DNA of 64,000 nucleotides from Thioalkalivibrio thiocyanodenitrificans ARhD 1 (lineage in GTDB: Bacteria > Pseudomonadota > Gammaproteobacteria > Ectothiorhodospirales > Ectothiorhodospiraceae), in assembly GCF_000378965.1 (NCBI RefSeq), contig NZ_KB900536.1:1790052-1854051 (forward strand), read 5' to 3'. Positions 1 through 64,000 of the stretch are shown in pieces; position 1 is the first letter of the stretch, and each line of letters begins with the position of its first letter. The notes below the pieces were generated by a model. The model saw only the letters and a list, made by a program, of their open reading frames with translations, was not told the origin of the DNA and did no database searches. A program made the translations under genes and the position numbers.

Positions 1-21
1 CCGCCTCGGGGGCGGGGTTTT
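1..21 (+). terminator. Intrinsic terminator of a gene left of the window
   Basis: A GC stem (CCGCC/GGCGG) around a five-base loop is followed by a short T run on the plus strand. It would end a plus-strand gene outside the window, converging on the peroxiredoxin gene. The tail is short, so strength is uncertain. Confidence 0.5.
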
Positions 22-47
22 CATCCTCGCGTGCCGGAACGATCCGG

Positions 48-653
48 CTATTCCATGGATGGGTTCCAGACCTTCCAGACCTTCCCGACCAGGTCCGGCC
101 CCGGCTTGAGGGTTGGCTTGCCCGGCTCCCAGCCGGCGGGGCAGGCCTCTTTGCCTCCGGTAGCACGTATGTGCTGGAACGCCTGAATCTGACGTATGGT
201 CTCGGCAAGTTTGCGTCCGACCGGCGGTGTCATCACCTCCATGGCCTGGATCACGCCATCGGGATCAATGATGAAGCGGCCGCGGAGTTCCACCCCCTGA
301 TTTTCGTCCCAGCACCCGTACGCGCGACCGACATGACCTGCCTGGTCGGCGACCATGTGGAAGGGCACGCCCCCTTCCACCATTTTGTCCAACTCCTCCT
401 CATTCCAGATCTTGTGGACGAAATGACTGTCCACGCTGACCGAGATGACTTCGACACCCAGATCCTGCAGCTTCTGATAGTTTGCGGCGACCGCCGACAC
501 TTCAGTAGCTCAGACGAAGGTGAAATCACCTGGATAGAAACAAAGCATCACCCACTTGCCCGCATACTCCGACAGCGTCACGCTGGTGAAACCGCCCTTG
601 TAATGGGCGGGTGCGGTGAAGTCGGGCGCCTTCTGTCCGACACGCACACTCAT
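48..653 (-). CDS. Selenocysteine-containing 2-Cys peroxiredoxin (AhpC/Prx1 type)
   Basis: Thiol-dependent peroxidase reducing hydrogen peroxide and organic peroxides in the cytoplasm. The reading frame is interrupted by one TGA (510-512) exactly where AhpC/Prx1 proteins carry the peroxidatic Cys: the context FYPGDFTFV-x-ATEVSA matches the usual FTFVCPTE motif. Both sides are in the same frame, giving 201 residues (normal length) with Sec at 48 and the resolving Cys at 171 in the usual EACPAGW context. A SECIS-like hairpin follows the TGA. The start at 653 follows AAGAGGTGATCAGG. An in-frame ATG at 764 with a strong GGGAGGACC site could add 37 residues and lies nearer the predicted promoter. 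A conventional frame call would wrongly split or truncate this gene. Confidence 0.9.
483..512 (-). promoter_or_regulatory. bSECIS element and UGA(Sec) codon
   Basis: On the transcript, the UGA codon (512-510) is followed by an upper stem of CGGC/GCCG with a GGUC loop (loop at 492-489), one unpaired U (497) on the 5' side of that stem, and two further pairs (U-A, G-C) below it. The bulged U and GGUC loop are the features SelB recognises in E. coli fdhF, and the loop sits at nearly the same distance from the UGA (nucleotides 21-24 here). Folding was done by eye. Confidence 0.8.
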
Positions 654-809
654 CCTGATCACCTCTTCTCTGCTGGTTGATTCGCCTGACCCGGGGGCAT
701 CAGACGGCTGCCCGCCGGCAACCGTGCCGGATACCCGGGCACACGTCAGTGGTTCATCTGCCATGACAGGTCCTCCCGACTGGCGTCGTTGACACTCATC
801 ACCTTAACC

Positions 810-838
810 TTAATAGTTGGCACCTGCGCCCGCGTCAA
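810..838 (-). promoter_or_regulatory. Predicted sigma-70 promoter of the peroxiredoxin
   Basis: TTGACG (838-833) and TATTAA (815-810) are separated by 17 bases on the minus strand. Transcription would begin near 803, about 40 bases before the upstream ATG at 764 and 150 before the ATG at 653. Confidence 0.5.
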
Positions 839-871
839 CCAGACAGCAGAAACGCACAGGGCCCGCGGTAT

Positions 872-2922
<2,051 letters not shown>

Positions 2923-2950
2923 GCAGCCCGGACGGGCTTACTGGAACATT

Positions 2951-2983
2951 GGCAAGTGGCAGGCGGCAAGTGGCGAGGAAAGT
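2951..2983. repeat. GGCAAGTGGC word repeat
   Basis: Two copies of GGCAAGTGGC separated by AGGC, followed by a degenerate partner containing GACTTG. The vocabulary is the same as the CAAGTGGC elements at 38661, 49757 and 62824. The remaining sequence from 2984 to 3216 shows no recognisable gene or element. Confidence 0.55.
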
Positions 2984-3216
2984 CAAGGACTTGCAGCAGA
3001 GCCGGTCACAAACCGTTTCAATGACAGCCATCCGGGCATAGCGTCTGGCCTCCGACGGCACCCCCGCCCGGGAGCCTGCCCCTACCGGCGCGAAACCCGG
3101 CGGTGGTTTACGCGTTCCGGTAACATTTCGTAACAAATCCGCAGAAGCCTGACATCCGGTGCTAACACGCGCACAGGCAACCTCTTGGCTCCAGCCATCT
3201 GAAGAGGAAACACCCG

Positions 3217-3711
3217 ATGTCATTCTTGCGTCCCGGCGGCCAACGCCCCCTTTTCCGCCCAATCCTTGCGGGCCTTTCCCTCGCTGTGGGTATCGGCATG
3301 GCGACAGCGGAAACCGACACACACGAAATCACCATGGATATGTTCGAAACCGACCACCGCGCTCCGCTGGTACTGAACGAAACGGAAAAGAACTATGTGC
3401 TCTGGGAGATGCGCGAGATGCTCGTCGCGGTCCAGGGGATCATCGAGGGCCTGTCCAACGAGGACATGGAACGGGTGTCCAGCGCGGCGACCGTCATGGG
3501 CACACATGCAGCGGACCAGGTACCGGCGGTAACGGTAGCCAAGCTGCCGCTGCAGTTCCGGGAATGGGCCACCGAGACCCACGAGGATTTCGATGCCATC
3601 TCCATTGCCGCGCGTTCCGGAGAGAGCCCCGACATGCTCACGTTCCGTCTATCGGGCATGCTCAACACCTGTGTCGCCTGTCACGCCACCTATCGTGTCG
3701 AGGTCGAGTGA
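3217..3711 (+). CDS. Cytochrome c'-like monohaem protein
   Basis: Secreted 164-residue protein with a signal peptide (about residues 1-31, ending ATA) and one haem site, CVACH at 152-156, very near the C-terminus. The helical, Met/Glu-rich body and C-terminal CxxCH are the layout of cytochrome c'/c556 proteins. It probably carries electrons or binds small ligands in the periplasm. A GAAGAGGAAAC site precedes the ATG. It resembles the protein at 8192 in size and haem context, and both belong to the block bounded by the kinase and regulator genes. The partner is unknown. Confidence 0.8.
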   Translation: MSFLRPGGQRPLFRPILAGLSLAVGIGMATAETDTHEITMDMFETDHRAPLVLNETEKNYVLWEMREMLVAVQGIIEGLSNEDMERVSSAATVMGTHAADQVPAVTVAKLPLQFREWATETHEDFDAISIAARSGESPDMLTFRLSGMLNTCVACHATYRVEVE

Positions 3712-3734
3712 CGGCAACCGCCCGATCTCGCGAC

Positions 3735-3781
3735 GGGGCGGCGACACCGCACACCTGTCAGGTGTGCGGTGTCGCCGCCCC
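3735..3781. terminator. 22-bp perfect palindrome between convergent genes
   Basis: Two perfect 22-base arms (starting GGGGCGGCGACACC) surround a three-base loop. It lies between the plus-strand cytochrome and the minus-strand kinase and includes the last codons of the kinase (ending ATPHT). There is no T run. It probably acts as a two-way transcript end or 3' stabiliser. Confidence 0.6.
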
Positions 3782-5125
3782 ATCGGGCATCGTGGCCCGA
3801 TCGCAGGGCTGTGAACCCGGAATACGAAGTACGGCATCGGTACCGCCTTGCGGGCACGGCAGCAGCTGCAGATCCCAGCCATTGACCTCGGCAAGCTGCC
3901 TGGCAACCGACAGGCCCAGACCACTGCCCCCGCTGTCGGAATTGCGGGACTGCTCGATGCGATAGAACGGCCGGAACACCAGCTCACGCTCCGCCTCGGG
4001 GATCCCCGGGCCTTGATCCAGCACATGAATGGCGCAGGCATCGGGCTCCCGGCGCAGCGTGATCCCGACCGGCTTGCCCCCGCCGTAACGCAACGCGTTG
4101 TCCAGCAGGTTCATCAGTACCCGGCGCAACGACACGGGCCGCGTGACGATCCTGCAGGACGGCCCCGTCACGCTCACATCCGCTCCCCCGCTGCGCCGCG
4201 CATCGTCCGCGATGGCGTCCAGCATCTCCCGCAGCACAACCGGCACCTTCTCCTCCGCCTCCAGGCCCCGCGCGATGTCCAGGAACTCCCCGATCAGGGT
4301 GTTCATGACTTCCAGATCCCCGCGCATCCTCTCGATGAGCTGGGGGTCCGAACGCGCGGACAGCAGCTCCAGCGAGAGTCCCAGGCGCGAAAGCGGGGTG
4401 CGCAGGTCGTGCGAAATACCCGCGAGCATGGTGGTGCGCGCGGCAAGCAACTCCTTCACCTGCCGCGTCATCAGGTTGAACGTGCGGGTCAGACCGGCGA
4501 TCTCCTCCGGCCCCGTCTCGGGCAGGGGCGCGGTGAACTCGCCGTGCCCCACCCGCCCGGCAGCCTCGGACAGGCGGGCCAGGGGACGGGTGATGCGGCG
4601 CACGTAAACCAGGGCAGTACCGAAGGTCAACAGGGCGCCGACGAGCAACAGCAGCACCACCACCGCGCCCGGATAGACCTCGAGCCGACGCGCAGTGAAG
4701 CCGAGCCGCACGTCCCCGGAGGCGGTCGCGATATCGACCCAGAGCCACTTATCGGAACCATTCGGGTCCTGCCCGATGACAACGGACTCCCCCGTGCGCC
4801 GCCGAAGCGCATCCTCAAGGAACTCCAGGTACGGATTGTAACGTGCCGGCGTCAACGGCCTGCCCGGCTCCGCCAGCCTGAGCCCCGCGCCCTCCACCGG
4901 GGCCGGACCCCATGTGTCCGCACCCCGATCAACCATGCCGGCGGACACCTCGGCGGTGAGCGTCATGAGCCCGGCCAGGTCGTCCGCAGAGCGTCTCGCA
5001 ATGGGGCTGATCAGAAAGTGGCCCAGCACGGCATGCGAGAACAGGTCGTACACGATCAGCGCAACGGCGATGGCCGCTGCGGTACGTGCAAACAGGCTGC
5101 GAAGGCGGGGTCTGAGGATGGTCAT
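3758..5125 (-). CDS. EnvZ-type sensor histidine kinase
   Basis: Inner-membrane sensor of 455 residues. The order is a first membrane helix (about 13-38), a periplasmic domain (about 40-150), a second helix (152-175), HAMP (about 176-230), and a HisKA domain with phospho-acceptor His239 in AGISHDLRTPLSRL. The ATPase domain shows an N box (MNLLDNALRYGGG) and G boxes (DQGPGIP, SGLGLSVAR). The dimerisation sequence is of the EnvZ/RstB kind. The likely partner is the OmpR-type regulator at 9275-9988 on the same strand; the porin and cytochrome genes lie between them on the other strand. The last residues are encoded inside a 22-bp palindrome. The signal is unknown. Confidence 0.9.
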   Translation of the reverse strand: MTILRPRLRSLFARTAAAIAVALIVYDLFSHAVLGHFLISPIARRSADDLAGLMTLTAEVSAGMVDRGADTWGPAPVEGAGLRLAEPGRPLTPARYNPYLEFLEDALRRRTGESVVIGQDPNGSDKWLWVDIATASGDVRLGFTARRLEVYPGAVVVLLLLVGALLTFGTALVYVRRITRPLARLSEAAGRVGHGEFTAPLPETGPEEIAGLTRTFNLMTRQVKELLAARTTMLAGISHDLRTPLSRLGLSLELLSARSDPQLIERMRGDLEVMNTLIGEFLDIARGLEAEEKVPVVLREMLDAIADDARRSGGADVSVTGPSCRIVTRPVSLRRVLMNLLDNALRYGGGKPVGITLRREPDACAIHVLDQGPGIPEAERELVFRPFYRIEQSRNSDSGGSGLGLSVARQLAEVNGWDLQLLPCPQGGTDAVLRIPGSQPCDRATMPDGAATPHT

Positions 5126-5394
5126 TTCACGTTCACCACGATGATGGGGCGATTGTCGCGCGCTTTTGGCTGCCGGTCATCACTCGGTAACAAACTGTTG
5201 CGACTCCGCAATACACCGGAAACCACAACGATCCAGCGTATTTGGTGCAAGACCGTGAAAGGCGCGGTGGGCGCGCGGCACCCGGGACCGGCAAGGGTCC
5301 TGTGTGCCCCCGGCGCCGACCGCAGCAACCGACGGAACGATCAAAAAACGAACGGAGCGCGGATACAAACCACCACTCAGAGAGGATCGTAACG

Positions 5395-6423
5395 ATGAAG
5401 GCAACAAGAACAAGGCAATGCGCCGTCGCCCTGCTGGCGGCGGGTACCCTGCTGGTTTCCACCGGGGCCGACGCGGAAGTGGATATCTGGGGTCAGATCC
5501 ACCTCTCGTTTGACCATGTAGACGACGGCACGGAGACCCGCAGCGCCGTCGCCAGTAACACCTCCATACTGGGCCTTCGCGGATCGGAGGACCTGGGCGA
5601 GGACTCGCGCTTCGTGTGGCAGATCGCACAGGTGATCAACATGGACGGCACGGGCAGTGCAACCTTCACGACCTTCAACAGTTTTGCCGGACTGACCGGC
5701 CCTTGGGGGCGGGCCATCATCGGCATCCATGACACGCCGTTCAAGCAGTTCAACGACCAGCTCAACCCCTTCGCGGCGACACTGGGGGACAACCGCACCC
5801 TCATGGGCACGGGGGAGGTTCCGGGGGCACATTACAACGTGCGCTCGCGAAACGTGGTGATGTACACCACGCCGAACATGAACGGGCTTCAGGGCATGAT
5901 CGCCTACAGCACCGATTACCGGGGGCAAGGCCGGGACGAGGACATCTGGAGCGCCAATGTCCGCTACACCACCGGCCAATATCAGATCGGTCTGGCCTAC
6001 GAGGATCACGACGAGGTCGACGGCAGCAGCGCCCTGCGGCTGGGCGGACGTGTCAACCTGGGTCAGTTCCAGATCGGCGGCGTATACGAAATCATCGACG
6101 GTGACGCGGCGCGCTCCCCCCATCTGGACCGCGACGCCTGGAGCCTTTGGGGCGCATACAAGACCGGCCCCTACACCCTGCGCGCCCTGTACTCGGAGGT
6201 GGACTCCTACTCGGGAACCAGTGACACGGGTGCCAGCCTCTGGACCGCCGGGGTCTGGCGGGCACTGTCCGAGCGAACCCGGATCTACGCCGTCTACGCC
6301 GCCATCGACAACGATGCCGCGAGCCGGCGCGCACTGGGACGTTGGGGACACGGGGAGCATTACGTCCCGGAGGCCGGTGACAACCCCGGGGGGATCTCGC
6401 TCGGCCTGTTCCACAGATTCTAG
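5395..6423 (+). CDS. Gram-negative general porin (OmpC/porin_4 type)
   Basis: Outer-membrane trimeric beta-barrel porin of 342 residues with a signal peptide (about 1-27, cleaved after ADA). The mature N-terminus EVDIWGQIHL, the motif LGLRGSEDLG and a terminal Phe (GLFHRF) are typical of neutral and anionic porins. AGAGGATCG precedes the ATG. It is divergent from the kinase gene; the 269-base gap between them must hold both promoters, though no clear hexamers were found. An EnvZ-type kinase beside a porin suggests OmpR-like control, an inference from the family. Confidence 0.9.
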   Translation: MKATRTRQCAVALLAAGTLLVSTGADAEVDIWGQIHLSFDHVDDGTETRSAVASNTSILGLRGSEDLGEDSRFVWQIAQVINMDGTGSATFTTFNSFAGLTGPWGRAIIGIHDTPFKQFNDQLNPFAATLGDNRTLMGTGEVPGAHYNVRSRNVVMYTTPNMNGLQGMIAYSTDYRGQGRDEDIWSANVRYTTGQYQIGLAYEDHDEVDGSSALRLGGRVNLGQFQIGGVYEIIDGDAARSPHLDRDAWSLWGAYKTGPYTLRALYSEVDSYSGTSDTGASLWTAGVWRALSERTRIYAVYAAIDNDAASRRALGRWGHGEHYVPEAGDNPGGISLGLFHRF

Positions 6424-6429
6424 ACGCCA

Positions 6430-6494
6430 GCCGGGTCCGCAGGCCCCTGACAGTCCGCTCTCCCAGGAGCCCTAGGGATCGCTGCGGACCCGGC
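6430..6494. repeat. 13-bp inverted repeat after the porin gene
   Basis: GCCGGGTCCGCAG (6430-6442) and its exact complement (6482-6494) enclose 39 bases, seven bases after the porin stop. It may end or stabilise the porin transcript before soxX. No T tail is present. Confidence 0.5.
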
Positions 6495-6580
6495 ACATGC
6501 CTGGATCCAGATGAATTCCCGCGGGTCGCTCGAGACTCATGCTAGGCGGCCCGCGGGGGCTTTCCCGAGGGATTGATACC

Positions 6581-7060
6581 ATGTACGCAAAACGAATCAC
6601 TCGCCACCTGATGCGAACCCTTCCGCTGCTGACCCTGTGCCTGTCGGCCTACGCCGACACGCCGGCAAACCGCCCCGCGGGCGGCCCGCCGTTCGCACAA
6701 TGGCCCTGTTACAGCTACACGTTGCCCTGCGGCGCCCTGTCCACCCGGCCGGCCCGCACCGCCGAGCCGCCGGCGGCACTTGCCGGCGACCCGGACCGGG
6801 GCCGCGCCCTGGCACACAACCGGCGCAAGGGCAACTGCCTGACCTGCCACGAGATGCAGGGCGGGACCCAGGGAGGGACGGTGGCACCGGACCTGAGCCA
6901 GTACGCCACGTGGGGGCGATCCGACGGGGAGATCTATGCGCGCATCTTCGATCAACGCGCTTTCATTCCCGGTACCGTCATGCCCCCCTTCGGCACGAAC
7001 GAGATCCTGACCGAACAGGAGATCATGGACATCGTCTCCTACCTGAAGAACTCGAGGTGA
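6581..7060 (+). CDS. soxX: Sulfur-oxidation c-type cytochrome SoxX
   Basis: Periplasmic monohaem subunit of SoxXA, which accepts electrons when thiosulfate is oxidatively joined to the SoxY swinging arm. The protein has 159 residues with a signal peptide ending near AYA (24). The haem site CLTCH is at 86-90, and the distal Met134 lies in TVMPPFG; DQRAFIPGT and IMDIVSYL also fit SoxX. It is immediately followed by soxA (3-base gap). A Cys pair at 43 and 50 in the N-terminal extension is unusual. soxYZ and soxB are not in the window. Confidence 0.88.
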   Translation: MYAKRITRHLMRTLPLLTLCLSAYADTPANRPAGGPPFAQWPCYSYTLPCGALSTRPARTAEPPAALAGDPDRGRALAHNRRKGNCLTCHEMQGGTQGGTVAPDLSQYATWGRSDGEIYARIFDQRAFIPGTVMPPFGTNEILTEQEIMDIVSYLKNSR

Positions 7061-7063
7061 ACC

Positions 7064-8008
7064 ATGTACATGCATAACAGAATCGGCGCCCAAACGAAGC
7101 GCGCCAGGGTGGGCGGCGCACTGGTGGCCATCGCGCTGGCGGCTGGCGCGGGCACGGTGGCGGCCCAGCAGAGCGGTGCACGGGAATACGTACCCTTCGA
7201 CGACATCGACCCGACCCTCGGCCATCTCGCCGACATGGAATTCTCCGGCACCGTGCGCTACTGGAAGGACGAGGAGACCCTGCGCCGGCACCTGTCATGG
7301 GTCGGGGACCCGGAGAACGAATGGAAGCTCAACTACAAGCATCGCGACCTGGAGTACGACGAGCTGCACGGCGGGCACTTCTACCTGGAAGAGGGTGAGG
7401 CGGCCTTCAGGGAACTGAGCGAACGGCATCCCGGGTTCGCCGGCTGCATCGGCTGGGGCGAGGCCGATCTGGTCGGGGCCGCCACCCAGTACCCGCGCTA
7501 CGATCCGGAGACGAACGCCATCTGGACCCTGGAGGGACGGATCGAGCACTGCGCCAAGGCAATCGCGGGGCAGGAACTGCCCCAGGGCAGCCCGGGCAAC
7601 ACGCGTCTCTCCCTGTACGTCAAGTCGCTGAGCCATGGCATGCCTATCGACATGGACATCGGGCAACCGGCACTGCGCATCGCCTACGAACGGGGCAAGG
7701 GCCTGTTCTACATGAAAGCGGGGCAGTTCAACTTCGCCTGTGCCACCTGTCACTCTCCCAGGACACCGGTCATGGGACGCAGGTTGCGCGGTCAGACGTC
7801 GACGACACCGTTCGCCTTCGTCGCCCATTTCCCGACGTATCGCAGCCCCAGGGGGACCGTGGAGACCCTGCAGGAGCGCATCGGGCTGTGCAGCCGCCAG
7901 ATGCGCGTCATGCCGCTGCGCCCCGGCGATCCGGCCTACGTAGATCTAGAGGTCTTCCTCACCGCCCTGTCCAACGGCTACCCGATCGTCTCGCCGGGTG
8001 TCCGCTGA
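7064..8008 (+). CDS. soxA: Sulfur-oxidation c-type cytochrome SoxA (single-haem form)
   Basis: Catalytic subunit of SoxXA, 314 residues, exported by an N-terminal signal (about 1-34). Only one CxxCH is present (CATCH, 226-230). In place of the N-terminal haem of dihaem SoxA there are Cys128 and Cys163, which probably form the disulfide seen in single-haem SoxA. Cys276 in GLCSRQMR fits the active-site persulfide Cys that ligates the haem. It is translated together with soxX. In this cluster it is accompanied by cytochrome c'-like proteins rather than soxYZB. Confidence 0.9.
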   Translation: MYMHNRIGAQTKRARVGGALVAIALAAGAGTVAAQQSGAREYVPFDDIDPTLGHLADMEFSGTVRYWKDEETLRRHLSWVGDPENEWKLNYKHRDLEYDELHGGHFYLEEGEAAFRELSERHPGFAGCIGWGEADLVGAATQYPRYDPETNAIWTLEGRIEHCAKAIAGQELPQGSPGNTRLSLYVKSLSHGMPIDMDIGQPALRIAYERGKGLFYMKAGQFNFACATCHSPRTPVMGRRLRGQTSTTPFAFVAHFPTYRSPRGTVETLQERIGLCSRQMRVMPLRPGDPAYVDLEVFLTALSNGYPIVSPGVR

Positions 8009-8018
8009 CGGTGCCGTC

Positions 8019-8050
8019 CGGAACCCCGGGTACGTCAAACCGGGGTTCCG
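8019..8050. repeat. 11-bp hairpin after soxA
   Basis: CGGAACCCCGG and its exact complement flank a 10-base loop, 11 bases past the soxA stop. It may be a transcript end or stabiliser separating soxXA from the next cytochrome gene; there is no T run. Confidence 0.5.
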
Positions 8051-8191
8051 CGCATCCGCCGGCTGGTGGCGCGGAGCCCCTCGTAACACCCTGTAACACT
8101 TGCCCGCCGGCCGGACACAGAAGGGAAACGGCACCGGGGCCACAATGGCGTTGCAAGGCATCAGTTATCCAGTTATCAGAAAGGTGTGCAC

Positions 8192-8710
8192 ATGAAAAAC
8201 AGTATCACCAAGGTGCTCGCAGGCGCGGGCCTCGTCGTTCTCCTGGTCACTATGGCCCATACGCCGGGCGTACACGCACAGGAGGAGCGGGCCGCCCTTG
8301 GACCGCAGCTCAGCGAGCGACTCCGGACTCTGCTCCGCGAGGAAATGAACCTCATCCAGTCCGGCATGGAGCGTGCCCTGATCGCCATCGCCGCCGGAGA
8401 CCACCAGACGGTCTACGAGAACGGACGCGACATCTACCGGAGCTTCATTCTCAAGCAGCAGCTCACCGAGGCCGACCGCAGTGAACTCATGGCGGTCGCG
8501 CCCGCGGGATTCATCGAACTGGACGGCTCATTTCATGACACCGCGCACAAACTGGCGAAGGCCGGGCGGGACGAGGACCCCGAGTTGCAGGCCTTCTACT
8601 TCTCGAGGCTGGTGGAGAGCTGCACCGTCTGCCACGCCCGCTATGCCGGCGACCGCTTCCCCGGCCTGAACCGCCTGGGCGAGTCGGACAGCGGCCACCA
8701 CCATCACTGA
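8192..8710 (+). CDS. Cytochrome c'-like monohaem protein with His-rich tail
   Basis: Secreted 172-residue protein with a signal peptide of about 29 residues (ending VHA). Its single haem site is CTVCH at 144-148, close to the C-terminus, as in the protein at 3217. The mature part is predicted helical. It ends in four consecutive His residues after a Gly/Ser/Asp stretch, a possible metal site. The ATG at 8192 is preceded by AAGGTG; a GTG two codons earlier is possible. It follows soxXA and precedes another cytochrome by 19 bases. It could be an electron acceptor or a stress-binding protein; the exact role is unknown. Confidence 0.75.
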   Translation: MKNSITKVLAGAGLVVLLVTMAHTPGVHAQEERAALGPQLSERLRTLLREEMNLIQSGMERALIAIAAGDHQTVYENGRDIYRSFILKQQLTEADRSELMAVAPAGFIELDGSFHDTAHKLAKAGRDEDPELQAFYFSRLVESCTVCHARYAGDRFPGLNRLGESDSGHHHH

Positions 8711-8729
8711 TCCCGGAGGGAGCGGATCC

Positions 8730-9191
8730 ATGGGCAAACACCTCGCGTTTCTCCTTGCCGCGGTCGTCACCGGACTGGCCATGACCGGCACGGCCGCCTC
8801 GGAAGTCACCTACCGGGATCACGTGCGCCCCTTGTGGGAGAACCGCTGCGCCACCTGTCATGGTGCCGAATCGCCTTACCTGGGCGATTTCGAGGAGGAT
8901 GAGGCGCGCTACGAGGCCGAACTCAAGGGGCCGCGCATGGACACCTATGCCGACCTGATCTTCTTCGTGGCATGGCCCGACACGGGCGCGCTGATGCGCC
9001 GCCTGGACGACGGCTCCAACACCGCCGACGGGAAGCCGGGCAACATGTACGAGCATCTCGGTGAAACCGAAGCGGAACGCCAGAGGAACCTGGCCATCTT
9101 CAAGACCTGGGTGGGGGAGGAGGCCTGGACCATGAAACGCCCCCGTGACATCACCCGGGAGGAGCTGGAGCGGTTCCGGCTGGCCTACTGA
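8730..9191 (+). CDS. Small periplasmic c-type cytochrome
   Basis: 153-residue exported protein with a signal peptide ending near TAA (23) and one haem site, CATCH at 40-44, in the context VRPLWENRCATCHG. That context resembles the planctomycete-type cytochrome domain. The remainder is acidic with no other recognised domain. A strong GGAGGGAGCGG site precedes the ATG. It is the last gene of the plus-strand block and is followed by an intrinsic terminator, so it probably shares a transcript with the upstream cytochrome c'-like gene. Function beyond electron transfer is not evident. Confidence 0.75.
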   Translation: MGKHLAFLLAAVVTGLAMTGTAASEVTYRDHVRPLWENRCATCHGAESPYLGDFEEDEARYEAELKGPRMDTYADLIFFVAWPDTGALMRRLDDGSNTADGKPGNMYEHLGETEAERQRNLAIFKTWVGEEAWTMKRPRDITREELERFRLAY

Positions 9192-9250
9192 TACACAGCG
9201 CGCGGGGAATGGATTACCCCCGGGGTCCGACCGGTTGTCTGACGGGCTTA

Positions 9251-9276
9251 CCCGCCTCCACGAGGCGGGTTCTTTT
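9251..9276 (+). terminator. Intrinsic terminator of the cytochrome block
   Basis: Perfect 8-bp stem CCCGCCTC/GAGGCGGG with a three-base loop, followed by TTCTTTT on the plus strand. It overlaps the stop codon of the convergent regulator gene. Confidence 0.85.
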
Positions 9277-9988
9277 ATCGCCGCTGCCCGGAAGGTGTAA
9301 ACACATAACCCACGCCCCAGACCGTGCGAATGTAGCGCGGCGAGGCGGGGTCTTCCTCGATCTTGCGCCGCAGGCGGGTCACGCGCACGTCGACACTGCG
9401 GTCGAAAGGGGAACGTTCGTACCCCTTGAGCAGGTCCAGGAGCTTGTCGCGGCTCAGAACGCTGTTGGCGTGTTCGGCGAACACTCGCAGCAGGGCGAGA
9501 TCCCCCGCCGTAAGGGCGACCTCCTCCCCGTCCCGCGTGAGCATGTAGCCGTCGAGATCGAGGCGGAACGGGCCGAAGGCCACGATACGCCGATGATCCT
9601 CCGCCGCGATCTCCTGCCGGACCCTGCGCCGCAGCACCGCCCGGATGCGCGCCAGCAGTTCACGCGGGTTGAAGGGCTTGGGCAGGTAGTCGTCCGCGCC
9701 CACCTCCAGGCCGACGATGCGATCGACCTCCTCGCCCCTCGCCGAGAGCATGATCACCGGCCAGTCGTGCCGGGCGCGCAGGCGCCGCGCGATCGTCAGG
9801 CCGTCCTCACCCGGGAGCATCAGGTCGAGGATGATCAGATCGGGTGTGTTCGCGACCAGATACTCGTCCATAGCGCGACCGTCAGGAACGGCCGCCGCCT
9901 GGTAGCCATCCTCCTGGAGATAGCGCTGCAACAGGTCCCGAAGCCCCTGATCGTCATCGACGATGAGTATGGTCTCGCTGGCGTTCAT
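9275..9988 (-). CDS. OmpR-family response regulator
   Basis: DNA-binding regulator of 237 residues (OmpR is 239). The receiver domain has the acidic pocket in IVDDD (10-13) and phospho-acceptor Asp55 in LIILDLMLPG, with the conserved Lys in LPKPF. A winged-helix DNA-binding domain follows and ends YIRTVWGVGYVF. The start at 9988 gives the usual length; ATG at 10000 and GTG at 10018 are alternatives. The likely partner kinase is at 3758-5125 on the same strand, and the order regulator-then-kinase matches ompR-envZ, but 4.1 kb of opposite-strand genes separate them. Probable targets include the porin next to the kinase. Confidence 0.9.
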   Translation of the reverse strand: MNASETILIVDDDQGLRDLLQRYLQEDGYQAAAVPDGRAMDEYLVANTPDLIILDLMLPGEDGLTIARRLRARHDWPVIMLSARGEEVDRIVGLEVGADDYLPKPFNPRELLARIRAVLRRRVRQEIAAEDHRRIVAFGPFRLDLDGYMLTRDGEEVALTAGDLALLRVFAEHANSVLSRDKLLDLLKGYERSPFDRSVDVRVTRLRRKIEEDPASPRYIRTVWGVGYVFTPSGQRR

Positions 9989-10168
9989 TCCTTGCAACAT
10001 TACCAGCAGTGCGCACACCCTGCATCACTCGGGGGCTACGGCGATTGGCCGCCGCCCCGACTTGCCCGTCGAGGGCCTTGCCCGTACCCTTGGATGGCCG
10101 GCAGGCCCCCGGGTGCCGCAAACATCCGGACCGCGGCCTTCCCACCCATCATTCAGGATCCATGCGCG

Positions 10169-10825
10169 ATGAACTTCGAACAGGCCCGTTTCAACATGAT
10201 CGAACAGCAGATCCGCCCCTGGGACGTGCTGGATCAGAAGGTGCTTGACGTGATCGGGCAGACCCCCCGCGAGCTGTTCGTGCCGGAGACTTACCGCAAC
10301 CTGGCCTACGCGGACCTGGAAATCCCCCTGGGACACGGCGAGTTCATGATGCCGCCCAGGGTGGAAGGACGGATGCTCCAGACCCTGGAGATCTCGCCGG
10401 AGGATATCTGCCTGGAGGTGGGCACCGGTTCCGGTTTCGTCACGAGCTGCATGGCGAAGCTGGGGGCGCACGTGGACAGCGTGGAGATTCACGATGACTT
10501 CCGGCGCGCGGCCCTCAAACGCCTCGAGCAGGCAGGCGTGCTGAACGTCACGCTGCAGCAGGGGGACGCCGCCAATGGCTGGACCGCGCAGCGCGAGCAT
10601 TACGACGTGATCGCCGTAACGGGCTCGCTTCCCGAGTACCGGGCGTGCTTCGAGCAGCAGCTGAACACGGGCGGGCGCCTGTTTGTGGTGGTGGGCGATG
10701 CGCCGGTCATGGAAGCGTTGAGGGTCACGCGCCTGGGCCCGAACGAGTTCGTCCGGGAGAAGCTGTTCGAGACCTGCCTGAAGCCGCTGTGCGGTACTGA
10801 ACGAAAGCCGACATTCACGTTCTGA
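10169..10825 (+). CDS. Protein-L-isoaspartate methyltransferase family protein
   Basis: 218-residue SAM-dependent methyltransferase of the PCMT family. The SAM-binding motif I is visible in CLEVGTGSGFV, with a following acidic residue in DSVEIHDD. The conserved N-terminal RFNMIEQQIRPW block is typical of the PCMT-like proteins encoded just upstream of tolC in proteobacteria. Repair of isoaspartyl residues is the family activity; whether this branch retains it is uncertain. It starts a plus-strand run with a rhodanese and tolC and is divergent from the response regulator. Confidence 0.8.
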   Translation: MNFEQARFNMIEQQIRPWDVLDQKVLDVIGQTPRELFVPETYRNLAYADLEIPLGHGEFMMPPRVEGRMLQTLEISPEDICLEVGTGSGFVTSCMAKLGAHVDSVEIHDDFRRAALKRLEQAGVLNVTLQQGDAANGWTAQREHYDVIAVTGSLPEYRACFEQQLNTGGRLFVVVGDAPVMEALRVTRLGPNEFVREKLFETCLKPLCGTERKPTFTF

Positions 10826-10860
10826 GGGCAACGCACGAGGCGTTGGCACGATAAGGGCCC

Positions 10861-11181
10861 ATGCGCCAGTTCACCCCGCGACAACTTGAAGCGCACCTGC
10901 GCGAGAGCACGACGCCACCCCTGCTGCTGGACGTGCGCGAACCCTGGGAATTCGAGATCGCGCACATCGAGGGTTCCACGCTGGTGCCGTTGGGCCAGGT
11001 GCCGCAGATGGTCAATCGCGCTGACCCGGACCAGGAAGTCGTGGTCATATGCCATCACGGCATACGCAGCCACAACGCGGGCCGGTTCCTGGAACACCAC
11101 GGGTTCACCCGGGTCATCAATCTGGCCGGGGGCATCGACGCCTGGGCACGGGAAGTGGATCGGTCACTTCCACTCTACTGA
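10861..11181 (+). CDS. Single-domain rhodanese
   Basis: Cytoplasmic sulfurtransferase-like protein of 106 residues. LLDVREPWEFEIAHIEGS and the active-site loop with Cys64 (VVICHHGIRS) are intact, followed by NLAGGIDAW. It probably carries sulfane sulfur as a persulfide. It lies between the PCMT-like gene and tolC, a common arrangement, and may share their transcript, although a separate promoter seems to precede tolC. Confidence 0.88.
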   Translation: MRQFTPRQLEAHLRESTTPPLLLDVREPWEFEIAHIEGSTLVPLGQVPQMVNRADPDQEVVVICHHGIRSHNAGRFLEHHGFTRVINLAGGIDAWAREVDRSLPLY

Positions 11182-11258
11182 TGAGGGCCTGTACCCGGTA
11201 CGCAACCCACGAGGTCCGGTGGCAGGCGCGGGTCACCGGCCGCGTTTGGAAACACGGA

Positions 11259-11289
11259 TTGGCGATTAAACATTAGGTACTGCTAATAT
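11259..11289 (+). promoter_or_regulatory. Possible tolC promoter
   Basis: TTGGCG (11259-11264) and TAATAT (11284-11289) lie in a locally AT-rich stretch before tolC. The 19-base spacing is long, so the call is tentative. Confidence 0.35.
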
Positions 11290-11339
11290 AAAACCACTTG
11301 AGACCGGGGCCATCCGACCCCTTTCCGCAGGAGATTGTC

Positions 11340-12668
11340 ATGACTGCCCGCTTGCGCACGATCCTCTTCGCCCTGGTTCTGCTCCCGGCAGGGATGCTCC
11401 CGGTCGCCCAGAGTGCCGACCTGTGGTCGGTCTACCAGGTGGCGCTGGATCACGATGCGGAGCTGCGCGCCGCCGAGGCGGACTACCGGGCTGCGCTTGA
11501 GGCACGGCCCCAGGCCCGCTCGGTGCTGCTCCCCCAGGTCGAGGCCGGCGCCTCCCAGGCGCGCACCAGGACGGAACCCTCCGGCATGCCCAGCAGCAGC
11601 TTCGACACCACCACCTTCGACGTGACCCTCAATCAATCCATCTATGATCATCGCAATTACGTGGCACTGCGGCAGGCGGATCTGGGCATCGCCCAGGCCA
11701 CGGCCTTCCGGGACAATGCCCGCCAGGGACTGATCCTGCGGGTCTCCGAGGCCTACTTCGACCTGCTGGCCGCCCAGGACAACCTCACCTTCGCCGAGGC
11801 CGAGAAGGAAGCCATCGGCCGGCAGCTGGAGCAGGCCGAGCGCCGTTTCGAGGTGGGTCTGATCGCCATTACGGATGTGAAGGAATCCCAGGCCCAGTTC
11901 GACATCGCGGTGGCCCAGGAGATCGCCGCCATGAACCAGCTGGACGTGGCCCGCGAGCAGCTGGCCGTGGTGACCGGGCAGCACTACGAGGTGCTGTCCG
12001 GCCTGAGGGATGACACCCCGTTGGCCACCCCCGAGCCGGACGATATCAACCAGTGGGTCGCCACCGCCGTGGACAGCAACCTCGAGCTCACCGCCCGGCG
12101 CTTTGCCACCGAGTTCGCCGCCGAGGAGATCCAGCGTCAGCGGGCGGGCCACTACCCCACCGTGGGTCTTCAGGCGAGCTACTCGGACGTCGACAACCAC
12201 GGTGCGCCCACCGGTCTCGGCACCACCCAGTTCCTGGATCGACGCGACGCCCGGATCGCGCTGCAACTGCGCGTCCCGCTGTACACCGGAGGCCGCACCA
12301 CCTCACTGACCCGGGAATCGCGGGAACGCTTCGACAGTGCCCGCGAGACACTGGATCTCACCCAGCGCCGCACGGTGCAGCAGACCCGCAGCGCCTACCT
12401 GTCGGTGGTGTCCGGCGCATCCCGGGTCCGGGCCCTGAACCGCGCCCTGGAGTCCACCCAGGCGGCTGCCGAGGCCGCGGAAGCCGGCTTCGAGGTGGGC
12501 ACCCGCACGGCAGTGGACGTGCTGCTGGCCCTGCGCGAGGTGTTCCGGGCCCAGCGCGACTATGCCCAGGCCCGCTATGACTTCGTGCTCAACACCCTGC
12601 GTCTCAAGCAGGCGGCAGGCACATTGGACGAGCGCGACATCCACGCCGTCAACGCCTGGCTCCACTGA
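11340..12668 (+). CDS. tolC: TolC-family outer-membrane efflux channel
   Basis: Outer-membrane trimeric channel-tunnel used by tripartite efflux pumps and type I secretion. It has 442 residues with a signal peptide ending SA/D at about 26. The mature protein begins DLWSVYQVALDHDAELRAA, a hallmark of the family, and shows the internal duplication of coiled-coil regions rich in Ala, Gln and Glu. CAGGAGATTG precedes the ATG. It is followed after four bases by the isochorismatase-like gene, so co-translation is likely. No pump components are nearby. Confidence 0.92.
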   Translation: MTARLRTILFALVLLPAGMLPVAQSADLWSVYQVALDHDAELRAAEADYRAALEARPQARSVLLPQVEAGASQARTRTEPSGMPSSSFDTTTFDVTLNQSIYDHRNYVALRQADLGIAQATAFRDNARQGLILRVSEAYFDLLAAQDNLTFAEAEKEAIGRQLEQAERRFEVGLIAITDVKESQAQFDIAVAQEIAAMNQLDVAREQLAVVTGQHYEVLSGLRDDTPLATPEPDDINQWVATAVDSNLELTARRFATEFAAEEIQRQRAGHYPTVGLQASYSDVDNHGAPTGLGTTQFLDRRDARIALQLRVPLYTGGRTTSLTRESRERFDSARETLDLTQRRTVQQTRSAYLSVVSGASRVRALNRALESTQAAAEAAEAGFEVGTRTAVDVLLALREVFRAQRDYAQARYDFVLNTLRLKQAAGTLDERDIHAVNAWLH

Positions 12669-12672
12669 TCCC

Positions 12673-13236
12673 GTGGCCCGTTCGCGGCTCTGCCATGCGG
12701 CCCGAAGTCAGCTGCTGATCGTGGACATGCAGGAGCGCCTGGCGGGCGCCATGGACAGCGCCGAACGCGAATCGGCGCTTCGCGCCGCGGGCATCCTGGC
12801 ACAGGCCGCAGGCCAGATGGATGTGCCGGTTGTGGTTTCGGAACAGTATCCCAGGGGCCTCGGCCCCACGGTGGATGCCCTCCACCGGCAGTTCCCGGAC
12901 ACCACGCGCATCCTGGAGAAGATCGCCTTCTCCTGCTGCGGCGACAGCGGCATCCTGGACGCCCTCAACGCCGCGCGCCGGCCCCAGGTCGTGGTGTGCG
13001 GCATGGAGACGCACGTTTGTGTCCTTCAGACCGCCATGGACCTGCTGGAGGCAGGATTCCAGCCCTTCGTTGTGGAGGACGCCGCATGCTCGCGCAATCC
13101 CGCCAACAAGGTCAACGCGCTGCACCGCCTGCGCCAGGCCGGGGCGGTGGTGACCAATTGCGAATCGGTGCTCTTCGAATGGCTGCGCGATGCGCGGCAT
13201 GCCCGGTTCAAGGCCCTGACGGCGCTCATCAAATGA
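12673..13236 (+). CDS. Isochorismatase-family hydrolase
   Basis: 187-residue cysteine hydrolase of the YcaC/isochorismatase fold. The catalytic triad is visible as Asp18 (IVDMQ), Lys83 (ILEKIAFSC) and Cys116 (METHVCVLQT). A GTG start four bases after the tolC stop is the only sensible one. The substrate cannot be read from sequence; nicotinamidase-like or isochorismatase-like chemistry is typical of the fold. Confidence 0.85.
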   Translation: MARSRLCHAARSQLLIVDMQERLAGAMDSAERESALRAAGILAQAAGQMDVPVVVSEQYPRGLGPTVDALHRQFPDTTRILEKIAFSCCGDSGILDALNAARRPQVVVCGMETHVCVLQTAMDLLEAGFQPFVVEDAACSRNPANKVNALHRLRQAGAVVTNCESVLFEWLRDARHARFKALTALIK

Positions 13237-13340
13237 GTGTGAGGCGGGAGGGGTAAGGGGATAGGCGTGAAACTCCGGTTGCAGCCCTGGCGTAGGGAGT
13301 TACACAAAAAGAATTACAGACTCGGTCTTCAGTGATTTTT

Positions 13341-13393
13341 TCTCTGTGACCTCTGTGACCTCTGTGGCAAAACGCCTCACCCCTCACGCCCCA
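13341..13393. repeat. TCTGTGACC and GCGTGAGG word repeats at the waaA 3' end
   Basis: Three near-copies of the 9-mer TCTGTGACC (13341-13368) are followed by CACCCCTCACGCC, the GCGTGAGG vocabulary. The last codons and stop of waaA (13377-13379) lie in the second part. A partner GTGAGGCGGGAGGGG occurs at about 13240, so the 13236-13393 gap holds two inverted arms. Confidence 0.6.
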
Positions 13394-14642
13394 CGATCTC
13401 CTCCACCCAATCGGCCACCCGCGCCACCGCCCCCCGATTCACGGCCACCACCCGGGCCGCCGCCTCGCCGCGGCGCGCGCGATCCCCGGCATCACCGAGC
13501 AACGCGATCACCTCCCGGGTCAGCGCCGCGTCATCAGGCACCACCCGCGCACCGCCCGCCTGCTGCAGAGCATCGAACACGTCGCCGAAATTGAACACGT
13601 GCGGACCCGTGAGTACGGGCAGGGCGTGAACCGCCGCCTCCAGGGGATTGTGGCCCCCTGCGGGCACCAGGCTGCCCCCCATGAAGGCCACGTCCGCGCG
13701 GCCGAACAGGTCCTGCAGTTCACCCATGGTGTCGCCCAGCCACACGGCGGTCTCGGCGGCAGGCGTTTCACCCCGGGAACGCCGGGCCGCCGGCAGGCCC
13801 GCCTGCCCGCACAATCGGGCTGCCGCCTCGAAGCGCTCCGGATGGCGCGGCACCAGAATCAGCAGGGCATCGGGAATCCGCTCGCGCACGGAGCGATGGA
13901 CCGAGAGGACACGCTGCTCCTCCCCCTCGTGGGTGCTGGCCGCAATCCACACGGGCCGATCCGGCGCCGGTCGCGGTGGTACCGCGGAATTCCCGTTGGC
14001 CGGTGACCGGAGGTCATATTTCACGTTGCCCGGCACACGCACACGCGCGGCATCCGCCCCCAGTTCGCAAAAGCGCCGCGCATCGGCATCGGAGCGTGCC
14101 GCCAGCGCGCTGACGCAGCGCAGGGTTGCCGCCACCAGCGGCCGGACGCGGCGGTACCCCTTCAGGGACTGCTCGGATAGGCGCCCGTTGACCAGCATCA
14201 CCGGCACGTCCAGGGACCGGCAGGCCGCGTAGAGATTCGGCCAGAGCTCGGTCTCCATCACGATCAGCAGACGGGGATTGACCCGCCTCACGAACCGCCG
14301 CGTCAGGCGCGGCAGGTCCACGGGCAGGTAGCGGTGTTCCACCTGTGCTCCGAAACGGCGGCACACCTCGGCGGATCCGGTGGGGGTGGTGGTGGTCACC
14401 AGCACAGCGTGGTCCGGAAAGCGCAACCGCAGCGCTTCGACCAATGGCACCGCAGCGGCCACCTCGCCCACGGACACCGCATGCAGCCAGAGACGGGGCC
14501 GCGCCGGCATGGGCGGCCCGGGGCGGAAGCGTTCGCCCCAGCGCCGAAGATACGCCGGGTTCCGGCGCGCACGCCACAACAGCCGGGCCGCAATCAGCGG
14601 CAACAGCAGGTAGAGCAGGATCGAATACGTCGCACGCCACAT
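13377..14642 (-). CDS. waaA: 3-deoxy-D-manno-octulosonic acid (Kdo) transferase
   Basis: Inner-membrane-anchored GT30 enzyme that adds Kdo to lipid IVA. It has 421 residues with an N-terminal membrane helix and the catalytic Glu60 in HAVSVGEV, matching E. coli Glu60. The motifs METELWPN, VNGRLSE and GGSLVPAGGHNPLE are conserved. ATG 14642 gives the usual length; longer in-frame starts are not needed. It is convergent with the isochorismatase gene, and its stop codon lies inside a repeat element. It lies divergently from lpxL, the next step of lipid A assembly. Confidence 0.95.
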   Translation of the reverse strand: MWRATYSILLYLLLPLIAARLLWRARRNPAYLRRWGERFRPGPPMPARPRLWLHAVSVGEVAAAVPLVEALRLRFPDHAVLVTTTTPTGSAEVCRRFGAQVEHRYLPVDLPRLTRRFVRRVNPRLLIVMETELWPNLYAACRSLDVPVMLVNGRLSEQSLKGYRRVRPLVAATLRCVSALAARSDADARRFCELGADAARVRVPGNVKYDLRSPANGNSAVPPRPAPDRPVWIAASTHEGEEQRVLSVHRSVRERIPDALLILVPRHPERFEAAARLCGQAGLPAARRSRGETPAAETAVWLGDTMGELQDLFGRADVAFMGGSLVPAGGHNPLEAAVHALPVLTGPHVFNFGDVFDALQQAGGARVVPDDAALTREVIALLGDAGDRARRGEAAARVVAVNRGAVARVADWVEEIVGREG

Positions 14643-14773
14643 GAAGTCAGGGTATGCCGGCAGCCATGACAGGCCCGGAATGGTAGCATGCGCAGGCACC
14701 CGGTCCCTGCCGGCGCAACCCGTGGACCGGGCTGTCCGGGTTATGATTCGATCTTTTGGACATTGCCCGCCAC

Positions 14774-15694
14774 ATGCCTCGAAAACGCCGCCACGATTCC
14801 CCGCTTCTGCCCCGGTACTGGGGTCACTGGCTCGCGGTCGGTCTCCTGTGGTCCGCCTCGCACCTGCCGCTTGCGGCGCAGCACTGGCTGGGCAACCGCC
14901 TCGGAGACCTGTTTCACCTGTTGGGACGGCGGCGCCGCCATATCGCGCGGGTCAACATCGACCTGTGCTTTCCCGAACTCGGTGAGGGCGAGCGGGCACG
15001 TCTGGTGCGGGAGCATTTCCGGGCCGCGGGGTTTGCGCTGTTCGAGACCGCCCTGTCCTGGTGGGGCAGCGACCGGCGCTTCGGGAAGATGGCAACCATC
15101 GAGGGGCTCGGCCACTTGCAGGCCGCACTGGCACAGGGCAAGGGAGCACTGCTGCTGAGTGCCCACTTCACCACCCTGGAACTGGCAGGCCGCCTGCTGA
15201 TCCTGTCACACCACCCGATCGCCGCCATGTACCGGCCCCATGAGAACCCGGTGATCGAATACCTGTTCGCGCGCAACCGTGGCCTTCACTGCGAGCGGTC
15301 CATCCGCCGGGACGACGTCAAGGGCCTGTTGCGGGCGCTGAAGGACAATCTGCCGGTCTGGTATGCCCAGGACCAGAGCAAGGGCGGGCGGTACAGTGTC
15401 ACCGTGCCGTTCTTCGGTGAGCCCGCCGCGACCCAGACCGCCACCCACCGCATCGCCCGGGCCAGCGGCGCGCCGGTGCTGCCCTTCTTCGGCATCCGCG
15501 AGGCCGACGGGACCTATCGCCTGACTATCCATCCGCCCCTGCAGGATTTCCCGACGGACGACCCGGTGCGGGACACCGCCCGGATCAACTCGATCATCGA
15601 GGATGCGGTACGCATGGCCCCGGAGCAGTACTTCTGGGCGCACCGGCGCTTCAAGAAAAGGCAGGGAATGGCGGACCCCTACAGCCGGACCTAG
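14774..15694 (+). CDS. lpxL: Lipid A biosynthesis late acyltransferase (LpxL/HtrB family)
   Basis: Inner-membrane acyltransferase adding a secondary acyl chain to Kdo2-lipid IVA. The protein is 306 residues with a hydrophobic N-terminal segment. The HX4E catalytic motif is HFTTLE (His131, Glu136), and MYRPHENP, YAQDQS and WAHRRFKKR fit the family. The start is ATG 14774; a TTG 18 bases earlier is possible. LpxL versus LpxM/LpxP specificity cannot be settled here; the adjacent waaA supports a core role in lipid A. Confidence 0.9.
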   Translation: MPRKRRHDSPLLPRYWGHWLAVGLLWSASHLPLAAQHWLGNRLGDLFHLLGRRRRHIARVNIDLCFPELGEGERARLVREHFRAAGFALFETALSWWGSDRRFGKMATIEGLGHLQAALAQGKGALLLSAHFTTLELAGRLLILSHHPIAAMYRPHENPVIEYLFARNRGLHCERSIRRDDVKGLLRALKDNLPVWYAQDQSKGGRYSVTVPFFGEPAATQTATHRIARASGAPVLPFFGIREADGTYRLTIHPPLQDFPTDDPVRDTARINSIIEDAVRMAPEQYFWAHRRFKKRQGMADPYSRT

Positions 15695-15840
15695 TGTCGT
15701 GTCCCACCAAGTGGTTCACAGGAGAACCGAGAACCGCAGGGCGGATAACCGAAGCGCATCCGCCGGCCACCTGGCCCATGACGTGTACGACAACACCCCG
15801 GGAGCGTAGGAGCCCGGTCCCCCGGGCGATCCGGCCCGGC

Positions 15841-16545
15841 TCAACCGTCTGCCGGTGCCGGCGCCTCTCGAATCCGGCACCTGAGCCGTGCGGCGCGCCG
15901 GTGAAGCTTGTGGCGCATCAGAACCGGAAACCAGCGGGACAGCGGCAGCAGCTTCTTGCCCAGGGCCACACTCTTGATGTCCGCGCTCACGAGGCGCACC
16001 TGTCCGTGCGCATCTTCGCAGACGAGCAGGTTGTAGGTGTTCAGATCGAACAGCGGGATCGAGTGCTCCAGGAGAAACGCCTCAAGGCGGTCCACCGCCT
16101 CGAGCAAGGTGTCGGCGCGATAGCGCCGCTCGACCGTCAGCCAGTGATGCAGCCGGCGGGCAGGGGTACCGTCCTCGTTGACGATGCGCCGCGACCACAG
16201 GGCCACACCCTCGGGCGTCCACAGCAGGCCGAAACACTCGGCCACGTGACGGTGCAGCACAGGGCCAAGCCGGCGGCGCAGACTGCAGTACGCGCGCCAC
16301 TCGGCCGAGGTGTATCCGAAGTAAGGCAGGGCTCGCCCGATCCGGCGGCGCAGGCTGTTCCGCCAGGTGGTGCGGCCCTGTTCCTCCGGGGGCAGTTCGA
16401 ACTTGAGGCAACGCCCCGGGTCCCCGGGGTCCAGGACACAAATGCGGCTGGCGCTTCGTCCGATCACCACGTGGCCACGCCAGAGGTCCGGCTCCGTGGT
16501 GCCGGGCCCGGTACCATCGGCATCGCCGGCCGGTGCATCCGTCAT
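15841..16545 (-). CDS. YrbL-family kinase-like protein
   Basis: 234-residue cytoplasmic protein of the PhoP regulatory network YrbL family, related to small lipopolysaccharide-type kinases. A beta-rich N-lobe carries RCLKFELPPEEQ. A catalytic-loop-like FDLNTYNLLV is present near residue 165, and an Asp (SADIK) follows in the position of the metal-binding residue. Its ATG overlaps the stop of the ELM1-like gene by four bases, so the two are translationally coupled. Placement in a lipid A/core cluster suggests modification of a sugar, an inference. The 146 bases before lpxL's end show no gene. Confidence 0.75.
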   Translation of the reverse strand: MTDAPAGDADGTGPGTTEPDLWRGHVVIGRSASRICVLDPGDPGRCLKFELPPEEQGRTTWRNSLRRRIGRALPYFGYTSAEWRAYCSLRRRLGPVLHRHVAECFGLLWTPEGVALWSRRIVNEDGTPARRLHHWLTVERRYRADTLLEAVDRLEAFLLEHSIPLFDLNTYNLLVCEDAHGQVRLVSADIKSVALGKKLLPLSRWFPVLMRHKLHRRAARLRCRIREAPAPADG

Positions 16546-17510
16546 GACGAACCGAACCTGTCCGTAAGCATGCCGCGAATATGGGCCGCCACCCTGGGGG
16601 TATCGTTCACCGGTTCATAGCTCCAGTTCTCCAGCGGACCGGGGAATGAACGCGTGACGCCCTCCCGCCGCAGCTGGTGATGAAACACCACCAGCCGCTT
16701 GCTGTAACCTTCCAGGTCCACCACGTGTACGGGCTTTCCGGTACTGGCGGCCTCGGACACCATGGACACGGAATCCCCGGTCACGACGATATGATCGGCC
16801 AGACCCAACAGGGCAAGGTAGGGGTTTTCCCCCTGGCCATCCCAGATGAAGTGGGGCACATCCCGCAGCGCCTCGCGCAGCGCCTCCAGATTCTCGCTTC
16901 CGGTGCGGCGGGAAGGGGTCAGGGCGATCCCCGCTCCGTGGTTGCGGGCCAGGGCGGCCAGTTGCTTGCCGATGGACGTGCTGACCTGGGGCGTGAGCCT
17001 GCAGGTGCGATTGGAGCCGCCCACCAGGACCGCCACAAGGGGGCGCGGCAACCCCGCAAACAGGGCGCCCTGCGCCTGTGCCGCCTCGGCGAGTTTCTCC
17101 GGCGTTACGCGGTGCAGCGCACCCCGGGTTGCCAACACGTTCCCGCCCTCGAGACCGTCATGGCGGGGGGGCACCACCAGGTCGAAGTGACGGGCAGGAA
17201 TCTGCGGATCCTGGATATGGACAGTCAGCGTCTTTCCGGCGCTCAGGCGTCGGATGGCAATGGACAGGGCGGCACTGCGGCGGCCGCAGGTGATGAGCAG
17301 CCGCGGCCAAGGCGGCTCCACCGGATCACTGTCCGGCGTCAGTCCATGGAACACGCCGGGGCACAGGTGCCCCGGCAGCCAACGCCAGGGCGCGCGCAGG
17401 CCGATGGTCTTGTGCTCGAAGGGCAGGCCCACCGCTTCGGCCAGGCCGATGGCCTGACTGGTCATGCCGGCCTCGCCGGTGGTCAGGGTCCAGCAACGGG
17501 CGCCGGACAT
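16542..17510 (-). CDS. ELM1-family (mitochondrial fission ELM1-like) protein
   Basis: 322-residue protein of the family named after plant ELM1, which in bacteria resembles a nucleotide-sugar glycosyltransferase fold (GT-B). Visible family blocks are LTTGEAGMTSQAIGLAEA at the N-terminus, CGRRSAALSIAIRR, VAVLVGGSNRTCRL and VVTGDSVSMVSEA. The bacterial function is not established; clustering with YrbL-like and glycosyltransferase genes suggests a role in envelope glycans. The start at 17510 lies two bases below the oxygenase stop, so the three minus-strand genes form one unit. Confidence 0.8.
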   Translation of the reverse strand: MSGARCWTLTTGEAGMTSQAIGLAEAVGLPFEHKTIGLRAPWRWLPGHLCPGVFHGLTPDSDPVEPPWPRLLITCGRRSAALSIAIRRLSAGKTLTVHIQDPQIPARHFDLVVPPRHDGLEGGNVLATRGALHRVTPEKLAEAAQAQGALFAGLPRPLVAVLVGGSNRTCRLTPQVSTSIGKQLAALARNHGAGIALTPSRRTGSENLEALREALRDVPHFIWDGQGENPYLALLGLADHIVVTGDSVSMVSEAASTGKPVHVVDLEGYSKRLVVFHHQLRREGVTRSFPGPLENWSYEPVNDTPRVAAHIRGMLTDRFGSS

Positions 17511-17511
17511 C

Positions 17512-18168
17512 TCAGGCGCTGACGGGCTGCTCGGGGAAGGCGAGTTCGTGGCGTGCACGCCAGTCCTGGGTCACGTAGTTGATGATCAGGGAGCGCCGGA
17601 CGCCCGAAATGGGACGTTTCTCGAAGCCGTGCCAGGTGTGATCCGACGGCACGAACACCAGGGCGCTGTTGAACTCGGCCGGCGCCCGCGCGGCCGGTGT
17701 ATCCGCGTCCGCGTACACGTCGGTGCCCCAGTCCTCGTGGCCGGGATCCGTGGACAGGTACAGCAGCATGGTGAACTTCTTCACCCCCAGGTCCGTATGG
17801 GGTGCAAGCCAGAACCCGTCGGTGTCCAGGCAGTGCTCGATGCGCAGGCTGGTGTCGGTCAGATCCACGTCGAAGAAGCGCCCGAGGGCACCCGTCACCT
17901 CGGGGGACTGGAAGGCCTCGGCGGTCTCCCGGCACACCTCGAAACGCTGATTGGCCTCCCGGTTGAAAAAGCGGCGCAGGCTGTTGTGGGTCTCGCGCTT
18001 GCCCCGGGTGTCGTCGATCTTTGGCGGATCCACAGGCAGGGCAACCACGTCACGGCAGGTGGACTCGGGGAGCACGTTGTGCATCATCCAGTGCCGGTAG
18101 GGCTGCTCCCTGCGGTGGCTGGCGGCAAGGCTGCGGACGATGCTCTGCTGGATGCTTTCGACGGACAC
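17512..18168 (-). CDS. 2-oxoglutarate/Fe(II)-dependent oxygenase-like protein
   Basis: 218-residue double-stranded beta-helix oxygenase. The iron facial triad is visible as His124 and Asp126 (PHTDLG) with His180 (TWHGF), and Arg191/192 (VRRSL) would bind 2-oxoglutarate. A GTG start at 18168 is chosen because no ATG is in frame; AAGG lies upstream. It is the first gene of the oxygenase-ELM1-YrbL unit. Hydroxylation of a cell-surface sugar or lipid is plausible from context only. Confidence 0.75.
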   Translation of the reverse strand: MSVESIQQSIVRSLAASHRREQPYRHWMMHNVLPESTCRDVVALPVDPPKIDDTRGKRETHNSLRRFFNREANQRFEVCRETAEAFQSPEVTGALGRFFDVDLTDTSLRIEHCLDTDGFWLAPHTDLGVKKFTMLLYLSTDPGHEDWGTDVYADADTPAARAPAEFNSALVFVPSDHTWHGFEKRPISGVRRSLIINYVTQDWRARHELAFPEQPVSA

Positions 18169-18295
18169 GGCGGGGGATCTGCCTTGAAAGGGGTTGGTTC
18201 TAACATGCCATCCCCCCCCCGTCAACGAAGCCCCGGGGCCGGGGACGGGAGGCCGTGTCGCGGCGGTCCGGCGTACCGGGCGCTGATGGGATAGA

Positions 18296-19459
18296 ATGTC
18301 GGATTTCCCCAAACCCCTGGTGCGGCCCCGCGTGCTGACAGTTCTGCAAATCCTTCCGGCACTCGAATCGGGGGGCGTCGAGAAAGGGACGCTCGAGATC
18401 GCCCGGGCGCTCACCGGAAACGGGTACCGCTCCTTGGTCATGTCCCGGGGCGGCCGCCTCGTGGCGCCGCTGCAGGGGTCCGGGAGCGAGCACTTCAACT
18501 GGCCCGTGGGCCGCAAGTCCCTGTGGACGCTCAGGCTGGTCCCCCGGCTGCGCCGCTTTCTGTGCGATCAACGGGTGGACATCGTCCATGCCCGGTCACG
18601 AATGCCTGCCTGGCTGGCCTACCTGGCCTGGAAGGGCATGGACCCGCGCACACGCCCGGGATTCATCACGACGGTGCACGGATTCTACTCGGTCAACCGC
18701 TACAGCGCCGTGATGACGAGGGGCGAGCGGGTCATCGCGGTCTCCGACAGCGTGCGTCGCTACGTGCTGGACAACTACCCGGACACGGACCCGGCACGAC
18801 TGGCGGTGATTCACCGGGGCATCGACCGGGCGCTCTATCCCCACGGGTACACGCCGCCCGCCGACTGGCTGTCGGCGTGGCACCGGGAACACCCGCAGCT
18901 GGAAGGCCGTTACGTGCTCACGCTCCCGGGGCGGATCACCCGCCTGAAGGGTCATGGCGACCTGCTGGAGGTCCTGCGCCGGCTGCTCGACCGGGGCATA
19001 CCGGCCCACGGCCTTATCGTCGGCGAGGCGCCGGCCCGCAGGCAGGCCTACCGGCAGGAGATCGAAACCCGGGCGCAACGCCTGGGCCTGGGTGATCACG
19101 TCACCTTCACCGGACATCGCTCCGACCTCAGGGAGATCATGTCCGTCTCCGGGGTGGTGCTGTCGCTCTCCACCACCCCGGAATCCTTCGGCCGCACCAC
19201 CCTGGAGGCCCTGAGCCTCGGCCGACCCGTAATGGGCTATGACCACGGCGGCGTGGGCGAGCAACTGGCGATGATCTATCCCGCCGGGCGAATCCCGCCG
19301 GGCGACACACAGGCGCTCGCCGGGCGGCTGTCCGACTGGCACGGGAACGGGCCGCCGCCGGTTCCCGTGGCGCACGACTTCACCCTGGAGCGAATGTGCC
19401 GGCAGACCCTGGCCCAGTACGACGCGCTCCATGCGCAACGGGTGTCGTCATGCGAGTGA
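18296..19459 (+). CDS. GT4-family glycosyltransferase
   Basis: 387-residue GT-B glycosyltransferase. The N-terminal Rossmann half has LPALESGGVEKGTLEIARAL. The C-terminal donor-binding half has LPGRITRLKGH and the E-x7-E type motif in SLSTTPESFGRTTLEALSLGRPVMG. It probably adds a sugar to the lipopolysaccharide core or O-chain in the cytoplasm. It overlaps the next glycosyltransferase by 10 bases. Donor and acceptor are not predictable. Confidence 0.88.
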   Translation: MSDFPKPLVRPRVLTVLQILPALESGGVEKGTLEIARALTGNGYRSLVMSRGGRLVAPLQGSGSEHFNWPVGRKSLWTLRLVPRLRRFLCDQRVDIVHARSRMPAWLAYLAWKGMDPRTRPGFITTVHGFYSVNRYSAVMTRGERVIAVSDSVRRYVLDNYPDTDPARLAVIHRGIDRALYPHGYTPPADWLSAWHREHPQLEGRYVLTLPGRITRLKGHGDLLEVLRRLLDRGIPAHGLIVGEAPARRQAYRQEIETRAQRLGLGDHVTFTGHRSDLREIMSVSGVVLSLSTTPESFGRTTLEALSLGRPVMGYDHGGVGEQLAMIYPAGRIPPGDTQALAGRLSDWHGNGPPPVPVAHDFTLERMCRQTLAQYDALHAQRVSSCE

Positions 19460-20508
19460 CCCACGTGATGCTGAGCGGGGGGTTCGGCGGCGCCGAACGC
19501 TATTTCGTGGATCTTTGCAACGCGCTGGCCAGGCGCGGGCACGGGGTGCAGGCCATCTGCCAGCGGGGATCCGCGGCCCATGAGCGGCTGGTCGGGGCAC
19601 CGGGCGTCGCGCTCACGCCGATCCGTGTGATGGGCGCCTGGGATCCCCTGGCCCGCCGCGCCATCGGCCGGGCGCTCACGGCATTCCGGCCGCACTTGGT
19701 GCACGCCCATCTGGCGCGGGGTGCCTGGCTGGGCGGACAGGCGGCGCACCGGCTGGGGCTGCCGGTGATGACCAAGCTCCACAACTACGTCAAGCTCAAG
19801 TACTACCGGCACGTGGACTGGTTCAATGTAACCACCGCCAGCCAACGGGACTATCTGCGCGGCAAGGGGATCGACCCGGCCCGGATCCGGGTGATCCCCA
19901 ACTTCTCCTCGCTGCCGCCGGTCACCACCCGCCCCGCCGCCGGCCGGCCGGCGCTCAACTGGCTCAGCTACGGACGTCTGGTCCATAAGAAGGGCTTCGA
20001 CCTGTTGTTGCAGGCCTTTTCCGTGCTGCGCGAGACCCACCCCGGTGCGCGCCTGTGCATCGGCGGCGACGGCGAGGAACGGGCCCACCTGCGCACGCGC
20101 GCCCGGGAGCTGGGCCTGGCGGATCATGTGACCTTTCCCGGATGGATCTCCGACGTGCCGGGCGCACTCGACCGGGCCGATATGTTCATATTGCCTTCCC
20201 GGGACGAGCCCTTCGGGATCGTGGTGCTGGAGGCCATGGCCCGGGGCGTTCCCATCGTCTCCACGCGCACGCAGGGGCCCGTGGAGATTCTCGACGACGC
20301 CACCGCCTGGCTCTGCCGCGTAAACGACGCCGGCGATCTTGCCCTGGGCATGCAACGGGCGGCCGCATCCGCCGGGGAGCGCGATCTGCGGGCCGAACGG
20401 GCGCTTGCCCGTTACCGGGACGTCTACCACGAGGACGCGGTGCTGCCCGCGCTGATGGATCTTTACCGGCAGATCACCGAGACTGGCGCCGATTCCGTCC
20501 CGCCCTGA
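19450..20508 (+). CDS. GT4-family glycosyltransferase
   Basis: 352-residue GT-B enzyme. It begins MRVTHVMLSGGFGGAERYF and carries SYGRLVHKKGFDLLLQAF and the donor-site motif PSRDEPFGIVVLEAMARGVPIVS. The start codon lies inside the preceding gene, showing co-translation. It is probably a lipopolysaccharide core or O-antigen sugar transferase. Confidence 0.88.
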   Translation: MRVTHVMLSGGFGGAERYFVDLCNALARRGHGVQAICQRGSAAHERLVGAPGVALTPIRVMGAWDPLARRAIGRALTAFRPHLVHAHLARGAWLGGQAAHRLGLPVMTKLHNYVKLKYYRHVDWFNVTTASQRDYLRGKGIDPARIRVIPNFSSLPPVTTRPAAGRPALNWLSYGRLVHKKGFDLLLQAFSVLRETHPGARLCIGGDGEERAHLRTRARELGLADHVTFPGWISDVPGALDRADMFILPSRDEPFGIVVLEAMARGVPIVSTRTQGPVEILDDATAWLCRVNDAGDLALGMQRAAASAGERDLRAERALARYRDVYHEDAVLPALMDLYRQITETGADSVPP

Positions 20509-20565
20509 GCGACCTGCCCCACCGGGGCAGGAAAGACCGAAATCACCACAAGGAATCTTCGACAC

Positions 20566-21303
20566 ATGAGTGAAACACCCGGCACCAATGTCATCTGCAT
20601 GAAGTGGGGAACGGCCTACACGGCCCGCGATGTGAACGTGCTTCATCGAATGGTGGCGCGTCATCTGGCCCGCCCCCACCGCTTCGTGTGCTTCACGGAC
20701 GATCCCGCAGGCCTTGATCCCGGCATCGAGCACTTCCCGTTGCCGGATGTTCATGTGCCGCCGCGGCTCATGAACGAGGCATGGCTGAAGCTCGGCACCT
20801 ACAGCGCGCCCCTGGCCGACCTGACCGGCACCGCGCTGTTTCTCGACCTGGACATCGTCATCGTGGATTCCATCGACTGCTTCTTCGAGCATCCGGGCGA
20901 ATTCTGCATCATCCACAACTGGACCCATCCGGACCGCATCGTGGGCAACTCGTCGGTGTACCGGTTCAGGGTGGGCGAATTGTCCTGGGTGCTGGACAGA
21001 TACCACGAGGATCCCGAACGGGCCAAGGAGACCTATCGGAACGAACAGGCCTTCCTGTCACACAGCCTGCAGGACGCAGGCGTCGACATGACCTACTGGC
21101 CGGCGGAATGGTGTGTCAGCTTCAAGAAGCACTGCATGCCCAGCCGGCTGCTGGCCCCGTTCGTGACACCCGGAAAGCCGCCCGGCGCGAGAATCATCGC
21201 CTTTCACGGACATCCGAAGCCCGATGAGGCCATCCGGGGTGAATGGAAGGGCCGCTGGAAGAAGATGCGGCCCACGCCGTGGATCGCGGAGCACTGGCGT
21301 TAG
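20566..21303 (+). CDS. Putative glycosyltransferase (GT-A-like, DxD)
   Basis: 245-residue protein with a GT-A-like layout. NVICMKWGTAYTARDVNVL opens the fold, FVCFTDD follows, and TALFLDLDIVIVDSID supplies a DxD-type metal site near residue 98. A second conserved patch near the C-terminus, IIAFHGHPKP, resembles the HGxxKP motif of GT8-like enzymes. It lies 57 bases after the second GT4 gene with an AAGGAATC site, within the same envelope-sugar cluster. Confidence 0.75.
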   Translation: MSETPGTNVICMKWGTAYTARDVNVLHRMVARHLARPHRFVCFTDDPAGLDPGIEHFPLPDVHVPPRLMNEAWLKLGTYSAPLADLTGTALFLDLDIVIVDSIDCFFEHPGEFCIIHNWTHPDRIVGNSSVYRFRVGELSWVLDRYHEDPERAKETYRNEQAFLSHSLQDAGVDMTYWPAEWCVSFKKHCMPSRLLAPFVTPGKPPGARIIAFHGHPKPDEAIRGEWKGRWKKMRPTPWIAEHWR

Positions 21304-21390
21304 GCGTGCGCCTGTTGATCAGGCAGACCGTTGAAACCGACAGCCCCCCCCCGGGACGACCCCGAAATCGCAACATCTGATGGACACCGA

Positions 21391-22416
21391 GTGAATTCAC
21401 GGCCTCTGAACATCGCTCAAGTGGTTGCCAGCTCCGGTGCAGGCGGACTGGAAAAACATGTCGGGGAGTTGTGTGAAGAACTCGCGAAGGCCGGCCATGG
21501 TGTAACGGTCATCGCTCCTCAGGAATTCACACGGCAACTTCCCCACGGCATCGAAGGCCGGGCGGTCCGCCTGGATCGTGGGAGACATGATCCGAGATCA
21601 TTGCTTGCTCTGACGCGCACCCTGCGCGGCCTGGACTGTGACATCGTTCATGCACACGCGACCAAGGCGGCCTTCATGACCGGACTCATCCGGCCGTTAC
21701 TTCGATGTCCCACCGTCGCGACACTTCACAATGTCAAGCACAGCCTGTCGGCCTACCGTATGCACGACCATGTGATCGCCGTCAGTCGGACACTTGCTCG
21801 GGAATTTTCGCCCGGGCAAGTGAGCGTGATCTACCACGGCATCAGGGCCAGGGAGATCGTGCCCATGGATCTACGCACCCTGTTCAATCTACCACCTGAA
21901 CGTCCGGTCCTGCTGGCAGTCGGCCGGCTCGTCCCGGCCAAGGGGTTTGATGTACTGATCGAGGCGGTGTCGGGGCTCCCGGTGTCCCTGCTGATCGCCG
22001 GTGACGGCCCGACGCAACCATACCTCGCGGCCGCCGCGGAGAAATGCGGTGAGTCGACAGCAATTCGTTTTCTGGGATATCGAAATGACATTCCGTCTCT
22101 CATGGCCCACAGCGATGCAGTGGTGATCTCGTCGCGGCGCGAGGGTTTCTCCTACGTCTTTGCCGAAGCCGCCCTGCTGAAAAGGCCGGTGCTGTCCACG
22201 GATGTACCCGTTCCAAACGAGGTACTTCCCTCTGATCTAATCGTGAGAACGGGCAGTGCCGTCGCTCTGCGTCAGAGACTGCAGCAATTACTGGAGGACA
22301 TCAGCCACTGGAATGAAATCATGGAGCCGGTGTACCGCTTCGCCGAACAACAACTGAACCTGAACGCCATGACGGAGAAAACACTGGCAACCTACCGGAA
22401 GATCATCGGTCATTGA
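21391..22416 (+). CDS. GT4-family glycosyltransferase
   Basis: 341-residue GT-B enzyme. Family blocks are VASSGAGGLEKHVGELCEEL, HAHATKAAFM, AVGRLVPAKGFDVLIEAV and SRREGFSYVFAEAALLKRPVLS. The start is uncertain: GTG 21391 is preferred because homology begins at once, while a TTG at 21331 would add 20 residues. Base composition looks slightly less GC-rich than in the preceding genes, which may reflect more recent acquisition. It is convergent with the O-antigen ligase gene. Confidence 0.85.
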   Translation: MNSRPLNIAQVVASSGAGGLEKHVGELCEELAKAGHGVTVIAPQEFTRQLPHGIEGRAVRLDRGRHDPRSLLALTRTLRGLDCDIVHAHATKAAFMTGLIRPLLRCPTVATLHNVKHSLSAYRMHDHVIAVSRTLAREFSPGQVSVIYHGIRAREIVPMDLRTLFNLPPERPVLLAVGRLVPAKGFDVLIEAVSGLPVSLLIAGDGPTQPYLAAAAEKCGESTAIRFLGYRNDIPSLMAHSDAVVISSRREGFSYVFAEAALLKRPVLSTDVPVPNEVLPSDLIVRTGSAVALRQRLQQLLEDISHWNEIMEPVYRFAEQQLNLNAMTEKTLATYRKIIGH

Positions 22417-22439
22417 GCACGGTCGAAAACCGGGCCCCC

Positions 22440-23816
22440 TCACCCGGGCACCTGCGTGCACGTAGCACGCTGTTGACGCCAGATGTGGGTGACAAATCCC
22501 GCCAGCACCAGATTGTGGACAAGCGCTCCCGTACTGTAGAACAGGAATGACTCAAAGAAATTTATAACCAGAAAGAACATGAGGAACGCCCCGAGGAAAA
22601 GCATGAAATCCCCTTCAAGCCATCCGCGACGCCAGGCCCGCCAACTGTTGATGACTACCCAAGCAAGCAGTCCGGCAAAGAACATCGCTCCGAGAAGACC
22701 GTAATTGATCAACAACTCCAGATAGGAGTTGTGCAAGTGGCCGAAATTCTGACTTATCTCCCTGGGTACGGAGTCGGTATTTTCCAATACGATACGCCCT
22801 CCCCCTGAGCCCCATCCGACCAGAGGACTGCGCGGAATCCATTCCAGCGACGCCTTCCAGGCAGTGATGCGCACGCCCGCGCTGGTTACGGTCATCGAGT
22901 CCCCGTTACCGGCCAACAGCTGCGAGATTGCCACCGAGTCGCCTCGCATGCGCTCGGCGATGTCCCTGCCATCGGAGACCACGGCGATCAGCGCCAACAC
23001 CATCACCAGAGCACCCACCAACCCTAAAGACAGCACACGCGTGAGTCCGCGCTGCTGAGCATCCGCATGGCCATGATACTGCCCCCGCCAACGCGTCGCG
23101 ATGGCATAAAGAAAAAACGGAAAACTTAAGAGCACGGCCAGCCAAGCCGCACGTGTCTGCGTCACGGCGAGACCTGCAATGCACAGCACGACGGCAATGA
23201 GGTAGACAACGGCCTGCCAGGAAAACAACGACCCAGCGTTGCTAAGGAAACGCGCCGAAAAGGACATCAAACCCAGCAAAGTCACTCCGAGAAACATGGC
23301 AGTATGCTGCTCATTCCGCAGATTGAAATGAACACGATCCCCCGAGAAGCCGCGAGCCCAGTCATGCCAGCCCTCCCCCATGGTCCAGGGCATCAGGACC
23401 ACGGCACCGGCAGCCACACCCCAGAACAGGAGCACGTTTCGGGAACTCCCTGCCAGCGCCCACGCCAAGGGCAGGAAAATGAGCAACCGGGCCATGAGGT
23501 CCAGGTTGGGGTAGGGCTGCGCCCAGTCCCTATACAACAGGAAGGTGAATGTCCAACTGAGGGCGGGTATCACCACGGACGCGAGTATCACAAGTGCCCA
23601 CCACATTCGCCCGACACCATCACCGGCGACAAAGAATCGCCAGAAGGCCACGATAACCAGCAATCCGAAGGCGATGTCCGAGATTCCCTTGGCAGTGAAC
23701 AGCAGGCCCGCAGACAACAGCGCGGTGATCGCCACGAATGCACGCTGAGCACTCCCGTCAAGCCAGGCGTCGCGATCTTCCCATAATCTGTCGATGATTT
23801 TGCCGGCAGCGTTCAT
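22440..23816 (-). CDS. O-antigen ligase family protein (WaaL-like)
   Basis: 458-residue polytopic inner-membrane protein with about 10-12 hydrophobic helices and a large periplasmic loop. That loop contains the Wzy_C/ligase motif GHLHNSYLELLINYG, the conserved His-rich region of O-antigen ligases. It would join O-chain to lipid A core in the periplasm. ATG 23816 is preferred; a TTG at 23912 would add 32 polar residues. Polymerase (Wzy) and ligase (WaaL) are hard to tell apart; gene context fits a ligase. The 190 bases upstream show no other gene. Confidence 0.8.
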   Translation of the reverse strand: MNAAGKIIDRLWEDRDAWLDGSAQRAFVAITALLSAGLLFTAKGISDIAFGLLVIVAFWRFFVAGDGVGRMWWALVILASVVIPALSWTFTFLLYRDWAQPYPNLDLMARLLIFLPLAWALAGSSRNVLLFWGVAAGAVVLMPWTMGEGWHDWARGFSGDRVHFNLRNEQHTAMFLGVTLLGLMSFSARFLSNAGSLFSWQAVVYLIAVVLCIAGLAVTQTRAAWLAVLLSFPFFLYAIATRWRGQYHGHADAQQRGLTRVLSLGLVGALVMVLALIAVVSDGRDIAERMRGDSVAISQLLAGNGDSMTVTSAGVRITAWKASLEWIPRSPLVGWGSGGGRIVLENTDSVPREISQNFGHLHNSYLELLINYGLLGAMFFAGLLAWVVINSWRAWRRGWLEGDFMLFLGAFLMFFLVINFFESFLFYSTGALVHNLVLAGFVTHIWRQQRATCTQVPG

Positions 23817-24008
23817 GGACAGTCGGCCGGTGGCCCGTACGACAACGGGGCGATTCCGTAATTTTTCATACCTAGGGAGAAAGGCAGACTGCTCATAAGG
23901 ACGGCTCGGCAAGCCGATGGTCGGATTGGCGAACGGATCCCTGTGGACAAGCTCGTCGGGCCGGTCGACCCGCTTGCCCTGAATCGGGTCAACAGCCGCC
24001 CCGACACA

Positions 24009-24227
24009 TCAGTCGGTGAAAACGTACTCGGTACCGCAGTATGGACAGATCATACGGCCGTCCGGCGCGTCCTCGATGGGAATGAAAACGCGCGGATGGG
24101 AGGCCCACAGGGCCGTGCCGGGCTGCGGGCAGTGCAGGGGCAGATCGGCCCGGGTCAGGGCCACGCTGGTCTGGGCGTTGGCGGGCTGACACTGGTCCTG
24201 GTGTTCGGCGGTATGAGGGTTGGGCAT
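24009..24227 (-). CDS. Zinc-finger domain protein (zf-CHCC)
   Basis: 72-residue protein with the CHCC zinc site: Cys33, His44, Cys61 and Cys64, the last two in ICPYCGTEY. The domain is shared with the NDUFS6 subunit of complex I. Small bacterial members are commonly encoded beside ilvE, as here, but their function is unknown. It is 47 bases downstream of ilvE and probably shares its transcript. Confidence 0.85.
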   Translation of the reverse strand: MPNPHTAEHQDQCQPANAQTSVALTRADLPLHCPQPGTALWASHPRVFIPIEDAPDGRMICPYCGTEYVFTD

Positions 24228-24249
24228 CAGATCACCGTAACGGATGAAT

Positions 24250-24270
24250 GGGCAGGATTAACAGGATTTC
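24250..24270. repeat. ACAGGATT word repeat after ilvE
   Basis: GGCAGGATTAACAGGATTT lies a few bases past the ilvE stop. The same AGGATT/ATCCTG vocabulary fills the ilvE-glnE gap. Confidence 0.5.
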
Positions 24271-24274
24271 TCAT

Positions 24275-25195
24275 TCAAACAAATGTCAGCCACGCCTCGT
24301 GCCTGTCGGTTCGGCCGTGCACCACGTCGAAGTACAGGCTCTGCAGGCGCTCGGTGATGGGGCCTCGCCCGCCGTTTCCGATGGGGCGGCAGTCCAGTTC
24401 GCGGATGGGGGTCACCTCGGCGGCGGTGCCGGTGAAGAAGGCCTCGTCAGCCACGTAGACCTCGTCGCGGGTGATGCGCTTCTCCCGGACCTCGATTCCC
24501 TCCTCGGCGGCCAGGGCGACGATGGTCCTGCGGGTGATGCCGTCCAGGGCGGACGTCAGTTCCGGAGTGTAGATGACACCGTCCTGGATCATGAAGAAGT
24601 TCTCGCCGCTGCCTTCCGACACGTAGCCCTCGACATCCAGCAGCAGGGCCTCGTCGTAGCCGCAGGACAGGGCCTCCTGCAGGGCCAGCATGGAGTTCAT
24701 GTAATTGCCGTTGGCCTTGGCCTTGCACATGGTGATGTTCACGTGATGCCGGTTGAACGAGGAGGTCTTGATGCGAATGCCCCGCTCCATGTTCTCCGCC
24801 CCGAGGTAGGCACCCCACTCCCAGGCCGCGACGATGGCGTGGACCTTGAGATTGTCCGCACGCAGGCCCATGCCCTCTGATCCGTAGAAGCACATGGGAC
24901 GTATATAGGCGCTCTTGAGGTGATTCTCCCGTACCGCCCCCTTCTGTGCCTCGTTGATCTGATCCTCGGTGAAGGGGATGGTCATGCCCAGGATGCGGGC
25001 CGAGCGGAACAGCCGCCGGGTATGTTCCTCCAGGCGGAAGATGGCGGGCCCCCGGTCGGTCTGATAGGCGCGCACACCCTCGAACACGCCCATGCCATAG
25101 TGAAGGGTGTGGGTCAGCACGTGCGTGGTGGCTTCGCGCCAGGGCACCATTTCGCCGTCGTACCAGATCAGACCGTCACGGTCGGCCATCGACAT
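24275..25195 (-). CDS. ilvE: Branched-chain amino acid aminotransferase
   Basis: PLP fold-type IV aminotransferase for the last step of Leu, Ile and Val synthesis. It has 306 residues (E. coli 309). Conserved features are HTLHYGMGVFEGVRAY, the PLP Lys region in CKAKANGNYMNSMLA and the phosphate-binding EITRRTI-like segment (DGITRRTIVALA). ATG 25195 follows TTGAGGTGATCCCC. It is followed by the zinc-finger gene and preceded by glnE on the same strand, with a repeat element between. Confidence 0.97.
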   Translation of the reverse strand: MSMADRDGLIWYDGEMVPWREATTHVLTHTLHYGMGVFEGVRAYQTDRGPAIFRLEEHTRRLFRSARILGMTIPFTEDQINEAQKGAVRENHLKSAYIRPMCFYGSEGMGLRADNLKVHAIVAAWEWGAYLGAENMERGIRIKTSSFNRHHVNITMCKAKANGNYMNSMLALQEALSCGYDEALLLDVEGYVSEGSGENFFMIQDGVIYTPELTSALDGITRRTIVALAAEEGIEVREKRITRDEVYVADEAFFTGTAAEVTPIRELDCRPIGNGGRGPITERLQSLYFDVVHGRTDRHEAWLTFV

Positions 25196-25224
25196 GGGGA
25201 TCACCTCAATTGTTCGTATCTGTT

Positions 25225-25313
25225 GTCTGAATCAGAAACGGGCAGGGTCATCGACATCTGACAGGATCACATGATTTGCAGGATCAAGGACCCTCAGAAC
25301 GAATCCTGTTCAT
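25225..25313. repeat. AGGATC/ATCCTG inverted word element
   Basis: ACAGGAT (25261) and ATCCTGT (25303) form inverted ends around a core that also contains GCAGGATC. A further GTCTGAATCAGAAAC palindrome lies on the ilvE side. The element fills the glnE-ilvE gap and starts one base after the glnE stop codon. Confidence 0.5.
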
Positions 25314-28220
25314 TCAGTTCTTTCCACCTTCCATCACCCGGCGCCACAGGTCGCGTACGCCCTCCCGCTCCTGCGCAAACTCCGCCGCATCCACCACCGC
25401 AGGACTCTCCTGAAGCGTCAGGCGATGGATCCGGTCCCTGAAGGCGCGATAGGTGTCGGTCAGGAAGCGCGCATCCGCTTCGGGCAACAGCCCGCACTCC
25501 ACCAGGCGCTCCAGGATGCGGATATTGTCCGGGTAGTCCAGGAGCGGCGGGTGATCGCAGGCATGCGCCAAAACGCAGTATTGGACCATAAATTCGATGT
25601 CCGCGATACCACCCGGATCCCGCTTGAGATCGAAGCTGCCGTTCTGCCGTGATGCATGCTCGGACCACATCTTCTCGCGCATCTCGCGCACCTCGTCGCG
25701 CAGCCTGCCGCGTTCGCGGCAGATCCCCAGAATGCGCCGGCGCAGTTCACCGAAGGCCTCACCGATGCGCGTATCACCCGCCACGGGCCGGGCGCGCACC
25801 AGAGCCTGATGCTCCCAGGTCCAGGCCCTGGTCTCCTGGTACTGCTCGAAGGCATTGAGGCTGCTCACCAGCAGTCCCGAGGCGCCGCTCGGCCGCAGGC
25901 GGGTGTCCACCTCGTAGAGCCGCCCGGCGCCCGTGTAGGTGCCGAGCACGTGCACCACCCGCTGTCCCACACGGGCGAAGAACTCGCTGTTGTCCACGGA
26001 TCGCTCGCCGTCTGTCACCTGCCGCTCGCCGGCGCTGTCGTGGACGAACACGATGTCCAGATCGGATCCGTACCCCAGCTCCAGACCGCCCAGCTTGCCA
26101 TAGCCGATGATGGCGAATCCCGGCTCGTACTCCCGGCCGTCGAGCACGCATCGGGGACGGCCGTGACGGGCGTGAAGCTGCTCCAGCACCACCGACAGCA
26201 CGCGCTCGAGCACCACCTCGGCGATCCAGGTCAGATGGTCGCTCACCTTCATGATGGGCAGAACGCCCATGATGTCGGCGGCGGCCACCTTGAGCACCTG
26301 CACCTGCCGGAACTGGCGCAGGCGATCCATGACCTGCTCCATGTCCTCGCCGGGGACCTGGCCCAGTTCCTCATCCAGCTCCCGGGCCAGTCCCTCACGA
26401 TCCGGCGGCGCATACAGGCTGCGGGGATCCAGCAACTCATCCAGCAGCAGGGGATGACGCGTCAGCAGTTCGGCCAGCCAGGGGCTCGCCGCGCACAGCT
26501 TGACCAGCTGGGACAGCGCCATGGGGCTTTCCACCAGCAGTGAGAGGTACACCGAACGCCGTGCGATGGCCCGCACCAGGGTGAGGAGCCGCGTGAGCGT
26601 CACGTCGGGGTTGTCGGTGCCGGCAGCGGCGCCGAGCAGCAGCGGCATGAGGCGGTCGAGCCGCTCGCGCCCGGTAGCCGTGAGTGCGCGGCACACGGGG
26701 CTCCCGCGCAGGTCCTCGACCCACTCCAGCGCCTTGGCGGGGTCCGCGAATCCCCGCTCCGACAGGATCGCCTCGGCCTTCTCTCCGCTGCGGTCGCCGG
26801 CCCAGACGGAGGCCAGCACCGCCTGATCGTCTTCCGGGCGCCCGTCGTCCCGATGTCCGCCCTGGGGTGCGGCGAACACCTGGTCGAAGTGCTCGTGCAC
26901 CCGGCGCCGATGGGAGGACAGCGCCCGCTGGAATGCGGACCAGTCCGCAAAGCCCATGGAGAATGCCAGGCGTGCGCGTGCCTCTTCGGACTCGGGCAGA
27001 CGGTGGGTCTGCTGGTCCCCGGCCATCTGCAGGTGATTCTCAGTGCGGCGCAGGAACGCATAGGCAGCAATCAGCTGCTCGGTGGCAAATGCCGGCAGCA
27101 GACCCTGCTCGGCGAGCCGGCGCAGCACGGGGCGGATGCCGCGGAGTTGAAGGGTGGGATCCCGACCGGCGCGGATCAGCTGAAAGGCCTGGCCGATGAA
27201 CTCCACCTCGCGGATGCCGCCCTCGCCCGTCTTGATATCGTCTCCGCGGCTGCGCCGGGCCGCCTCGCGGTTGATCATGGCCTTCATGTCCCGCAAGGCG
27301 GCAAAGGCCCCGTAGTCCAGGTAACGCCGAAACACGAACGGCCGCAGGGCACTCGTCAATCGCCTTCCCGCCTGCCGGTCCCCGGCCACCACCCGGGACT
27401 TGATGAGGGCGTAGCGCTCCCATTCACGGCCATGGCGTTCGTAGTAATCCTCCATGGTGTCGAAATCCATGGCCAGCGGCCCGGAATCGCCGAAAGGCCG
27501 CAGGCGCATGTCCACGCGAAAAACAAACCCTTCGGCGGTGTTCTCGTCCAGTGCCCGAATCAGCCGCTGTCCGAGGCGGGTGAAAAACTGCTGGTTGTCC
27601 AGGGGCGAATCCCCGTCCGTGGTGCCCGCCGAGGGGAATGCGAAGATCAGGTCCACGTCCGAGGAGAAGTTGAGTTCCCTGCCGCCCAGCTTGCCCATGC
27701 CCAGCACCACCAGCCGCTGGACCCGGCCGTCGGCATCGCGCGGTTCTCCATGGCGCTCGGCCAGGCGGCTGTGAAACCAGTCGGCGGTCTGATCAATGCA
27801 GTGCTCGGCCAGGTCGGTGAGCTCGCCCAGGGTCTCGTCCAGGGTGGCCGCGCCGGACAGGTCGCGCCAGGCGATGCGCAGCATCTCCCGCTGGCGCAGT
27901 TGGCGCAGCCTGGGCAGGAGGTCCTGTTCATCGGCGCACGGCTCCACCACGGCCCGAACCCGGGCCGCCATTTCACCGGGCGCGAGCGGCCGATCGAGGG
28001 TGCCCTCATCCATCAGGTGCACCAGCAGGCCGGGCCACCGGATGCACAGCCGTACCACGAACTCGCTGCCCGCCCAGACCCGGGGCAGCGCCTCGGGCCA
28101 GCGTTCCGGCGCCCCGTCCAGCCCCCCGCAGGCAACCTCGAAATCGCTCAGCAGACGGGAAAGCTGCGCATGAAAGCGCTCGGGCACAGGGTCCAGAGAA
28201 GGCCGGGGCGTGGGGCTCAT
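25314..28220 (-). CDS. glnE: Bifunctional glutamine-synthetase adenylyltransferase/deadenylylase
   Basis: 968-residue enzyme that adds or removes AMP on glutamine synthetase in response to GlnB. Two nucleotidyltransferase domains are visible: the N-terminal one has GMGKLGGRELNFSSDVDLIF (deadenylylation) and the C-terminal one GYGKLGGLELGYGSDLDIVF (adenylylation), each followed by a helical bundle. ATG 28220 is preferred over the TTG just before it. The length matches the family. The gene lies just downstream of a group II intron. Confidence 0.97.
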   Translation of the reverse strand: MSPTPRPSLDPVPERFHAQLSRLLSDFEVACGGLDGAPERWPEALPRVWAGSEFVVRLCIRWPGLLVHLMDEGTLDRPLAPGEMAARVRAVVEPCADEQDLLPRLRQLRQREMLRIAWRDLSGAATLDETLGELTDLAEHCIDQTADWFHSRLAERHGEPRDADGRVQRLVVLGMGKLGGRELNFSSDVDLIFAFPSAGTTDGDSPLDNQQFFTRLGQRLIRALDENTAEGFVFRVDMRLRPFGDSGPLAMDFDTMEDYYERHGREWERYALIKSRVVAGDRQAGRRLTSALRPFVFRRYLDYGAFAALRDMKAMINREAARRSRGDDIKTGEGGIREVEFIGQAFQLIRAGRDPTLQLRGIRPVLRRLAEQGLLPAFATEQLIAAYAFLRRTENHLQMAGDQQTHRLPESEEARARLAFSMGFADWSAFQRALSSHRRRVHEHFDQVFAAPQGGHRDDGRPEDDQAVLASVWAGDRSGEKAEAILSERGFADPAKALEWVEDLRGSPVCRALTATGRERLDRLMPLLLGAAAGTDNPDVTLTRLLTLVRAIARRSVYLSLLVESPMALSQLVKLCAASPWLAELLTRHPLLLDELLDPRSLYAPPDREGLARELDEELGQVPGEDMEQVMDRLRQFRQVQVLKVAAADIMGVLPIMKVSDHLTWIAEVVLERVLSVVLEQLHARHGRPRCVLDGREYEPGFAIIGYGKLGGLELGYGSDLDIVFVHDSAGERQVTDGERSVDNSEFFARVGQRVVHVLGTYTGAGRLYEVDTRLRPSGASGLLVSSLNAFEQYQETRAWTWEHQALVRARPVAGDTRIGEAFGELRRRILGICRERGRLRDEVREMREKMWSEHASRQNGSFDLKRDPGGIADIEFMVQYCVLAHACDHPPLLDYPDNIRILERLVECGLLPEADARFLTDTYRAFRDRIHRLTLQESPAVVDAAEFAQEREGVRDLWRRVMEGGKN

Positions 28221-28288
28221 CAAACCAGATTACGGGGCGCCCCGACGCCCCGCAAGCCCGCCGTGCCAGGCCCGATGCGGGCATCGGC

Positions 28289-30120
28289 ATAGGGGCGGTC
28301 AGCATAGCTGACCGTTCCCCTGCCACACCACCCGGCATGCGGGTCCGCACCGGGCGGTTCGAGAAGTTGAGGTCATGAGAGACGCGGCACTCCCAGCCGC
28401 TCAAAATAGGCAATCGTCAGCACGTGGTGCACGGCAGAGAGGCTGTTATGCCACCAGCGGCGGCTCAGCGCCGCCACCGATTGCGCCACCCGGGCACTGG
28501 CTCCCAGCCGGATCAGTTCCCGGTAGATCGTCTTGCCGCGTCGCCACTGTTTGAGCTGCAAGGACCGTAGGCGGCGGCGTATCCACTCGTCCAGCCTGCG
28601 CCAGACACTGGGGGTTTGCGCCAACCCAAAGTACCCTTTCCAGCCCAGCAGATAACTGCGCAACCTGCCGATCACCTCTGCCATGCTGCACCCGCTGTTG
28701 CGCCGGGTCAGTTGCCTGACCCTCTGCCTGAACGCCTCCAGCGCCTTTTCCGACACCCCGCGTCGCACCTCGCCATCCCCGGACCGCCACAGGGCGTAAC
28801 CAAGGAATTTGCGGCCGAATACGCGGGCCACCGCACTCTTGGATTCATTGATCCGCAAGCGCAGTTTGTCGTAACAGCGCCGCAGCAGACGCATCACCCG
28901 CTCGCCCGCCTTCTGACTGCGCACGTACACGTTGCAGTCGTCGGCGTAGCGGGCGAAGCGATGGCCTCTGCGTTCAAGCGCTCGATCCACTTCGTCCAGC
29001 AACACGTTGGCCAACAGCGGCGAGAGCGGGCCGCCCTGCGGCGTCCCCCCCACGCGCTCGATCACCACACCGCCATCCAGGATGCCCGCGCTCAGGTAGG
29101 CACGCACCAGCCGGATGACCCCGGCATCGTTCACGCGCCTGCTCAGGCGCTCGATCAGGATGTCGTGGTTGACCCGGTCGAAGAACTTCGACAGGTCGAT
29201 GTCCACCACGATGTGGCAACCTTGGCTCACGTAGCGCTGCGCGGCCAGCACCGCGTCCCGCGCCCGGCGACCGGGACGGAACCCGTGGCTGTGCTCGCTG
29301 AAGGTCGGATCAATCTGCGGTTGCAGCACTTGCAGCAGTGCCTGCTGAATCAGACGGTCGGTGACGGTGGGTATCCCCAACTCCCGTTCGCTCCCGTCCG
29401 GCTTCGGGATGCCCACGCGCCGCACAGGCTGCGGCCTGTACGTGCCGTCCAGCAACTGCTGCCGGATGCTCGGCCATGCGTGTTTGAGGTGTTCTCCCGT
29501 CCGGGCTATGTCCAGACCGTCAACACCCGCAGCTCCCTTGTTTGCCTTCACGCGCTTCCAGGCGCGTTGCATGTTCTCCCTCGCGAGCGCCTGCGCCAAC
29601 AGGTCCCGCCCTGCGTCCTCCGATCCTCGTCGCGGGAGGCCGGTTTCATCGCTGGTCCTTCGGGGCAGGGCTTCACCCTGGCCGTTCACAACCCGCCCCG
29701 CTGATGCGGGCATCTGATGCTCTACCGTTCTCATCGACAAGGCGTTTGACGCTCCTTCTCGTTCGGCCCTTCGCCCCTTGTTGGCAGCTACTACGGCCTC
29801 TGCTGACTTCTCGCTCCGGCTCTACACCGTCGCCCTTTCAGGCACAAGGCGAGATCTCCCCGGGTAAGAACGCACCCCTTCACCGCACAACCGCCGCATT
29901 TACGCCGCTTCGCCTTGGCCACGAGAGCTTCGCGGCTTCTTGCCCGCTCGCCCTGCTCGGCAGCGCCTTGTATCCGGTTCTTGTCCATCGGCTCGCGGTT
30001 TACGCTCCACGCTTCCTCCCCACGGTCGGTCACCCTTCCGCAGTTGCGCTTCGCTTCGTTCGCTGTGGCCAGCTTACGGGGGGACTTGCACCCCCAGGAG
30101 TGCGCCCGTGCCGGGCGCAC
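28289..30120 (-). mobile_element. Group IIC intron, complete
   Basis: About 1.83 kb on the minus strand. The 5' end GTGCGCCCGGCACGGGCGCA at 30120 matches the GUGYG consensus, and domain I follows with TGGGGGTGCAAGTCCCCCC. The maturase frame occupies domain IV. Domain V is at 28327-28358, and a domain VI stem ends in CCCCTAT at 28289. The 5' junction directly follows a terminator stem and T run, the known target preference of class C introns. Boundaries were set by eye. Domains I-III (about 29741-30120) contain no gene. Confidence 0.88.
28373..29734 (-). CDS. ltrA: Group II intron reverse transcriptase/maturase
   Basis: 453-residue intron-encoded protein. The reverse-transcriptase fingers and palm include GIPKPDGSERELGIPTVTDR, VDIDLSKFFD, GTPQGGPLSPLLAN and the catalytic YADDCNVYV. 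The X/maturase domain (SYLLGWKGYFGLAQTP) follows. The protein ends after the maturase and DNA-binding region without an HNH endonuclease, as expected for class C introns. All key residues are intact, so it may be active. The start is ATG 29734; a TTG two codons upstream is possible. Confidence 0.93.
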   Translation of the reverse strand: MRTVEHQMPASAGRVVNGQGEALPRRTSDETGLPRRGSEDAGRDLLAQALARENMQRAWKRVKANKGAAGVDGLDIARTGEHLKHAWPSIRQQLLDGTYRPQPVRRVGIPKPDGSERELGIPTVTDRLIQQALLQVLQPQIDPTFSEHSHGFRPGRRARDAVLAAQRYVSQGCHIVVDIDLSKFFDRVNHDILIERLSRRVNDAGVIRLVRAYLSAGILDGGVVIERVGGTPQGGPLSPLLANVLLDEVDRALERRGHRFARYADDCNVYVRSQKAGERVMRLLRRCYDKLRLRINESKSAVARVFGRKFLGYALWRSGDGEVRRGVSEKALEAFRQRVRQLTRRNSGCSMAEVIGRLRSYLLGWKGYFGLAQTPSVWRRLDEWIRRRLRSLQLKQWRRGKTIYRELIRLGASARVAQSVAALSRRWWHNSLSAVHHVLTIAYFERLGVPRLS

Positions 30121-30145
30121 AAAAAAAGCGCGGCCTGGGCCGCGC
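30121..30145 (-). terminator. Intrinsic terminator used as intron target
   Basis: 8-bp stem GCGCGGCC/GGCCGCGC with a two-base loop followed by seven T residues on the minus strand. The intron begins at the next base. The terminated transcript is either the ferredoxin message or a short RNA starting near 30230. Confidence 0.88.
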
Positions 30146-30230
30146 TAATAACCACCAAAGGAGGATGGAGGAGTCCACTGAATCCCGGAGGGGGGCCGGA
30201 ATTCAGTATGTGGTTAGTTTCTAATATAAG
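30121..30230 (-). ncRNA. Candidate small RNA ending at the terminator
   Basis: About 110 bases between an AT-rich start region (with TTGACA at 30244-30239 and TATATT nearby, but not at standard spacing) and the terminator. It contains a hairpin with ACTGAAT/ATTCAGT arms (30177-30207) and a single-stranded stretch with two TCCTCC/CCTCCT motifs that could pair with Shine-Dalgarno sequences. No reading frame is convincing. This is an inference from architecture. Confidence 0.3.
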
Positions 30231-30380
30231 ATTATTGATGTCAAGTGGAACCTGGTCACAAAACGGAGATTCCGGGCCCAACCCGACAAACGGTCGGCAG
30301 ACAGGGGATGCGGGCGGTTTCGGGGCCCCAGGTGATGGCTTGTCACCCCCTCTGCATTCAGAGACAAGGCAAAGAGGGAT

Positions 30381-30480
30381 TTGTTCGTTGTCCGTTGTCC
30401 GTTGTCCGTTGTCCGTTGTCCGTTGTGAATGGTGGCTCCGGCTCTTGACTACATACAACTGACAACTGACAACTGACAAT
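30381..30480. repeat. TTGTCCG / CTGACAA inverted heptamer element
   Basis: The left arm is TTGTTCG followed by five TTGTCCG units and TTGT (30381-30426). The right arm holds three CTGACAA-type units (30455-30480). The core is 28 bases. The right arm ends two bases before the stop codon of the ferredoxin gene. Confidence 0.85.
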
Positions 30481-30482
30481 CT

Positions 30483-30788
30483 TCAGATCCTAAGACGATC
30501 CACCACCCGGCCGTGGACCAGGTGTTCCTGGACGATCTCCTCCACGTCTTCCTCGTCCACATAGGTGTACCAGACGCCCTCGGGATAGACGACCGCCACC
30601 GGGCCCTCATTGCACCGGTCCAGGCAGCCCGCGACGTTGACACGAACCCCGCCCTTGCCGGCGATACCCAGTTCCTTGGATCGGCGCTTGGCGTAGTCGC
30701 GCATCTCGCTGGCACCATAGTTGGCGCAGCAGTTGCCGTCCTCCCGGCAGTTGGTGCAGAAGAAGAGATGGCGCTGATAGTAGGGCAT
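30483..30788 (-). CDS. Thioredoxin-like [2Fe-2S] ferredoxin
   Basis: 101-residue cytoplasmic ferredoxin of the thioredoxin-fold type. It has Cys11 (with Cys14), Cys20/21, Cys55 and Cys59 in the pattern CTNCREDGNCC ... GCLDRC. The segment EGPVAVVYPEGVWYTYV is typical of the family. A terminal reading YVDEEDVEEIVQEHL helix follows. It is a stand-alone gene beside the DUF481 gene; the electron partner is unknown. Its stop codon almost touches a heptamer element. Confidence 0.88.
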   Translation of the reverse strand: MPYYQRHLFFCTNCREDGNCCANYGASEMRDYAKRRSKELGIAGKGGVRVNVAGCLDRCNEGPVAVVYPEGVWYTYVDEEDVEEIVQEHLVHGRVVDRLRI

Positions 30789-30834
30789 GGGGACTCCGGG
30801 GGTCGGGTTGCCCGGGGCACCAGGGCCCCCGGGA

Positions 30835-31572
30835 TCACCAGAAATTGTAAACCAGGCTGACCGCAGTGATGGTATCGGTCTTCTCCCGCCCCTCGGGCAC
30901 CTCGGAGTTGTGCCGGGCGGTCAGGGACAGGCGCATGGCCAGTTGGTCGATGATGTTGGCGGTCAGTGAGGTCACCGACTCCACCTCGGTGTTGTCATTG
31001 CTCTGGATCAGCAGGTCCTGGCCGAAGTAGGCGTTGTCGCCGATCCGGCGCTCCAGATACAGGGCACCACGCAGGATGGCGTGGTCATCGCGCTGGCCAT
31101 CCTCCAATCGGTTTTGCCGGTAACCGACACCGGCCTCCATGTCCAGGCGCGTCCGGTTCGACTCGATCACCCGGTGCCCGTAGCCCACGGAGGTGGACGC
31201 CTGGTAGTCATACCCGCTGAACCGGTCCCTCTCGTAGCGAAAAGCGCCGAAGAGGTACGCCCTGGGCCGAAACTTCCAGTCGCTCTTGAAACCGCCCACA
31301 TAGCGCGTCGCCGTGGACTCGCTGTCCTCGGAACGCCTGAGGGCCTCGAGTTGCAGGGTATGACGCCATATCTCCTCTTCAAAGCGGACCCGGGACTTCG
31401 CATTGATGCTTTCGGACTCGGTGTTGCCGGTGGTCCACACCGCACCCAACTCGGCAAATCCGCTCCAGCCCGCTTCGTCACCCCACTCGTCGGCCTGGGC
31501 CGGCACAGCCAGCAGCAGGGCCGCGCACAGGGAACTGATAGACTGTATTACCACTCGATTGAGAACAGGCAC
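30835..31572 (-). CDS. DUF481 outer-membrane beta-barrel protein (YdiY-like)
   Basis: 245-residue secreted protein. A signal peptide of about 27 residues ends AQA; the mature protein starts DEWGDEAGWSGFAELGAVWTTGNTES, the typical DUF481 opening. It has alternating amphipathic strands and a terminal aromatic residue (LVYNFW), indicating a small outer-membrane barrel. A GTG start with GGGAGGTGCC just upstream is chosen. Function is unknown; family members respond to envelope conditions. Confidence 0.85.
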   Translation of the reverse strand: MPVLNRVVIQSISSLCAALLLAVPAQADEWGDEAGWSGFAELGAVWTTGNTESESINAKSRVRFEEEIWRHTLQLEALRRSEDSESTATRYVGGFKSDWKFRPRAYLFGAFRYERDRFSGYDYQASTSVGYGHRVIESNRTRLDMEAGVGYRQNRLEDGQRDDHAILRGALYLERRIGDNAYFGQDLLIQSNDNTEVESVTSLTANIIDQLAMRLSLTARHNSEVPEGREKTDTITAVSLVYNFW

Positions 31573-31779
31573 GGCACCTCCCTGACGAATTGAGCCGGGG
31601 TTTGCGCCGATACCCTAACAAATCCCGAATGATCATCCCCAATACCCCCAGGAAAACATCGGTGAAATCTGCAGACAGGATCACGATGTCCGGCTCCGGA
31701 GACAGACAGGATTGGCGTGACAAGGCGGTGTCCGCCCTTTATCTCCAAGCGTTCCCCTTGCATCGTATCGGCGACCTGC

Positions 31780-32994
31780 ATGCCGCTTGAGGATACCGAT
31801 CGCTGCGTCATGTGCGGGCTGTGCCTGCCCCACTGCCCCACCTACGGGCTCACCCGGCAGGAAGGGGATTCCCCGCGCGGACGCATCAGTCTCATGCAGG
31901 CCCTGGCCGGCGGACAACTGCCGGCGGATGACCGCCTGACCGCGCATCTGGACGGCTGCCTGGGCTGCCGGGCCTGCGAGGCCATGTGCCCGTCCGGCGT
32001 GCCCTTCGGGCGGCTGATGGATGAAGGCCGTGCACTGCTGCGGGAGATGCGGGAGGATCGCCCGAAGCTACCGGCCCTGGCACGCCCCCTGTTGCGCAGC
32101 GATCGGATCGGGCGCAGTGCCGCCGCGCTGCTGCACGCCTACCAGCGCAGCGGGGTCCACGGCACCCTGTCGCGCGCGCTGGATCGGGGCCGTCTCGGGC
32201 GGGCCCTGTCGCTGCTGCCGCCCGGTGCTGCCCCGGCCATCCCCGGAGGCCTCCACAGGCCCGCGGGCACACCCCGCGGCCGGGTGAGCCTCTTCACCGG
32301 CTGCACGGGCGCGGCCTTCGAGGGCGGGGCGCTGGCGGCGGCCCGCGACCTGCTGCTGGCCCTGGGCCACGAGGTGGACATACCGGGAGGTCAGGATTGC
32401 TGCGGGGCACTGGACCTGCACGCGGGCGATGCCGCGGCGGCGCGTGCCTGCGCCACACGGAACCTGGCGGCCCTCGGGGCACCGGATACCCCGGTGATCG
32501 CGCTCAACAGCGGTTGTCGCACCCAGCTGCACGAATATGCGCAACTCCTGCCCGGGGAGGCCGGCGGCACTTTCGCCGACCGGGTGCGCGATCTGTGCGG
32601 CTTCCTCCTGGAGCAGGACCTGGAGTCACTGACCGTCGATTCACGCCCGGCCACGGTGGCCGTGCACCTGCCCTGCACCCTGCGCAACGTGCTCAGGGAA
32701 CACGGCGCCATGCTGGCACTCCTGCGCCGCCTGCCGGGCACCGAGGTGGTGGAGCTGGAAGGCAACGCGTACTGCTGCGGCGCCGCCGGTACGCACATGA
32801 TCTCTCACCCGCAGGCCGCCGATGCGCTGCTTGCGCCCAAGATCGAGGCGGTCAGGCGACTCGGCCCGCAGGCGGTCATCACCGCCAACATCGGCTGCAG
32901 CCTGCATTTTCAGGCAGGATTGCGGCAGGCGGACATCGACATCCCTGTGGTGACACCGGCGGAATGGATTTGGTCGCTTGTCAGTGGTCAGTAG
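31780..32994 (+). CDS. glcF: Glycolate oxidase iron-sulfur subunit (GlcF-like)
   Basis: 404-residue Fe-S protein. Two [4Fe-4S] motifs are at Cys9-12-15-19 and Cys60-63-66-70, followed by two cysteine-rich CCG domains (GGQDCCGALDLH and EGNAYCCGAAGTH). This is the layout of GlcF, which passes electrons from glycolate dehydrogenase to the quinone pool. glcD/E are not adjacent, so a related (Fe-S) oxidoreductase subunit is possible. The last residues LVSGQ and the TAG stop are encoded within the left arm of a heptamer element. Confidence 0.85.
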   Translation: MPLEDTDRCVMCGLCLPHCPTYGLTRQEGDSPRGRISLMQALAGGQLPADDRLTAHLDGCLGCRACEAMCPSGVPFGRLMDEGRALLREMREDRPKLPALARPLLRSDRIGRSAAALLHAYQRSGVHGTLSRALDRGRLGRALSLLPPGAAPAIPGGLHRPAGTPRGRVSLFTGCTGAAFEGGALAAARDLLLALGHEVDIPGGQDCCGALDLHAGDAAAARACATRNLAALGAPDTPVIALNSGCRTQLHEYAQLLPGEAGGTFADRVRDLCGFLLEQDLESLTVDSRPATVAVHLPCTLRNVLREHGAMLALLRRLPGTEVVELEGNAYCCGAAGTHMISHPQAADALLAPKIEAVRRLGPQAVITANIGCSLHFQAGLRQADIDIPVVTPAEWIWSLVSGQ

Positions 32995-33068
32995 TCCGTT
33001 GAAAAATGCGACAATCTACTGACAACTGACAACTGACAACTGACAACTGACAACTGACAACTGACCAA
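32978..33068. repeat. CTGACAA heptamer element between glcF and coq7
   Basis: The left arm CTTGTCAGTGGTCAGTAG (32978 on) is degenerate and contains the glcF stop. The right arm has six perfect CTGACAA units plus one variant (33019-33067) and ends four bases before the coq7 ATG. The core of about 17 bases is between the arms. Confidence 0.88.
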
Positions 33069-33071
33069 CCC

Positions 33072-33713
33072 ATGCGAACCCTGACCCTGACCGACCGGCT
33101 TCTGAGCGGCGTGGACAACGCGCTGCGCACCCTGCTCACCACACCCGCGGGCACGGGGCGTCCGACGCCGGGGGCGACACTGGCCGAGGGGGCATTGCAG
33201 GACGCCGAACGCGCCCACGCGGGACGGCTGATGCGGGTGAACCACGCTGGCGAGGTCTCGGCTCAGGGGCTCTACCAGGGCCAGGCACTCACGGCACGCG
33301 ACCCCGGGGTGCGCAAGACCATGGAGCGCTCCGCCCAGGAGGAGAACGATCACCTGCGCTGGTGCGAGGCGCGCATGAATGCCCTCGGCACTCACGCCAG
33401 TTTCCTCAACCCCCTGTGGTACACGGGTTCCTTTGCCCTCGGCGCCCTTGCCGGGATCGCCGGGGATCGCTGGAGCCTGGGATTCGTGGCGGAGACGGAA
33501 CGCCAGGTGGTGCGCCACCTGGACAAACATCTGCACAGCCTGCCCCAGGCCGATGAGCGTTCCCGCGCGGTGGTGGTGCAGATGAAGTACGACGAGGCGC
33601 ACCATGGCGCCATCGCCACGGACCTGGGCGGCACGCAGCTGCCCTGGCTGGTGAGAGAGGTGATGATGCCCGCCATGTCCCGGGTGATGACACGCACCGC
33701 TTACTGGGTATGA
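33072..33713 (+). CDS. coq7: 2-polyprenyl-3-methyl-6-methoxy-1,4-benzoquinone monooxygenase
   Basis: 213-residue di-iron hydroxylase of ubiquinone synthesis, acting at the inner membrane. Iron ligands fit Glu61 (NHAGEVSAQ), Glu91/His94 (EENDHL) and the C-terminal DEAHH. Coq7 replaces UbiF in many gammaproteobacteria and lies near speD and vfr in Pseudomonas, as here. No Shine-Dalgarno sequence is visible: the heptamer array runs up to four bases before the ATG. Confidence 0.95.
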   Translation: MRTLTLTDRLLSGVDNALRTLLTTPAGTGRPTPGATLAEGALQDAERAHAGRLMRVNHAGEVSAQGLYQGQALTARDPGVRKTMERSAQEENDHLRWCEARMNALGTHASFLNPLWYTGSFALGALAGIAGDRWSLGFVAETERQVVRHLDKHLHSLPQADERSRAVVVQMKYDEAHHGAIATDLGGTQLPWLVREVMMPAMSRVMTRTAYWV

Positions 33714-33721
33714 GAGCGCCA

Positions 33722-33810
33722 GAGACAGGATACAAGAGGCAAGATACAAGAAAGGGCGGCGGGGCAACTCAAAGCCTCCCTCTTGTATCTTGCATCTTGT
33801 CTCTTGTATC
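33722..33810. repeat. ATACAAGA inverted word element between coq7 and speD
   Basis: Left arm 33722-33756 (GATACAAGAGGCAAGATACA) and right arm 33778-33810 are imperfect inverted copies of ATACAAGA/CAAGAT words around a 21-base core. The right arm reaches the first base of the speD stop codon complement. Confidence 0.8.
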
Positions 33811-34622
33811 TAACTCTTTCCTATATTCTTCCCGTAGAAGATCTCCGCCATCTCCCGTTGCAGCAGGCGCTCGATGCGCTTGAGGTCCTTGGCGGAATAA
33901 TCTTCCTTGCCCAGGCCGAACAGGTAGTTGTCGATGTCGAACTCCTTGATCAGCATCTTGGTGTGGAACAGGTACTCCTGGTAGACGTTCACATCCACCA
34001 TCTGGTAACGGTCCTGGGTGTCCCTGGACAGGAAGTTCTGGATGGAGTTGATCTTGTGGTCGATGAAGTGCTTCTTGCCGCGGATATCCCGGGTGAACCC
34101 GCGCACCCGGTAGTCCATGATCACGATATCGGACTCCAGGCTGTGGATGAGGAAGTTCAGGGCCCGCAACGGTGAGATGCGCCCGCAGGTGGACACATCG
34201 ATATCGGCGCGAAAGGTGCTGATGCCGCCGGCCGGGTGGCTCTCAGGATACGTATGCACCGTGATGTGGCTCTTGTCCAGATGGGCCAGCACGGTCTCGG
34301 GCAGCGGCCCCGGACCCGGGGGCTCGGTATAGCCGATCTTCTCGGTGGCGACGGGTTCCTCGGAGATCAGCATGGTGACGCTGGCCCCCTGGGGCTCGTA
34401 GTCCTGGCGGGAGATATCCAGAACGTTGGCACCGATGATGTTGGCCACCTCGGTGAGGATCTGGGTGAGCCGCTCGGCGTTGTAGGCCTCGTCGATGTAC
34501 TCGATGTACTCGCCCCGATGCTGCTCGCTGGGCGCATAGCAGATATCGTAGATGTTGAAGCTCAGGCTCTTGGTGAGGTTGTTGAAACCGTGGAGCTTGA
34601 TGCGCTTGTTGTGAGGTCCCAC
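33810..34622 (-). CDS. speD: S-adenosylmethionine decarboxylase proenzyme
   Basis: Pyruvoyl enzyme supplying aminopropyl groups for spermidine. It is 270 residues from a GTG at 34622 (E. coli 264), with self-cleavage expected between Lys117 and Ser118 in [16 protein letters not shown]. Conserved [14 protein letters not shown] starts near residue 9. An in-frame ATG at 34670 is rejected because a strong promoter overlaps it; a TTG at 34625 is an alternative. GGGGAC lies upstream as a weak ribosome site. The neighbourhood speD-OsmC-vfr-trpC matches Pseudomonas. Confidence 0.93.
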
Positions 34623-34649
34623 CAATGTCGCGTCCCCGCAAAAAGTCGC

Positions 34650-34677
34650 ATTGTAGGGGTGCGGCCCCATGAGTCAA
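34650..34677 (-). promoter_or_regulatory. Predicted sigma-70 promoter of speD
   Basis: TTGACT (34677-34672) and TACAAT (34655-34650) with 16-base spacing on the minus strand. The start site would be near 34643, about 20 bases before the GTG chosen for speD. Confidence 0.6.
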
Positions 34678-34703
34678 TCGAAACGCCCGTCGGGCGGCGG
34701 AAT

Positions 34704-35126
34704 TCAGGCGGACGCGTCGCCCGACCGGCAGGCCTCGGCGATGGGTGGATGCCAGATCATCTGCACCCGATTGCCCTCCGGATCCCGGCAGTAGAAGCTG
34801 CGCGCACCGTCGCGATGGGTGCGCGGCGCGGTGTCCATGGGCACTCCATGGGCCTTGAGAAAGTCGTACCACGGGTCCACATCCGCCTCCCGGCGAAGGA
34901 TGAAACCCAGATGGTCCAGGCGCGACTCGATCTCCTCCACCGGCCCCACATGCAGCGCCAGGTTGTCGCAGCCGGAGGTGAGATAGAGGTTCTCGGAATC
35001 CGGCCGCCATTCAACCCGCATGCCCAGCAGTTCCACGTAAAAATGCTCGCAGGCGGCCAGGTCCTTTACGAACAAGGCCACGTGGCGCATGCCCGCGGTG
35101 GCAGGAGGGCGCTGCGGCATGCTCAT
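34704..35126 (-). CDS. VOC-family glyoxalase-like protein
   Basis: 140-residue vicinal-oxygen-chelate fold protein with paired beta-alpha-beta-beta-beta modules. Metal-ligand-type residues are His15 (MRHVALFVKD) and a C-terminal Glu in DPEGNRVQM. The substrate is unknown; glyoxalase or dioxygenase-like relatives share this layout. Its ATG overlaps the OsmC stop by four bases, so the two are co-translated. Confidence 0.82.
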   Translation of the reverse strand: MSMPQRPPATAGMRHVALFVKDLAACEHFYVELLGMRVEWRPDSENLYLTSGCDNLALHVGPVEEIESRLDHLGFILRREADVDPWYDFLKAHGVPMDTAPRTHRDGARSFYCRDPEGNRVQMIWHPPIAEACRSGDASA

Positions 35127-35557
35127 TCGCCCTGCGCGGGACAGGCCTCGCGCACCTCGAAGTCGTGGGTGATCTCGGCGGTGGCGCCCAGCATCACGGA
35201 GGCGGAACAGTACTTCTCGGCGGAAAGCTTCACGGCCCGCTCCACGTGACGTTCCTGCACATCCCGGCCCACGACGATGTAATGCACGTGAATGCGAGTG
35301 AACACCCTGGGCTCCGTCTCGGCTCGCTCGGCCTCCACCTCAACCTGGCAATCCGTCACAGACTGCCGGGACTTTTGCAGTATCATGACCACGTCGAAGG
35401 CGGTGCAGCCGCCCAGCCCCAGGAGCAGCATCTCCATGGGGCGCGGCGCCAGGTCACGGCCGCCCAAGTCAGGGGCCCCGTCCATGATCACGGCGTGACC
35501 ACTGCCGGTCTCGCCGACAAAGCTCATGTGATCCAGCCACTTGACCCGTACCTTCAT
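35123..35557 (-). CDS. OsmC/YhfA-family protein
   Basis: 144-residue OsmC-fold protein. The conserved Cys pair is in GLGGCTAFDVV (Cys51) and KYCSASVM, the arrangement used for hydroperoxide reduction in OsmC/Ohr; the YhfA branch fits the sequence PRPMEMLLLGLGGC best. It lies divergent from crp/vfr, as in Pseudomonas. It is the first gene of an OsmC-VOC pair. Confidence 0.88.
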   Translation of the reverse strand: MKVRVKWLDHMSFVGETGSGHAVIMDGAPDLGGRDLAPRPMEMLLLGLGGCTAFDVVMILQKSRQSVTDCQVEVEAERAETEPRVFTRIHVHYIVVGRDVQERHVERAVKLSAEKYCSASVMLGATAEITHDFEVREACPAQGE

Positions 35558-35731
35558 GACAGGGATTGTCCCTCCGTGCTATGTTTCATTGGCCGGATTG
35601 TGTCATTGGTTCAGGACCCGGCGGTTCTTGCAAAAAACCGTTCATATCAAGGGGTTGCGCGATTCAACGAGCAACGAGACAGCGCACCATCCCGGCTGCG
35701 GATTGATCGGGACGACCCCATCGAGGCCGAC

Positions 35732-36370
35732 ATGAGCATCCTGCAAAGGCAAAAACCCGTGCAAGATCCAGCGCTGGAGAAGCTGCTGGGCCACTGCCAC
35801 AGAAGGCAGTACCCCGCTCGATCCACCATCGTGCATGCCGGAGACCAGCCCGACACCCTGTACTATATCATCCAGGGTTCCGTGAGCGTGACCATCGAGG
35901 ACGACGAGGGCCACGAGATGGTGCTCGCCTATCTCAACCCCGGCCAGTTCTTCGGGGAGATGGGTATTTTCTCGGCCCAGGCGCGCAGTGCCGGCATCAC
36001 CACCCGCAGCCCCACGGAAACCGCCGAGATCCACTATCCCAAGTTTCTGGAAGTGGCGATGCAGGATCCTCAGATCCTGTTCCTTCTCGCCTCCCAACTT
36101 GCCATGCGCCTGCGCGACACCAGCCGCAAGGTCATCGACCTGGCCTTCCTGGATGTCACCGGCCGCATCGCCCGTACCCTGGTGGAACTGGCCCACCAGC
36201 CCGACGCACTGACCCACCCCGACGGCATGCAGATCCGCATCACCCGCCAGGAACTGGCCAAGATCGTGGGGTGTTCGCGCGAAATGGCCGGGCGCGTGCT
36301 CAAGGACCTGGAGGAACGCGAGCTCATCACCGCCCACGGCAAGACCATCGTCGTCTTCGGGGTTCGCTGA
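35732..36370 (+). CDS. vfr: cAMP receptor protein (Vfr/CRP)
   Basis: 212-residue global regulator (Vfr 214). A cyclic-nucleotide-binding domain (about 20-130) contains GQFFGEMGIF and ARSAGITTRS, the phosphate-binding cassette with Gly, Glu and Arg conserved. A long dimer helix follows, then a helix-turn-helix (TRQELAKIVGCSREMAGRVL). ATG 35732 gives the family length. Synteny with OsmC, speD and trpC supports Vfr/CRP rather than a paralogue such as FNR; no N-terminal Cys cluster is present. Confidence 0.94.
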   Translation: MSILQRQKPVQDPALEKLLGHCHRRQYPARSTIVHAGDQPDTLYYIIQGSVSVTIEDDEGHEMVLAYLNPGQFFGEMGIFSAQARSAGITTRSPTETAEIHYPKFLEVAMQDPQILFLLASQLAMRLRDTSRKVIDLAFLDVTGRIARTLVELAHQPDALTHPDGMQIRITRQELAKIVGCSREMAGRVLKDLEERELITAHGKTIVVFGVR

Positions 36371-36384
36371 TCAACCGGCTTTTT

Positions 36385-36448
36385 CGCCACGAAGCGCGAA
36401 GGGTTTTTGACCTGATCGCTCCGTGCCTCTTATGCGCTTCGTGGTTGA
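36385..36448. repeat. ACGAAGCGC inverted element
   Basis: CGCCACGAAGCGCGAAGG (36385) and its inverted partner ATGCGCTTCGTGG (36432) enclose about 28 bases, 14 bases after the vfr stop. The same words recur at 45194-45443. This and the next palindrome fill the 348-base vfr-trpC gap, which holds no gene. Confidence 0.75.
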
Positions 36449-36500
36449 GCATCCCGGTGCCGGGCACATCGGGCGCCGCCCAAGGAATCTCTCTCGAAAA

Positions 36501-36652
36501 GCCGCCACGCACGCCAGGAAAACCGGACATCAGGTAGGTTGGGGTGAGGGACGAACCCCAACATGAGATACCTGATCCCGGCCAATGCTGTTGGGGTTCG
36601 CGCTGCTCACCCCAACCTACACATGCTTCAAATTCCTGGCGTGCGTGGCAGC
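36501..36652. repeat. Nested palindrome ACGCCAGG around GTAGGTTGGGG hairpin
   Basis: Outer arms GCCGCCACGCACGCCAGGAA (36501-36520) and its complement (36633-36652) match at 19 of 20 positions. Inside lies the GTAGGTTGGGGTGAG hairpin (arms 36534-36562 and 36590-36620). The same nesting is seen at 45239-45407. Confidence 0.85.
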
Positions 36653-36718
36653 TTTGCGAGAGAAGTGCTTTTTTTGAACCCTGCGTGTCCTTCGTGACAG
36701 ACCACTGATTCTGCTTCT

Positions 36719-37516
36719 TTACCCGAACAGCTCCGCCAGGCGCGCGCCCGGGTCGGCGGCCGTCATGAAGGCCTCGCCCACGAGGAAGGCGTGCACGCCG
36801 GCCTCGCGCATGCGCGCGACGTCCTCGCGGGTATGGATGCCGCTCTCGGTGATCACCATGCGGTTGCCGGGGATCATCTTCACCAGGTCCAGGGTGGTTT
36901 CCAGCCGAGTTTCGAACGTGCGCAGGTCACGGTTGTTGATGCCGATCAGGGCGGCGTCCAGTTTCAGGACCCGTTCCAGTTCCCGCGCCTCATGAATCTC
37001 GATCAGCGCGTTCATGCCCAGCTCATGGGTGAGCATGAGCAGATCCTGCAACCGGGCGTCCTCCAGCGCCGCTGCGATCAGCAGCACGCAGTCGGCCCCC
37101 ATGACCCGGGCCTCGTAGACCTGATAGGCATCGACGATGAAATCCTTGCGCAGCACCGGAAGCGAACTCGCGGCGCGGGCGTCCTCCAGGTGCACATCGG
37201 CGCCCTGGAAGAAGTCGCGGTCGGTGAGCACCGAGAGGCACGCCGCGCCGCCCGCTTCGTAACTTCGCGCGATGGAGGCCGGATCGAAGTCCTCGCGCAG
37301 CACCCCCCTGCTGGGGCTCGCCTTCTTGATCTCGGCGATCACCGCCGAGCGTCCCCCCTCGATGCGCGCCTCAAGCGCCGCTAGAAACGGTCGCACCGCA
37401 GGCGCGGCGTCGATGAAACCACGCAGATCCTCCAGGGACGTGCGCAGCATGCGTTCGGCGATCTCCTCGCGCTTGCGATCGAGGATCCTTGCCAGGATGT
37501 CGGGGGTATCGGTCAT
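36719..37516 (-). CDS. trpC: Indole-3-glycerol-phosphate synthase
   Basis: TIM-barrel enzyme of tryptophan synthesis, 265 residues. Catalytic Glu and Lys lie in VIAEIKKASPSRG, the second Lys in VLRKDFIVD, and INNRDLRTF and ITESGI complete the site. It is a single-function protein, not fused to TrpF. It is the last gene of the rpe-gph-trpE-trpG-trpD-trpC run and convergent with vfr. Confidence 0.98.
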   Translation of the reverse strand: MTDTPDILARILDRKREEIAERMLRTSLEDLRGFIDAAPAVRPFLAALEARIEGGRSAVIAEIKKASPSRGVLREDFDPASIARSYEAGGAACLSVLTDRDFFQGADVHLEDARAASSLPVLRKDFIVDAYQVYEARVMGADCVLLIAAALEDARLQDLLMLTHELGMNALIEIHEARELERVLKLDAALIGINNRDLRTFETRLETTLDLVKMIPGNRMVITESGIHTREDVARMREAGVHAFLVGEAFMTAADPGARLAELFG

Positions 37517-37570
37517 CGGGTGGTTCGCCTGGGTTTGAGAGGGATTGCCACAGAGGTCTCATTCCACCGC

Positions 37571-38587
37571 TCAACAGGACTTCGAGAAGGCCACCAGCTG
37601 TTCGAGCTTCTCCGCAGCGGCGCCGGAGTCGATGGCCTGGCGTGCCTTGTCGATCCCCTCGGCAAGGCTGTCGGCCACGCCCGATACGTAGATGGCGGCG
37701 CCCGCGTTGAGCAGCACGACGTCCCGGGCGGGGCCGGGCCTGCCCTCCAGTACACCCTGGATCATGGCCAGGCTCGCGGCGGCGTCCTCCACCCTGAGTT
37801 CGGAAAGTTCGGCGCGCCGCAGGCCAAAATCCTCGGGAGACACCAGGTAAACCCTGACCTCGCCATCCCTCAGTTCCGCCACCCGGGTGGGGGCGCCGAT
37901 GCTGATCTCGTCCAGACCATCCTCGGCATGCACCACCATGACATGCCGGCTGCCAAGACGGCCCAGCACCGCTGCCAGGGGCTCCAGCCAGCGGTTGCTG
38001 TACACCCCCAGTACCTGGTTGGGGGCGCCGGCAGGGTTGGTGAGCGGGCCGAGCACATTGAACAGGGTGCGCACACCCATTTCCCGGCGCGGACCGATGG
38101 CATGCTTCATGGCACCGTGATGTCGCGGCGCAAACAGAAAACCCACGCCCACTTCGTCTATGCAGCGGGCCACCTGCCCGGGGGTCAGATCCAGGTTCAC
38201 GCCGGCCGCTTCCAGCACGTCGGCGCTGCCTGATTTGCTGGACACGGAACGATTGCCATGCTTGGCCACGCGCCCACCGGCTGCCGCCGTCACCAACGCA
38301 CTGGCGGTGGAGATGTTGAAACTGCCGGAGGAATCGCCGCCGGTGCCGCAGGTATCCACCAGGTGATCGGCGGTCACCTCCACCCGAGTCGCCAATTCCC
38401 GCATGACCTGCGCGGCGGCAGTGACCTCCTCCACCGTCTCGCCCTTCATGGCAAGCCCGATCAGGAACCCGCCGATCTGGGCCGGCGTGGCCTCCCCGTT
38501 CATGACCAGACCCATGACGGCGGTCATCTCCTCTCCGCTGAGGTCCCTGCGCTGCGTTACGGCGCGGATGGCTTGCTGCATGTCCAT
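37571..38587 (-). CDS. trpD: Anthranilate phosphoribosyltransferase
   Basis: 338-residue enzyme joining anthranilate and PRPP. Family blocks include [20 protein letters not shown] (PRPP site), [19 protein letters not shown] and [13 protein letters not shown]. It is not fused to trpG. The start MDMQQAIR has a second ATG two codons later. It is 54 bases upstream of trpC and separated from trpG by a repeat element and a GACCCCC/GGGGGTC hairpin at 38635-38653. Confidence 0.98.
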
Positions 38588-38660
38588 GGTGTCAGGTATC
38601 CCGTGTCTTGTCGTGGTTCACGCCGGATTCTCCGGACCCCCGTGCCGGGGGTCAATAGAA

Positions 38661-38742
38661 GTGGCAAGTAAAGGCATAAAGGTCCCGGTCGCCAATGCAT
38701 ACGGGATTCCTTGCCACTTGAGACTAGCCACTGGCCACTGCC
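38661..38742. repeat. CAAGTGGC word element between trpD and trpG
   Basis: A short left arm GTGGCAAG (38661) and a long right arm, 38707-38742, with TTGCCACTTGAGACTAGCC then CACTGGCCACTGCC. The last codons and TAG stop of trpG (38724-38726) lie within the right arm. The same vocabulary is at 49757 and 62824. Confidence 0.8.
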
Positions 38743-39320
38743 TTCATAGCCAGGAAGTTGCGCAGCAGGTCGTGACCATGCCGGGTCAGGATAGACTCCG
38801 GGTGAAACTGCACGCCTTCCACGGGCAGGGACTTGTGGCGCACGCCCATGATCTCGTCCATGGCCCCGTCGGGGGTCTCGGTCCAGGCAGTGATCTCCAG
38901 GCAATCGGGCAGGCTGTCCTTCTCGATCACCAGCGAGTGGTAGCGGGTGGCTTCGAAGGGATCGGGCAGGCCTCGGAAGACACCCTGACCCGTGTGATGG
39001 ATGAGCGACGTCTTGCCGTGCATGATCTCCCGGGCGTGCACCACCCTGCCCCCAAACGCCTGGCCGATGGCCTGGTGCCCCAGGCACACGCCGAGCAGCG
39101 GGATCTCGCCGGAGAAGCGCCGGATGGCCTCCAGGGACACCCCCGCCTCGTTGGGCGTGCAGGGCCCCGGCGAGATCATGATGCGCTCGGGCGCAAGCGC
39201 GGCGATCTCCTCCACCGTGAGCGCGTCGTTGCGCCGCACGTCCACCTCCGCCCCCAGCTCACCCAGGTACTGCACCAGGTTGTAGGTGAAGGAATCGTAG
39301 TTGTCGATCATAAGAATCAT
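38724..39320 (-). CDS. trpG: Anthranilate synthase component II (glutamine amidotransferase)
   Basis: 198-residue class I glutaminase supplying ammonia to TrpE. The nucleophile is Cys79 in [17 protein letters not shown], and the His/Glu pair is in [13 protein letters not shown] 39320 begins [20 protein letters not shown]; upstream in-frame codons come from repeat sequence. The C-terminus AVASG and stop are encoded by a repeat arm. An inserted GxxExxY element separates it from trpE. Confidence 0.97.
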
Positions 39321-39374
39321 GCCTGGATAACCTCGACCGGAAAGCCGCGACAGCAAACCGTGACAGAGAACCGC

Positions 39375-39851
39375 GACGCAAAGCCGCGATGACGCAAAGG
39401 AACGCAAACCTTCTTCACCACTGACTTAGAGGCCGTTGACCACTCTGCGAATACCGTGGCGGAGTTGCGGAGCATTGAAGTTGATCAACAGACCCAACCG
39501 CAAACCGCTCAGGCGCAGATACGAGAGCAGCTGTGCCAAATGCAGCGGTTGCAGGTTCTCCACCGCCTTCAACTCCACTATCAACCGGTCCGCCACCAGT
39601 ATATCCAGCCGATACGCGGCATCGAATGCGACACCCTTGTACTGTGCATTAAGGGGCACCTCCGATCGGTAATCGACACCCCGCAGGTCCAATTCCCGGC
39701 ACAGGGCCTGGCGATAGACAGACTCCAGCAAACCGGTCCCCAGCACTCGATGCACCTCCAAGGCCGCCCCCACCACTTCGTACGACAGCGCATTTTCATC
39801 CATGATCTCGTCCTTACTTTGCGATCCTTTGCGTCTTCGCGTCTTTGCGTC
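39375..39851 (-). mobile_element. GxxExxY element with GACGCAAA terminal inverted repeats
   Basis: 477-bp unit between trpE and trpG. The 34-base ends (39375-39408 and 39818-39851) are inverted copies matching at 31 positions, each made of GACGCAAA/CGCGA-type words. They bracket a single gene for a GxxExxY protein. The same ends, without the gene, occur at 59241-59352. The unit is read in the same direction as the trp genes, so transcription can pass through. Mobility is inferred from this architecture; target duplications were not identified. Confidence 0.7.
39426..39803 (-). CDS. GxxExxY protein (PD-(D/E)XK-like)
   Basis: 125-residue protein of the GxxExxY family: the name motif is G24-LLE27-SVY30. 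A PD-(D/E)XK nuclease-like core is visible as Asp67 (YRLDILV) and Glu77-x-Lys79 (VELKAVENL), preceded by HxVLGxGLLE. The family has no settled biochemical function. ATG 39803 gives the usual length. It is flanked by terminal inverted repeats and interrupts the trpE-trpG junction, so it looks like the cargo or mobilising enzyme of a small element rather than a Trp gene. Confidence 0.88.
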   Translation of the reverse strand: MDENALSYEVVGAALEVHRVLGTGLLESVYRQALCRELDLRGVDYRSEVPLNAQYKGVAFDAAYRLDILVADRLIVELKAVENLQPLHLAQLLSYLRLSGLRLGLLINFNAPQLRHGIRRVVNGL

Positions 39852-39871
39852 GAACGCCGTTGACTTTGACC

Positions 39872-41341
39872 CTACTTCAGCCCCGCCTCCGCCATGGCCA
39901 CGGCACGGAACACGGCGCGGCCCTTGTTCATGGTCTCGGCCCATTCGTTGTCCGGGACCGAATCGTGCACGATACCGGCGCCCGCCTGGATGTGGAGCTG
40001 GCCGTCCTTGATCACGGCGGTACGGATGGCGATGGCCGTGTCCATGTTGCCGGCCCAGGACAGGTAACCGACGGCGCCGGCATAGATGCCGCGCTTGACG
40101 GGCTCCAACTCGTCGATGATCTCCATGGCGCGGATCTTGGGGGCGCCGCTCACGGTGCCGGCCGGGAAGGTGGCGCGCAGCACATCCATCGCGCTCATTC
40201 CCTCCTTCAGATGCCCGGTAACGTTCGAGACGATGTGCATCACGTGCGAATAGCGCTCCACCACCATCTGTTCGGTGAGCTGCACGCTGCCGGTCTCGCT
40301 CACCCGCCCGGCATCGTTACGCCCGAGATCGATGAGCATCAGGTGTTCGGCGCGCTCCTTGGGATCGGCCAGCAGTTCCGCCTCAAGGCAGCGATCCTCA
40401 TCCTCGGTGGAACCTCTGGGACGCGTCCCGGCGATGGGACGCACGGTGACCGTGTCGTCCTCCAGGCGCACCAGGATCTCCGGGGAGGAACCCACCACCT
40501 GGTGATCGTCCAGATCCAGGAAGAACATGTAGGGGGACGGATTGAGGCTCCTGAGTGCCCGGTAGAGATTCAGGGGAGGCGCGCCGAACGGGATGGATAG
40601 ACGCTGCGACAACACCACCTGCATCACGTCACCCTCGACAATGTACTCCTTGCAGCGGGCGACGGCGGCCTTGAAACCATCCTCGGTGAAGCCGGAGACG
40701 AAATCCGATTCACGCACCTTGCGGGCATCCGCGCCGGACACCGGGACAGCCGCGGACTCACCGAGTCGCCGACGCAATTCGTCCAGCCGCTGCTCGGCCG
40801 CGGCAAGACCTGTTTCCGGCCGGGCATGGACCACCAGGTACAGCCGTCCGGCCAGGTTGTCGTAGACCACCACCTCGTCCGAGACCATGAGCAGAATGTC
40901 CGGCACTCCCAGAGCGTCGGGTTTCTCCACGCCCGCAAGCCGCGGCTCGATGTAGCGGATGGTGTCGTAACCGAAGTAGCCCACGAGTCCGCCCGTGAAG
41001 CGGGGCAGCCCCTCGATCTCCGGTACACGCTGCCGGGCCTGAAACCCTTCCATCCAGGCGAGCGGGTCATCCACCTGCGTGTCCTCCACGACCGTCCCCT
41101 CGTCCTCCACGGTCACGTGCCGGCCGCGCACCTTGACCACGGTGCGGGCGGGCAGCCCGATGAATGAGTAACGCCCCCACTTCTCGCCGCCCTGCACGGA
41201 CTCGAACAGGTAGGAAAAAGGCGCGGCGGCAAGCTTGAGGTAGATACTCAAGGGAGTGTCCAGGTCCGCCAGGATTTCACGGACCAGGGGGATACGGTTG
41301 TATCCCTGGCGGATCAGTTCATTGAATCGTTCAGGGGTCAT
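39872..41341 (-). CDS. trpE: Anthranilate synthase component I
   Basis: 489-residue chorismate-using subunit. The C-terminal chorismate-binding domain has [47 protein letters not shown] and [20 protein letters not shown]. The N-terminal half has the LESxxxG-like feedback region replaced by [18 protein letters not shown]. It follows gph by 124 bases with no clear Trp-rich leader peptide, so attenuation is not evident. Confidence 0.98.
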
Positions 41342-41465
41342 GATGCAGTTCCGGATCGTTACGGTGGATGGGGCCGAACAAAGGCCGAACCAAGCCGTAC
41401 GCGGCCCGACTCAGCCTGCTGTCAGCCGCGCCATCGCTCACCGATGCCGATCGGGAAGCGCATCG

Positions 41466-42146
41466 TCATGCCGCCTCTTCCAGGAGCCCCTGAATCTGGT
41501 CCAGTCGGTCGATCACCGCATCGGGGCCCTGGTTTCGAATATCCTCTCCGTGATTGTAGCCATAGCTCACGCACACGATGGTGAAGCCCGCGGCCCGCGC
41601 TGCCTTCACATCGCTGCGGGAATCGCCCACCATCAGCGATTCCTCCGGCGTGACACCCAGATGTTCCGCGGCGTAGAGCAGCGGCGCCGGATCGGGCTTC
41701 TTGAGAGGCAGGGTGTCGCCGCTGACCACCAGCTCGAAATAGTCACGGATCGCCATATCACGCAGCAGGGGCATCGTGAACTGCTCTGCCTTGTTGGTGA
41801 CACAGCCCATCCGGACACCGGATCGCTGGAGATAGTCCAGACCCTCGCGCACACCCGGGTACAGCAGGCTGCGTCCGGAGGTGTTCTCCCGGTACAGGCG
41901 CATGAACACGGGCAGGGCACGCCGGAACTCGGCCTCATCGGCCTCGCCATCCACGGCATTGATCAGTGCCCGCTGCACCAGACGCTCCACGCCGTTGCCC
42001 ACCCACTTGCGCACGGCAGGCTCGCCACGCTCCGGGAGACCCAGTTCACGCATCATGGCATCCACGCACCAGGCCAGATCCGGCACGCTGTCCACGAGCG
42101 TGCCATCCAGATCGATAAGGACCATCTTGGGCCGTGCAAGGCTCAT
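41466..42146 (-). CDS. gph: Phosphoglycolate phosphatase
   Basis: 226-residue HAD hydrolase removing 2-phosphoglycolate, relevant to a Calvin-cycle organism. The nucleophile motif VLIDLDGTLVDS has Asp12 and Asp14; GCVTNK (motif II) and KPDPAPLLYAAEHLG and MVGDSRSDVKAARAAG (motifs III and IV) are present. ATG 42146 follows GAGGGAATGCGT. It lies 10 bases after rpe, as in the common rpe-gph-trpE order. Confidence 0.95.
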   Translation of the reverse strand: MSLARPKMVLIDLDGTLVDSVPDLAWCVDAMMRELGLPERGEPAVRKWVGNGVERLVQRALINAVDGEADEAEFRRALPVFMRLYRENTSGRSLLYPGVREGLDYLQRSGVRMGCVTNKAEQFTMPLLRDMAIRDYFELVVSGDTLPLKKPDPAPLLYAAEHLGVTPEESLMVGDSRSDVKAARAAGFTIVCVSYGYNHGEDIRNQGPDAVIDRLDQIQGLLEEAA

Positions 42147-42156
42147 ACGCATTCCC

Positions 42157-42846
42157 TCAGGCCCTGGCCAGCTCTTCGCGCATCTTCCGGATGATGCTCT
42201 CGTAGTGATGCGGGTCATCCTTGCTGGCGGCACCGAAGATGGCGGAACCGGCCACGAAGGTATCGGCGCCCGCCGCCTTGATCTCGCGGATGTTGTCCGC
42301 CTTCACGCCTCCGTCGATCTCGAGCCGAATCTCGCGACCGGATTCGTCGATGCGTTTGCGGACCTCGCGCAGCTTGTCCAGCGTTGCCGGGATAAAGGCC
42401 TGGCCGCCGAATCCCGGGTTCACGGACATGAGCAGGATCATGTCCACCTTGTCCATCACGTAGTCCAGGTAGGACAGCGGCGTGGCCGGATTGAACACCA
42501 GGCCCGCCTTGCAGCCCTCACCCTTGATGAGTTGAAGAGTGCGGTCGATGTGGTCGGAGGCCTCCGGATGGAAGGTGATGTAGCTGGCACCGGCCTTGGC
42601 AAAATCCGGCACGATGCGGTCCACCGGCTTGACCATCAGGTGCACGTCGATGGGCGCTTCGACACCATGCTTGCGCAATGCCTCGCAGACCAGAGGACCG
42701 ATGGTGAGGTTGGGTACATAATGGTTGTCCATGACGTCGAAATGCACGATGTCGGCACCGGAGGCCAGGACATTGACCACTTCCTCGCCCAAACGGGCGA
42801 AGTCGGCGGACAGGATGGACGGTGCGATCAGATCGGGTTGTGCCAT
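42157..42846 (-). CDS. rpe: Ribulose-phosphate 3-epimerase
   Basis: 229-residue TIM-barrel metal enzyme interconverting ribulose-5-P and xylulose-5-P in the pentose phosphate and Calvin pathways. [51 protein letters not shown] and [11 protein letters not shown] are the expected motifs. It leads the rpe-gph-trp run. A heptamer element lies upstream. Confidence 0.98.
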
Positions 42847-42982
42847 GGTTGCAATGCCTCTTTACAGGCCGGCGGACCGGCCGGTGAATGTCTGGGCGCG
42901 ACGGCCGAAGGCCCGTAAAGCGCGCGGAACTGCGCAATTTACCCGAAAGGCTCAGAAAATTCGAGTAGCGCGTCGGACCTGC

Positions 42983-43042
42983 CGGTTGTCAGGGATCGGT
43001 TGTCTTGTTCGACTGACCATGGACCACTGACAACGGACAGCC
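42983..43042. repeat. TTGTCAG-type inverted element, degenerate
   Basis: The left arm GGTTGTCAGGGATCGGTTGT (42984 on) and right arm GACCACTGACAACGGACAG (43022-43040) are imperfect inverted copies in the same vocabulary as 30381, 32978 and 50192. It lies between the divergent rpe and CopD-like genes. Confidence 0.7.
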
Positions 43043-43092
43043 TTTCAATAGTTTATGATGCGCACCGAACCCAAAGAACACGAGGATGCCCC

Positions 43093-43554
43093 ATGTCCAT
43101 CGCCATCACCCTCCACGTCCTGTCTGCCGTCATCTGGGTAGGGGGCATGTTCTTCGCCTACATGGCCCTGCGCCCGGTTGCGGCAAACCTTTTGGAACCG
43201 CCGCTTCGCACCACCCTCTGGCGCGACACCTTCGATCGCTTCTTTCCCTGGGTATGGGTAGCGGTAATCGTCCTCCTGCTGACGGGCTACTGGATGATCT
43301 TCGCCAAGTTCGGCGGGATGGGCACCTCGCCCCTCTACGTGCACGTGATGAACGGCCTGGGGATCGTGATGATGCTCATCTACCTGCACGTGTTCTTCGC
43401 GCCGTTCCGGCGCATGAAACAGGCCATCACCGCCCAGGACTGGCCCGAGGCAGGCCGCCGGCTGGGTCAGATCCGGATGCTGGTGGGGATTAACCTGATC
43501 ATCGGTCTGCTGGTGATCGCGGTGGCCTCCGGCGGGGCGTATCTGATCATCTGA
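43093..43554 (+). CDS. CopD-domain membrane protein
   Basis: 153-residue inner-membrane protein with four hydrophobic helices (about 5-25, 52-72, 85-103, 130-151). The CopD-type pattern shows His8 and the WVGGMFFAY segment, a His at LYVHVMN and another at YLHVFFAPF. Copper import or haem-type binding is possible in this family. CACGAGGATGCCCC precedes the ATG. It stands alone and is followed by palindromic repeats. Confidence 0.75.
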   Translation: MSIAITLHVLSAVIWVGGMFFAYMALRPVAANLLEPPLRTTLWRDTFDRFFPWVWVAVIVLLLTGYWMIFAKFGGMGTSPLYVHVMNGLGIVMMLIYLHVFFAPFRRMKQAITAQDWPEAGRRLGQIRMLVGINLIIGLLVIAVASGGAYLII

Positions 43555-43587
43555 TTTCCCTGTCACCGTAGAGGGAAAAAGGAATCT

Positions 43588-43675
43588 GTAGGTTGGGGGT
43601 GAGCGCAGCGAACCCCAACTTCGGTGTCTGGTCCTGCCTTGATTGTTGGGGTTCGCTGCGCTCACCCCAACCTAC
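43588..43675. repeat. GTAGGTTGGGG hairpin element
   Basis: Left arm 43588-43619 and right arm 43645-43675 are inverted copies that match throughout except for one extra G, around a 25-base loop. Two other copies are at 36534 and 45280. This one is not nested in an ACGCCAGG palindrome. Confidence 0.9.
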
Positions 43676-43733
43676 GGTGGACAGGACACGCATGACCACT
43701 GATCTACGGTGCGCTGCCCGCTGAACAGGTATC

Positions 43734-43830
43734 AGCCACAGAGGACACAGAGGGCACAGCAAAACAGGTAATGACAACCAGGGGCATCCTCCATTTCGGC
43801 TTGCCTTTCGTCTCTGTGACCTCTGTGGCT
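43734..43830. repeat. CACAGAGG inverted word element
   Basis: AGCCACAGAGGACACAGAGG (43734-43753) and its inverted partner (43811-43830) match at 18 of 20 positions around 57 bases. The words recur singly at 13345 and 37550. With the hairpin before it and the terminator after it, this fills the 387-base gap up to the cytochrome gene. Confidence 0.8.
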
Positions 43831-43894
43831 CAAAAAAGGCGGAGCCCGCACCCGAGCAGTGTCTGCGCGAGTCCCGGTCCCCACCGGAGCCCAC

Positions 43895-43922
43895 AAAAAA
43901 GCCGCCCGCAGGCGGCTTTTTT
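43895..43922. terminator. Bidirectional intrinsic terminator
   Basis: GCCGCC-CGCA-GGCGGC with six A residues before and six T residues after, so it can terminate on either strand. On the minus strand it ends the cytochrome c gene. Confidence 0.9.
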
Positions 43923-43941
43923 GTTCTTCAGCCCGAGAGCC

Positions 43942-44253
43942 TCAGAGGGTCTCGATGTAGGCAGCCAGGTTGGCAATGTCCTCGTCGGACAGGTTCGCTG
44001 CCTGGGGAGCCATCAGCGGGGTATTGGCACCCAAGGTCTCGCCGGCGCGGTAACGCGTCAGCAGATCAACGATCTCTTCGGCGGTGTGACCGGCCAGCTT
44101 GGGGAAGATCGCCTGGCCCTGGCCCTGGGCGCCGTGGCAGGCGATACAGGGCGCGTACTTGGCCTTTCCGGCCTCCACATCACCTGCATGGGCCGCACCA
44201 CCCATGAACAACGCGGCCCCGAGGGCCAGACCGGTAAACACGAACTTCTTCAT
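43942..44253 (-). CDS. Periplasmic class I cytochrome c (c5/c553 type)
   Basis: 103-residue secreted electron carrier. Signal peptide of about 23 residues ending AHA, haem site CIACH at 36-40 and axial Met81 in NTPLMAPQAANLSDEDIANLAAY. ATG 44253 (MKKFVFTG) is preceded by GGAGGAGTTTGC. It has its own promoter and terminator, so it is a single-gene unit, probably a donor to a terminal oxidase. Confidence 0.92.
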   Translation of the reverse strand: MKKFVFTGLALGAALFMGGAAHAGDVEAGKAKYAPCIACHGAQGQGQAIFPKLAGHTAEEIVDLLTRYRAGETLGANTPLMAPQAANLSDEDIANLAAYIETL

Positions 44254-44320
44254 CTGCAAACTCCTCCGTCTGTTTTCTGGACTCAGTGCCCGCCCCGCGG
44301 GGCTCGCGGCAAATGGCGGG

Positions 44321-44349
44321 ATTATCCGGCAACCTTGCACGCAAGTAAA
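44321..44349 (-). promoter_or_regulatory. Predicted promoter of the cytochrome c gene
   Basis: TTTACT (44349-44344) and GATAAT (44326-44321) with 17-base spacing on the minus strand, about 60 bases of leader before the ATG. Confidence 0.45.
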
Positions 44350-44454
44350 CTTTATCCAGACTGAACGGCGGCTGAACGGGTTCGCAATGCGTCTTCAACG
44401 CGTCGCAACGGGCCTGGTCATAAATCAGTTATATTGGCACATAAACACTGCAAC

Positions 44455-45120
44455 TTACCGGCCATGGAGATAGCGCTCATCGGACCAGGTGCACAGCCAC
44501 TGGGGCTTCAGCATCACCATGGCGGTGACCATGATGCCGTTGAGGATGGCCTCTGGAAGCACCAGCAGCGGCAGGTAGACCAGGTACTCGGAGGTGATCT
44601 TGCCCGCCGGATACACCTCCAGTACGTAGACCAGCCCACCCACCGCCAGCATGCTGGCCAGAATGGCCAGCGCCGCGCCCGCGAACGCGCACAGGTAGAG
44701 GTAGATGAAGGGATGAGGCGGGAGCGTGCGCTCCACCAGGCGCAGCACGCCGTAACTGACGAATACCGGCAAGACCCCCGAAAGCAGCGCCGCCAGCGGC
44801 AGCGAGGCCCAGTCCTGGCCCGTAAACAGGGTCACGGGAATCAGGGCAAAGGCCACCGCCAGGAGGGCAAACTGCCAGCCGAACATGAGCGTCACCGTGG
44901 TCACCGCCAGATAGTGCAGGGACAACCCCGGCGAAACGCCGGCATTGAGGCTCCACAGAACCGCCAGCCCCGTGACACCCATGGCGAACAGCGACAATCG
45001 CCCCGGCTGGTAGAGTTGCCACCAGGGCGCCGTGCGAAGGGCCCGCCACATGATCGCGGCATAGCCCCCTGCGGCAAACAGCAGCGGCGCCGGGGTGAAC
45101 AGTTCGGCCGTAAGCAGCAT
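44455..45120 (-). CDS. Energy-coupling factor transporter permease-like protein (CbiM family)
   Basis: 221-residue inner-membrane protein with six or seven predicted helices. It has the CbiM-like layout of the predicted gammaproteobacterial permeases: LFTPAPLLFAAGGYAA start, GVSPGLSLHYLAVTTVTLMFGW and PEAILNGIMVTAMV. CbiM proteins are substrate components of metal (Co/Ni) importers, but no ATPase partner is adjacent, and the classical N-terminal metal-binding Met-His is absent, so the substrate is open. Confidence 0.72.
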   Translation of the reverse strand: MLLTAELFTPAPLLFAAGGYAAIMWRALRTAPWWQLYQPGRLSLFAMGVTGLAVLWSLNAGVSPGLSLHYLAVTTVTLMFGWQFALLAVAFALIPVTLFTGQDWASLPLAALLSGVLPVFVSYGVLRLVERTLPPHPFIYLYLCAFAGAALAILASMLAVGGLVYVLEVYPAGKITSEYLVYLPLLVLPEAILNGIMVTAMVMLKPQWLCTWSDERYLHGR

Positions 45121-45193
45121 GGCGGGATCCGGACGTCGGTCGATCAGTACCTTGGACGCGAGGGGTGGGGGGGTCGTTCCGTGTCATTCTCTT

Positions 45194-45443
45194 GAACCAC
45201 GAAGCGCATGAAGAATGCCAAGGGGTTCATGAAAGAATCTGGCAAGGACGCCAGGCACGTCAAGGAACCCGACAATTGCGTAGGTTGGGGTGAGCAGCGC
45301 GAACCCCAACAACATTGGCCAGGATCAGGCGCCGCATGTTGGGGTTCGTTCCTCACCCCAACCTACCTGATCTCCGGGTTCCTTGACGTGCCTGGCGTCC
45401 TTGCCAGAGAAGGGTTTCTTCGTTGTTTCTCCTTCGTGGCTCC
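45194..45443. repeat. Triple nested palindrome (ACGAAG / GGCAAGGACGCC / GTAGGTTGGGG)
   Basis: The outer arms carry CCACGAAG words (45194-45215 and 45427-45443). The middle arms, 45239-45271 and 45375-45407, are perfect 33-base inverted copies (starting CTGGCAAGGACGCCAGG). The inner GTAGGTTGGGGTGAG hairpin has arms 45280-45310 and 45338-45366. The 404-base gap between the permease and methyltransferase genes is essentially this structure; no gene is seen. Confidence 0.92.
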
Positions 45444-45524
45444 CACGAAAACATCCTGTTCCCGGCACGACAGCGCGTCGCCGGCGGCGGTACGGGCTTC
45501 CCGGTGAGCAGGGGTTTGCGGTAT

Positions 45525-46112
45525 CTACTCCCGCACAGCCAGCGCCACGGTATATTCGCGACCCTGCTTGAGCTTGTCGTAATTGCCGAACACGTCCTTG
45601 AACCCCCGCTCGATGAAGCGGCGCAGTCCGGTAATGGTCACCACGTACAGGCGGCCGCCCGGGTGCAGATGCTCGAAGGCGTCGTACAGGTAAAGATGGA
45701 GCAGTTCCTTGCCCACCTTGGCGGGCAGGTTGGAGGCCACCAGGTTGAAGCGGCGGTCACCTACAGCGCTGAAGCCATTGCTCAGAAACGCTTCGGCATT
45801 GTGGATGCCGTTGAGCCGGGCGTTCCGGGCGCTGTAGTCCACCGCCACGTAATCCTTGTCCACCAGGCAGGTGCGGCCACGGGGCGCCAGGCGCGCGAGG
45901 ACCAGCCCGATGGGCCCGTAGCCGCATCCCAGGTCCAGGCAGTCATCGGCCTCGTCCACGTGCACATGATCCAGCAGCAGGCGCGTACCCCCGTCGATCC
46001 CCCGCGGCGAGAACAGACCCCAGGTGCTGTGGAAAGTGAGCCGGTGCCCGCACAGGGTGTCGCTGAAGACGATGTCCTCACGCAGGCTGGAGATGTATTC
46101 GTCGCGAAGCAT
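45525..46112 (-). CDS. RsmC-like class I SAM methyltransferase
   Basis: 195-residue methyltransferase of the small-domain (MTS) type related to RsmC/RlmG. SAM-binding motif I is CLDLGCGYGPIGLVLA, followed by VDKDYVAVDYSARNA. The catalytic N-P-P-[YF] position reads SNLPAKVGKE, a departure from the usual motif. Substrate is probably rRNA or another nucleic acid base, by family. It is followed by repeat sequence, and its ATG lies ten bases from a TTCAAGA element. Confidence 0.8.
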   Translation of the reverse strand: MLRDEYISSLREDIVFSDTLCGHRLTFHSTWGLFSPRGIDGGTRLLLDHVHVDEADDCLDLGCGYGPIGLVLARLAPRGRTCLVDKDYVAVDYSARNARLNGIHNAEAFLSNGFSAVGDRRFNLVASNLPAKVGKELLHLYLYDAFEHLHPGGRLYVVTITGLRRFIERGFKDVFGNYDKLKQGREYTVALAVRE

Positions 46113-46121
46113 GTCAAAGGT

Positions 46122-46178
46122 GATTCAAGATTCAAGGGGGGATGCGCCCCGGCACCGTTCCCCTTTGAATCTTGAATT
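46122..46178. repeat. ATTCAAG inverted word element
   Basis: GATTCAAGATTCAAGGGGGG (46122-46141) and CCCCTTTGAATCTTGAATT-type partner (46160-46178) face each other across an 18-base core in the purK-methyltransferase gap. The vocabulary is shared with 48898-49009. Confidence 0.8.
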
Positions 46179-46185
46179 GCCCTCA

Positions 46186-47307
46186 TTAGAGTGCATCGAA
46201 GATTGCCTCCGCTTCGGCGATCACCCGTTCCAGATCATCCCCCAGTACGCAGAAATGCCCCATCTTGCGGCCGGGGCGGGCCTCGGCCTTGCCATAGAGG
46301 TGCAGCTTGGCCGCGGGGTGCCGGAACAGCGCGGACCAGTCCGGCTCGCCGCCGGCCCACAAGTCCCCCAGCAGGTTGACCATCACCACCGGCGAAAGAA
46401 GGCGGGTGTCGCCAAAGGGCAATCCACAGACGGCGCGTACCTGCTGCTCGAACTGGGAAGTGACGCAGGCGTCCAGTGTGAAGTGGCCGCTGTTGTGCGG
46501 CCGGGGGGCGATCTCGTTGACCAGCAGTTCGCCCGCCGTGGTGATAAAAAACTCTACCGCCATCAGTCCGACGTAATCCATGGCCTCCGCAAGGCGCATG
46601 GCCGCCTGGCGAGCCGCCTCCACCAGCTCGCCCGGGGCACGGGCCGGCACGATGCTCGTGTGCAGAATGCCGCTCCGGTGGACATTCTCCGCCACCGGGT
46701 AGCTCCGGGTCGAGCCATCCACGCCCCGGGACAACACCACGGAGATCTCCATGGCCAGATCCACCCGGCGTTCCAGTACACTGGGCACGCTCCCGAGGTC
46801 CGCGAAGGCGCGCCGGGCCGCCTCGGGCGAATCCACCGGGATCTGGCCCTTGCCGTCGTAGCCCAGGGCGGCACGCTTGAGGATGGCGGGCGCGCCCACC
46901 TGCGCAAACGCGTCGTCCAGCTCAACCGCCTCGCCCACCACCCGGAAAGGCGCGGTCGGCAGACCCAAGGACTGGATAAATGTCTTTTCACGCCCGCGAT
47001 CCTGGGTGCGCAGCAGGCACGCGGCGGACGGACGCACCGGCAGGCTTTGCGCCAGCGTCTCCAGTGTGTCGGCCGGGATGTTCTCGAACTCGGTGGTCAC
47101 AGCCGCGCAACGGCCCGCCATCTGCTCCAGGGCCCAGGCATCGCCGTAGGCCGCATGCAGGTGCTCGTCGGCCATGCGCCCGGCAGGGCTGCCGGTATCG
47201 GGGTCCAGCACCAGCACCCGGTACCCCAGGGTGCGTGCAGCCACGGTAAACATGCGGCCCAGCTGGCCGCCCCCCAGCATACCGAGTGTCTCGCCGGGGA
47301 GGATCAC
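46186..47307 (-). CDS. purK: N5-carboxyaminoimidazole ribonucleotide synthase
   Basis: 373-residue ATP-grasp enzyme of purine synthesis. The N-terminal [11 protein letters not shown], the ATP-site [14 protein letters not shown] and the catalytic [12 protein letters not shown] are intact. The GTG start overlaps the purE stop by four bases, so the product pair is co-translated, with purE first. Confidence 0.97.
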
Positions 47308-47804
47308 GGCACCGGAGGCAGCTGCATGGCGAGCACCTGCTCCGAAAGCTCGCGACGGTACTCGGCCAGCCGGGCCACCAGTTCAGGATCGTGCCCGGCC
47401 AGCATCGAGACTGCGAACAGGCCGGCGTTGGCGGCGCCCGACTCGCCGATGGCAAAAGTCGCCACCGGGATGCCCTTGGGCATCTGCACGATGGAAAGCA
47501 GAGAATCCTGCCCCTGAAGATGCCGCGACGGCACCGGCACCCCCAGCACGGGCAGCGTGGTCTTGGAAGCCAGCATCCCGGGAAGATGCGCCGCACCCCC
47601 GGCACCGGCGATGATGCATTTCAACCCCCGACCCCGGGCGCCCTCGGCATACTCGAACAGCAGATCCGGGGTGCGATGGGCGGAGACCACCCGCGCCTCG
47701 TAGGGCACGCCGAAGGCCTTCAACTGGTCCACGGCATGGGCCATGACCGGCCAGTCGCTCTGACTGCCCATGACGACGCCGACAATTGGGGATTCGTTGG
47801 ACAT
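47304..47804 (-). CDS. purE: N5-CAIR mutase
   Basis: 166-residue class I Pur[29 protein letters not shown] and [15 protein letters not shown] form the active site, including the mutase His in SAHRTP. It is coupled to purK. A degenerate repeat lies between it and the divergent purC. Confidence 0.98.
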
Positions 47805-47849
47805 GTTCGCTTGTGCGGCAGAGTGAAGGATCGCTAAGGATAACCCATT

Positions 47850-47958
47850 GAATTGCGAAGTGGGAATTGAGAATCGGGAAGGAGAACCGAGGATGCAGGC
47901 AATCCCGCACCGGCCGATTCCCGCATCACCCCCCGGTTGCCACTTCCCAATTGACCCC
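47850..47958. repeat. AAGTGGGAATTGA inverted element, degenerate
   Basis: GAAGTGGGAATTGAGAATCGGG (near 47857) faces CGATTCCCGC and CCACTTCCCAATTGA (47940-47953) in the purE-purC gap. Matching is partial, so this is a weaker member. Confidence 0.5.
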
Positions 47959-48009
47959 CTCCCCCTTCACAATCGGATGTACACACGCAACTGCCGCCGA
48001 TAAAGCCGA

Positions 48010-48900
48010 ATGTCCGAGCCCCTGTTTGAAAGCCACCTTGCGTCCCTGCCCCTGGTCCATCGGGGCAAGGTGCGTGACCTGTATGCGGTGGGAGACCATC
48101 ACCTTCTGATCGTCACCACGGACCGGATCTCCGCCTTCGACGTGATACTGCCCACACCCATTCCGGGCAAGGGCGAGGTACTCACCCGCATCTCCGAGTT
48201 CTGGTTCAGGAAGCTGGAGTCCATCGTGCCCAATCAGCTGGCGGACATGGGCCTTGCCGAGGCCGTGTCCGACATCGCCGAACGCGCCCCGCTGGAAGGA
48301 CGCAGTCTGGTGGTGAAACGCCTGAAGGCACTGCCCATTGAGGCCGTGGTGCGGGGTTACCTGATCGGGTCCGGCTGGAAGGACTATCAGGCCACCGGCC
48401 GGGTCTGCGGACTGCCTTTGCCGGAAGGGCTTCAGATGGCCGACCGGTTGCCCGAGCCCATCTACACCCCGGCCACCAAGGCGGCGGTGGGCGAGCATGA
48501 CGAGAACGTGGATTTCGACTATACCGCCGAGCTGGTCGGCCCGGAGCTGGCCGCCCAGGTGCGTCAGACGGCGCTGTCCCTCTACAACACGGCGGCGGCC
48601 CATGCCTTGGAACGGGGCATTATCATTGCCGACACCAAGTTCGAGTTCGGTCTGGACGACGAGGGTGAACTGCACCTGATTGACGAGGCCCTCACCCCCG
48701 ACTCCTCCCGGTTCTGGCCCGCGGACACCTACCGCCCAGGCATCAGCCCGCCCTCCTTCGACAAACAGTTCGTGCGCGATTATCTCGAGACCCTTGACTG
48801 GGACAAGAAGGCCCCGGGCCCGGAACTGCCGCCGGAGGTGGTACAGAAGACCGCCGAGAAGTACCGCGAAGCGCTACAGCGGCTAACGGACGAGGGCTGA
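48010..48900 (+). CDS. purC: SAICAR synthetase
   Basis: 296-residue enzyme joining aspartate to [17 protein letters not shown] opens the ATP site, [20 protein letters not shown] and [12 protein letters not shown] follow, and DTKFEFG and [13 protein letters not shown] close it. The length is that of the longer yeast-like class rather than the 237-residue E. coli class. It is divergent from purE-purK. Its stop codon forms the first bases of a TTCAAGA repeat element. Confidence 0.97.
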
Positions 48901-49009
48901 TTCAAGATTCAAAATTCAAAGGGGTACACGTCTCGTGCCATCACCACACCCGTTCAACCCAACCATCCCCTTGAACCTTGAACCTTGAACCTTGAACCTT
49001 GAACCTTGA
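48898..49009. repeat. TTGAACC heptamer element between purC and bioD
   Basis: The left arm has TGATTCAAGATTCAAAATTC (48898 on). The right arm has five perfect TTGAACC units (48971-49005) and runs into the bioD ATG at 49010. The arms end in GGGG and CCCC and flank a core of about 40 bases. Confidence 0.9.
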
Positions 49010-49690
<681 letters not shown>

Positions 49691-49756
49691 TCTATCGGTC
49701 ACCGGCGGTTCGGCCCGGGGTCGGGCCTCCTACAAGCGGATCGCCCACAGCGCCCT

Positions 49757-49790
49757 CCTTGCCACTTGAGACTTGCCACTAGCCACTGCC
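49757..49790. repeat. CAAGTGGC word array abutting the CPCC gene stop
   Basis: CCTTGCCACTTGAGACTTGCC followed by ACTAGCCACTGCC. It ends at the base before the complement of the CPCC gene stop codon. Only one arm is seen; the 66 bases up to bioD show no partner. Confidence 0.75.
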
Positions 49791-50189
49791 TCACCCAGCC
49801 ACCCGCCGCCAGTACCGCTCGCTCCAGTAATACAGCACCGTGGTATCCCGGGTCGGATAAGTGTCTGCATAATCAATACCCCGGGCAGGCATCTCGACAT
49901 TGTCCCGCGCGGGATCCAGGGGACGCCAGGTACTGTCGCGGTGTTCGCCTACCGGGCGGCGCCCCATGCCCTCATGACGTCGTTCGGCAACCCCGAACTG
50001 CACGAAGTTCTGCTGCGCGCGCTCGAGTGAAACGCTGTTGGGCCCGCCGGGCATGAGCGGGAAACGCAGCTGCACCAGGTTGTCCTCCCAGCAGCAGATG
50101 GGGCAGCGATGGTGGCTGCCGGGCTGCATGTCGAACACCCGGTAGCCGCATACCGGACAGGGGAACCTCGCTTCACCGACCTTGATCAT
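49791..50189 (-). CDS. CPCC-family cysteine-rich protein
   Basis: 132-residue protein with an N-terminal zinc-ribbon-like cluster: Cys11, Cys14, Cys29, Cys32 and Cys33 (FPCPVCGYRVF ... RCPICCWED), the signature of the Cys_rich_CPCC family. The segment NSVSLERAQQNFVQFG is also conserved. Function is unknown; some members are linked to antitoxin or immunity-like roles, but that cannot be shown here. The start codon lies two bases from a heptamer array, and the stop codon abuts another repeat. Confidence 0.82.
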   Translation of the reverse strand: MIKVGEARFPCPVCGYRVFDMQPGSHHRCPICCWEDNLVQLRFPLMPGGPNSVSLERAQQNFVQFGVAERRHEGMGRRPVGEHRDSTWRPLDPARDNVEMPARGIDYADTYPTRDTTVLYYWSERYWRRVAG

Positions 50190-50191
50190 GA

Positions 50192-50397
50192 TTGTCAGTT
50201 GTTGTCAGTTGTCAGTTGTCAGTTGTCAGTTGTCAGTTGTCAGTTGTCAGTTGTCAGTTGTCAGTTGTCAGTTGTCAGTTGTCAGTTGTCAGTTGTCAGT
50301 TGTCAGTTGTCAGTTGTCAGTTGTCAGTTGTCAGGAGCGTAATCGGCCCCGGAGGCATGTCAACGGGTCTTTACAACGGACCACTGACAACTGACAA
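50192..50397. repeat. TTGTCAG array: 19 perfect tandem heptamers
   Basis: One TTGTCAG (50192-50198), a three-base break, then 19 uninterrupted copies (50202-50334). After a 47-base core come inverted partners GGACCACTGACAACTGACAA (50378-50397). It lies between the start of the CPCC gene and the terminator of fba. There is no spacer structure, so it is not a CRISPR. Confidence 0.97.
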
Positions 50398-50428
50398 AAA
50401 AGGCACAAGGGCGAACCCCTGTGCCTTT
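50396..50428 (-). terminator. Intrinsic terminator of fba
   Basis: On the minus strand, GGCACAGGGG-TTCG-CCCTTGTGCC is followed by six T residues. It overlaps the last bases of the heptamer element. Confidence 0.88.
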
Positions 50429-50473
50429 CAGTGCGACCGATGCGGGGCGCATGCCCCGCACGGTTGCGGGTCT

Positions 50474-51538
50474 TTAGTTGACCTTCGGATCCAGCTCGCC
50501 GCTCTTGTATCGGGCGGTCATTTCCTCGAGGGAGAGGGGCTTGATCTTGGAGGCCATGCCGGCGCAGCCGAAGGCCTCGTAGCGGGCCTTGCAGATATCC
50601 TTCATGGCCACGGTGGAGGCCTTGAGGAACTTGCGCGGGTCGAACTCCTTGGGGTTCTCCGCCAGGAACTTGCGGATTGCCCCGGTGGAGGCCATGCGCA
50701 GGTCGGTGTCGATGTTGACCTTGCGCACGCCGTGCTTGATGCCTTCCTGGATTTCCTCGACCGGCACGCCGTAGGTCTGACCCATGTCACCGCCGTACGT
50801 GTTGATGATCTCCAGCCAATCCTGGGGCACGGAAGAGGAGCCGTGCATCACCAGATGGGTGTTGGGGATGCGCGCATGGATCTCCTTGATGCGCTGTATG
50901 GCCAGGATGTCGCCGGTAGGCGGACGGGTGAACTTGTAGGCGCCGTGGGAGGTGCCGATGGCAATCGCCAGGGCGTCCACACTGGTCTGCTTGACGAAGT
51001 CCGCGGCCTCGTCCGGGTCGGTGAGCAGCTGGGAGTGATCCAGCTTGCCTTCCGCACCGGAGCCATCCTCTTCCCCGGCCATGCCCGTCTCCAGACTGCC
51101 CAGGCAACCCAGCTCGCCTTCCACGGAAACACCCAGGGCGTGGGCCATCTCGGAGACCTTGCGGGTCACATCCACGTTGTATTCATAGGTGGACGGCGTC
51201 TTCATGTCGGCCATCAGGGAACCGTCCATCATCACCGAGGTGAAACCGGACTGGATGGAACGGAAGCACACGGCGGGTTCGGCGCCGTGATCCTGGTGCA
51301 GCACAATGGGGATGTGCGGATACTGCTCCACCGCGGCAATGATCAGGTGGCGCAGAAAAGGCTCGCCAGCATACTTTCGGGCGCCCGCGGAGGCCTGGAT
51401 GATCACCGGGGAGTCCACCTCGTCGGCGGCCTGCATGACCGCGTGCACCTGTTCCATGTTGTTGGCGTTGTATGCGGGCATGCCATAGCCGTGTTCGGCG
51501 GCATGATCCAGCAGCTGTCTCAGAGATATCAGGGCCAT
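50474..51538 (-). CDS. fba: Class II fructose-1,6-bisphosphate aldolase
   Basis: 354-residue zinc aldolase of glycolysis, gluconeogenesis and the Calvin cycle, of the CbbA type. Zinc and substrate residues are in [10 protein letters not shown] (His84), [19 protein letters not shown] and [10 protein letters not shown] strong ATAGGAGGT site precedes the ATG. It is last in the tkt-gap-pgk-pyk-fba run, typical of autotrophic proteobacteria. Confidence 0.97.
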
Positions 51539-51639
51539 ACAGACCTCCTATGTGTTACGTTTTGCGATTGTGTCCGAATCGGTATCAGGTGTTCGATTAT
51601 AGACGCAGATTCCGCGGGCCGGACCTCGGGGAAATCCCC

Positions 51640-53082
51640 TCAGGCACCGTATTCCAGAAGCTCTCCCACCCGCACGATCTTCATGGCATTGGTGCCACCC
51701 ATGGCACCGGCCAGGTCTCCCTTGGTGATGATCACAAGGTCTCCATCCTTGACGATGCCCTCGCTGATCAGCAGCTCCACCACCTGGCGGTTGGTTTCCG
51801 CATGGCTGGTCTGCACTGCCTCGAAGGCAACGGGATAGACGCCCCGGTAGAGGGTCAGTTTTCTACGCGTGTGCTGGTGGCGCGTCAAGCCGTAGATGGG
51901 GATGCCGGAACTGATGCGTGACATCCACAGCGCTGTCGAACCTGATTCGGTGAGCGCAGCGATGGCACGCACATCCAGGTGGTTGGCCGTGTACATGGTT
52001 GCCATGGCGATGCCCTCGTCCACCCGCTCGAAGCGGCTGTCCATACGATGATGGGAAACACGCGCGCTGCGCTGGCGTTCGGCCGCCTCGCAAATGCGGC
52101 CCATGGCGGCCACCACCTTGACCGGATAACGACCGGTGGCCGTCTCTCCCGACAGCATCACTGCATCGGTACCGTCGAGCACCGCGTTGGCCACGTCAAA
52201 GACCTCGGCGCGGGTGGGAATCTGATTCAGGATCATGGATTCCATCATCTGGGTGGCGGTGATCACCACCCGGTTGAGGGTGCGGGCACGATTGATCAGG
52301 GTCTTCTGCACACCCGGCAACTCGGCATCGCCGATCTCCACGCCCAGATCACCGCGCGCAATCATGATGGCGTCCGCGGCCATGATGATCTCCTCGATGG
52401 CCTCCAGCGCCTCGGAACGCTCGATCTTGGCGCAGATGGCGCCGTGGCCGCCAGCCTCGCGGAGCAGGTCCCGGGCCAGGTGAACGTCATCGGCGGAGCG
52501 TGGGAACGACACCGCCAGATAATCCACGCTCAGTTCCGCGGCCAGGCGGATATCCTCGCGGTCCTTGTCGGTGATTGCCGGTGCCGACAGACCGCCGCCC
52601 ATGCGGTTGATACCCTTGTTGTTGGACAGCGCGCCGCCCACCGTGACACGGGTATGAATGACACCGCCCTCGACACGTTCCACGTCGAGGACGACGCGCC
52701 CGTCGTCCAGGAGCAGGGTGTCACCGGCATACACATCGTCAGGCAGTTCTTTGTAGGTCAGCCCCACCCGCCCCCGGTCGCCCGCATCCTCGCCCAGGGC
52801 CGCATCGAGCACGAACGCGTCGCCCTCGTTGAGCTCCACCTCCCCCTCGGCGAATCGGGCAATGCGGATCTTGGGGCCCTGGAGATCTCCCAGTACGCCC
52901 ACCACGCGGCCCGCGGCGTCCGCAGCCTTGCGCAACGCCTCCACGCGGCGGCGGTGCTCCTCGGCCTGGCCGTGGGAGAAGTTGATGCGCGCCACGTCCA
53001 TTCCGGCGTGTACCAGCCTCTCGAGTACCCCCGGTCCGTCGGTCGCAGGTCCCAGGGTGGCTACGATCTTTGTTCTTCTCAT
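51640..53082 (-). CDS. pyk: Pyruvate kinase
   Basis: 480-residue enzyme making pyruvate and ATP from phosphoenolpyruvate. The start MRRTKIVATLGPATDG, the cation and active-site segment ICAKIERSEALEAI and MIARGDLGVEI are intact, and the signature VMLSGETATGRYPVK is present. The C-terminal allosteric domain is complete. It lies between pgk and fba. Confidence 0.97.
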   Translation of the reverse strand: MRRTKIVATLGPATDGPGVLERLVHAGMDVARINFSHGQAEEHRRRVEALRKAADAAGRVVGVLGDLQGPKIRIARFAEGEVELNEGDAFVLDAALGEDAGDRGRVGLTYKELPDDVYAGDTLLLDDGRVVLDVERVEGGVIHTRVTVGGALSNNKGINRMGGGLSAPAITDKDREDIRLAAELSVDYLAVSFPRSADDVHLARDLLREAGGHGAICAKIERSEALEAIEEIIMAADAIMIARGDLGVEIGDAELPGVQKTLINRARTLNRVVITATQMMESMILNQIPTRAEVFDVANAVLDGTDAVMLSGETATGRYPVKVVAAMGRICEAAERQRSARVSHHRMDSRFERVDEGIAMATMYTANHLDVRAIAALTESGSTALWMSRISSGIPIYGLTRHQHTRRKLTLYRGVYPVAFEAVQTSHAETNRQVVELLISEGIVKDGDLVIITKGDLAGAMGGTNAMKIVRVGELLEYGA

Positions 53083-53154
53083 GAGACAGTTCCCGGCTCG
53101 CCCGTCCAGTGACAGTGGCCGGGCGATCGCCCGGCCGGTTGCCGCGAACAGGCG

Positions 53155-54333
53155 TCAGCCCTTGGCACGCGCTTCCAGCATGGCCACGGCCGGCAGCTGT
53201 TTGCCTTCCAGGAATTCCAGGAATGCCCCGCCGCCGGTGGAGATGTAGGAGATGCGGGAAGCCAGACCGTACTTGTCGATGGCCGCCAGGGTGTCGCCGC
53301 CGCCGGCGATCGAGAAGGCGTCGCTGTCGGCGATGGCCTCACCCAGCGCCCTGGTTCCGGCCGCGAACTGGTCGAACTCGAACACGCCCACGGGACCGTT
53401 CCAGACGATGGTGCCGGCCTTCTTGAGCAGGTCAGCATAGGAGGCGGCGGTGTCCGGACCCACATCGAAGATCATGTCGTCATCGGAAACGTCGGCCACG
53501 GCCTTGATCTCGGCCGGAGTCGACTCGGAGAACGCCTTTCCCGTCACCACGTCAGTAGGCACGGGGATGTCGCCGCCTTTCTCCTTTGCGGCCGTCATGA
53601 GGCGCTTCGCCTCGTCCACCAGATCCGCCTCGTACAGGGACTTGCCCACCGGATGACCCTGGGCGGCAATGAAAGTGTTGGCGATACCGCCGCCCACGAT
53701 GAGCTGGTCCACCACACCGGAGAGGGATTCCAGCACCGTGAGTTTGGTGGAGACCTTGGACCCGCCCACGATGGCCACCAGGGGCCGCTTCGGGTTGCCC
53801 AGGGCCTTGCCGAGCGCTTCCAGTTCAGCAGCCAGAAGCGGACCGGCGCAGGCGGTCGTTGCGTACTGGCCGGCGCCGTGCGTGGAGGCCTGGGCGCGGT
53901 GGGCGGTGCCGAAGGCGTCCATCACATAGACATCACACAGGGCCGCGTACCTACGCGACAGGTCCTCGTCGTTCTTCTTCTCGCCCTTGTTGAAGCGCAC
54001 GTTCTCGAGCATGACCACCTCGCCTTCGGCCACGTCCACGCCGTCGAGATAGTCACGCACCAGGCGCACTTCACTGCCCAGCAGGCCGGAGAGGTGATCG
54101 GCCACGGGCTTGAGGGAATTCTCCTCGCTGAACACGCCCTCTTCCGGGCGGCCCAGATGAGACATGAGCATCACCATCGCGCCCGCCTTCATGGCGTGCT
54201 CGATGGTGGGCAGGCTTGCGCGAATGCGGGCATCCGAGGTGACCTTGCCGTCCTTGACGGGTACGTTCAGATCCTCGCGGATGAGCACCCGCTTTCCGGC
54301 CAGATCCAGGTCGGTCATCTTGATGACGGACAT
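53155..54333 (-). CDS. pgk: Phosphoglycerate kinase
   Basis: 392-residue enzyme of glycolysis and the Calvin cycle. [27 protein letters not shown], the nucleotide motif [13 protein letters not shown] and GGGDTLAAI identify it. ATG 54333 ([10 protein letters not shown]) is preferred; longer in-frame codons arise from repeat sequence. It lies between gap and pyk, with a GCGTGAGG element before it. Confidence 0.97.
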
Positions 54334-54345
54334 GTTTATCTCCGT

Positions 54346-54432
54346 AAGGGGTAAGGGGTAAGGCGTGAGGCGCAAGGAAGCGGGGGTGGCATCACCCCTC
54401 ACACTTCACGCCTCACGCCTCACGCCTCACGC
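54346..54432. repeat. GCGTGAGG / ACGCCTC inverted word element
   Basis: The left arm AAGGGGTAAGGGGTAAGGCG (54346 on, then TGAGGCG) faces a right arm of three ACGCCTC heptamers (54408-54432) between gap and pgk. The core is about 35 bases. It starts 12 bases before the pgk ATG and ends five bases past the gap stop. Confidence 0.85.
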
Positions 54433-54437
54433 ATGAC

Positions 54438-55442
<1,005 letters not shown>

Positions 55443-55517
55443 TCACTCTCCGTACTTTGCGTAGTGTGTTAAGAACTCCAGGGGCGTCCGCTCACGACCG
55501 CCCCTTGTGACCTTGAA

Positions 55518-57515
55518 TCAGGCCAGCACATCTTCCACGGCCCTGGCCACGTTATCCGCGGTGAAGCCGAACTCCTTCATCAGTGCATCGCCGGGGGCCG
55601 ACTCGCCGAAGCGATCGATACCCACTACGCGGCCATCGAGGCCCACGTACTTGAGCCAGAAGCCGGTCACGCCGGCCTCCACCGCTACCCGGGCACGCAC
55701 GGCCGCGGGCAGCACGGACTCCCGGTAGGCAGCGTCCTGGGCATCGAACACGTCGGTGCTGGGCATGGACACCACGCGCACCTTCCTGCCCTTGCCGGCG
55801 AGGGTCTCGGCGGCCTGCATGGCGATGGCCACCTCGGAGCCGGTGGCGATGATGATGGCGTCCGGCGTGCCGTCACTGTCCTTGAGGATGTAGCCGCCGC
55901 GAGCAATGCTGGCCACCTGCTCTGCGCTGCGCGCCTGGTGGGGCAGGCCCTGGCGCGAGAGGATCAGCGACGTGGGGCCGGCGGTGCGCTCAATACCCGC
56001 CTTCCAGGCCATGGCCGTTTCCACGGCGTCGCAGGGGCGCCAGAGCGACATGTTCGGGATGATGCGCAGGCTGCTTACCTGTTCAACCGGCTGGTGGGTG
56101 GGGCCGTCCTCCCCCAGGCCGATGGAATCGTGGGTGAGCACGTAGATGACCCGCTGCCGGGTGAGCGCGGACATGCGCATGCCGTTACGCGCATAGTCGG
56201 TGAAAATCAGGAAGGTGCCGCCGTAGGGGATGAATCCGCCGTGCAGGGCAACGCCGTTCATGATCGCGGCCATGCCGAACTCACGCACGCCGTAGAACAC
56301 GTAGTTGCCGTCACCGTCGCTCCTGCTGATGCCCTTGGAGCCCTTCCAGAGCGTCAGGTTGGAACCGGCCAGGTCCGCGGAGCCGCCCAGCAGTTCGGGC
56401 AGCGCCGGGGCATAACCGCCGATGGCGTTCTGGGAGGCCTTGCGGGAGGCCACCTTCTCGGCTTTCTCGACAGTCTCCCTGATGTAGGCACCGGCCTTCT
56501 CCTGCCAGTCGGCGGGCAGTTCTCCGGCCATGCGGCGCTTGAACTCGGCGGCCAGTTCCGGGTGGGCCTTTTCATACTCGGCGAAACGCTTGTCCCAGGC
56601 GGACTGGGCCTGTGCGCCCCTGTCCCGGGCGTTCCAGCCGGCATAGATGTCGTCGGGAATCACGAAGGGCTCGTGTGTCCAGCCGATGGTCTCGCGCACC
56701 ATCCTTATCTCATCGTCGCCCAGTGGCGCACCATGGCATTCCTCCTTGCCCTGCTTGTTGGGGGAACCCCAGCCGATCACCGTCTTGCAGCAGATGATGG
56801 ACGGCTTGTCGGTGACCTTGCGGGCCGCCTCGATGGCCTTCTTCACGGCCTCGCCGTCATGGCCGTCCACGTCGGCCACCACGTGCCAGCCATACGCCTC
56901 GAAGCGCTTCGGGGTATCGTCCGTGAACCAGCCCTCCACCTCGCCGTCGATGGATATGCCATTGTCGTCGTAGAAGGCGATCAGCTTGCCGAGCCCCAGC
57001 GTTCCGGCCAGGGAACAGGCCTCGTGGGAAATACCCTCCATGAGGCAGCCGTCACCCAGGAATACATACGTGTTGTGGTCCACCACCTCGTGGCCGTCAC
57101 GGTTGAAGTGCGCGGCGAGCGCCTTCTCGGCGATGGCCATGCCCACGGCGTTGGTGACACCCTGACCCAGGGGGCCGGTGGTGGTCTCGACACCCGGGGT
57201 GTACCCGTACTCGGGATGCCCGGGGGTCTTGGAGTGCAGCTGACGGAAGTTCCTGAGTTCATCCATGGGCAGGTCATAGCCCGAGAGATGCAGCAACGAG
57301 TACACCAGCATGGAGCCATGACCGTTGGACATGACGAAGCGGTCGCGGTCCGCCCACTTGGGGTTGGCGGGGTTGTGCTTCATGTATTCGTTCCACAGCA
57401 CCTCGGCGATATCGGCCATGCCCATGGGGGCGCCGGGGTGCCCGGAATTGGCCTTCTGGACCGCGTCCATACTGAGTGCACGGATGGCGTTGGCAAGATC
57501 TCTACGGGAAGGCAT
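55518..57515 (-). CDS. tkt: Transketolase
   Basis: 665-residue thiamine-diphosphate enzyme (E. coli 663) of the Calvin and pentose phosphate cycles. The ThDP motif is in [15 protein letters not shown] ... [18 protein letters not shown], the Pyr domain has [14 protein letters not shown], and [19 protein letters not shown] is the transketolase signature. ATG 57515 is preceded by TCAGGAGAACC. It begins the five-gene minus-strand run. Its upstream leader may be about 330 bases long. Confidence 0.98.
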
Positions 57516-58039
57516 AAAGGTTCTCCTGACTTGATGTCCAAAGATCAAAAACGGTATTCCGATCCGCGGCGCCCGGTTTCTTGTTCGTTATACGTCCGGA
57601 ATGGATCCGGTCAGGCGTCCGCGCGCGCTCCGCATGCTCGCGAAACCACACTCGTTATCCGGCTTCTGGGGAACGGTCTCGCCAGGACGTCCTGCCCCTC
57701 GAGGCGAAAGGGTCGGCGCGTTACCGGGCCCGGATGAAGGCTTACAGCGCGGTGCATTTTCCCCGAGAGCACCATACGGGGCAAGCCTGAGAGCGCGCCA
57801 CGGCGTTGCCGGCGGCGGCAGCCGGAATGCCGATGCAGCCACGATTACTCCATATAAAACAATGATTTTATTGGCCAAATAATGGCCTGTGCCGACAGTC
57901 ACCACCGGGCCCATACCCCCCTTTTGGGGGGGTCAAAGATGCACCCGGACCCGGAAATCGGCTACAATTCCGGCTCTTTTGGTCCCCGACACCCGGCCCA
58001 CAGCGTGGCCAACCCAACCTCCGGAGCCCCCGCAGCGGC
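57516..58039. other. Divergent tkt-metK intergenic region
   Basis: 524 bases without a convincing gene. It contains an AT-rich island (57840-57885) with a possible minus-strand promoter for tkt (TTGGCC at 57878-57873, TATATG at 57856-57851, 16-base spacing). A CCCCCC-TTTT-GGGGGG hairpin lies near 57917, and a TACAAT box at 57963-57968 may serve metK, although no -35 matches. No repeat vocabulary is seen here. Confidence 0.4.
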
Positions 58040-59215
58040 ATGAAAAACAGCCATTTGTTTACATCCGAGTCCGTATCCGAAGGTCATCCGGACAAGATGG
58101 CCGACCAGATCTCCGACGCCATCGTGGACGCGGTACTCGCCGAGGATCCGCACGGCCGGGTGGCCTGCGAGACCCTGGTGAAGACCGGCATGGTGGTGCT
58201 GGCCGGGGAGATCACCACCCACGCAAACCTCGAATACGAGGACCTGGTGCGCAAGGCGGTGCTGGACATCGGCTACGACAACTGCGACGCCGGTTTCGAC
58301 GGGCATACCTGTGCGGTGATCAACGCCATCGGCAAGCAGTCACCGGATATCGCCCAGGGCGTGGACCGTGACTCGGAGAACCGGGAAAACCAAGGTGCCG
58401 GCGATCAGGGCCTGATGTTCGGCTACGCAAGCAACGAGACCGATGCGCTGATGCCCGCGCCCATCTTCTACGCCCACAAGCTGGTACGCCGGCAGGCAGA
58501 GGTCCGCAAGCACGGGGAGCTTTCATGGCTGCGGCCGGATGCCAAGAGCCAGGTGACCTTTCGCTACGAGGATGGCGCGCCGGTCGGCATCGACGCGGTG
58601 GTGCTCTCCACCCAGCACGATCCGGACATCGCCCAGGCGGATCTGCGCGATGCGGTGATGGACATGATCATCAGGCCCGTGCTCCCGGCCGATTGGCTGG
58701 ACACCTGCCCGGAGGAAAACATCCATATCAATCCCACCGGCAAGTTTGTCATCGGCGGGCCGGTGGGCGACTGCGGGTTGACCGGCCGCAAGATCATCGT
58801 GGACACCTATGGCGGCATGGCCCGCCACGGCGGCGGCGCCTTCTCCGGCAAGGACCCCTCCAAGGTGGATCGCTCCGCGGCCTATGCCGGGCGCTACGTG
58901 GCCAAGAACGTGGTGGCGGCCGGACTCGCCGACCGATGCGAAATCCAGGTCTCCTATGCCATCGGCGTGGCACGGCCCACCTCCATCAGCATCGATACGT
59001 TCGGTACCGGCAAGGTGGGCGATCGGCGCATCGTGGAACTGATCCGGGAGCATTTCGATCTGCGCCCCTGGGGCATCATCAGCATGCTGGACCTGCTGCG
59101 CCCCCGATATCAGGCCACGGCCGCCTACGGTCATTTCGGCCGCGAGGACCTGGACCTGCCCTGGGAACGCACCGACAAGGCCGCCGAACTGGCCGCGGCG
59201 GCGGGGCTGGATTGA
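58040..59215 (+). CDS. metK: S-adenosylmethionine synthetase
   Basis: 391-residue enzyme making SAM from methionine and [22 protein letters not shown] carries the ATP and metal residues, and the signatures [12 protein letters not shown] and [19 protein letters not shown] are intact. It starts the plus-strand SAM-cycle run metK-ahcY-metF. It is divergent from tkt. Confidence 0.98.
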
Positions 59216-59240
59216 TTTGATCTGACCGCGATGCGGATTA

Positions 59241-59352
59241 ACCGCGACGCAAAGACGCAAAGACGCAAAGGGGCGCAAAGTTTTTTTGAGTTCTTGAAGA
59301 TCAAGAGGTTTACTTCGCGATCCTTTGCGTCTTTGCGACTTTGCGTCGCGGT
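59241..59352. mobile_element. Gene-less GACGCAAA inverted-repeat element
   Basis: 112 bp. The 40-base ends (59241-59280 and 59313-59352) are inverted copies matching at 36 positions, around a 32-base core starting with T7. The end words GACGCAAA/CGCAAAGG are those of the GxxExxY element at 39375-39851. It is likely a non-autonomous derivative. It lies between metK and the SAH riboswitch. Confidence 0.75.
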
Positions 59353-59399
59353 CCATAAACCGAATTTTCACCGCGGACAGTGACGTTCGCGGGCTGTAA

Positions 59400-59478
59400 C
59401 GTGCCGAGGAGCGCTGCAGCGGGGTTGGACCCCGTCAGGCTCGGCATGGGGCACCAACCGTAGCAACGGCGCTCATCC
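59400..59478 (+). promoter_or_regulatory. SAH riboswitch of ahcY
   Basis: The conserved core is present: CCGAGGAGCGCTGCAGCGG, then CCCGTCAGGCTCGG and ACGGCGCTCATCC, which form the SAH-binding pseudoknot helices. It lies about 20 bases before the ahcY ATG. High SAH would switch on ahcY, by family knowledge. Confidence 0.93.
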
Positions 59479-59500
59479 GACAACCATGGAGATATAAACC

Positions 59501-60916
59501 ATGAATGCTGTGATGACTCCGAGCAGTGGCGACTATATCGTCGCCGACATCAACCAGGCCGACTTCGGCCGCAAGGAGATCGCCATCGCCGAGACCGAAA
59601 TGCCCGGTCTGATGGCCACCCGCGAGGAATTCGCCAAGGACAAGCCGCTCAAGGGCGCCCGCATCGCCGGCAGCCTGCACATGACCATCCAGACCGCCGT
59701 GCTGATCCAGACACTGGAGGCTCTGGGTGCCGAGGTCCGCTGGGCCTCCTGCAACATCTTCTCCACCCAGGACCACGCCGCCGCGGCCATCGCCGCCAAC
59801 GGTACGCCGGTGTTCGCCTTCAAGGGCGAGACGCTGGAGGAATACTGGGATTATGCCCACCGTATCTTCGAGTGGCATGACGGCGGCACCCCCAACATGA
59901 TCCTGGACGACGGCGGCGACGCCACGTTGCTGATCATGCTGGGTGCCCAGGCAGAGACCGACCCGTCTGTGCTGGAGAACCCGGGCAACGAAGAGGAACA
60001 GGCCCTGTTCGCCTCCATCAAGGCGCGCCTGGCCAAGTCCCCCAACTGGTACTCCAATATCAAGAAGAATCTCAAGGGAGTGACCGAGGAGACCACCACC
60101 GGCGTGCACCGCCTCTATCAGATGCAGAAGGAGGGTACCCTGCCCTTCCCGGCCATCAACGTGAACGACTCGGTCACCAAGTCCAAGTTCGACAACCTCT
60201 ACGGCTGCCGGGAATCCCTGGTGGACGCGATCAAGCGTGCCACGGACGTGATGATCGCCGGCAAGGTGGCCGTGGTGTGCGGCTACGGCGACGTGGGCAA
60301 GGGCAGTGCACAGTCCCTGCGCGGGCTCGGCGCCAACGTGTGGATCACCGAGATCGATCCGATCTGCGCCCTGCAGGCCGCCATGGAGGGTTACCGGGTG
60401 GTGACCATGGACGAGGCCGCCGACAAGGCGGACATCTTCGTCACCGCGACCGGCAACAAGGATGTCATCACCCATGATCATATGGCCCGCATGAAGGATC
60501 AGGCCATTGTATGCAACATCGGTCACTTCGATTCCGAGATCGACGTGGCGAGCCTTGGCAAGTGCGAGTGGGAGAACATCAAGCCCCAGGTGGACCACGT
60601 GATCTTCCCCGACGGCCACCGCATCATCATGCTGGCCAAGGGCCGTCTGGTGAACCTTGGCTGCGGCACCGGCCACCCGAGCTTCGTGATGTCCAACTCC
60701 TTCACCAACCAGGTAATGGCGCAGATCGAACTCTACTGCCATGGCGACCGCTACAAGAATGAGGTCTACGTGCTGCCCAAGCACCTGGACGAGAAGGTGG
60801 CGCAGCTGCATCTGAAGAAGATCGGAGCCAGCCTCACCCGTCTTACCGAGGAGCAGGCCAGCTACCTGGGCCTTAAGGTGGAAGGTCCGTTCAAGCCGGA
60901 ACACTACCGGTATTGA
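59501..60916 (+). CDS. ahcY: S-adenosylhomocysteine hydrolase
   Basis: 471-residue NAD-dependent enzyme clearing SAH to homocysteine and adenosine. [36 protein letters not shown], the NAD loop [15 protein letters not shown] and the C-terminal FKPEHYRY are intact. It carries the roughly 40-residue insert typical of proteobacterial forms. It is controlled by the SAH riboswitch upstream. Confidence 0.98.
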
Positions 60917-61118
60917 TCGGCCGTTCCGGGCACGGGTTGTCCGCCATGCCGGCTGACGACCCGGTTCCCGGCGGGAAAACAAAGGAAACCGCGTTGGGCC
61001 GGGATCTTTCCCGGCCCGATGACCCTGCGCAGGTGCACGCGACCCGCAACCCCGCACCGATCCACCCCCCCCTTGCCGCGCTCCCCGCGCACAGAATTCC
61101 AGTGAGGCCCGAAACCCC

Positions 61119-61979
61119 ATGAAATCACAACAAGCACACGAACGCGTGTTCAGTTTCGAGTTCTTCCCCCCCAAGTCCGACGAAGGGGCGGAGAAGCTTC
61201 GCAAGGCCCGTGAGGCGCTTGCCGCATTGAAACCCAAGTTTTTCTCCGTGACCTACGGCGCCGGCGGATCCACCCAGACCCGGACCCTGGACACGGTGAT
61301 GGAGATCCAGCGTGACGCCCGATTTGAGGCAGCGCCCCATTTGTCCTGCATCGGATCCACCCGGGAACATGTCCGGGAGATCCTGGAACTCTACCGAAGG
61401 AACGACATCCGCCACATCGTGGCCCTGCGCGGCGACATGCCCTCGGGCATGCGCGGTGACCCGGGCGAGCTGCGCTATGCCAACGAACTGGTGGAATTCA
61501 TCCGTGCGGAGACCGGCGATCACTTCTTTATCGAGGTGGCCGCCTACCCGGAGATGCACCCCCAGGCCCCCAGTTACGAAAAGGACCTGGAAAACTTCAA
61601 GCGCAAGGTGGACGCGGGTGCGGACTCATCCATCACCCAGTACTTCTTCAACGCCGAGGCCTACTATCACTTCGTGGACAGCTGTGAGAAGAAGGGTGTG
61701 ACACTTCCCATCGTACCGGGCATCATGCCTATCACCAACTACACGCAACTGGCGCGCTTCTCCGATGCCTGCGGCGCGGACATCCCGAGATGGATCCGCA
61801 AGCGCCTGGAAGGATTCGGCGAAGACCTGGACTCCATACGTGCCTTTGGCGAGGAGGTGGTCAGCCGGATGTGCGAACAGCTGCTGGACGCCGGTGCCCC
61901 GGGGCTGCACTTCTATACCATGAACCAGTCCAGAGCCACTTTGGCCATCTGGAAGAACCTCGGCCTGAAGACCGGCTGA
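61119..61979 (+). CDS. metF: 5,10-methylenetetrahydrofolate reductase
   Basis: 286-residue FAD enzyme supplying methyl-THF for methionine. SFEFFPPKSDEGAEKL has the catalytic Glu; SVTYGAGGSTQ, HIVALRGDMP and IPGIMPITNY follow. It completes the methyl cycle begun by metK and ahcY. The 200-base gap after ahcY holds a GGGCCGGGA/TCCCGGCCC stem (about 61002-61022) of unknown role and no gene. Confidence 0.97.
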   Translation: MKSQQAHERVFSFEFFPPKSDEGAEKLRKAREALAALKPKFFSVTYGAGGSTQTRTLDTVMEIQRDARFEAAPHLSCIGSTREHVREILELYRRNDIRHIVALRGDMPSGMRGDPGELRYANELVEFIRAETGDHFFIEVAAYPEMHPQAPSYEKDLENFKRKVDAGADSSITQYFFNAEAYYHFVDSCEKKGVTLPIVPGIMPITNYTQLARFSDACGADIPRWIRKRLEGFGEDLDSIRAFGEEVVSRMCEQLLDAGAPGLHFYTMNQSRATLAIWKNLGLKTG

Positions 61980-62097
61980 TCAATCCGGTCCACGGACGAC
62001 CGCGAGGTTCGCAGATGAATGACTCCCATGGCGATCACCTTGCATTGACTCGCGCCCGTTTGCGGCACGGTCGCCCCCCATCTCCCCCGGCCAGGCG

Positions 62098-62835
62098 ATG
62101 CGCCTGACGCGGTTGTTCCTGGACCAGCCGTTGGCGGTCGGCGCAGACATCGACCTGGATGAACACGCGCACCGCCATGCCGTTCAGGTCCTGCGCCTGC
62201 GCCAGGGAGCGGAACTGGTGCTGTTCAATGGGTCGGGGGGCGAGTACCGGGGGAGGCTGACCGAGGCGTCAAGGCGCCGGTCCCGGGTCACGCTCACGGC
62301 CTTTGACGACCGTGACACCCGCCCTGCACTGCACGTCACCCTTGTCCAGGGTGTCTCCAGGGGAGACCGCATGGACTTCAGCCTGCAGAAGGCCACGGAA
62401 CTGGGGGTGACCCGTGTCATACCGGTCATCACGAAACGCAGCCGGATCCCCGGCGACTCCCGCCGTCTGGACAGTCGTCATGAACACTGGCGGGGTGTGA
62501 TCATCAGTGCCTGCGAGCAATGCGGGCGCAATGACCTGCCTGTGCTGGATCCGGTGACCACCCTGGAACACTGGCTGACAAACCGACCGGAAGGCCACGC
62601 CCTGGTGCTGGACCCGCAGGCCGGAACAGGTCTCGCCGACCGCGCGCCCGACGGCCCCGTCCAGCTTCTCATCGGCCCGGAAGGGGGTCTGGACGGAACC
62701 GAGATTACGGCGGCACGGCATCAGGGACTGCAGGGGGTGAGTCTGGGCCCCCGAACCCTGCGCACCGAAACCGCCGGCATCGCCGCACTGGCGGTGATTC
62801 AGGCGTTGTGGGGGGATTTAAGAGGCAGTGGCTAG
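62098..62835 (+). CDS. rsmE: 16S rRNA (uracil-1498-N3)-methyltransferase
   Basis: 245-residue SPOUT (trefoil-knot) methyltransferase. The PUA-like N-terminus (HAVQVLRLRQGAELVLFNG) is followed by QKATELGVTRVIPV and the knot motifs LLIGPEGGLDGTEI and SLGPRTLRTETAGIAAL. The TAG stop is created by the left arm of a repeat element, so the final residues RGSG come partly from it. Confidence 0.96.
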   Translation: MRLTRLFLDQPLAVGADIDLDEHAHRHAVQVLRLRQGAELVLFNGSGGEYRGRLTEASRRRSRVTLTAFDDRDTRPALHVTLVQGVSRGDRMDFSLQKATELGVTRVIPVITKRSRIPGDSRRLDSRHEHWRGVIISACEQCGRNDLPVLDPVTTLEHWLTNRPEGHALVLDPQAGTGLADRAPDGPVQLLIGPEGGLDGTEITAARHQGLQGVSLGPRTLRTETAGIAALAVIQALWGDLRGSG

Positions 62836-62915
62836 TCTCAAGTCTCAAGTGGCAAGGAAAGGACAATCCCTGAACCGGCTTCCTTGCCACTTGAGACTTG
62901 AGACTCGCCACTGCC
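62824..62915. repeat. CAAGTGGC/CAAGTCT inverted element between rsmE and the CheW-like gene
   Basis: Two 35-base arms (62824-62858 and 62881-62915) are inverted copies matching at 34 positions around a 22-base core. The single mismatch forms the TAG stop of rsmE in the left arm. The right arm ends two bases from the stop of the convergent gene. Confidence 0.95.
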
Positions 62916-62916
62916 C

Positions 62917-63384
62917 TCAAAGGCGCTGCAGATTCTCCTGCAACTCGGTCTCGATGCGTTCCAGGCGGGGGATGATGCAGGTGACACCGCTCGCTCGCAC
63001 GCGGCAGCCAAACTCCTCGCCGGCCTCGACGCCTGCGTCGAGCGGTTCCACGTCGTGCTCGAAGACCTTCAGGGGATGGGGAATGCCTCGCACCTGAACG
63101 GCATAGTAGGCAAGCCCGGGAATCTGCTCCAGACCATGCATCACAAGGACACGCAGCAGGCGGTTGCCCTGCTCTACCGGTGTACCCATCAGGGTCTCCA
63201 TGGAAACCACGGGCACCTGCTCGTTACGCCATTCCACCACACCCGTCAGCCAGGGTGGCGCACCGGGCACCTGGCGCGAGAACTGCTGGGTGAGCACCTC
63301 GGCCACGACGTGCTGCGGAAGGAGCATATGCTGCTCTGCCAGGGGCACGATCAGGCAGTTCAGGGTATCCGGAGAATCACTCAT
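62917..63384 (-). CDS. CheW-domain protein (ChpC/PilI-like)
   Basis: 155-residue CheW-like adaptor. LNCLIVPLAEQHMLLP and GVVEWRNEQVPVVSMETL fit the two-subdomain barrel, and the rest is degenerate as in ChpC. It lies 13 bases downstream of a ChpA/CheA-type kinase and is probably part of the Chp chemosensory system controlling twitching motility or cAMP. ChpC is the best match by position. Confidence 0.8.
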   Translation of the reverse strand: MSDSPDTLNCLIVPLAEQHMLLPQHVVAEVLTQQFSRQVPGAPPWLTGVVEWRNEQVPVVSMETLMGTPVEQGNRLLRVLVMHGLEQIPGLAYYAVQVRGIPHPLKVFEHDVEPLDAGVEAGEEFGCRVRASGVTCIIPRLERIETELQENLQRL

Positions 63385-63397
63385 GATGCACGATCGA

Positions 63398-64000
63398 TCA
63401 TGCCGGGAGGATATCCTTGATGTTGGCCAGCAGGTCCGCCTCCTGATAGGGCTTGCCCAGATAGCGGTTCACACCGATGTCCAGCGCCCGCTGGCGGTGT
63501 TTCTCACCTGTACGCGAGGTGATCATGATGATGGGCACGTTCTGCAGCCGGCTGTCGTTGCGCATATGGGTGGCCAGTTCGTAGCCATCCATACGCGGCA
63601 TCTCGATATCGAGCAGCATGATGTCAGGCACATTGTCCTGTAACTGGGCGACGGCATCTAGGCCGTCCTTCGCGGTGATCACCCGATAGCGGTTGCGCTC
63701 CAGCATGCGCGCGGTGACCTTGCGGATGGTAATGGAGTCATCCACCACCATGACCGTGGGCATCGCCTCGCCGCTTTCCGGCTCGGGTGCCCGGTAGACG
63801 AGCTGCACGCCGGCACCGATGCGCACCAGCGCCGGCACGTCCAGAATCAGCACCACCCGGCCGTCGCCCAGGATGGTGGCGCCGGAGATACCGCGCACCT
63901 TGGCCACCTGCGGGCCCACGGACTTGACCACCACCTCGCGGCTGCCCATAAGCCCGTCCACATGCAGGGCAATACGGTGATCGCCCGAGCGCACCAGCAG
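63398..64000 (-). CDS. ChpA/CheA-type hybrid kinase, C-terminal part
   Basis: Partial: the gene continues beyond the right edge, and only the last 200 codons are present. They encode the end of a CheW-like regulatory domain (VKSVGPQVAKVRGISGATILGDGRVVLILD) and a terminal receiver domain (MVVDDSITIRKVTARMLERN, phospho-Asp in IMLLDIEMPRMDGYEL, Lys in LGKPY). This CheW-REC tail is characteristic of ChpA and similar hybrid CheA proteins of type IV pili systems. The reading frame is open to the edge. Confidence 0.88.
   Translation of the reverse strand: MLVRSGDHRIALHVDGLMGSREVVVKSVGPQVAKVRGISGATILGDGRVVLILDVPALVRIGAGVQLVYRAPEPESGEAMPTVMVVDDSITIRKVTARMLERNRYRVITAKDGLDAVAQLQDNVPDIMLLDIEMPRMDGYELATHMRNDSRLQNVPIIMITSRTGEKHRQRALDIGVNRYLGKPYQEADLLANIKDILPA

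Follow-up and report, generated by a model that had tools for sequence, protein, structure and literature searches.

A GxxExxY gene enclosed by inverted arrays of short DNA words is probably part of a system resembling REPIN/RAYT, in which the GxxExxY nuclease is dedicated to the word ends as their partner and, acting in trans, spreads copies that lack the gene. Arms are found at these loci and are associated with the gene, the word class agrees with the protein clade in cis and also, though not without exceptions, in trans, the active site is conserved, the gene is under purifying selection, and the hairpins at a given site vary. The partnership of nuclease and words is well supported, and cutting and movement are what we infer. 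This gene-in-word-hairpin arrangement suggests a mobile DNA system that may be previously undescribed.

The GxxExxY element between trpE and trpG

The window is a stretch of 64,000 nucleotides from Thioalkalivibrio thiocyanodenitrificans ARhD 1. It contains a GxxExxY gene (39426-39803, minus strand; TIGR04256/PF13366) that encodes a PD-(D/E)XK nuclease-like protein of 125 amino acids. The host gene upstream of the element is trpE (39872-41341, minus strand; TIGR00564, 582 bits), and the host gene downstream is trpG (38724-39320, minus strand; TIGR00566, 283.4 bits), after which trpD and trpC follow. The protein matches TIGR04256 with 141.9 bits (cut-off 35) and PF13366 with 139.5 bits (cut-off 22). 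No other NCBIfam model was matched up to E 0.1, hence not TIGR02436, and PF13366 was the sole Pfam match up to E 1, with no match to a Y1 (HUH) transposase; with these two families as its only matches, no known transposase domain was matched by the window protein.

The left inverted arm (39374-39408, plus strand) is an array of the 8-base word GACGCAAA and its variants, and the right arm (39818-39852, minus strand) is the mirror image of the left-arm words. Each arm is 35 nt long, and the two are 91% complementary and 409 nt apart. The sequence-only reading had described ends of 34 bases agreeing at 31 positions around a single 125-codon gene between trpE and trpG; a recount on the sequence gave the same 31/34, and coordinates and profiles agree on the bracketed gene. 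The window has 8 occurrences of a 13-base word pattern, GACGCAAAGNCGC with up to one mismatch, where 0.54 would be expected, and a 17-base pattern with two mismatches allowed occurs 97 times in the host genome against 14 for its reversed control, so the window arms are not due to chance. Mechanical open reading frames traverse the word arms at 39374-39407 and 39804-39944, where that of trpG begins at a TTG in the left arm and that of GxxExxY at an ATG within trpE; automatic start calls are therefore likely wrong here. Elsewhere in the window, two Rfam matches to group II introns (RF01998 and RF02001) lie on the minus strand at 29766-30039.

The structure model of the window protein (pLDDT 95.6, pTM 0.89), together with the alignment, has the PD-(D/E)XK core fold with its active-site residues. 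The best structural match was SSO0001 (Foldseek E 9.7e-4; Z 9.7 over 100 residues), which we take to be a Cas4 protein. Further matches were lambda-type exonucleases, a restriction-endonuclease-like protein (Z 8.3) and Cas4 chains (Z 6-7), and the catalytic domain of I-Bth0305I was a weak match (rank 20, E 0.15); Z values of this level indicate a shared fold, not a function. A sequence search of solved structures gave a best E of 0.48. Asp67, Glu77 and Lys79, which had been read from the sequence as a PD-(D/E)XK-like site, bear this out in an alignment of 46 sequences, in which Asp67 and Lys79 are invariant and Glu77 is nearly so. Across 179 proteins, the aspartate is conserved in 178, the glutamate in 175 (with aspartate in 4 more), the lysine in 178 and the glutamine of the QxxxY motif (Gln91 and Tyr95 in the window protein) in all 179. 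The ratio dN/dS was 0.04-0.28 in 14 of the 15 measurable pairs (16 tried, four with dS above 1), which is purifying selection; the exception (0.50) was a pair with very few changes. As judged from sequence and model, the GxxExxY protein is most likely a functioning nuclease. A role as an anti-phage defence gene was rejected as unconvincing, with a best PADLOC-DB match of E 0.031 and 11.1 bits over 42 residues.

Word arms and protein clades

TIGR04256 was surveyed in 398 genomes of the phylum sample, of which 65 had a match (64 above the cut-off), and in 58 relatives, of which 17 had a match. A further 80 loci came from a collection of genome contigs; they were the best-scoring for an alignment dominated by the ..AG class and were not chosen for arms, so the proportions by phylum are not representative. 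For the arm score, the left flank was aligned to the reverse complement of the right flank, and the controls had the same geometry shifted along the loci, which was feasible for 139 of 183 loci. That other GxxExxY genes might also have inverted ends proved true of most: of the 172 loci with full flanks, 121 reached a score of at least 20 and 148 a score of at least 16, compared with 4 and 37 of the 748 shifted controls, and 24 of the 172 loci had no arms at the lower level. When only the 128 loci with full flanks for which controls could also be made are counted, 90 scored at least 20. An arm aligned to its own partner scored at least 20 in 123 of 175 loci, compared with 232 of 7000 alignments to arms of other loci; three loci duplicated between collections were kept in this test and removed for word typing and for the count of 172.

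Arms scoring at least 16 were found in Acidobacteriota (8/8), Verrucomicrobiota (9/9), Planctomycetota (7/7), Bacteroidota (5/9), Ignavibacteriota (3/5), Thermodesulfobacteriota (2/3) and Chloroflexota (2/2), as well as in Pseudomonadota, in single loci of Cyanobacteriota, Spirochaetota and others, and in one of two archaeal loci; the one Fidelibacterota locus had none at this score. The median length from outer end to outer end was 491 bases (137 loci at a score of at least 18). A consistent three-word arm was present at 103 of 153 typed loci, and ..AG-class arms (213 arms) have in common an outer end that resembles TT(A/C)AC ahead of the first word. A search of 50,697 phage records gave no GxxExxY match at E<=1e-5, and matches were found in 7 plasmid records.

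These controls contradict the reading that low-complexity repeats happen by chance to flank small genes. The words are indeed short and purine-rich, as it would have them, and its probability is next to negligible given the shifted and cross-locus controls and a hairpin detector that found 0 hairpins in each of three shuffles of four stretches in which 6, 18, 21 and 9 were observed.

Words were sorted into classes by the base at their end and typed at 153 of 183 loci, those with an arm score below 16 being left untyped. Proteins with a GLLES-type motif have words ending in ..AG, mostly 8 to 10 bases apart; those of the GFLEKVYENAL type have ..AT words, mostly 10 apart; and four of the GFLExVYQEC type have ..AA words, 9 apart. 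The idea that all GxxExxY genes would have GACGCAAA-type ends was thus too narrow, because the words vary by clade. On the protein tree, the three classes require 2 changes, the minimum, against a shuffled mean of 22.9 (140 loci; reached in 0/300 shuffles), and after dereplication at 70% identity 2 against 12.6 (96 loci; 0/300). Within the dereplicated ..AG clade, word spacing required 20 changes against 26.0 shuffled (0/300), and the choice of CAC or CGC required 15 against 24.3 (0/300). The nearest other protein predicted the word class for 62 of 62 labelled copies in the phylum survey. Left out of the tree test were 11 loci classed as other, the C-class locus L144 and one ..AG locus without a usable protein; L230 was set to other by hand, its regex matches lying within a long coding-like alignment, and three ACAGGAT-type loci were placed in the T class by rule. 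Gene and arms share their descent, so by itself the tree test is evidence of cohesion and not of recognition.

The host genome has a second GxxExxY gene (C1:2233726-2234070), which lies between what appear from the sequence to be the two glycyl-tRNA synthetase subunit genes. Its inverted arms consist of the 9-base word CACAGAGGT, and with different arm words at the two GxxExxY genes, each gene carries its own words.

The same architecture occurs with an unrelated protein. Among the hairpins in syntenic regions, some are built of 7-base words with a span as long as a gene, and the gene in one of them encodes a four-helix-bundle protein of family TIGR02436 (L249:680-1097). Arms scoring at least 18 were found at 36 of 48 TIGR02436 loci (L262-L315, not dereplicated) against 4 of 179 controls, and the best period of arms at this score was 7 in 67 of 72. 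Two unrelated proteins with the same architecture and different word lengths make it hard to explain either gene as a passenger.

Gene-less hairpins and their sites

The window also contains gene-less hairpins. One of them (59241-59352), upstream of a SAH riboswitch, has the same 8-base words as the window arms and had been overlooked in the sequence-only reading; as single-stranded DNA, it folds with -47.8 kcal/mol (z -12.2 against shuffles). A second (43734-43830) has 9-base words CACAGAGGN. Four more have 7-base words, the length associated with the four-helix-bundle gene, namely GTCAGTN at 32970-33068, the AGANACA type at 33721-33811, GTCAGTT at 50199-50400 and AGTGGCA/AGTCTCA at 62824-62915. 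Throughout the host genome, copies of the 17-base pattern are mostly gene-less inverted pairs, roughly 80-170 bases across, and their interiors look mutually unrelated by eye, except in a tandem set. This set (L042:563-1303; G000:C1:2172562-2173302) comprises four 8-base-word hairpins spaced by about 194 bases with partly shared interiors.

Plain deletion of the gene element was tried as a source of the gene-less hairpins. A GxxExxY remnant (E<=0.001) was recognisable in 1 of 20 stretches (18 from the host genome, one of them with four tandem hairpins, plus the window hairpin and the trp copy of congener G398), and that one was the G398 copy, so deletion is not a general origin or the remnants are too decayed.

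Gene-less arrays lie elsewhere in the genome than the gene, which makes them a more independent test than the tree. At least 10 arrays of ..AT 10-mers were present in 4 of 4 relatives whose ..AT-class gene is of that word type (30 in G400, 22 in G401, 12 in G416 and 13 in G428) against 0 of the other 54, three of which had 1 or 2 (p=2.4e-6; this and the other array p-values are descriptive, because the genomes are phylogenetically non-independent). At least 19 ..AG arrays were present in 13 of 15 relatives with an ..AG-class gene against 0 of 43 without (p=3.3e-11), the two misses being G440 (0 arrays, 75% complete) and G445 (2 arrays). In G416 and G428, where the only class of gene is ..AT, there were 1 and 0 ..AG arrays, and the crossed associations of class and array among the 58 relatives were not significant (p=0.27 and 0.21). 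Gene classes and counts of the relatives were typed by hand. In the phylum sample of 398 genomes, at least 5 ..AT arrays were found in 11 of the 17 genomes that encode an ..AT-class protein against 6 of 381 that do not (p=1.6e-13), and among genomes with a typed GxxExxY gene in 11 of 17 against 3 of 47 (p=4.3e-6); here, counts and the assignment of loci to genomes were made by hand, gene classes were taken from the nearest labelled protein, and the ..AT pattern misses the ACAGGAT-type words of L091, L108 and L163.

There are exceptions in both directions. Arrays without a detected GxxExxY gene were found in G037 (31), G402 (16), G108 (14), G451 (13), G005 (9) and G263 (9), and at least 5 ..AT arrays in six phylum-sample genomes without an ..AT-class gene. 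Conversely, ..AT-class genes occur without arrays in G138, G144, G161 and G227, and with few in G201 (2) and G176 (3). Incomplete assemblies are among these, yet G037 and G108 are 99% and G451 and G138 100% complete. The 31 arrays of G037 consist of 9-base words of the CACAGAG type.

A functional link between the GxxExxY protein and the word ends is likely on this evidence from sequence. The sequence-only reading had proposed that the protein acts on its own ends, as a minimal mobile element or a homing-type system. Its core, the relation of protein and ends, gains from word classes that track the clade and from gene-less arrays that tend to match; cutting, transposition and homing would each be a further step. 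It had also called the gene cargo, too weak a word if the partner is specific.

It is quite unlikely that another enzyme, such as a Y1/RAYT transposase, moves the hairpins with GxxExxY as a passenger. The host genome does have 9 Y1_Tnp matches, and some genomes have arrays without a detected GxxExxY gene. Sorting by word class, both in cis and in trans, is not what one would expect of a passenger, nor is the sorting of two unrelated genes by word length. A RAYT as main driver was set aside with a small probability left to it: a count of 8-base words and 9-base word pairs at the 8 Y1 loci inspected, of 9 matched, gave no array and one single 8-base word.

Orthologous sites were compared between genomes. 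Beside trpE, a GxxExxY gene or remnant with arms is present in the host genome and in four congeners (G398-G401). The trpE-side words are of the 8-base GACGCAAA type in the host and G400 and of a different type in G398, G399 and G401. In G398, trpE and trpG are 94-95% identical to those of the host, and the gene is internally deleted with both arms retained around the remnant. The trpE-side gene of G399 matches the profile only from position 18 on, and in G401 (L152, L153) trpG is apart from trpE while the element stays on the trpE side. Three genomes from within the family have 1.1-1.8 kb of other sequence between trpE and trpG, in which two-word runs of this type are absent. The comparison of trpE junctions that had been suggested therefore gave a gene or remnant with arms in 4 of 4 congeners and no clean empty site; the apparent empty sites inspected in congeners held degenerate or different hairpins or other sequence, and empty sites were seen in other genera only. 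Neither this result nor the ends at most other GxxExxY genes refutes the sequence-only reading. As the trpE-side site is occupied throughout the genus sample, the window element need not be a recent insertion. By-eye inspection recognised no target-site duplication.

Hairpins at fixed sites change their words. The site of the 59241 hairpin has a same-word hairpin in G400, different-word hairpins in G399 and G401, and none in three genomes of another genus. In syntenic stretches, 51 occupied orthologous site pairs comprised 23 with the same words and 28 with different words, the cut-off for same words (0.75 of the smaller within-element score) being arbitrary, so that a few pairs in each group are doubtful; in 61 further orthologous comparisons, the detector used found no hairpin. 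Concentric nesting also occurs: G400 has a ACAGGATT-type hairpin within a CGCAGAGG-type hairpin, and in G399 the nest is three layers deep. An attractive explanation is that hairpins insert into existing ones, and other routes could also yield nesting. Nested hairpins are seen at L249:9547-9709, L253:18760-19030 and L157:1392-1555, one of them with an innermost GTAGGTTGGGGTGAGG inverted repeat.

The main rival is a hairpin of RNA or DNA that serves the gene or host as a terminator, RNase III site or means of autoregulation, with a nuclease that benefits the host and nothing that moves. The closest model for it is the 23S rRNA intervening sequences, hairpins with a four-helix-bundle gene that are cut from RNA without splicing. 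Strong hairpin folding, an element kept beside trpE in 5 of 5 genus genomes compared, the four-helix-bundle family with the same architecture and purifying selection on GxxExxY would all fit such a structural or RNA-processing role. Nested hairpins and the tens of class-matched arrays per genome in several genomes do not, and different words at 28 of 51 orthologous pairs are unexpected for a fixed regulatory hairpin. This rival is weakened by the class-matched gene-less copies and the different words at fixed sites, and we regard it as unlikely.

Recent transposition was sought and not seen: all 21 of the 21 pairs with gene DNA identity of at least 80% (in three of which both loci come from one contig present in two collections) have at least one flank in synteny. 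The best sign of transfer into the same site is the pair L052/L059, whose genes are 93.8% identical within syntenic flanks of 76.7 and 79.3%; at sequence level, this hints at such a transfer. It also bears on homing, in which the nuclease would cut empty orthologous sites and recombination would copy the element in, as does the word type at the trpE junction, which differs between species. The profile of element against flank clearly favours movement in 1 of 11 orthologous pairs and is not a general rule, and in most of the other 10 the element is near or below flank identity. With 1-5 gene copies at different places of one genome and dispersed gene-less hairpins as well, homing is quite unlikely.

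Possible mechanism, known systems and meaning

In the preferred reading, in which the nuclease serves the word ends, the gene and its inverted arms would form a very small gene-in-hairpin element with a median of about 0.49 kb, and the PD-(D/E)XK protein would be the dedicated partner of one word class. The protein may bind the spaced words of each arm, often three, and the substrate is probably the two arms folded as a cruciform or hairpin. Nicking or cutting would then take place at the element ends, and the unit or its gene-less form would be copied into intergenic sites, often ones that already hold another hairpin. Gene-less hairpins of the same words would be its non-autonomous companions and depend on it in trans, in the way proposed for REPINs and RAYTs.

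REPIN/RAYT systems consist of dispersed inverted pairs and a cognate protein encoded beside the same repeats (PMC3116915). The likeness extends to dispersed hairpins formed by a pair of inverted repeats, to a cognate gene that neighbours repeats of its class, to the presence of several such classes in one genome, each with its protein alongside, and to a proposed spread in trans (PMC3116915). Genome-dispersed hairpins of the cognate class are present in the host genome and, with exceptions, elsewhere. In contrast to RAYTs, the GxxExxY protein is PD-(D/E)XK nuclease-like and not a Y1 transposase, its gene lies inside the hairpin, each arm is an array of 8-10-base words where a REPIN has one palindromic REP, and its word class follows the protein clade across phyla. 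The GxxExxY system works like REPIN/RAYT without being a member of it, since its protein is no Y1 transposase; the 8 Y1 matches inspected, of 9, do not lie beside 8-base or 9-base-word arrays.

Other known systems share parts of this organization. Like the 23S rRNA intervening sequences with S23/TIGR02436, the element has a tiny gene in an inverted-repeat loop, and TIGR02436 is found here in 7-base-word arms; unlike them, its protein is unrelated, its word length is different and it lies between protein genes. Insertion sequences with terminal inverted repeats have inverted ends around one gene, and MITEs are gene-less relatives with the same ends. GxxExxY loci have both inverted ends and gene-less copies with the same ends, but no known transposase domain was matched and no target duplication recognised, the gene-less copies share words and apparently not interiors, and the ends are variable word arrays. 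I-Ssp6803I is a PD-(D/E)XK homing endonuclease; it and I-Bth0305I resemble the GxxExxY protein as small nucleases of the same superfamily that are the sole gene of their element, and differ in that GxxExxY has repeat arms, dispersed gene-less copies and a location in neither intron nor intein. Nucleases of the Cas4/RecB type share the best fold match, SSO0001, and the pattern of D, E-x-K and QxxxY, whereas the window protein is a stand-alone core of 125 amino acids next to trp genes and not to CRISPR adaptation genes.

In open-access literature, judged mostly by titles and abstract openings, GxxExxY/PF13366 is named by three papers and in passing only, and no link of these genes to word arms was found. 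GxxExxY and four-helix-bundle proteins are considered together in what follows. To our knowledge, neither protein has an assigned role, and both occur in many environmental genomes.

A broader reading, which we put slightly under an even chance, is that these loci form a class of minimal mobile elements, each with a gene in the loop of a hairpin whose arms are word arrays, and that the word acts as an address specific to the protein, with 7-base words for the four-helix-bundle protein and 8-, 9- and 10-base ..AG, ..AA and ..AT words for clades of the Cas4-like nuclease. Gene-less hairpins would be moved in trans by these proteins, preferentially into other hairpins with concentric nesting as the outcome, and would seed much of the short inverted-repeat content of intergenic DNA in many environmental bacteria and some archaea. 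If the word arms are substrates, two orphan families would gain a function together, a large class of unexplained short repeats would gain an owner, and the match of clade and word would be a ready specificity code for in vitro testing. A nuclease of 125 residues that reads spaced words of 8-10 bases would be an unusually small sequence-addressed DNA enzyme.
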